From NCBI GenBank assembly GCA_000495415.1, contig AWGX01000531.1, forward strand, positions 1 to 27,704: 27,704 nucleotides of DNA, in the 5' to 3' direction. Positions 1 through 27,704 of this stretch are shown here, in pieces. The stretch's first letter is position 1; each line of letters starts with the position of its first letter. Both the position numbers and the translations under genes were made by a program. The DNA is from Smithella sp. ME-1 (lineage in GTDB: Bacteria; Desulfobacterota; Syntrophia; Syntrophales; Smithellaceae). Under the pieces are notes generated by a model. The model searched no databases and was not told where the DNA came from. It saw only the letters and a list, made by a program, of their open reading frames with translations.

Positions 1-41
1 ACGGTGTAAGCGTGGCGCTCTCCCGGCTGAGCTACCCGCCC
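1..41 (-). tRNA. tRNA-Val (anticodon UAC), 5' part only
   Basis: The 5' half of a tRNA on the minus strand, cut by the window edge. Reading from 41 downward there is a 7-nt acceptor strand GGGCGGG, then TA, a D-stem GCTC/GAGC, an anticodon stem CCACG opening to CGT, and the loop CTTACAC with anticodon TAC. The T-arm and 3' end lie outside the window. Identity rests on the anticodon and the normal D-arm; the missing half prevents a full cloverleaf check. Confidence 0.88.
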
Positions 42-66
42 CTAAGCCATCAAAAACGCTGTGTGG

Positions 67-95
67 CTTCTAGCAACAATGAGATGCCTTGTCAA
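67..95 (-). promoter_or_regulatory. Sigma70-type promoter for tRNA-Val
   Basis: On the minus strand a perfect TTGACA (90-95) is followed after 17 nt by TAGAAG (67-72), four of six matches to the -10 consensus. Transcription would begin near 60, about 20 nt before the tRNA. It lies just downstream of the lon stop codon, so tRNA-Val can be made independently of the lon operon. I saw no strong hairpin terminator after lon. Confidence 0.6.
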
Positions 96-117
96 GCTAT
101 AAAAGCACGAAAAAACA

Positions 118-2538
118 TTAATTCACGGCCTGGGAACTCACCGGTACATCTGCTGTAATTTTTGTGCCGATATTTTCCTCATCCTGCAGAAAAGCAATCT
201 TTAGCACTTCATCAATATGTTCTACAAAAATAATCTTCAGCGCCTTTTGCACATTTTGTGGAACTTCCGCCAGATCTTTTTCATTATCTTTTGGAATAAG
301 CACTATTTTAATATTACCCCGATGAGCGGCCATAAGTTTCTCTTTAAGACCACCAATCGGTAAGACTCTTCCTCTTAATGTAATCTCACCGGTCATTGCC
401 AAATCGGCACGCACTTTTCTCTTCATAAGTGCTGAAGCAATTGATGTAGCCATAGCAATACCCGCGGATGGACCATCTTTAGGAATAGCTCCTTCCGGTA
501 CATGAACATGAATATCAATTTTTTCATAAAAATTCTTGGGCAAGCCAAATTGTTCAGCGCGGGCACGAATATAACTCAAAGCAGCCTGAACCGATTCCTG
601 CATTACATCACCCAATTTACCGGTCATTGTCATTTTACCGGTGCCTTCCATAATGGAAGCTTCAACTGCCAGAAGTTCCCCTCCAACCTCCGTCCATGCC
701 AGTCCTATAGTCAACCCGATTTTATCCTTTTCTTCTTTTTCGCCATGATGATATTTAGGCACACCCAGATATTTAGAAAGAGATTTGGACGTGATAATAA
801 CCTTTTTCTTGTTGTCATTATTATTGTCTTTATTGTTGACAATCTCCTTAGCAACCTTACGGCAAATGGAAGCAATTTCACGGTCTAAATTGCGCACACC
901 GGCTTCTCTAGTATATTGACGAATAATCTTGAGAAATGCTCCTTTAGTAAATTCAATATTTTCAGTCGTCAGACCATTAGCTTCACGTTGCTTTGCAACT
1001 AAAAATTTTTTCGCGATTTGCACTTTCTCCGGCTCAGTATAACCGGCAATCCTGATTACCTCCATTCTGTCCTGCAACGGAGCCGGTATTGTCTGTAAAA
1101 CATTCGCTGTAGTAATAAACATAATCTCCGACAGATCGTAATCGAGATCCAGATAATTATCATTAAAAGCCACGTTCTGCTCCGGATCGAGAACTTCTAA
1201 AAGTGCAGACGATGGATCGCCTCTGAAATCGGAGCTAAGCTTATCCACTTCATCCAGACAAAATACCGGATTATTAGAACCGGCCTTTTTCAGCATCTGA
1301 ATAATCTTACCCGGCATTGCCCCGATATAGGTTCGACGGTGACCACGAATTTCCGCCTCATCATGAACACCACCCAGAGACATACGTACAAATTTTCTGT
1401 TCGTGGCTCTGGCTACCGACTTGGCAATAGATGTTTTTCCCACACCGGGCGGACCAACCAGACACAAAATTGAACCTTTATTTTTCTTCACCAGCGATTG
1501 CACGGCAAGATATTCGATAATACGTTCCTTGACGCTCTTTAGCCCATAATGATCTTCCTCAAGAATAGTTTCTGATTCTTTCAGCGTATATTTGTTTTCA
1601 GTTTTTTCCGACCAGGGCATATCCAATACCCAGTCAATATAATTTCTTACTACTGTAGCCTCTGCGGACATGGGAGTCATCATTTGTAATTTCTTAATTT
1701 CGTGGCGTACTTTTTTCGCGGCTTCTTCCGACATTTTCTTCTGCTTCAGGCGTTTTTCCAGCTCTGCAATCTCATTGGAAAAATCATCCTTTTCTCCCAT
1801 TTCCTTCTGAATAGCCCGCATCTGTTCGTTCAGATAGTAATCCTTTTGAGTCTTTTCCATCTGTTTTTTAACACGTCGCTTGATTTTTTCTTCGACCTGC
1901 AGAATTTCTATTTCAGAAAGCATCAACGAATAAATTGTTTCTAAACGCTCTCCGACATCAAATATCTCTATAATTCGTTGTTTGTCCTCCAGTTTCACAT
2001 TAAGATGGGTTATAATAACATCTGCCAGCTTTGAAGCGTCTTCAATGACAGCAATCGTTCCGATCATCTCAACATGAATTTTCTTACTTAGCTTTAGATA
2101 AAGCTCAAAAGATTCTTTAATGCTGCGGATCAAAGCCTGTTTTTTTACCTCATTTTTATCATCGATTTCCTCTACTTCTTGTACCTTGACCAGGAAATAA
2201 TCATTATTGGGTAAATATTCTTTAATTACCCCTCGTGTTTTACCTTCAACAAGCACCTTTACCGTTCCATCAGGCAAACGCAAAAGCTGAATGATAATGC
2301 CAATTGTACCAACATGGTAAATGTGTTCCTGTTTAGGATCATCTTCTTTGGCATTTTTCTGGGCAACCATAAAAATACTTTTTTCATATTTCATTGCCGA
2401 TTCCAACGCGGCAATTGATTTTTCGCGCCCCACAAACAAAGGAACAATCATATGCGGGAACATAACAACATCCCTCAGAGGCAAAAGCGGGATTACAATT
2501 GTTTTGTCCTGATCATTTATTTTCTTTTCGTCAAACAT
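118..2538 (-). CDS. lon: ATP-dependent protease La (Lon, LonA type)
   Basis: Cytosolic ATP-dependent serine protease that degrades misfolded and selected regulatory proteins. The 806-residue length is normal for LonA. In order: an N-terminal substrate-binding domain (about 15-210), a coiled-coil linker containing the conserved stretch around [13 protein letters not shown], the AAA+ module with Walker [10 protein letters not shown] around 361-369, and the protease domain. The catalytic serine is in KDGPSAG (Ser691), and the catalytic lysine is the second Lys of GGLKEK (about 734). It is the last gene of tig-clpP-clpX-lon, starting 18 nt after clpX at an ATG preceded by GGGAAG. A short Asn/Asp/Lys-rich insert (about 568-580) precedes the protease domain and is probably a flexible loop. 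No key residue is missing. Confidence 0.97.
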
Positions 2539-2556
2539 ATCTTCCCTATATATTTC

Positions 2557-3819
2557 TCAAGCAGATTCAGACTTGGTTTCATAAATTAAAATTGGCTTCT
2601 CTTCTTTTAATACGACTTCCTCGCTAATTACACATTCTTTAATATCACTCTGTGACGGAATATCATACATGATTTCCAGCATTGTATTTTCAAGGATGGA
2701 ACGCAATCCCCGTGCTCCGGATTTTCTTTCCATTGATAGTTTGGCAACAGCTCTCAATGCTCCGTCAGTAAATTTTAAAGCAACATTTTCCAGAGCAAAT
2801 AATTTTTTGTACTGCTTGATAATAGCATCTTTGGGTTCCATTAAGATTCGGATTAAAGTGGATTCGTCCAATTCATCCAGAGTTGCTATAACCGGTAGAC
2901 GACCGATAAATTCCGGTATTAATCCAAATTTCAATAAATCTTCCGACTGGACTTCCGCCAGTAATTCACCAACCCTCTTTTCTTTCTTGCTTTTGATTTC
3001 AGCGCCGAAGCCCATTGCATTAACACCCATTCGCTTGGAAATAATGTTTTCCAGGTCATTAAAAGCGCCGCCACATATAAATAAAATATTAGTTGTATCT
3101 ACCTGTATAAATTCCTGTTGAGGATGCTTTCGTCCACCTTTAGGCGGAATATTGGCCATTGTCCCTTCCATGATTTTCAAAAGTGCCTGCTGCACTCCTT
3201 CGCCGGATACATCTCTGGTTATGGAAGGATTACCCGATTTCTTGGCAATTTTATCTATCTCGTCAATATAAACGATACCTTTTGATGCTCTGGTAACATC
3301 ATAATCCGCATTTTGCAGTAAACTTAAAATAATGTTTTCTACATCTTCTCCGACATACCCTGCTTCAGTTAAAGTTGTAGCATCGGCAATTGTAAAAGGA
3401 ACATTAAGAAATTTTGCCAGAGTTTTAGCTAAAAGAGTTTTACCGGATCCTGTAGGCCCGATTAAAAGCACATTACTTTTCTGAATCTCTATGCCGTCGG
3501 GATCAACATGCGAAAATAATCTTTTGTAATGATTATAGACGGCAACCGACAATATCTTTTTAGTTTTCTCCTGACCGATAACATATTGATCAAGAAATTT
3601 TTTAATTTCTTTCGGATTGGGTAGACCTTTTTTAGAATCTTTTTCTACAAGGTTATCTTCCTCTTCCTCAACAATATACCGGCAAAGCTCAATGCATTCA
3701 TCACAAATATAGGCTGTCGGACCAGCAACCAGTTTCCGCACTTCGCTTTGCATCTTTCCACAAAAAGAACAAAAAAGCATACCCTGTCCTGTTCGATTAT
3801 TCTTGCTTTTTTTTATCAC
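2557..3819 (-). CDS. clpX: ClpX, ATP-binding unfoldase subunit of ClpXP
   Basis: AAA+ unfoldase that recognises tagged substrates and feeds them into ClpP. The 420 residues are of normal length. The N-terminal zinc-binding domain has four Cys ligands (C17, C20, C39, C42). Walker A GPTGSGKT spans 121-128, Walker B is in VYIDEIDKI, and the pore-loop GGRKHP motif follows. The start is a GTG directly after the clpP stop codon (TAAGTG) with AAGGAGA at 3825-3831 inside the end of clpP, so translation of the two genes is tightly coupled. An internal ATG (codon 14) would leave almost nothing before the zinc domain and is less likely. All functional motifs are intact. Confidence 0.97.
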
Positions 3820-4434
3820 TTAATTCTCCTTTTTTGTGTTGTCTGAAGGTTCCGGTTTTCGAACTATAATTTCATCGATTAAACCGTACTCTTTAGCTTG
3901 TTCACTTGTCATAAAATAATCCCGTTCCGTATCGTTCATAATTCTGGAAAGCGGCTGTCCCGTTAATTCAGCCAATATTTTATTTAACTCATCTTTTAAT
4001 CTTAATATCTCTTTTGCCTGAATATCAATATCTGTTGCCTGTCCCTGGAAACCACCCAACGGTTGATGGATTAAAATCCTCGAATGAGGAAGGGCAAACC
4101 GTTTTTTCTTCTCCCCTGCTGCTAAAAGTATTGCCGCCATGCTGGCTGATTGCCCCATGCAAACAGTCGAAATCGGTGACTTAATGTACCGCATTGTATC
4201 ATAAATAGCCATACCGGAACTTACAGAGCCACCGGGAGAATTTATGTAGAAAAAGATTTCCTTATCCGGATTGTCTGCTTCCAAATACAACATCTGAGCA
4301 ACAATTAAGTTAGCCACATTATCATCGATAGCTGTACCCAGAAAAATAATGCGATCTTTCAATAAACGGGAATAGATATCATATGCCCGTTCACCCCGTC
4401 CGTCCTGCTCAACCACCATAGGGATTAAATTCAC
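3820..4434 (-). CDS. clpP: ClpP, ATP-dependent Clp protease proteolytic subunit
   Basis: Serine peptidase that forms the tetradecameric chamber of ClpXP. The 204 residues match the family. The catalytic triad is visible as Ser98 (GQSASM), His123 (ILIHQP) and Asp172 (ERDYFM). The start is a GTG overlapping the TAG stop of the trigger factor gene (TAGTG), a translational-coupling arrangement. The next in-frame ATG is codon 6. The usual short N-terminal propeptide is barely present: the family's [14 protein letters not shown] sequence starts at residue 1. Gene order with tig upstream and clpX downstream is the classic bacterial arrangement. Confidence 0.97.
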
Positions 4435-5756
4435 TATTTAACCTCCATATCTGCATCTTTTTTTTCAACAGTCTTAATATTTGCATTCTGCTCGATAAAG
4501 TCAAATACCTTTTTTTGCATTATTTCCATTTTAAGGTTATCTCTTCTTTCTTCCTCTTCGTACATCTTTTTCAGCGATTCATAATCCCGTTTATGCTGGA
4601 CAGCCAAATCCTGAAGATATTTCTCTATATCAGGTTCTTCTACAGTGAGTGACTCTTTCTGGGCAATCTTTTTTAAAAGCAGGAAAGATTTGACTATTTT
4701 TTCGGCATCATCCTTAAATTTATCATGCATTTTCATGCTGAACTCCATCGCTTGTTCCTCATCAATACCAGCTGACATCATTCTTCTTTGAGTATCGGCC
4801 ATCATATAATAAATTTGTCTTTCCACAAGCGAAGGAGGTACCTCAAAATCGTTATCTTTAATCAATTTTTCCGTAATACTGTTTTGCAAATCAACTTTAC
4901 CTGTCTGCTGATTTTTTTCTTCTAAAGACGTGCGTACATCATTCTTAAAGTCTTCAAAATTGTTATATCTCTCAAAGTTTTTTATTAAATTATCATCATT
5001 TTCTGGAAGTTTTTTTTCTCTAATGTTCTTTACAGTTACATTAAATACTACTTCCTGGCCGGCAAATTTGCTTTCATGATAATCGGCAGGAAAAGTTACC
5101 CTAATTTCTTTTTTATCTTCTTTTTTAATACCAATCAGTTGCTCCTCGAAACCTGGAACAAATTTTCCCGAACCAATTTCCAGGAAATAGTTTTCAGCTT
5201 TTAATTCCTTATACGCTTCTCCATTTAAAGTTCCTTCAAAATCGATCACAACAAAATCGCCCATAACCGCTGCTCTATCTTCTTTGACTTCCTCCATGGT
5301 GGCGAACATGTGCCTTATTTCGTCAATTCTCTTCTGAACATCATCATCAGTAATTCTAACTTCTTCTTTTTCTAAATCAAGACCCTTATAATTTTTAGGT
5401 TCGAATTCCGGCTCAATTTCAAATGAAGCTGTAAAAGAAAAGTTTGTATTTTCTTTTATACCCTCCTGATTAATTTCGGGCCGTGAAAGAGCAACAATCC
5501 CCTTTTCTTCCAAAGTCTGCCAATAATATTTATTAACAATATTGGTTGTTGTTTCACCTTCCGCCTGATCTTTAAAATAAGTTTCTAACACCTTACGGGG
5601 AATTTTACCCGGACGAAAACCTTTAAGCCGCGCCTTTTTCCCGACATCGTGGTATGCCGCATCCAATTCATTTTTAACCTCATCCCAGGGTATTTCCAAT
5701 GACATTTTTTTCTTCACAGGACTCAATTCTTCAATTTTTACCACAACCTGACTCAC
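4434..5756 (-). CDS. tig: Trigger factor (ribosome-associated chaperone and prolyl isomerase)
   Basis: Chaperone that binds the ribosomal exit tunnel and shelters nascent chains. The 440 residues fit the family. The ribosome-docking signature GFRPGK is at 46-51. An FKBP-like PPIase domain follows (about 160-245), and the remainder is the long helical substrate-binding C-terminal domain, rich in Lys and Glu. The start is GTG, preceded at a good distance by AAGGAGAT (5763-5770). First gene of tig-clpP-clpX-lon. Only 49 nt separate it from the 3' end of tRNA-Leu and no terminator is seen there, so the operon may be transcribed from the tRNA-Leu promoter. Confidence 0.96.
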
Positions 5757-5805
5757 TATAATATCTCCTTATTTGTTGAAATATTTGTAAATTCCTTCTT
5801 AATAC

Positions 5806-5892
5806 TGGTGCGAGAGAGGGGATTTGAACCCCTATCCGCTTAGGCGGGCTGGATCCTAAGTCCAGTGCGTCTGCCAATTCCGCCACTCTCGC
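5806..5892 (-). tRNA. tRNA-Leu (anticodon UAG)
   Basis: Complete class II tRNA on the minus strand with the long variable arm typical of Leu. The acceptor stem pairs GCGAGAG (5886-5892) with CTCTCGC (5810-5816). The anticodon stem-loop is CTGGA-CTTAGGA-TCCAG, giving anticodon TAG. The T-loop GTTCAAATC is canonical, and CCA is encoded (5806-5808). It lies directly upstream of tig in the same orientation. Confidence 0.96.
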
Positions 5893-5900
5893 CTTACAAT

Positions 5901-5930
5901 TTTATATATTCATTACATATAAAATGTCAA
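5901..5930 (-). promoter_or_regulatory. Strong promoter for tRNA-Leu, possibly also tig-clpP-clpX-lon
   Basis: Minus strand: perfect TTGACA at 5925-5930, then either TATAAA (5901-5906, 18-nt spacer) or TATATA (5903-5908, 16-nt spacer). This puts the transcription start almost at the tRNA 5' end. No separate promoter is evident in the 49 nt between tRNA-Leu and tig, so read-through from here is plausible. That second part is inference. Confidence 0.65.
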
Positions 5931-6107
5931 CGCGGATTATTTTTACAATTACAAACAAAACCAGTTAAATTAAGCTTTTCGTCAACTTATGTATTTGATT
6001 ATCTGCTTTTATGCAAGAAAAATGTCTTCAGGAAAAAAATGATAATGGTGATCATTAAACAAAAGGTTTCTATCTATAAAATATACCTGCAAAATCTAAC
6101 AAAAGAA

Positions 6108-6139
6108 AAGGGGATAACCACAAATTCGGTTAACCCCTT
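6108..6139 (-). terminator. Rho-independent terminator after tRNA-Pro
   Basis: Two 12-nt arms (6108-6119 and 6128-6139) pair with one mismatch around an 8-nt loop. On the minus strand the hairpin is followed by TTCTTTTG. It lies 8 nt beyond the tRNA-Pro CCA end and separates it from the tRNA-Leu transcript. The rest of 5931-6107 shows no gene that I can support. Confidence 0.75.
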
Positions 6140-6147
6140 AATTTAAC

Positions 6148-6224
6148 TGGTCGGGGCGAGTGGATTTGAACCACCGGCCCTCTGAACCCCATTCAGATAC
6201 GCTACCAGACTGCGCCACGCCCCG
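6148..6224 (-). tRNA. tRNA-Pro (anticodon GGG)
   Basis: Complete 77-nt tRNA on the minus strand with encoded CCA (6148-6150). Acceptor CGGGGCG (6218-6224) pairs with CGCCCCG (6152-6158). The anticodon stem TCTGA/TCAGA encloses ATGGGGT, giving anticodon GGG. The T-loop GTTCAAATC is canonical. Upstream on the minus strand there is a perfect TTGACA (6277-6282), but the hexamer 17 nt on (TAATGG) is a poor -10. Confidence 0.95.
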
Positions 6225-6378
6225 ACATGCTGCAAAGTGCTAAATTGTTGAGGCCATTACCATTACAGTAAAACCATGTCAAGAGTAAATACTTCTATCC
6301 CGTGTTTAATTATGATGCTTGATCTTATTTCGACCGATAGTCATAAATGGTACACCTTATAACGTCGATAATATTATA

Positions 6379-6408
6379 TTGACATTAAAACTATACATAT
6401 GTTATTAA
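6379..6408 (+). promoter_or_regulatory. Extended -10 promoter for the DRTGG cassette
   Basis: TTGACA (6379-6384), an 18-nt spacer, then TGT-TATTAA with an extended -10 TG (-10 hexamer 6403-6408). It lies about 110 nt before the first gene of the cassette and points into it. The rest of 6225-6516 is AT-rich, and I see no gene in it. Confidence 0.5.
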
Positions 6409-6516
6409 AAAATCATTGGAAAGTATTAAATAAATTTATGATTCTGTTCAATGCATTGTCTGTTTTGATTTTTTTTAATATCGAATTTAGATTTTGTGTT
6501 TCTAAAGGAGTTTTTC

Positions 6517-6888
6517 TTGAAATTATATGAAGTTAAAGAAATACTGGACGCTGATGTAATTGTCGGCACAGAAAAATTAGATATGGAAGTAAAAACTGCT
6601 TTCGGAGCTGATTTGATGAGTGATGTTCTTGCTTTTGCCAAACCAGGAAGCCTCTTGCTGACAGGTCTGACCAATGACCAAATCATCAAAACAGCCGCTA
6701 CCCGAAATATTGCCGCTATCATCCTGGTTAGAGGAAAACAACCTTCATCCGAAGCTATAAATGCAGCCAAAGAGCTTCAAATTCCCATTTTAGCCACTAA
6801 ATACATATTATTTGAAACGGCCGGAATCCTTTACAGTAAAGGCATAGTTGGTTGCATTAAAAAAGTGGGAAATGATAGCCTTTCTTAA
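6517..6888 (+). CDS. DRTGG-domain protein, copy 1
   Basis: Small (123 residues) soluble protein consisting essentially of one DRTGG-type domain. The conserved part includes FGADLMSDVLAFAKPGSLLL and IAAIILVRGK. The domain family is known beside AAA/P-loop and CBS domains and as stand-alone proteins near hydrogenase genes; its ligand is not established. The start is taken as TTG at 6517, because AAAGGAG (6504-6510) sits correctly before it and it gives MKLYEVKEIL, matching the start of copy 2. A GTG 21 nt upstream (6496) is open but poorly placed. About 74% identical by eye to the next gene. Probably co-transcribed from the promoter at 6379. Confidence 0.85.
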   Translation: MKLYEVKEILDADVIVGTEKLDMEVKTAFGADLMSDVLAFAKPGSLLLTGLTNDQIIKTAATRNIAAIILVRGKQPSSEAINAAKELQIPILATKYILFETAGILYSKGIVGCIKKVGNDSLS

Positions 6889-6914
6889 AAAAGAATTTAT
6901 TGACAGTAAAGTTT

Positions 6915-6944
6915 AATATATGATATTGAAAACAATCATATATT
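6915..6944. repeat. Perfect 10-bp AT-rich inverted repeat between the DRTGG genes
   Basis: Arms AATATATGAT (6915-6924) and ATCATATATT (6935-6944) with a 10-nt loop, followed by TTTTTG. A TTGACA lies just upstream (6900-6905). The stem has only one G-C pair per arm, so it would be a weak terminator. An operator or an RNA processing hairpin is equally possible. Confidence 0.5.
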
Positions 6945-6992
6945 TTTGATATTCAAACAAAAAACGAATGTTTTACTCGCGAGGATTAGATA

Positions 6993-7367
6993 TTGAAGCT
7001 TAAAGACGTAAAAGAAATACTTAATGCCGAAATAATAGTCGGTGAAGAAAAGTTAGACATGGAAGTTAGAACGGCTTTTGGAGCCGATTTGATGAGTGAC
7101 GTTCTTGCTTTTGCAAAAGCCGGCAGTCTTTTGCTGACAGGTCTGACTAACAGCCAGGTAATTAGAATAGCCCATGTCATGGATATTGCCGCTATAATTC
7201 TAGTTAGAGGGAAAAAACCACCCATTGAAACAATAAATCTGGCTAAAGAATTTAAAATCCCCGTTTTAACAACCAAATACATTTTATTTGAAACTGCGGG
7301 CCGTCTTTATACTAAAGGCATAGTTGGTTGTCTGGAACAAGTTGAAGATCACAGTGCACACAACTGA
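6993..7367 (+). CDS. DRTGG-domain protein, copy 2
   Basis: A 124-residue single-domain DRTGG protein, tandem paralogue of the preceding gene (about 74% identity by eye across about 116 residues, with longest identity over the LDMEV...AFGADLMSDVLAFAK block and ILFETAG). The start is TTG at 6993 with GAGG a few nt upstream. No transmembrane segment or signal peptide, so cytosolic. The 3' end overlaps the start region of the following ATPase gene by about 26 nt, implying translational coupling. A ligand-binding or phospho-responsive regulatory role beside the ATPase is inference. Confidence 0.85.
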   Translation: MKLKDVKEILNAEIIVGEEKLDMEVRTAFGADLMSDVLAFAKAGSLLLTGLTNSQVIRIAHVMDIAAIILVRGKKPPIETINLAKEFKIPVLTTKYILFETAGRLYTKGIVGCLEQVEDHSAHN

Positions 7368-7797
7368 AACTGAAAATTATTTATATAAGAATAGTTTTGA
7401 TGTTGAAGGTGGCAATTTTAATAATGCAGGGGCTGTTTCCACGCAAGTAAAATCTATTCTAAAGAATATTGATTTACCCATCAACGTAATTAGAAAAGCA
7501 GCCATAGCCTGCTATGAATCAGAAATTAATATTGTATCCTATGCCAGGCAAGGAGTTATTAATCTGACAGTCACTCCCAAAACTATCGAATTTGATATAA
7601 CTGATGAAGGGCCCGGAATACCAGACATTGAATTGGCAATGGAGCAAGGTTATTCCACCGCAGACCGGCAGATAAGAGAAATGGGCTTTGGTGCGGGGAT
7701 GGGACTTTATAATATTAAATGTTCTTCCGACATATTCAACCTCACGTCGGAAGTAGACAAGGGAACTTTTCTGAAAATAATTATCAATATCCCTTAA
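7342..7797 (+). CDS. RsbW/SpoIIAB-like ATP-binding protein (HATPase_c)
   Basis: A roughly 150-residue GHKL-fold ATPase like the anti-sigma-factor serine kinases RsbW, SpoIIAB and RsbT. Visible motifs are the N-box region around ACYESEINIVSYA, the G1 box DEGPGI, and the G2 glycine-rich GFGAGMGL. It is a lone kinase-like domain with no sensor or dimerisation domain, as in partner-switching proteins. The start is uncertain: TTG at 7342 gives MKITVHTTE and is preferred, while TTG at 7324 and GTG at 7354 are in frame. It overlaps the DRTGG copy 2 gene. A sigma factor or anti-anti-sigma partner is not in the window, so the usual partner-switching role is only a family analogy. Confidence 0.85.
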   Translation: MKITVHTTETENYLYKNSFDVEGGNFNNAGAVSTQVKSILKNIDLPINVIRKAAIACYESEINIVSYARQGVINLTVTPKTIEFDITDEGPGIPDIELAMEQGYSTADRQIREMGFGAGMGLYNIKCSSDIFNLTSEVDKGTFLKIIINIP

Positions 7798-7813
7798 CTT
7801 ATCAAGGTTTTTT

Positions 7814-8155
7814 ATGAATATCCAAACTATCATTACAGAATTAAATTTAAAGGTTAGGTCCGTATCAGACAAACTTAATAATAAAGTCACAGGAGGTTAT
7901 ACGGGAGATCTCTTAAGCGATGTTATTGCAAATTCTCACGAAGGAGATATCTGGATAACAAGGCAGGTACACCAGAATATTGTTGCCGTAGCCAGCCTGA
8001 AGGAACACGCAGGCATTATTTTGACCAATTCCTGCGAACCGACGCAAGAAACCATAGAAAAAGCAAATCAGGAAAAAATACCTATAATGGTTTCCGATTC
8101 GCCCGCGTTTGAGTTAACTGGCAAAATTTATAATCTATTAGGGGAAAAAGATTAA
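7814..8155 (+). CDS. DRTGG-like domain protein, divergent copy 3
   Basis: A 113-residue protein from ATG 7814, 16 nt after the ATPase. It aligns with copies 1 and 2 in outline: GYTGDLLSDVIANSHEGDIW corresponds to FGADLMSDVLAFAKPGSLLL, HAGIILTNSCEPTQETIEKA to IAAIILVRGKQPSSEAINAA, and SPAFELTGKIY to YILFETAGILY. Identity is low, so it may bind a different ligand or pair with the others as a heteromer. Last gene of this transcription unit: a terminator hairpin follows 17 nt later. Confidence 0.78.
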   Translation: MNIQTIITELNLKVRSVSDKLNNKVTGGYTGDLLSDVIANSHEGDIWITRQVHQNIVAVASLKEHAGIILTNSCEPTQETIEKANQEKIPIMVSDSPAFELTGKIYNLLGEKD

Positions 8156-8172
8156 TTTACGGCGGCCACTTC

Positions 8173-8202
8173 ATTGACCATGCATTGTATGGTCAATTTT
8201 TT
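8173..8202 (+). terminator. Rho-independent terminator after the DRTGG cassette
   Basis: Perfect 9-bp arms ATTGACCAT (8173-8181) and ATGGTCAAT (8189-8197) with a 7-nt loop, followed by a T run to 8202. It separates the DRTGG/ATPase cassette from the PHP gene. The remaining sequence up to 8434 shows no gene. Possible but weak promoter elements there are TATACT at 8264-8269 and TTGACA at 8336-8341 without a good -10. Confidence 0.8.
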
Positions 8203-8434
8203 ATTACCTCTTCGCTTTACCGGCTAACTTTGTTGTCATTGTCGTAGACTTTCTCACCGTATGTATACTTCATTACTCTGGGTTATATGCTTTATTGTTA
8301 CTTCTTCGTTGTCAGTTTGTCCTTTAATCGAAGATTTGACAGAACGGCGTATTAAAAATAATTGTACCTCAACTTTAACTAATGTTGTGTAAATTGCTAA
8401 TTTTCTAAAACGGTATCTTTAACAGGAAAGAATC

Positions 8435-9175
8435 ATGCTGAAAGTTTTCAACTGTGATCTGCATGTACATACCTGCCTTTCACCCTGTGCTGAACTTGAT
8501 ATGCACCCTACGCCTTTAGTAAAAAAAGCCCTGGAATCTGAGCTAAATATGATTGCCATTTGTGATCATAATTCTTCAGCCAATGTACCTTACGTAATTA
8601 AAGCAGCTCGAGCAAGCAATCTGAAAATACTGCCCGGCATGGAAATCACAACAATTGAAGAAGTCCACCTGCTAGCCATATTTGATTCTCTTTCAAATCT
8701 TACGTTGATGCAAAATATTATTGATCAGCATCTTAAAGGAGAAAATAATGAAGACAGTTTTGGTGTCCAGGCTATTGTCAACGAAAAAGGTGAAGTGGAG
8801 AGCATAAATAATCAATTACTGATCGGCGCAACTGACTTATCTTTAGACACACTTATTGGTCACATACATAAGTTTGAAGGATTAGCTATTGCCGCGCATA
8901 TAGACCGGGATAGTTTTAGTGTCCTGAGTCAGCTTGGATTTGTTGATGATGATTCCGGATTTGACGCTCTTGAGATAACACCTCGTATGGATTTCAGCGG
9001 AGCAAGAAGAAAATATCCGGAACTCAGCAAATATTCATTCATTATTTCGTCGGATTCTCATTTTATTAAAGATATCGGAACAACAAATACACGAATCGTT
9101 CTTCAGGAACCATCTGTTGCCGAATTGAAAATGGCTTTTAAAAAACAAAATGGCCGTTATGTGATGGAACAATAA
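8435..9175 (+). CDS. PHP-domain metal-dependent phosphoesterase-like protein
   Basis: A 246-residue PHP-family protein (histidinol phosphatase / polymerase PHP fold). Metal-ligand motifs are intact: H10 and H12 in DLHVHT, D44/H45 in CDHN, E70 in GMEIT, H77, H154 in AAHID, and D206/H208 in SSDSH. The family includes phosphatases and nucleases; the substrate here is unknown. Start ATG 8435 after AGGAAAG. The stop codon overlaps the next start (TAATG), so it is coupled to the HATPase. Similar PHP genes occur beside NuoE/NuoF-type bifurcating hydrogenase genes, as I recall from Thermotoga-type clusters, suggesting an accessory or regulatory job for that complex. Confidence 0.9.
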   Translation: MLKVFNCDLHVHTCLSPCAELDMHPTPLVKKALESELNMIAICDHNSSANVPYVIKAARASNLKILPGMEITTIEEVHLLAIFDSLSNLTLMQNIIDQHLKGENNEDSFGVQAIVNEKGEVESINNQLLIGATDLSLDTLIGHIHKFEGLAIAAHIDRDSFSVLSQLGFVDDDSGFDALEITPRMDFSGARRKYPELSKYSFIISSDSHFIKDIGTTNTRIVLQEPSVAELKMAFKKQNGRYVMEQ

Positions 9176-9717
9176 TGCTGGAACTTGCCGCACATATTCT
9201 GGATATTGCCGAAAACTCCGTTCGGGCAGAAGCAAAACTAATTGAAATCAACATTGATGAAGACACCGTTAATGATTCTCTTTCCATAGAAATTATCGAT
9301 GATGGTCAGGGAATGAATCCGGAAGAAATAAAAAAAGCCTTAGATCCCTTCTATACAACAAAAACGGTAAGGCGTATCGGTTTAGGACTTCCGCTTCTCG
9401 CGGACGCCACCCAAAGATCAGGTGGTTATTTTAATCTAGAATCTAAAGAAGGCAAAGGAACGACCGTTCAGGCATTTTTCGGCCTCACCCACATAGACCG
9501 GCAACCACTGGGAGATATCATCAGCTCTTTAATTATTCTTATCGCCGGTAATTCAAATGTTAATTTTATTTACAGACATAGGTGTGATGACCGGCAATTC
9601 GCACTGGATACCAGAATAATACGTAAAGAAATCGATGATATACCAATAAATAATCCGGCAATATTAAAGTATATCCGAGACGTTCTGGAAGAAGGTTTTA
9701 ACGAAATAAAAAAATGA
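9175..9717 (+). CDS. Histidine-kinase-like ATPase (stand-alone HATPase_c)
   Basis: A 180-residue protein with an N-terminal GHKL ATPase domain: N-box with N14 (ILDIAENSVRA), G1 box IDDGQGM (41-47), PFYTTK (58-63) and the G2 box IGLGLPL (68-74). No histidine phosphoacceptor domain is present. The C-terminal third (about 120-180) is a separate small segment containing GNSNVNFIYRH and ending NPAILKYIRDVLEEGF. It is coupled to the PHP gene by a one-base TAATG overlap and upstream of NuoE. The role is probably regulatory or in assembly of the electron-transfer complex; no kinase substrate is evident. The 3' third has a decayed second copy immediately downstream. Confidence 0.87.
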   Translation: MLELAAHILDIAENSVRAEAKLIEINIDEDTVNDSLSIEIIDDGQGMNPEEIKKALDPFYTTKTVRRIGLGLPLLADATQRSGGYFNLESKEGKGTTVQAFFGLTHIDRQPLGDIISSLIILIAGNSNVNFIYRHRCDDRQFALDTRIIRKEIDDIPINNPAILKYIRDVLEEGFNEIKK

Positions 9718-9756
9718 TACAAAATTGTCGCTGAAAACTGAAAAAAATTGAAAAAT

Positions 9757-9915
9757 CGGTAATTCAGATATTGCTTTTATTTATAAACATTGGTATATGA
9801 CCGGCAGTCAAAAGACTTGCTTAAGATAGCAAAAAAAAATCAGGGATGTGACAAAAGTTCATCCTGAAATATTAAAGTATATACGGGGCATTTTTGAAGG
9901 AGGTTTAATAAAACA
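9757..9915 (+). pseudogene. Decayed duplicate of the 3' end of the HATPase gene
   Basis: This stretch repeats the 3' third of the preceding gene (9546-9717) with an offset of about 207-211 nt. CGGTAATTC and TTTTATTTA recur in order near the start, ATGACCGGCA in the middle, and AATATTAAAGTATAT at the end. Translated, it first reads IGNSDIAFIYKH, against AGNSNVNFIYRH in the intact gene. It then loses frame by a one-base deletion and hits stop codons. The last part reads PEILKYIRGIFEGG, against PAILKYIRDVLEEG. It fills most of the gap before the NuoE gene and explains why that reading frame is open upstream of its real start. Confidence 0.8.
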
Positions 9916-9952
9916 AAGCTTAAATAGCCCCAAAAGATCGAGGAGGAATTTG

Positions 9953-10447
9953 ATGAAAGCTGAAGACACAGAGTTATTAAAAGAATTTTCAAAAGAACAA
10001 GTAAAAAAGCTAAACAGTATTATTGAAAAATTTAAAGGTAAGCCGGGTGGATTAATTCCCGTATTGGAAGAAGCGCAAGTTGTCCTGGAATATCTTCCAA
10101 TATCCGTGCAGAAAAAAATTGCAACCGGATTAAATCTGCCATTGAGCCGTGTCTACGGCGTTGTTACCTTTTACTCATTTTTCACGATGACGCCCCGCGG
10201 CAAACATACCGTGCGTGTTTGTCTGGGTACTGCCTGTTATGTGCGTGGCGGTAAAGCCATCTATGAAAAGCTGGAAAAAGAATTTGGAATCGGGGAAGGA
10301 GAAACAACTCCTGACCGCTTGTTCACGCTCGAAACGGTAAGATGTCTGGGGGCCTGCGGGCTTGGTCCTGTTGTTGTGGTGGATGAAGACGTCCACGGCC
10401 GGGTTAAACCGGGAAAAATTAAAGAAATTTTAAGTCAATATAATTAA
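9953..10447 (+). CDS. NuoE/HydC-like [2Fe-2S] thioredoxin-fold subunit
   Basis: A 164-residue NuoE-family protein, the gamma (HydC) type subunit of NAD(P)-linked bifurcating hydrogenases and formate dehydrogenases. Four Cys ligands of a [2Fe-2S] cluster are present as C90-X4-C95 and C131-X3-C135. The start is ATG 9953 with AGGAGG at 9941-9946. A longer open frame back to 9848 runs into the decayed ATPase copy and is not part of the gene. It passes electrons between the flavin subunit and other clusters, most likely with the NuoF-GltD protein encoded 480 nt downstream. The closest role cannot be fixed without the catalytic partner. Confidence 0.92.
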   Translation: MKAEDTELLKEFSKEQVKKLNSIIEKFKGKPGGLIPVLEEAQVVLEYLPISVQKKIATGLNLPLSRVYGVVTFYSFFTMTPRGKHTVRVCLGTACYVRGGKAIYEKLEKEFGIGEGETTPDRLFTLETVRCLGACGLGPVVVVDEDVHGRVKPGKIKEILSQYN

Positions 10448-10482
10448 TAGAATTTTTACTTTATTAAAATGGAGGGAAACCG

Positions 10483-10866
10483 ATGGCGAAATTAACTATT
10501 GATGATTTAAAAAAGATTAAAGCAAAAGTACACAAAGAAATGTCTCTGCGTGATGGCGTCCGTCGCGTCAAAATAACTGTTCACATGGGAACATGCGGTA
10601 TTGCTTCGGGAGCAAAAGAAGTTATGGATACACTTCTTCAGGAAATTGAAACTGCCAAGGTAAATGATGTTGTCGTTACGACATCCGGCTGCATGGGACT
10701 TTGCAGCCGCGAGCCTTTAGTTACCGTTGAAGTATTAAATCAGGAGCCTATTAAATACGAATATATGAATCCCAACAAAATGAGGCAGGTTTTTAAAAAA
10801 CACGTTTTGGAAGGAGAAATTCAGACGCCATTTGTTCTGGCTAAGGGCTCTGAAGTAACAAAATAA
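10483..10866 (+). CDS. Thioredoxin-like (2Fe-2S) ferredoxin-domain protein
   Basis: A 127-residue protein starting at ATG 10483 after TGGAGGG. The C-terminal two-thirds has the thioredoxin-like ferredoxin fold of stand-alone proteins encoded in bifurcating hydrogenase operons. Only three cysteines exist: C38 in MGTCGIASG, and C70 and C74 in SGCMGLCS. Where NuoE has the first cluster Cys, this protein has H34, so either a 3Cys/1His cluster or a non-classical site is possible. No N-terminal signal, so cytosolic. It lies between the NuoE and NuoF-GltD genes and is very probably part of, or an electron carrier for, that complex. Confidence 0.88.
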   Translation: MAKLTIDDLKKIKAKVHKEMSLRDGVRRVKITVHMGTCGIASGAKEVMDTLLQEIETAKVNDVVVTTSGCMGLCSREPLVTVEVLNQEPIKYEYMNPNKMRQVFKKHVLEGEIQTPFVLAKGSEVTK

Positions 10867-10876
10867 ATTTGTCGCC

Positions 10877-10902
10877 TGTCATGTGCTGACAAAAGCATGA
10901 CA
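10877..10902 (+). repeat. Short hairpin before the NuoF-GltD gene
   Basis: TGTCATG (10877-10883) and CATGACA (10896-10902) form a 7-bp stem with a 12-nt loop in the 61-nt gap between the ferredoxin and NuoF-GltD genes. The strong SD AAGGAGG (10910-10916) follows directly. With no T run it is not a terminator. It may mark an mRNA processing or stability point. Confidence 0.4.
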
Positions 10903-10927
10903 ATTTCCTAAGGAGGATATTGGCTAA

Positions 10928-13900
10928 ATGAAGGTTTTTCGTTCACATTTATTAATTTGCGGAGGCACTGGTTGTCAAGCTTCCGGTAGTTTGGCCGTTA
11001 AAGAAGCTTTAATGGAAGAAATTGAAAAAAGGAAATTAACTGAAGAAATAAAGGTTGTCGAGACAGGCTGCAACGGTTTCTGCGCCTTGGGTCCCATAAT
11101 GGTAGCATACCCTGAAGGTGTTATTTATATTAGTCTAAAGCCGGCAGATATTCCTGAACTGGTCGAGGAACACCTGATCAAAGGTAGAATTGTAAAGAGG
11201 CTTTTATATAAGGAACCGGGCACGGAAAAAATTATTCCCACCATGCAGGAAATTCCCTTCTTCTCTCTTCAGGAATTAAGAGTTTTAAAAAACCGCGGAC
11301 TTATCGACCCCGAAAAAATTGAAGAATATATCGCTCGCGACGGATACGCCGGCATGGCTAAAGCGCTAACGGAAATGACGCCTGAACAAATCGTCAAAGA
11401 AATGCTTGATTCCGGTCTGCGTGGCCGCGGCGGAGCTGGATTTCCTACCGGTTTAAAATGGAAATTTGCCGCTCAGTCCAAAGGCGATGTAAAATATGTT
11501 TTATGTAACGCTGATGAAGGAGACCCGGGCGCCTTTATGGATCGCAGTGTTCTGGAAGCTGATCCGCACGCCGTTCTGGAAGGAATGGTGATTGCAGCCA
11601 AGGCTATCGGTTCTTCTCAAGGTTATATTTACTGCCGTGCCGAATATCCACTGGCTATTCATCGTTTAAATATCGCCATTGCCCAGGCCAAAGAAGCGGG
11701 TCTGCTTGGTAAAAATATTTTAGGCACCGGCTTTGACTTTGATTTGGAAATTTATCAGGGCGCCGGCGCATTCGTCTGCGGCGAGGAAACAGCCCTGATG
11801 ACTTCTATTGAAGGAAAAAGAGGCATGCCCCGTCCCAGACCGCCCTTCCCTGCTGTGGCGGGACTCTGGCAGAAACCCAGTATTCTGAATAACGTGGAAA
11901 CTCTGGCCAATGTCGGACAAATCATGCTGAAAGGCGCAGCCTGGTACGCATCCATTGGAACGGAAAAGAGCAAAGGAACAAAAGTTTTCGCTCTTACCGG
12001 TGATGTTAACAACGTAGGACTGGTCGAAGTTCCGATGGGAACAAAACTAGGCACTATTGTTTATGACATCGGCGGCGGCATTCCTGAAGGCAAAAAATTC
12101 AAGGCGGCGCAGCTCGGCGGTCCTTCCGGCGGATGTATTCCCATTCAACATTTGAACGCTCCGGTCGATTATGAAAAAGTTGCCGAACTCGGTGCCATCA
12201 TGGGTTCCGGCGGTTTGATTGTTATGAATGAAGATAAGTGCGCCGTCGATATGGCCCGTTTCTTCATGGATTTCTGTCAGGATGAATCATGCGGTAAATG
12301 TACACCCTGTCGTGAGGGAACAAAACGCATGCTGGATATTTTAACTAATATCACCCAGGGCAAAGGAAAAGAAGGAGACATTGAACTTCTAGAAGAAATG
12401 GCGGGAGTAATCAAAAACGCGGCTCTCTGCGGACTGGGGCAAACCGCTCCCAATCCCGTTTTGAGCACCATCCGTTATTTTCGCAAGGAGTACGAGGAAC
12501 ACATACGCGATCATCGCTGCCGTGCCGCTGTTTGTTCGGCAATGTTCAAATCACCATGTCAGCATACATGTCCGATTGAAATGGATATTCCTTCATATAT
12601 CGCACTGGTCAGAGCTGAAAGATTTGAAGACGCCTACAAAATACTTTTGCAGACCAATCCTTTTCCCTCAGTTTGCGGAAGAGTATGTGATCACAAATGT
12701 CAGAGCAAATGCCGCCGTGGCAACATGGATGAGGCAATAGCCATCAAATTCCTGAAACGTTTTATTACAGATAATGCATCACGTCCCAAGATCGAAGCAG
12801 TATCCGTCACCCGTAAAGAAAAGATAGCCGTTGTCGGCGCCGGTCCCGCAGGATTGACTGCCGCGCGTGATCTTGCTCTTCGCGGCTATAAAGTGACCGT
12901 TTTTGAAGATTTGTCCAAAGCCGGCGGTATGCTTTATTGGGGCATTCCGTCCTATCGTCTACCGCGTAATATCCTCGATAACGAAATTGACGATATCCGC
13001 AAATTAGGCGTGGAAATCAAGCTGAAAACGCGCGTCGGCAAAGACATTACTTTCGCCAAACTGCAAAAAGATTTCAATTATATTTATATGGCCACCGGCG
13101 CCCACAAGAGTCAGAAAATGGGCGTGGAAGGTGAAAACTTGAAAAATGTTTTTGGAGGCGTGGAATTCCTGCGCGACTTCAATGCCAATGAAGGCAAATG
13201 GTTGAAAGGCGAAAAAACCCTTGGCAAGAAAGTGGCTGTCATCGGTGGCGGTAATTCTGCAATTGATGCCGCAAGAGTCGCCACCCGCTTAGGTGCCAGC
13301 GTTACCATTCTCTATCGCCGCCTGAAACAGGATATGCCTGCAGCTCATGAAGAAATAAAAGCTGCCGAAGAAGAAGGAATCAAGATTGAACTTCTGGTCG
13401 CTCCATTGAAAATTGAAGGAACAAAAGGAAAGGTTAACTCCATTACCTGCCAGAGAATGACCCTGGGCGATTTTGACAACAGCGGGCGTAAGAAACCGGT
13501 TCCAGTAGCAGGCTCCGAATTCACCCTAAATGTAGACGCTGTAATCGCTGCTATCGGTCAGGTTCCCGATATGAGCTTTGTCGACAAGAAATCCGGTATT
13601 GAAATCAACAAGTGGGATTGTTACAACGTCGGCAACGTCTACAAATCACGCACCAGTAATCCCAAATATTTTGCCGGCGGAGATGCTGTCACCGGTCCGG
13701 ACACCGTTATTGCCGCTATCGGCGCCGGCCATCAGGCCGCTGATGACATCGACTCTGCTATACGCAAAGCCAATAATGAGCCAGCTTATGAAAAACCTGA
13801 ATCGGAAAAAATTGATGTGCCGCTCATCATCGACGAGGATACTGTGGAAACTCCCCAGATAGCCATGCCGGAAATGTCCGCGTCAAAACGCAAGAAGATT

Positions 13901-13984
13901 TTCGAGGAAGTGGAACTGGGATTCAAGAAAGCAGACGCCTTCAAGGAAGCCTGCCGCTGCCTTAGATGCGACGCCTCTGTTTAA
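10928..13984 (+). CDS. NuoF/HydB-GltD/NfnB fusion flavoprotein
   Basis: A 1018-residue fusion. Residues 1-95 are a thioredoxin-like [2Fe-2S] domain (C11, C16, C48, C52). About 130-530 is a NuoF/HydB core with the FMN/NADH site (GRGGAGFPTG at 164-173, EGDPGAF), an SLBB domain and the [4Fe-4S] motif SCGKCTPC (about 453-460). At RCRAAVC, where HydB normally continues into ferredoxin domains, the chain instead enters a GltD/NfnB module. This has an Fe-S domain with CQHTC and VCGRVCDHKCQSKC, an FAD-binding VGAGPAG (about 635), and a second Rossmann motif GGGNSAIDAA with a downstream YRR typical of NADPH sites. It ends in CRCLRC. Expected role: transfer of electrons among NADH, NADPH and ferredoxin, resembling Sporomusa-type Nfn (Stn) transhydrogenases. 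No hydrogenase catalytic subunit follows. Confidence 0.92.
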   Translation: MKVFRSHLLICGGTGCQASGSLAVKEALMEEIEKRKLTEEIKVVETGCNGFCALGPIMVAYPEGVIYISLKPADIPELVEEHLIKGRIVKRLLYKEPGTEKIIPTMQEIPFFSLQELRVLKNRGLIDPEKIEEYIARDGYAGMAKALTEMTPEQIVKEMLDSGLRGRGGAGFPTGLKWKFAAQSKGDVKYVLCNADEGDPGAFMDRSVLEADPHAVLEGMVIAAKAIGSSQGYIYCRAEYPLAIHRLNIAIAQAKEAGLLGKNILGTGFDFDLEIYQGAGAFVCGEETALMTSIEGKRGMPRPRPPFPAVAGLWQKPSILNNVETLANVGQIMLKGAAWYASIGTEKSKGTKVFALTGDVNNVGLVEVPMGTKLGTIVYDIGGGIPEGKKFKAAQLGGPSGGCIPIQHLNAPVDYEKVAELGAIMGSGGLIVMNEDKCAVDMARFFMDFCQDESCGKCTPCREGTKRMLDILTNITQGKGKEGDIELLEEMAGVIKNAALCGLGQTAPNPVLSTIRYFRKEYEEHIRDHRCRAAVCSAMFKSPCQHTCPIEMDIPSYIALVRAERFEDAYKILLQTNPFPSVCGRVCDHKCQSKCRRGNMDEAIAIKFLKRFITDNASRPKIEAVSVTRKEKIAVVGAGPAGLTAARDLALRGYKVTVFEDLSKAGGMLYWGIPSYRLPRNILDNEIDDIRKLGVEIKLKTRVGKDITFAKLQKDFNYIYMATGAHKSQKMGVEGENLKNVFGGVEFLRDFNANEGKWLKGEKTLGKKVAVIGGGNSAIDAARVATRLGASVTILYRRLKQDMPAAHEEIKAAEEEGIKIELLVAPLKIEGTKGKVNSITCQRMTLGDFDNSGRKKPVPVAGSEFTLNVDAVIAAIGQVPDMSFVDKKSGIEINKWDCYNVGNVYKSRTSNPKYFAGGDAVTGPDTVIAAIGAGHQAADDIDSAIRKANNEPAYEKPESEKIDVPLIIDEDTVETPQIAMPEMSASKRKKIFEEVELGFKKADAFKEACRCLRCDASV

Positions 13985-14024
13985 TTTATGATTTTGTAAA
14001 ATTACAAAAATTTTTCTGATGTAG

Positions 14025-14066
14025 AAAGGAGGTTTGTTCTTATAGTGACAAACCTCCTTTAGTTTT
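14025..14066 (+). terminator. Rho-independent terminator after the NuoF-GltD gene
   Basis: Perfect 13-bp arms AAAGGAGGTTTGT (14025-14037) and ACAAACCTCCTTT (14048-14060), a 10-nt loop, then AGTTTT. It lies 40 nt beyond the stop codon and shows that the operon ends with the fusion gene. Confidence 0.9.
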
Positions 14067-14234
14067 AAAGCGTATGAAGCAGGTATCCCCATCACCAATT
14101 ACGGCATAGCGATTTCTTTTCTGCAGGGCGTGATTAAACGAAGTCTTTCACCTTTCCCCTACGCATTGGAAACTTTCGAGAAACAAATGACGGATAGATT
14201 ATTAATTATGGAATTCACACTTCAAGTAACATAA
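14049..14234 (+). pseudogene. Possible 3' relic of an unidentified gene
   Basis: Between the terminator and the regulator gene one frame is open from a stop at 14046 to TAA at 14232. It encodes about 61 residues including a protein-like stretch (YEAGIPITNYGIAISFLQG, then SPFPYALETFEKQM). There is no start codon near its beginning and no ribosome site, and it begins inside the terminator arm. I do not recognise the family. It may be the tail of a deleted gene, or chance. The remaining part of this 427-nt intergenic space (14235-14360) is AT-rich and holds only the regulator's promoter region. Confidence 0.35.
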
Positions 14235-14361
14235 TACTCTACGACTAAACAGCCGCCGCTATAGTCTCTTTTCTTAATATTACCCTGCAATATCAATCAA
14301 ATACATTCAAATAAATTTTGTGAAAAAAATATCATAAAAAAACTTGCTTTTTTTTATTTTT

Positions 14362-14390
14362 TATACATAATTGGTCTAATGGTAGTACCA
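14362..14390 (+). promoter_or_regulatory. Promoter/operator of the FadR-type regulator
   Basis: A TATACA -10-like hexamer (14362-14367) is followed by TTGGT (14371-14375) and the exact palindrome TGGTAGTACCA (14380-14390). TGGT-N3-ACCA is the classic operator core of FadR-subfamily GntR regulators such as PdhR and LldR. It lies 21 nt before the ATG and just downstream of the -10, where bound protein would block transcription. Autoregulation is inferred. I found no clear -35. Confidence 0.65.
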
Positions 14391-14411
14391 ATATTGAGGT
14401 GAGGAATTATA

Positions 14412-15116
14412 ATGGCAGAAGAATTAGTTCCCGTTGAAAAAATAAAAGCTCCGGAACAAATCGCTGAAATGCTGCTTAAATACATTTTACAAGGCGGCGT
14501 AAGTCCCGGCGATAAATTGCCCCCGGAAAGAACATTGGCAACACAACTGAATGTCACAAGGGCAACACTGCGAGAAGCGCTCAAAAAACTTGAACAGTTA
14601 AAACTAATTATTATCCATCAGGGAAAAGGGATTATCGTTCAGGATTTTCATAGTGCATCTCTTGATCTGATATTTTCATTACTGGTAATAAACGGTGAAA
14701 TCGACTTTAAAATTCTGGAAAATATTTTTGAAGCCAGAGAACTTTTTGCTACCGATGTGGCAAGACTGGCTGCAAAAAGAGCAGAAAATAAAGATATCGA
14801 ACAGATGAAAATACTGATGGAAGAGCTGGTCAATACAACTGATCCGATAAAAATACACCTTTTGGATTTCGAATTTTTCCGACAGCTAGCATTGGCCAGT
14901 AAAAACATTGTTTATATGCTTCTGATGAGTACCATAAAAACAATTTATGACAAACATCTGGATCTGTTCCTGCCGTCGTCCACAAATCTTAATACATCTT
15001 TACAACAGGAAATATTAGAAGCTGTCATAAATAGAGATGAGGAAAAAGCAGCACAAAGCGCCAGAAAATTTCTACAAAGAGGAATGTCGTTACTTAAATC
15101 TCTAAATTCCACTTAA
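14412..15116 (+). CDS. FadR-subfamily GntR transcriptional regulator
   Basis: A 234-residue repressor or activator with an N-terminal GntR winged helix (about 12-80, including GDKLPPERTLATQLNVTRAT) and a C-terminal all-helical FCD-type effector domain (about 95-225). FCD domains usually bind a metal through one Asp and three His. Here Asp152 is present, but the three His positions read F156, Q198 and F220, so the metal site is absent, as in acyl-CoA-binding FadR. Start ATG 14412 after GAGGTGAGG. It lies 88 nt upstream of, and in line with, the glycyl radical enzyme gene, which is its likely target besides itself. The ligand is unknown; an acyl-CoA or organic acid is an inference. Confidence 0.9.
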   Translation: MAEELVPVEKIKAPEQIAEMLLKYILQGGVSPGDKLPPERTLATQLNVTRATLREALKKLEQLKLIIIHQGKGIIVQDFHSASLDLIFSLLVINGEIDFKILENIFEARELFATDVARLAAKRAENKDIEQMKILMEELVNTTDPIKIHLLDFEFFRQLALASKNIVYMLLMSTIKTIYDKHLDLFLPSSTNLNTSLQQEILEAVINRDEEKAAQSARKFLQRGMSLLKSLNST

Positions 15117-15133
15117 GAACGATTGAATAGTCA

Positions 15134-15158
15134 GAAAACCAGAACCTGTCCGGTTTTC
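15134..15158 (+). repeat. Inverted repeat between the regulator and the glycyl radical gene
   Basis: GAAAACC (15134-15140) and GGTTTTC (15152-15158) flank an 11-nt loop, 17 nt after the regulator stop codon. The T run after it is poor, so a weak terminator or attenuator is possible. The inner bases ACC...GGT do not match TGGT-N3-ACCA, so it is not evidently an operator for the regulator. Confidence 0.4.
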
Positions 15159-15204
15159 AGCTTTAATAAGAATTTAGAAAAAAATATTGTAAAGGAATAA
15201 AGAA

Positions 15205-18200
15205 ATGCAAACAGCCAAGAATCTCACAAATTATGAGACCGAGCCCCAGGAAAAACTGAAAATACTGAAAATACAGCGAACATGTGTTCACGACGGGCCC
15301 GGCATCCGCACGACCATTTTCTTTCAAGGATGCGGATTGAGATGCCTGTGGTGCCAGAATCCGGAAGCATTATCCTATCGGCCTGAATTCGCCGATGATG
15401 GTGATTATTCGATTTCCGGCATCGTCGAACTTGTTTCCAGAGACAAGGATTATTATTACAAGACAAACGGCGGCGTTACTCTCTCCGGCGGTGACCCTCT
15501 GCTGCAGAAACCGGACAGCATGATACCTCTGCTAGACTCGCTGCATAGGGAAAATATTCATATCGCCGTGGAAACCTCTTTGCATGTGCCTTGGGCTAAT
15601 GTTGAGAAATTAGCGCCTTATATAGATTTATTTCTGGCCGATCTGAAAGTTGTCGGAGATGAGAACCTTCACAAAAAGTTTACCCAGCATGACAGCAAAT
15701 TGATTCAGGAGAATATAAAAAAGCTTCTTGCGCTGAAAGCGAATGTCAAATTCCGTATGGTAATCGTGCCGGGTTATAATGACGGCAAAGAACAGATCAA
15801 AGCAACGGCGGATTTTCTTAAATCTGTTGGTCACGATTCCATAGAATTGCTCAAATACCACAATATGTATGAGGAGAAAGCCAGACGTCTCAGCCTGGTT
15901 ACCGAATCATTGAATATCACAAACGACCAGAGTCTGACGGCTTTGAAAAGTGCCGTCGAATCATTTAAAGTTCATGGAACCAAAACTTCCTGCTACGACC
16001 TGGATGCCAGAAGACACAAGGCAGTCTTTACAAAACGCGTCCATGACATTCAGGACGCCATTAGAAAAAGCGGCAGAGCCCTGTGTTTTGAAGTTTCAAG
16101 GCTAAAGACGGATTACTACAAGAAAAACGGTTTTAAGAAACCTAATACCATTCACAGAGCGGAACGTCTGGACTATGTATTAAAGAATAAGAGTGTTATC
16201 ATCTACCCTCAAGAACTTCTCGTCGGTAATTTCACGGCCAAGAGATGTGCCGGCCAAATATGGGAAGAACACTACGGCGCTCTCTTCGCTTCGATTCTCC
16301 ATCAAATCCATCGCCAAAAACCTGTTCCGTTCCAATGCACATGGAAGGAAAGGATTAACTTCTTTTATAGAACTCTTCCATTCTGGCTGCGTCACTGCCT
16401 CCTATTGAAGACCGCTAATTCGATTCCCAAGTTCATGATGACCATTGCCCGTGCCTCGGAAAATGCATACGGATTTAATAACAACATGGCCGCCATTGCG
16501 CATTTCACAATGAACTACGACCGCATTCTGGCCCTGGGAACAACGGGAATCATCAAAGAGATCGAGGCCGCACGCAAAGGGAAACCGGAAAGCAGTCAGG
16601 CCTTCTACGATGGCGCGATTATCAGTTTAAAAGCATTGGAGGCATTTGCAGAGCGATACACAGACAAGCTCTCCAGCCTGGCCAAGGAAGAAAAGGACCC
16701 GCAACGCCGCAAGGAGCTGGAGGAGATGGCCACTATCTGCACTTATGTGCCTAAGAACCCTGCCCGTACTTACCATGAAGCGCTCCAGAGCATGCTGTTC
16801 TTCCAGATCGCCGTCTGCACCGAGTCATACGAAAACGCCATCTCTCATGGCCGCCTCGATCAGGTAGTTTATCCATATTACAAAAGGGATAAAGAAGCCG
16901 GAATAATCGATTACGATAAGGCGAAAGAACTGCTGGCCCTCTTCATCCTCAAGATGGACGAAGTCATCCTTGTCAACGACGGCGACACCTACCTCCGTAT
17001 CGGCAGGCTCTTCGAGACCATGTCTGTAGATCAGGCCGTGACAGCAGGCGGACTTGGCAGAGACGGCAAAGACGCTACCAATCCCTGCACCTACATGCTG
17101 CTCGATATCTGCGAACTCCAGCCTTATGCCTGTAACATGTCAGCACGGATTCACAAGGACAGTCCCCAGGAATATCTGGACAGACTTGCTGAGGTCTATA
17201 TCAACGGAGCGCCGATGCCTGCCCTGTACAATGACGAGATTTACCTTAAAACCCTGGCAAAGCATTACCCTGACATCCCTGTGGAGGATGCGAGGAATTA
17301 CGCAAATATCGGTTGCGTCGAGCCGAACGTTAACGATGACCATTTCGGCAACACTGACTGCGCAAACGTTAACGTTGCCATGCCCTTTCTGCAGGCATTG
17401 AAAGGCGAGGAAAGCGATTTGTGGAACGTCGGCCTCGCCGATCAGATAGAAAAGATGACTACTAAGTTCTTCGAGTATAACTGTCGGAGAGATAATAAGC
17501 CCTCCAAATACATCCTGGCAAAGTATTTGAAGGCCCGCAATAGGTTCAAGAAGAAGAGAACCCCTCCACCTAAACCGCCAGCTAATATGGATGACTTGCT
17601 GACACGTTTTCAGTCGCGCTTGAATTTCATCACCAACTCGATACTTGCCGACCACCAGGATATCGAAAAGGTCATCGCCGAACACTTCACGACGCCCCTT
17701 TCCTCGACACTCTTTCCGAATTGCATCGACAGCGGAAAGGATCTGTGCCAGGGCGGTGCCAAGGTGAACAGCAGCGGCATTCAGGCGGTAGGAATCACCG
17801 ATGTCGCTGATTCGTTATTCGCCATTGATGAGGTGGTATTCAAAAAGAAATTATATTCCACCACTGATGTCATCAATGCTATCGATAACAACTTCGAAGG
17901 TGAACGCAATCAGGAGATCAGAAAGGCACTGCTCGCAGTTCCGAAATTCGGTCATGACGGTTCCAGAGAGGCTTCCGCCTGGGTTAACAAAACCCTGGAT
18001 ATATGGTGCAAGGCGCTGAAGTCGGTGAAGAACTGCCCCCGTAACGGCATTTACACCGCCGGCTATTACGCCCTGAATGTCAACGATCTTTACGGGAAGA
18101 AGACACCCGCCCTGCCTTCTGGGAGACTGGCTGGCGTATCGCTTGCCAACAGCGTCACCCCTCATTACGGAATGGAGACGAACGATCTGTTATCGTCGCT

Positions 18201-18513
18201 CAACTCCGTAGCCGAGGCCGATTTTGTAAACTATGCACCCAACGGCACCACGGTCACGTTCACTGTCGATTCGGCCCTGTTCCAGGGTAAGGATGGCATC
18301 AAAAACTTGGCCGGCATCTTCAGCACTTTCTTCAAGAAAGGCGGCATGCAGTTCCAACCGAATGTAATAGACCGCCAAATATTGCTGGATGCGTATGATC
18401 ATCCGGAAAAATATCCGCATCTTTTGGTTCGCGTTGCGGGTTATTGTTCATACTTTAACGATCTGTCCGATGACTTGAAAAAAATTATTATCAACAGAAC
18501 TTGTTATTCTTAA
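15205..18513 (+). CDS. Fused glycyl radical enzyme activase and glycyl radical enzyme
   Basis: A single 1102-residue chain holding two proteins that are normally separate. Residues 1-268 are a radical SAM glycyl-radical activase: C43-X3-C47-X2-C50 (CGLRCLWC) and SGGDP (94-98), with WCQNPE as in larger activases but without their ferredoxin-like insert. Residues about 270-1102 are a full-length PFL-like glycyl radical enzyme. The thiyl cysteine is C704 in GCVEP, with Glu706 two residues on. The radical glycine is G1079 in RVAGYCSYF, 23 residues before the C-terminus. The single Cys with Cys-Val-Glu excludes true pyruvate formate-lyase (adjacent Cys pair) and resembles the eliminases and decarboxylases (glycerol or choline type, hydroxyphenylacetate). 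The substrate is unknown. Start ATG 15205 after AAAGGA. Bases 16400-18350 are visibly richer in GC than the two ends. Confidence 0.9.
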   Translation: MQTAKNLTNYETEPQEKLKILKIQRTCVHDGPGIRTTIFFQGCGLRCLWCQNPEALSYRPEFADDGDYSISGIVELVSRDKDYYYKTNGGVTLSGGDPLLQKPDSMIPLLDSLHRENIHIAVETSLHVPWANVEKLAPYIDLFLADLKVVGDENLHKKFTQHDSKLIQENIKKLLALKANVKFRMVIVPGYNDGKEQIKATADFLKSVGHDSIELLKYHNMYEEKARRLSLVTESLNITNDQSLTALKSAVESFKVHGTKTSCYDLDARRHKAVFTKRVHDIQDAIRKSGRALCFEVSRLKTDYYKKNGFKKPNTIHRAERLDYVLKNKSVIIYPQELLVGNFTAKRCAGQIWEEHYGALFASILHQIHRQKPVPFQCTWKERINFFYRTLPFWLRHCLLLKTANSIPKFMMTIARASENAYGFNNNMAAIAHFTMNYDRILALGTTGIIKEIEAARKGKPESSQAFYDGAIISLKALEAFAERYTDKLSSLAKEEKDPQRRKELEEMATICTYVPKNPARTYHEALQSMLFFQIAVCTESYENAISHGRLDQVVYPYYKRDKEAGIIDYDKAKELLALFILKMDEVILVNDGDTYLRIGRLFETMSVDQAVTAGGLGRDGKDATNPCTYMLLDICELQPYACNMSARIHKDSPQEYLDRLAEVYINGAPMPALYNDEIYLKTLAKHYPDIPVEDARNYANIGCVEPNVNDDHFGNTDCANVNVAMPFLQALKGEESDLWNVGLADQIEKMTTKFFEYNCRRDNKPSKYILAKYLKARNRFKKKRTPPPKPPANMDDLLTRFQSRLNFITNSILADHQDIEKVIAEHFTTPLSSTLFPNCIDSGKDLCQGGAKVNSSGIQAVGITDVADSLFAIDEVVFKKKLYSTTDVINAIDNNFEGERNQEIRKALLAVPKFGHDGSREASAWVNKTLDIWCKALKSVKNCPRNGIYTAGYYALNVNDLYGKKTPALPSGRLAGVSLANSVTPHYGMETNDLLSSLNSVAEADFVNYAPNGTTVTFTVDSALFQGKDGIKNLAGIFSTFFKKGGMQFQPNVIDRQILLDAYDHPEKYPHLLVRVAGYCSYFNDLSDDLKKIIINRTCYS

Positions 18514-18573
18514 AAAGGGGGATTACATAGTAATTATTAAGGCTGAATCTGAAAATAATTTAAAGGAGGATTT

Positions 18574-19239
18574 ATGAAAAAATCGTTATTACTTTCCATC
18601 ATTCTAATTTTTTTTGCCGCCTTATCCTATGGAGCAGAACCACAGAAAGTGAATTTTAACATCGATAAAGTGAAGCTGGAGTCAGGCAACCTTCAGGTCT
18701 TTGAGGAAAATTATGCAGTAGAGGGAAAAGGACAGAAAAAGCGTGCTGTCGGAGTCATTCTGATTAATGCTCCGCCTGCAAAAGTTTGGGATGTCCTCGA
18801 AAATTGGGACGTTATGGGAGAATTTGTTCCGGGTCTATCTTATTATAAAACAGTTCATGTGATAAAACCCATCGGAAAAGGTGATATTGGAGAATCTCTT
18901 ATTGAAGGAAAGCTAAGTTTTCCACCTATCAGATATACCCTCAATGTTACATTTGATAAAGCCAACTTAAGGCAGGATTGGCGTATGGTCACAGAAAAAG
19001 AAATCGCATCTTACAATGCAAAACAAGAAGTTTTGAAAAGTAATAGCTCAATGATCAAGAGTATAGAAGGATATGAATATCTTGAACCATATAACAACGG
19101 TTCGCAAACAGTTTATACATACGCACCTATTATTGAAACATTCGGTGCCGTGCCAGATTTCATCGATAGGGCATTAACAAAAAATACGCTTTCCGGATAT
19201 GTTAAATCCGTCAAGAAGCGTGTTGAATCTGGCAAGTAA
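18574..19239 (+). CDS. Exported SRPBCC (START/polyketide-cyclase fold) protein
   Basis: A 221-residue protein with a clear Sec signal peptide (KK, then a hydrophobic core to about 20, probable cleavage near SYGA-EP), so periplasmic in a Gram-negative cell. The mature part resembles the SRPBCC/Bet v1 ligand-binding fold: the INAPPAKVWDVLENWDVMGE segment is the usual start of that domain, and a long C-terminal helix follows. No catalytic motif is visible, and lipid or aromatic ligand binding is a family inference. It begins 60 nt after the glycyl radical gene with AAAGGAGGA before its ATG and has the same orientation, so it is probably co-transcribed and may share its physiological context. Confidence 0.8.
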   Translation: MKKSLLLSIILIFFAALSYGAEPQKVNFNIDKVKLESGNLQVFEENYAVEGKGQKKRAVGVILINAPPAKVWDVLENWDVMGEFVPGLSYYKTVHVIKPIGKGDIGESLIEGKLSFPPIRYTLNVTFDKANLRQDWRMVTEKEIASYNAKQEVLKSNSSMIKSIEGYEYLEPYNNGSQTVYTYAPIIETFGAVPDFIDRALTKNTLSGYVKSVKKRVESGK

Positions 19240-19405
19240 TAAATGTCGCCGCTATGGGCGAGAAAAAAGATTATTCCTTTAAAAACAAAGAATATTGACA
19301 AAATCATATAAACAAAGATATGGGGTAAGCGAGTAAAGTTATTATTAACTAAAAGGTAGAATCTTTCTGCTCTCAAAGAAAGTTAAAGTTTTTTATAATA
19401 TCAAA

Positions 19406-19436
19406 GGTTTGATTCTTCTGGAATCAAACCTTTTTT
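19406..19436 (+). terminator. Rho-independent terminator of the glycyl radical unit
   Basis: Perfect arms GGTTTGATTC (19406-19415) and GAATCAAACC (19421-19430), extended by AAA/TTT, with a 5-nt loop and a six-T run (19431-19436). It lies 166 nt beyond the SRPBCC stop. Bases 19240-19402 hold no gene that I can support. Confidence 0.92.
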
Positions 19437-19445
19437 AATGAGCCT

Positions 19446-19477
19446 TAAGTTTCAGAAACGCAGTGTGCTGAAACTTA
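19446..19477 (+). repeat. 10-bp hairpin in the hydE leader region
   Basis: TAAGTTTCAG (19446-19455) and CTGAAACTTA (19468-19477) are perfect inverted repeats with a 12-nt loop and no T run. It lies in the 458-nt space before hydE, just past the preceding terminator. Sequence to about 19540 contains further short pairings (AGCGA near 19498 with TCGCT near 19525), so a structured leader is possible. I match it to no riboswitch family. No convincing promoter was found for hydE. Confidence 0.45.
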
Positions 19478-19697
19478 TAGAGAGAATTATCCCCATAGCG
19501 ATGCGGAGTGGGATTATGAGACTCGCTGAAAACCAATGCTTTATTTACTTTTAAAGAATACTTAATGGATTATGCCAGTTCAGCTACACGGAAGGCCGGC
19601 AATAAATTAATTCAAAAAATGCTCAAAGAAACTTTCAAAACAAGACGCAAAAAAATTGTTTGCGACAGGCTGCAGAAAATTGAGGGAGGCTTAAGAG

Positions 19698-20744
19698 ATG
19701 TCTACATCTGACCGGATAGAGAAACTGCTGCTCAAGGCGGAAATTGGCAAATCCCTAAGCAGGGCTGAAATTATCGATCTTTTAAAAATGCCTGGCGATT
19801 GTGTTCAGGATCTATTCAACACTGCCGACCATATCCGTCAACGAGAAGTTGGCGATGAAATTTTTCTGCGCGGGATCATTGAATTTTCCAATCACTGTGA
19901 GCGCAATTGCCTTTACTGCGGTTTACGCAAAAGTAACAGCAAGCTCAACCGTTATCGCATGACCGATGATGAGATTATAAATACTGCACAAGAAATTAAA
20001 AAATCACGCGTACCTACGTTAGTTCTTCAATCAGGAGAAGATTCTTTTTATTCAACCGACAGGATTTGCCGTCTGATCGAACAGACAAGAAATGAAACAG
20101 GTTTGATTATCACATTATCCATTGGCGAAAGAAGCGCTGCGGATTTTCAGTTATTTCTGCAAGCAGGTGCGGACCGTTACCTGCTCAAGCAAGAAACTGT
20201 ATCACCGGGACTTTACAAATATTTGCGGCCGGGTTGTCAACTGGATAAACGAATACAATGTCTGCGCTCACTCAAACTCATGGGATTTGAAACGGGGATA
20301 GGAAACATGGTGGGACTACCGGGACAGACATTGGAAATTCTGGCAGATGATCTGCTCTTTATGAAGCAACTTAATGCCGACATGCTGGGAATAGGACCAT
20401 TTATCGCTCATCCTGATACGCCATTTGCCGGCATTGAAAACGATGATATTGAACTCACTTTGCGTGTTTTGGCTATTGCCCGCATCCTCACACGCAACAC
20501 CAATATTCCGGCAACAACTGCTTTGGCCACGCTTCATCCGCAGGGACGGATTTTGGCTTTGCAGGCCGGCGCCAATGTTGTGATGCCGGATTTCACACCG
20601 GAAAATTACAAAATTCACTACGAAATTTATCCCGGCAGAACAGACGTCGGTTCGGCAGCAGAAATCATCAGCAATCTGGAAAAAGATTTTCAATCCATCG
20701 ATAGAACACGTTCATATTCACCAGGTAATCGTCCCGGCAAATAA
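19698..20744 (+). CDS. hydE: [FeFe]-hydrogenase H-cluster maturase HydE (radical SAM)
   Basis: A 348-residue BioB/ThiH-like radical SAM enzyme. HydE acts with HydG and HydF to build the diiron subcluster of [FeFe] hydrogenase. The SAM cluster motif is C67-X3-C71-X2-C74 (CERNCLYC), embedded in GIIEFSNHCERN...GLRKSN, a pattern characteristic of HydE; the GNMVGLPGQT and PGRTDVGS stretches also fit the family. Start ATG 19698 after GAGGGAGG. No hydA, hydF or hydG is in the window, so at least these partners must lie elsewhere. It stands alone, convergent with the next gene. A methylornithine synthase (PylB) is a related alternative, but the sequence reads better as HydE. Confidence 0.9.
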   Translation: MSTSDRIEKLLLKAEIGKSLSRAEIIDLLKMPGDCVQDLFNTADHIRQREVGDEIFLRGIIEFSNHCERNCLYCGLRKSNSKLNRYRMTDDEIINTAQEIKKSRVPTLVLQSGEDSFYSTDRICRLIEQTRNETGLIITLSIGERSAADFQLFLQAGADRYLLKQETVSPGLYKYLRPGCQLDKRIQCLRSLKLMGFETGIGNMVGLPGQTLEILADDLLFMKQLNADMLGIGPFIAHPDTPFAGIENDDIELTLRVLAIARILTRNTNIPATTALATLHPQGRILALQAGANVVMPDFTPENYKIHYEIYPGRTDVGSAAEIISNLEKDFQSIDRTRSYSPGNRPGK

Positions 20745-20764
20745 GTTTATCCGAGTACACATCA

Positions 20765-21880
20765 CTATAGTGAACTTATGGCTATCAAATCCTTGACATG
20801 AACATGTCTTGTTTCGTCTATTGATAAACCTTCGTCGATAAGCTGCAATACCAGCGATTTTTCTTCCGGAAATTTATATCCTTCATAATCCTGACGGAAA
20901 AGAAGTCCGCTTTGCCGGTTGGCCCACACATTCATGCTATGGTCAAAACACACCCTGGAAGTAACGTTTAAATCTTCAATCATCACTCGCAGCTCTTCCA
21001 ATCGCTCGTGTGGTGAAGAGATGTGCATCTTTCCCTGTTCATAATCATCAAAGATTGGCGTACCGCATCGTGGAACAAAAGGACGAGACCGGATATAGTG
21101 CGGGTTGATTTCGTTCAAAACACGTGCTGTATTTTTTGCGTTTTGCTGCCAATGCTCTCTCCCCCCTATATCATTCATCCAATATTCGGAAAGCTGAAAA
21201 CCGGCCGCCATTGCTTTTTTACCACCGTCAATCTGTTCAGCACTGGTCACGCCCTTGCGAATAATTTTCAACACTTCATCATCTCCTGTTTCCAGGCCTA
21301 CGTGAACCCGGTCAAGACCCGCTTCACGAATAGCCTTCAAGTCTTCAAGTTTCCTTTGCGAAAGTGTTTTTGAACGGGTATAGGAAGTCACTCTGGTAAG
21401 CATTGGAAACGTCTTCCGCAAATGCTTCAGCACTTCAACAAATTCATTGGGCCTCATTATCATGCTGTCGGCATCCTGAAGAAAAGCCGTTTTGCCTCCG
21501 TAATAGAGCCAGCTGAACACCGTAGAAAAACAATGATTCTCGTCAAGATAAGGATTGATACTTAAGAGTGCGCGAATAACATCTCTGTTTATTCGTCCTT
21601 CCTGTCCAATTTTTCTTGCAACTTCCTGTATTTCATCAACCATAATTTTGACTGTATCAATATCGGATTTAATATCCTCAACCGAACGATAAACAAAAGA
21701 ATGACCCTTGTACATTTCGCAAAATGTGCATTTATTCCATGGACAATTTTCTGTGATCCGTAATAAAAGAGACCCACTGCCTCCCTCGCTGGGGGGACGA
21801 TAAACACCCACGGCAAAAGATAACTTGCTGATTTTTTCAACATTTTTCCTGTAACTCTCATTTCCTACCGAAAAAGCCAT
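20765..21880 (-). CDS. Radical SAM protein of unknown function (CX4CX2C motif)
   Basis: A 371-residue radical SAM protein. The cluster-binding cysteines are C46, C51 and C54 in NCPWNKCTFC, giving CX4CX2C rather than the usual CX3CX2C. The YGGKTAFLQDADSMIMRP and VHVGLETGDDEVL segments are typical of Elp3/YgiQ-like (COG1032-type) radical SAM barrels. No cobalamin-binding domain or TRAM domain is seen. Cytosolic. Start ATG 21880 after GGGAGAAAG. It converges on hydE with only 20 nt between and diverges from the transporter gene. A 12-bp palindrome TCACTATAGTGA (20762-20773) covers its stop codon. The substrate is unknown. Confidence 0.85.
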   Translation of the reverse strand: MAFSVGNESYRKNVEKISKLSFAVGVYRPPSEGGSGSLLLRITENCPWNKCTFCEMYKGHSFVYRSVEDIKSDIDTVKIMVDEIQEVARKIGQEGRINRDVIRALLSINPYLDENHCFSTVFSWLYYGGKTAFLQDADSMIMRPNEFVEVLKHLRKTFPMLTRVTSYTRSKTLSQRKLEDLKAIREAGLDRVHVGLETGDDEVLKIIRKGVTSAEQIDGGKKAMAAGFQLSEYWMNDIGGREHWQQNAKNTARVLNEINPHYIRSRPFVPRCGTPIFDDYEQGKMHISSPHERLEELRVMIEDLNVTSRVCFDHSMNVWANRQSGLLFRQDYEGYKFPEEKSLVLQLIDEGLSIDETRHVHVKDLIAISSL

Positions 21881-22006
21881 ACTTTCTCCCTTTTAATGTA
21901 TTTCTAAGATAATATAATACTTTTTGGTCATTTTACAACTTAAGTTCTTGAAGTTATTTATGACTTGCAGTTCTCTTAATATATTAAAAAAAACACTACT
22001 TTATGT

Positions 22007-22035
22007 TTGACAAAATAACTCATTGAGGCTATAAA
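22007..22035 (+). promoter_or_regulatory. Near-consensus sigma70 promoter for the OFA transporter
   Basis: TTGACA (22007-22012), a 17-nt spacer and TATAAA (22030-22035), one base from consensus. Transcription would start near 22042, leaving a leader of about 130 nt that includes an inverted repeat AGATTA-GAG-TAATCT (22104-22118), a possible operator. The rest of 21881-22006 is AT-rich and should hold the divergent radical SAM promoter; I could not assign its elements. Confidence 0.75.
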
Positions 22036-22170
22036 CGGTCCAATTGCTGACCAATAGTCTTTAAACTGTTTGGAAAAATTGATCGATCTGAATGTGGGTG
22101 GCAAGATTAGAGTAATCTAAAATAAATCAGAAGTTATGATAAATTTTAAATTAAGAGAGGAACGAAATTT

Positions 22171-23463
22171 ATGGCAAATGAAAATTTAGAAAGTAAGAGA
22201 TGGTTGATTGCCGGCGCAGCTGTTGTCATTCAGCTTTGTCTGGGCACGGTGTACGCGTGGTCGGTGTTTAAGAATCCATTGATGCAAATGCATGGATGGG
22301 ATGGAAAAACAGTTCAATACACATTTATGATTCTTATGGGTATTCTTGGATTGGCTGCTGCTTTCGGTGGCACTCTGGTCGATAAAAAGGGCCCCCGTTT
22401 TGTGGCCACAATTGGTGGTATCCTTTTCGGTATCGGTACATTGGTAGCCGGTTACGCTGATCAGATTGGAAACATTACTCTGCTTTATCTTGGATTCGGC
22501 GTAATTTGCGCATTGGGCAATGGTTTCGGCTACGTTACACCGATTGCCACATTGATTCGCTGGTTCCCGGATAAAAGAGGTCTTGTAACAGGTTTGGCCG
22601 TTATGGGTTTCGGCGCCGGCGCTTTTTTCATGGGCAAAATTGCTCCTGTGATGATTAAGAACTTCCAGCAGATGGATCCAAATGGAACTATGATCGCTTC
22701 CGGTGTTTCCACCACCTGGTATATCTGGGGTGTTATATTCCTTGTCCTTGTAACCGGTTCCGCACAGTTATTCAAAAATCCCCCCACAGGCTGGTTGCCT
22801 AAAGGTTTCACCCCGGCTAAAACGACTGTTTCCGCGGCCGACTCTTTCACTTTAGGCGAAGCCGTAAAGACCCCCCAGTGGTGGATGCTTTGGTCTATGC
22901 TTTGTCTAAATGTTTCCGCCGGCCTTGGCCTTATCTCCCAGCATTCCCCGCTGGCTCAGGAGATTTACAAGAAAACAATGGGATTAACCGGTGATTTAAC
23001 TCCGGAACAGGTAGCCATAGTAGCTGCTGCGGGCGGAGCTGTTGTTGCCTACGCCGCAATATTCAATGGTCTGGGAAGACTTTTCTGGGCAAAAATATCC
23101 GACAACATCGGCCGTAAAATGGTATTCTTGATCATGTTTGCCACGCAGGCTGTTTTGTACGTGCTGGTTGCCAAAGGATTCATCGCAACCTACTGGCCTT
23201 TCATTTTTGCGTCCTGTTATCTACTGGCCTGTTACGGCGGTGGCTTCGCTACCATGCCTGCTTTTGCCGCTGACTCATTCGGTCCGGCCAATATCGGCAA
23301 AGTTTACGGTTTCATGCTGACTGCATGGAGCGTCGCCGGTCTCATCGGCCCCTTCGTGTTCGAAGCTTTCAAACCTCAAGCTCTGTATATTGCCGCTGGT
23401 CTTTTAGTAGTCGGCTTCTGCATAGCACTGGTTTTCAAAGCACCAAAAGGTAAAAAAAGCTAA
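22171..23463 (+). CDS. Oxalate/formate antiporter-family MFS transporter
   Basis: A 430-residue, twelve-helix major facilitator of the OFA family (OxlT-like). The family signature at the N-terminus is evident (QLCLGTVYAWSVF after the first charged residues). MFS motif A appears twice: GTLVDKKGPRFV after helix 2 and KISDNIGRKMVF in the second half. The TPIATLIRWFPDKRGLVTG stretch is also characteristic. OFA members move oxalate, formate, lactate or other small carboxylates across the inner membrane; the substrate here cannot be told from sequence alone. Start ATG 22171 after AGAGAGG. It is a monocistronic unit with its own promoter and terminator. A formate or carboxylate role would suit a syntrophic anaerobe. 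Confidence 0.88.
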   Translation: MANENLESKRWLIAGAAVVIQLCLGTVYAWSVFKNPLMQMHGWDGKTVQYTFMILMGILGLAAAFGGTLVDKKGPRFVATIGGILFGIGTLVAGYADQIGNITLLYLGFGVICALGNGFGYVTPIATLIRWFPDKRGLVTGLAVMGFGAGAFFMGKIAPVMIKNFQQMDPNGTMIASGVSTTWYIWGVIFLVLVTGSAQLFKNPPTGWLPKGFTPAKTTVSAADSFTLGEAVKTPQWWMLWSMLCLNVSAGLGLISQHSPLAQEIYKKTMGLTGDLTPEQVAIVAAAGGAVVAYAAIFNGLGRLFWAKISDNIGRKMVFLIMFATQAVLYVLVAKGFIATYWPFIFASCYLLACYGGGFATMPAFAADSFGPANIGKVYGFMLTAWSVAGLIGPFVFEAFKPQALYIAAGLLVVGFCIALVFKAPKGKKS

Positions 23464-23490
23464 GTAAACTATTTTTTCTTATCCAAAGAT

Positions 23491-23530
23491 AAAAGCCCCT
23501 TCGACTTAAGAAATTGAAGGGGCTTTTCTA
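23491..23530. terminator. Bidirectional terminator between the transporter and addA
   Basis: Perfect 12-bp arms AAAAGCCCCTTC (23491-23502) and GAAGGGGCTTTT (23516-23527) with a 13-nt loop. The A run on one side and T run on the other serve both the plus-strand transporter and the minus-strand addA transcript that ends 105 nt away. Confidence 0.9.
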
Positions 23531-23631
23531 TTACTACCTAAATTATGACAAATAATAACTAATAGCATCTTTTAAATATTTTATTTCTTTTCAGCAGGAT
23601 AAAATCAGGTTTATCAAAATAAATCCCGTAA

Positions 23632-26421
23632 CTAAACGTCTATTGACAAGATATAATATTCAGCTTTTGTCAGCGGATAGAGTGTCTTCATGATTTTTGT
23701 GTAACGTTTGCGTTGTTCTTCGTATTTTTGTCTGAGCCCTCTCATTGAACCGGATTTGTAATCAATAATGGTAATAAGGTGATCCGACACAATCATTCTG
23801 TCCACTATACCAAAACTTTCCTTATCCGATATCTGCTGCTCAATATATAAATTGCCCGCTCTGAACATTACAGGCAATACATCCTTTCTTTGGACAAAAC
23901 GGACAGCTGCTTCATATTCTTCAGCATTTAACTCTCCGGCTGGCGGAAGCGCCGCTCGATCGACAACTTTGGACAGCCAACGGTGCAGACGATCACCTCT
24001 CATGATACCGGTTTTAATATTCGCCGATAACAGCGCCGGATCAATTTCGCCGTATCCTTCCGGTTCTTTATTAGGCCTGGCCGGCACATCGTATATCGTT
24101 AAAGGCTTCGGTGCTTCCGGTTTTCCGGATAAAGAGCAAATCTCTTTTTTGTTGCCCTCCGGCGCAAATCGCATGAAAGTATCGAGCACAGCCTTATGAA
24201 CAGGTTTATAATTGTCATTTTTATTTTTCGGCAGAAATACCGTGAGGGTTCTTATGGCTCTGGTAGCCGCAACATAAAATACATTGGCTTTCTCCCGTCG
24301 CAGCAGCCTCAGATTTAGTTTTCGCTTTTCAATTATTTCTCCAGTGATTGCCGATTTGCCGGCACTCAGAAAATCAATCTCCTTGCCCGAAAACTGCACA
24401 TGACATTTTTCCGATTCCAGATAGAAAGGTGACTCTTTTTCCTCCTCATTCCAGAAAACAAAGACGTTTTTGAACTGTAATCCTTTCGTTCCGTGAATGG
24501 TGTCTACCTTGATATTCTCACTGTCTTCCGCTTCCGGCACCTTGATGTTGAACCGGACACTGAACATTCTCAAAAGAAAACCATCCACATCACTGCCGCC
24601 TTCATCGAAATACGTCTGCGCTTCTTCCTGCCAGATATCCAATATCGTCGCGGTTATTTTCCCGCGCAATAGTTCAATCGCGCAACTGACAGCCATCAAC
24701 CCGAAAGGCCGGGGAAACTTTTGAGCAAACTCCGCCCGGATTTCCTCGATATTGCCGAATACATCTTTCCATAACGGCGAAGCTGCCGTCGCAGCCATAA
24801 ATCTTTTTTTATCTTCTTTTGCCAGAACGGCGGCAATAAAGAACATCACCGCCACACCTTCCGGAGTGGAAAGAAGCTGTCTTCCTTTTACGGCAGCCAC
24901 GCCGATTTTATTTTTTAAAAGCTCGGCTTCAATCTTTTGCACATGATTGTTGGTCAGGGCCAGAACGGCCATGTCTCCCCAGGAACATCCGTACTCAGCC
25001 TTTTTCTTCTTCAGATATTCGACGATCGCGGGATAAAAACTCTCCTGAGAAGTACCGTCTTTTTCCAGTTCAATACGATTCACTTCGGTCATACCATCGA
25101 AATATTTGAATTCCTCCGGCGGTTTCTGCTTTTCGGTTTTCTCTTTTCCTTCAAACAGATTTTCGACAAGTTCATTAAAAAAAGAAATCAGCAGAGGCGT
25201 GCTGCGATAATTGTATTCGAGCGAGTTTTCCGTGATTTCCTTGTTTGTGATGTATTTTTCGATAGCCGCTTCCAACGCCTCGCGATCCGCGCCCCGCCAG
25301 CCGTAAATCATTTGTTTCCAGTCACCCACGGCAAAGAATGACCTTGCGCCGCGCTCGCCCTGTCCGGATAAAATCTCGTCAATCAATGGCATCAATATTT
25401 CAATGTCACCTTTTGAGGTATCCTGAAATTCATCAATCAGCAGATGTTCCGTCCTGTCGAGTCCCAGCGAAAAGTAATTGCTCATGAGCTTCGGGCGCTC
25501 AGTGGATGTCATGCCGTCCAGTTCAAGGAGGCCGCGGCGCACATCGTGAAAGAATATCAAGCCTCTTTGATCTTTCACGTCCGCCGCCGCTTCCAGATAT
25601 ATTTCGCAGAGGAAGGCCACGGCTAGTGCCTTCAAAAGCGCCTTGTTGACGGCCAATCGCCCGGCAGTTTCCCGGTAATCCCGGAAAATTTTGTTAAGCT
25701 CCGCATACGGTTTTTCATTCCAATTTATGTTTTTGCCGAGGCTTTTATAATCTTCCAAATCCGAATAAGTTGCCACGGCCTTGGAAATATAATTATTATA
25801 ATCAGCCAGAGCATCAATCACCCAGCTGTTTGTTCGCGACGTCACCTGATCCGCCATGGTATTCGCCTTTTCATAAAGAGATGAGAGTCTGTTTCTCAAC
25901 ATAGCATTTTCTTTCATTATGTCGTCAAGATCGTCGAGCCTCTCCATATCGAGCAGGCAGCGCTCAATGGTACGTTCATCCGCCAGAGCATCCCAAAGCT
26001 TGTCCATATCCGTCCTTAAGATTCTTGCCGCAACGATTAACTTATTGGCTTTGCCTTTTTGCAGTACATTGTCGCGAAAAACAATTTCTATCTCCCGCAA
26101 AAGTTCCATCTGAGCCTTTTCATCGGCGAGCTTCGGCGCAAAACCGGCCGCGGCAAATAGCCGGTAGAAAAACGAATCGATGGTCGAGTAGCCTACACGG
26201 CCTGCCTCCATAATCAACCGCAGTCTTTCCAGCAGAGGCTTCCCCTCTTGTCTGGCTATCTTTTCCATGATCCGGGTGCGCATCTCGGTCGTGGCCGCGC
26301 GGGTGAAAGTCAGAGCGGCGATGAATTTGCCGCCGATAGATATTCTTTTGAACACCTCATCAGTGAGTCGTGTTGTTTTTCCCGATCCTGCCGAGGCTTT
26401 CAGTAAAATACTTTTCATCAC
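23632..26421 (-). CDS. addA: AddA-like UvrD/RecB-family helicase-nuclease
   Basis: About 928 residues, ATP-dependent helicase plus nuclease of the double-strand-break repair machine. SF1 motifs in order: Walker A ASAGSGKTT (9-17), Ia LTFTRAATTEM, II LLIDEFQDTS, III VGDWKQMIYGWRGAD (W where P is usual), V IHGTKGLQF and VI FYVAATRA. A C-terminal PD-(D/E)XK nuclease follows with GIVDRM and IIDYKSG. It is shorter than typical AddA (about 1200). Two starts are open: GTG 26421 and ATG 26418. The ATG forms a TGATG overlap with the upstream gene's stop and is the better choice. It is coupled to the addB-like gene. RecB-like alternatives are less likely given that neighbour. Confidence 0.87.
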   Translation of the reverse strand: MMKSILLKASAGSGKTTRLTDEVFKRISIGGKFIAALTFTRAATTEMRTRIMEKIARQEGKPLLERLRLIMEAGRVGYSTIDSFFYRLFAAAGFAPKLADEKAQMELLREIEIVFRDNVLQKGKANKLIVAARILRTDMDKLWDALADERTIERCLLDMERLDDLDDIMKENAMLRNRLSSLYEKANTMADQVTSRTNSWVIDALADYNNYISKAVATYSDLEDYKSLGKNINWNEKPYAELNKIFRDYRETAGRLAVNKALLKALAVAFLCEIYLEAAADVKDQRGLIFFHDVRRGLLELDGMTSTERPKLMSNYFSLGLDRTEHLLIDEFQDTSKGDIEILMPLIDEILSGQGERGARSFFAVGDWKQMIYGWRGADREALEAAIEKYITNKEITENSLEYNYRSTPLLISFFNELVENLFEGKEKTEKQKPPEEFKYFDGMTEVNRIELEKDGTSQESFYPAIVEYLKKKKAEYGCSWGDMAVLALTNNHVQKIEAELLKNKIGVAAVKGRQLLSTPEGVAVMFFIAAVLAKEDKKRFMAATAASPLWKDVFGNIEEIRAEFAQKFPRPFGLMAVSCAIELLRGKITATILDIWQEEAQTYFDEGGSDVDGFLLRMFSVRFNIKVPEAEDSENIKVDTIHGTKGLQFKNVFVFWNEEEKESPFYLESEKCHVQFSGKEIDFLSAGKSAITGEIIEKRKLNLRLLRREKANVFYVAATRAIRTLTVFLPKNKNDNYKPVHKAVLDTFMRFAPEGNKKEICSLSGKPEAPKPLTIYDVPARPNKEPEGYGEIDPALLSANIKTGIMRGDRLHRWLSKVVDRAALPPAGELNAEEYEAAVRFVQRKDVLPVMFRAGNLYIEQQISDKESFGIVDRMIVSDHLITIIDYKSGSMRGLRQKYEEQRKRYTKIMKTLYPLTKAEYYILSIDV

Positions 26422-27704
26422 AGGTTCCCCCGAACCGTTTTATAATAATCTTCCCTGCCGCATAAGGCCTGGAACTGACAGTATTCACATTCATCACAGT
26501 TATGATTTGGCGCAAGTTCGCTGCCGCCGATGATGGCATCCAGCCGTTCTTTGATAGCCTGCATCAGTGCTTCCGCATTGGCACTTTCCACAGGAGGAAG
26601 TTCTATTTCCCGATTCTTTGTCTGTTCCTTCAGAAAATAAAAGCGCGCGCCCTGCGCGCCTTTACTGAAGTGCTGATAGATAACCAGCTGAGCAGCGGGG
26701 TGCAAAATGCCTTTTTCTTGAAAGCGCTCCAAAACGGATGACTTTCCCTTGAGATCATACTTGTCTTGCTTTTTGGTATATTTGAAATCGATTACCTCGG
26801 TTCGTCCCTCAATACCGGCAATTCTGTCCGAACGTCCGGTTATCTTGTAACATTTGTCAATTATCCCCTCGAATTTTTCCTCGCAGCAGAGGGCGTTGTC
26901 GGCAAAAACCAGACGCGCGCCGGCATCTTTTTCATCAGCATATATCTCCTGTAATAAAATCTTCGCGTTGAGCATGTAGATATTAATGCCTTCAATGTCG
27001 CGCACCTCCGCGTTGTCGTCACTTTCCCAGAGCTCATCGAAGAGACTCTCCCAGTCATCAAATCTCTCCTTTGGACCCATCGAGAGTTGCTGCAGGAATC
27101 TGTGAACAAAATCCCCCATGTGCATATTTATTTTTTCATCATCATCCATAAATACAGGCGGCTTAATCCCGAGCATATATAGATGGTAGAATAAAAATGG
27201 ACAGGCCAGAAGATGGGTCAGGCTCGAATACGAATAGGTAAAATCCCTGAGTTTGTTTCTCAGATTCTCATCAAGGATAATAGCGATTTTTCCAGTGCCC
27301 GGCTTCGCCAAAACAGATTCCTTAAAGGCGGTAGCCGTAACCGTTTTCCCGAATTCCTGCGCCAGAAAGCTCATATAGTAGCTGGGTGTCCGTTCCCTGA
27401 TAGTATCGTTCACGCCGACGATTTTGATTTTATCGCCCTGTGCCAGAATCTGCCGGAAAATCAAATCCTCGTATTCAAAAACACTTTTGCGCAACTGCGG
27501 CACATGAACCGGATTGATGAAAGGACCTTCAAATGGCTGCGAAGGCATAATGCCTGCATCCAGAGAAAGGATTAACCCTCTGCCGAATTTTTCACCCGAA
27601 ACATGACCGAAACCGACCACCTGCACCGGTGCCGACCTGCTGCCTGTTACACGAAACTTTCTTGATTCAATCAGCGTTCTCGCGGAATCGGGCAGATTGC
27701 GCCC
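26418..27704 (-). CDS. addB: AddB-like PD-(D/E)XK nuclease, 5' end outside the window
   Basis: The C-terminal 428 codons of a larger protein. The frame is open to the window edge (the codons beyond 27626 read PVQVVGFGHV without a stop), so the GTG at 27626 is not the real start. The nuclease core has GRSDRI followed by TEVIDFKYTK. The iron-sulfur AddB signature is present as an early Cys in LLACPFLFYH and a final C-X2-C-X5-C (CEYCQFQALC), with a further Cys just before it. AddB pairs with AddA to resect broken DNA ends; its inactivated helicase part would lie beyond the window. The stop overlaps the addA start. Confidence 0.85.
   Translation of the reverse strand, partial: GRNLPDSARTLIESRKFRVTGSRSAPVQVVGFGHVSGEKFGRGLILSLDAGIMPSQPFEGPFINPVHVPQLRKSVFEYEDLIFRQILAQGDKIKIVGVNDTIRERTPSYYMSFLAQEFGKTVTATAFKESVLAKPGTGKIAIILDENLRNKLRDFTYSYSSLTHLLACPFLFYHLYMLGIKPPVFMDDDEKINMHMGDFVHRFLQQLSMGPKERFDDWESLFDELWESDDNAEVRDIEGINIYMLNAKILLQEIYADEKDAGARLVFADNALCCEEKFEGIIDKCYKITGRSDRIAGIEGRTEVIDFKYTKKQDKYDLKGKSSVLERFQEKGILHPAAQLVIYQHFSKGAQGARFYFLKEQTKNREIELPPVESANAEALMQAIKERLDAIIGGSELAPNHNCDECEYCQFQALCGREDYYKTVRGNL

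What the first reader, a model, noticed from the sequence alone, without database searches (positions are those of the whole stretch)
15205..18513. Glycyl radical enzyme fused in one chain to its own activase
The sequence shows one uninterrupted frame with a complete radical SAM activase (C43/C47/C50, SGGDP) and a complete glycyl radical enzyme (C704, G1079). In well-studied systems (PFL, BSS, GD, CutC, HPAD) these are separate proteins, and the activase must open the enzyme to reach the buried glycine. A fusion implies activation in cis or between subunits at fixed 1:1 stoichiometry. I know of no characterised example.
Basis: partly seen in the sequence, partly recalled or inferred. Interest (0 to 1): 0.8.

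Follow-up and report, generated by a model that had tools for sequence, protein, structure and literature searches.

The report
Radical enzyme fused to its activator
This is one protein that joins an oxygen-sensitive radical enzyme to the activator that normally switches it on as a separate protein; the same fusion turns up across many uncultured bacteria and Asgard archaea, and I found no study of it.

Summary
ORF 15205-18513 (+, 1102 aa) is one open frame. Residues 16-263 form a complete radical SAM activase (C43/C47/C50; fold of PFL-AE) and 268-1102 a complete glycyl radical enzyme (GRE; C704-V-E706, G1079).

It is no assembly accident: 230 of 234 distinct proteins listed by two searches carry the Radical_SAM, PFL-like and Gly_radical domains. 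Named sources include Smithella, Myxococcales, Spirochaetae, Clostridia and Asgard archaea. Sampled fused activases and fused GREs each form one clade, so one fusion event is the simplest history. The activase lacks the ferredoxin-like insert of related activases. The junction keeps its length (18 residues in 228 of 230) while its sequence drifts. The active site differs from glycerol dehydratase at family-invariant positions.

Most likely it is a self-activating GRE, probably a dehydratase or other eliminase, of unknown substrate; activation within a chain or a dimer is inferred, not shown. In 10 of 22 loci, as in the window, a FadR-like regulator lies upstream. Ten full-text searches of an incomplete library found no natural fusion described. 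New variant of a known kind.

The parts
15205..18513 (+). gene for the activase-GRE fusion protein, 1102 aa
   Evidence: 230 of 234 distinct listed database homologues carry Radical_SAM + PFL-like + Gly_radical
15205..15990 (+). residues 1-262, radical SAM activase domain (PFL-AE fold at 16-263)
15331..15354 (+). CX3CX2C motif, C43/C47/C50, SAM-binding [4Fe-4S] site
   Evidence: sequence; C43 229/230, C47 and C50 230/230
15484..15498 (+). SGGDP motif, residues 94-98
   Evidence: sequence; S94-G95-G96 230/230
15991..16026 (+). residues 263-274, junction between the two enzymes; constant length, drifting sequence
   Evidence: span 258-275 is 18 residues in 228 of 230 and 17 in 2; mean pairwise identity over 259-274 is 0.40 against 0.60 (activase) and 0.66 (GRE)
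16027..18510 (+). residues 275-1102, glycyl radical enzyme domain
17314..17322 (+). catalytic C704-V705-E706
   Evidence: C704 and E706 230/230
17401..17574 (+). residues 733-790, poorly conserved region containing an insertion absent from the nearest unfused GREs
   Evidence: tblastn gap at about 733-784 in unfused relatives; mean identity 0.40 among fused members
18430..18444 (+). RVAGY glycyl radical loop, G1079 at 18439-18441
   Evidence: sequence; G1079 229/230
14412..15116 (+). FadR/GntR-type regulator immediately upstream, probable regulator of the fusion gene
   Evidence: GntR + FCD/FadR_C domains; same-strand upstream neighbour in the window and in 10 of 22 loci examined, 77-92% identical
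18574..19239 (+). START/polyketide-cyclase-like protein with signal-like N-terminus (by eye) downstream; neighbour only in the closest Smithella-type loci
   Evidence: similar neighbour in L001, L002, L027; Polyketide_cyc2 E 0.0011, below the Pfam cut-off

Best explanation
A self-activating glycyl radical enzyme. The N-terminal activase domain reductively cleaves S-adenosylmethionine and takes a hydrogen atom from G1079 of its own chain or of the partner chain in the GRE dimer. The C-terminal glycyl radical domain must swing out of the barrel to reach the activase, then return, so that the radical can pass to C704 and act on substrate with E706 nearby. Shown: both enzymes are complete by sequence and predicted fold, and the join is real, conserved and of constant length; its simplest history is one fusion event. 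Inferred: activation by the tethered domain, and dehydratase- or eliminase-type chemistry (C-x-E motif, nearest folds are diol dehydratases). Unknown: the substrate. A solitary gene carrying enzyme plus activator is a one-gene package, which may explain its patchy spread over Bacteria and Asgard archaea (speculative).
For: Complete activase and GRE folds, repeated for an archaeal homologue. Catalytic residues invariant in 230 sequences bar single alignment gaps. Sampled fused activases fall in one clade (100/100) and sampled fused GREs in one clade (100/100). Constant-length, sequence-variable junction. No in-frame ATG between residues 221 and 411 in the window. pTM 0.89 twice, where an unplaced activase domain would give about 0.71-0.78 by a rough calculation. 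The best activase-GRE covarying pair is residue 221 with residue 1077, two before G1079. The activase half is over the cut-off of the GRE-activating-protein model TIGR02494; the best GRE model is the PFL2/glycerol dehydratase subfamily TIGR01774, below its cut-off (475.8 of 678.2 bits). Unfused relatives with the order activase then GRE are a plausible precursor: activase found directly upstream in 5 of 17 loci, overlapping the GRE gene by 20-23 nt in the four measured.
Against: No biochemistry. Activase-GRE pairs are depleted among the strongest covarying pairs (9 of the top 500, about 178 expected), and the 221-1077 pair looks clade-linked (M-V 180, L-I 26, M-I 15, L-V 4, others 5 of 230). 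Both models align to GRE crystal structures through the C-terminus, so they look closed and do not display the activation complex. The activase domain lacks the ferredoxin-like insert of related activases. The activase tree does not resolve the activases of the unfused operons as sister to the fused ones. The substrate is unknown. A standalone activase (P0262) lies inside the fused activase clade, so tethering may not be essential.
Confidence: 0.7

Rival explanations
1. The fusion is real, but the activase mainly acts between the two chains of the dimer or between separate dimers; the tether serves co-expression and 1:1 dosage, not cis activation.
For: GREs are generally dimers (recalled). A variable linker sequence and weak covariation between the halves are what loose tethering might give. 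A standalone activase nests inside the fused clade.
Against: Junction length is constant in 228 of 230 sequences, and the domain placement implied by pTM is fairly definite in two models.
Confidence: 0.3
2. The two domains are separated after translation, or the GRE is also made alone from an internal start, so the enzyme works like ordinary separate GRE and activase.
For: In-frame TTG, GTG or ATG codons lie within the 45 residues before the GRE start motif in 15 of the 17 sequences examined. P0262 is a standalone activase of the same clade.
Against: In the window the in-frame ATG codons on either side of the GRE start are at residues 221 and 411, and 2 of the 17 sequences (L002, L027) have no ATG/GTG/TTG in those 45 residues. 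The constant junction length is not expected of a cleavage linker.
Confidence: 0.08
3. Assembly or gene-calling artefact.
For: The window is possibly a metagenome contig; no own genome is held and reads are not available.
Against: 230 of 234 distinct listed homologues carry the three core domains; full-length or nearly full-length fusions on single contigs in 15 of 155 genomes of the order of G001.
Confidence: 0.01
4. It is a fused member of a known substrate class (glycerol or 1,2-propanediol dehydratase, or pyruvate formate-lyase).
For: Annotation names such as formate C-acetyltransferase in source databases; best structural neighbours are 1,2-propanediol dehydratases.
Against: The glycerol dehydratase His-Ser pair (H281/S282, numbering recalled) is replaced by N544-A545 and Y339 by D609, invariant in 230 of 230. 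PFL's Cys-Cys is replaced by G-C. Of the 25 NCBIfam models shown, none of the GRE equivalogs reaches its cut-off.
Confidence: 0.1

Closest known systems
B12-independent glycerol / 1,2-propanediol dehydratases (1r8w, 5i2g, 9rco)
   Different: H281/S282 become N544/A545, Y339 becomes D609; extra residues near 596-603 and 733-784; fused activase; no microcompartment or alcohol-pathway genes noticed next to it (neighbours read by eye)
Pyruvate formate-lyase activating enzyme (3cb8, 3c8f)
   Same: Complete fold over residues 16-263, CX3CX2C, no ferredoxin-like insert (for PFL-AE recalled)
   Different: Fused to its presumed target; about 25% identity; the general GRE-activating-protein model TIGR02494 is over its cut-off, the PFL-specific TIGR02493 is not
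Unfused GRE operons of Syntrophales relatives (L039, L041, L042, L043, L051)
   Same: Gene order activase then GRE, overlapping by 20-23 nt in the four measured; GRE group next to the fused clade in the midpoint-rooted tree
   Different: Separate genes; activase with a cysteine-rich ferredoxin-like insert (15-18 Cys in all, four examined); GREs 32-35% identical over the whole domain
Archaeoglobus fulgidus PFL2/PflD (2f3o)
   Same: GRE fold, similar YE-x-AIS-x-GR-x-DQ stretch
   Different: Unfused (776-residue chain); about 30% identity

Membership tests
Glycyl radical enzyme superfamily (PFL/glycerol dehydratase type) | PFL-like barrel domain plus C-terminal Gly_radical domain | tested here: met
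   PF02901 440.4 bits (cut-off 24.3), PF01228 82.3 bits (cut-off 22.2); structure aligned to GREs over 268-1102
Glycyl radical enzyme superfamily (PFL/glycerol dehydratase type) | Active-site Cys and radical Gly in RVxGY | tested here: met
   C704 230/230, G1079 229/230
Glycyl radical enzyme superfamily (PFL/glycerol dehydratase type) | Glycyl radical formed and used | not testable with these tools
   needs EPR
GRE-activating radical SAM enzymes | CX3CX2C, GGE-type motif, PFL-AE fold | tested here: met
GRE-activating enzymes with ferredoxin-like domain | Cys-rich 4Fe-4S insert after the CX3CX2C motif | tested here: not met
   C50 to R79 spans only 27-31 residues, with no further Cys in 185 of 230, one in 38, two in 7
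Glycerol / 1,2-propanediol dehydratase | His-Ser pair and Tyr that hold the diol (GDH H281, S282, Y339; recalled) | tested here: not met
   N544, A545, D609 at the aligned places, 230 of 230
Pyruvate formate-lyase proper | Adjacent Cys-Cys (C418-C419, numbering recalled) in the active-site loop | tested here: not met
   G703-C704 in the fusion, C-C in E. coli PflB in the same alignment; TIGR01255 129.6 bits against cut-off 994.2
Choline TMA-lyase (TIGR04394), HypD (NF043068), sulfopropanediol dehydratase (NF048009, NF048011), indoleacetate decarboxylase (NF033718), HPA decarboxylase (NF033715) | Score over the curated equivalog cut-off | tested here: not met
   286/1050, 329.6/1100, 351.8/1000 and 344.7/1000, 216/1100, 200.7/1150 bits

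The most novel reading that the evidence does not exclude
A new functional class of radical enzyme that carries its own activator permanently docked. The activase would not be a one-time starter but a standing re-arming device: after radical loss or quenching the same chain re-installs its glycyl radical from fresh SAM, so that the protein behaves as a self-repairing, SAM-fuelled radical enzyme with an uncharacterised reaction, spread as a single gene over Bacteria and Asgard archaea.
Probability: 0.25. Interest if true: 0.85.

Novelty: new variant of a known kind. Interest (0 to 1): 0.62.

Why it matters
[quoted passage not shown] PMC12358834, passages). A natural fusion holds both partners at 1:1 in one chain. 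That makes the activation complex a target for direct structure determination, and cis against trans activation testable with point mutants. The family also represents an unexplored reaction in syntrophic bacteria and Asgard archaea; several members are annotated as formate C-acetyltransferase although the active site lacks the PFL Cys-Cys.

Tried and rejected
Assembly artefact: rejected, because 230 of 234 distinct listed homologues carry the three core domains. Second start near the junction: no in-frame ATG between residues 221 and 411 in the window, though TTG codons exist. Covariation as proof of contact: not usable; activase-GRE pairs are depleted among the top pairs. Distance from cluster to G1079: not obtainable, since no coordinates were laid in the box. 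Function from neighbours: among 22 loci a GntR/FadR-like regulator recurs in 10 (three loci, L010, L013 and L067, show little or nothing upstream), TetR-type regulators in some others; no pathway gene was shared widely. I had thought the other ~1000-aa GREs in the same genomes might be fusions too. They are not: in the five examined (L016, L018-L021) the GRE match begins at about residue 200-240 and no activase match lies in the same chain; L016, L017 and L019 have a separate activase gene. Literature on natural GRE-activase fusions: ten searches and passages of eight papers gave none; most subscription journals are not held, so absence from print is not established.

Samples used: the activase tree took the window plus 22 fused proteins, 17 of the 120 listed hits of the activase-only search, 7 activases next to GREs and 3 E. 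coli activases; L041's activase, found later, is not in it. The GRE tree took the window plus 22 fused, 15 of the 17 unfused loci (L048 and L053 left out), five ~1000-aa GREs, two others and three E. coli GREs; both trees are midpoint-rooted and some joins of long branches are flagged as unsure. One search used 229 of 234 database proteins (five outside 1050-1160 aa dropped) plus the window. The structure alignments used 115 other sequences and 89 others. The genome searches by protein score only 2-4 candidates per genome, so counts are lower bounds. My first gene calling missed the activase of L041, hidden by a longer ORF on the other strand; corrected.

Full report

It is a family. Two protein searches, seeded with the window and with a Clostridia homologue, reported 704 and 771 proteins at E <= 0.001 and listed 120 each. 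Of the 234 distinct listed proteins, 230 have Radical_SAM, PFL-like and Gly_radical domains; the other four lack one of the ends. The unlisted hits were not seen. Source names include Smithella, Deltaproteobacteria, Desulfobacterales, Myxococcales, candidate division CSSED10-310, Spirochaetae, Christensenellales, Oscillospiraceae, Promethearchaeota, Lokiarchaeota and Sigynarchaeum. Genome samples: full-length or nearly full-length fusions on one contig in 15 of 155 genomes of the order of G001 (the genome of L001, Smithella sp. isolate SDB_sulfate1), with pieces on two contigs in two more; 5 of 395 genomes of the phylum of G003; 1 of 391 genomes of the class of G005. So it is widespread but patchy; these are lower bounds.

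One origin. In maximum-likelihood trees the sampled fused activase halves form one clade (100/100; 24 rows, one of them the standalone P0262) and the sampled fused GRE halves form one clade on a long stem (100/100; 23 rows, stem 1.69). P0262 (264 aa, on a 2.39-Mb contig) falls inside the fused activase clade (83/85), which suggests a later split; its GRE was not seen. The unfused GREs matched in the same order are 28-43% identical in matched stretches; the 17 loci fetched are 32-37% over the domain. In 5 of those 17 loci an activase gene stands directly upstream on the same strand (L039, L041, L042, L043, L051). In the four measured it overlaps the GRE gene by 20-23 nt, counted from the ATG nearest the activase's end (23 in L039, 20 in L042, L043 and L051; L039 has a GTG nearer still, and L043 an ATG further upstream). 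Two overlapping genes in the order activase then GRE are a natural starting point for a fusion. This is inference, since the activase tree does not resolve those activases as sister to the fused ones.

Special features. The unfused activases of four of those operons carry a cysteine-rich insert after the CX3CX2C motif (15-18 Cys in all). In the fused ones C50 to R79 spans only 27-31 residues, with no further cysteine in 185 of 230. So the fused activase is minimal, like PFL-AE. The junction (residues 258-275) is 18 residues long in 228 of 230 sequences and 17 in 2. Yet the mean pairwise identity of residues 259-274 is 0.40, against 0.60 for the activase and 0.66 for the GRE. Constant length with drifting sequence suggests that the spacing matters. 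The window has no in-frame ATG between residues 221 and 411, so a separately translated GRE is unlikely there, though TTG codons at 236 and 247 are not excluded.

Active site. Aligned to Clostridium butyricum glycerol dehydratase (GDH residue numbers recalled), the family keeps the equivalents of H164 (H433), C433 (C704), E435 (E706) and D447 (D718). It replaces the H281-S282 pair by N544-A545 and Y339 by D609. N544, A545, D609, C704, E706 and D718 are 230 of 230 and H433 is 229 of 230, with one gap. Four extra residues near 596-603 (VNDGDxxL...LFET), GYYALN at 953-958 and an insertion near 733-784 also set it apart from the unfused relatives. Of the 25 NCBIfam models shown (31 matched), only the activating-protein family TIGR02494 reaches its cut-off; no GRE model does. 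The C-x-E motif and the neighbours in fold point to dehydratase- or eliminase-type chemistry; the substrate is unknown.

Does the tethered activase act on its own chain? This is not shown. For: a rough calculation says that pTM would be about 0.71-0.78 if the activase were unplaced, so 0.89 implies a placement error of some 1.5-7.5 A (an estimate under simple assumptions, not a measured value). The best covarying activase-GRE pair, 221-1077, joins an activase loop to the residue two before G1079. Against: that pair ranks only about 260th overall, activase-GRE pairs are strongly depleted among the top covarying pairs (9 of 500, about 178 expected), and the 221-1077 pattern looks clade-linked. 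Both models align to GRE crystal structures through the C-terminus, so they look closed and show at best a resting arrangement.

Surroundings. The gene often stands alone. A FadR/GntR-type regulator lies immediately upstream on the same strand in the window and in 10 of 22 loci examined, 77-92% identical to the window's. L007 has a TetR-type regulator upstream on the opposite strand (L024 copy tested), and L008 a similar one. In L012 it neighbours genes that look like fatty-acid beta-oxidation genes (by eye), and in Clostridia (L022) a corrinoid protein, a RACo-type activator and a URO-D methyltransferase. No such gene set was shared among many of the loci compared.

Comparison with the literature. 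PMC10239695 and PMC12358834 (passages seen) describe GRE activation by a separate activating enzyme and the need for the glycyl radical domain to leave the barrel. Ten full-text searches found no paper on a natural GRE-activase fusion. The Guaymas Basin survey PMC6258724 (passages) mentions GREs that group with no characterised enzyme; the word 'fused' does not occur in its main text. The library lacks most subscription journals, so an unseen report is possible.

Verdict. New variant of a known kind, interest 0.62.

Noticed in passing
L016 3744-6740, L018 5634-8606, L019 7578-10637, L020 7290-10283, L021 4787-7780: A second unusual GRE family of about 1000 aa in genomes that also hold the fusion: about 200-240 extra N-terminal residues, weakly SCP2 (sterol carrier)-like (E about 0.03, below cut-off, in 2 of 4 tested), with a separate activase gene in L016, L017 and L019 and SDR-like genes nearby by eye.
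   Followed up: partly
L022 1885-8507: In a Clostridia genome the fusion gene is followed on the same strand by a B12-binding corrinoid protein, a RACo-type reductive activator and a URO-D family protein, a possible clue to a methylated or methoxylated substrate in that lineage.
   Followed up: partly
P0262 (264 aa, database protein): A standalone activase on a 2.39-Mb contig that falls inside the fused activase clade and ends at the domain boundary: possibly a natural re-splitting of the fusion. Its GRE partner was not seen.
   Followed up: partly
window 10928-13984: A 1018-aa protein that joins a NuoF-like NADH-binding half to a glutamate-synthase-small-subunit-like half, itself a fusion; similar genes by sequence start and length are in L001 and L069.
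   Followed up: no
window 19239-19698 versus L001 14544-15938: L001 has a 464-aa gene, grouped by BLAST with HydE (HydG by eye, not tested), between the START-like gene and HydE, where the window has only about 460 bases.
   Followed up: no
window 6496-6888, 6993-7367, 7814-8155: Three neighbouring ORFs of 113-130 aa with similar sequences (by eye), with an ATPase-like anti-sigma-type ORF (by eye) at 7324-7797 among them.
   Followed up: no
whole family: The activase half diverges faster than the GRE half (0.60 against 0.66 mean identity over the family; 78% against 93% between window and L001).
   Followed up: no
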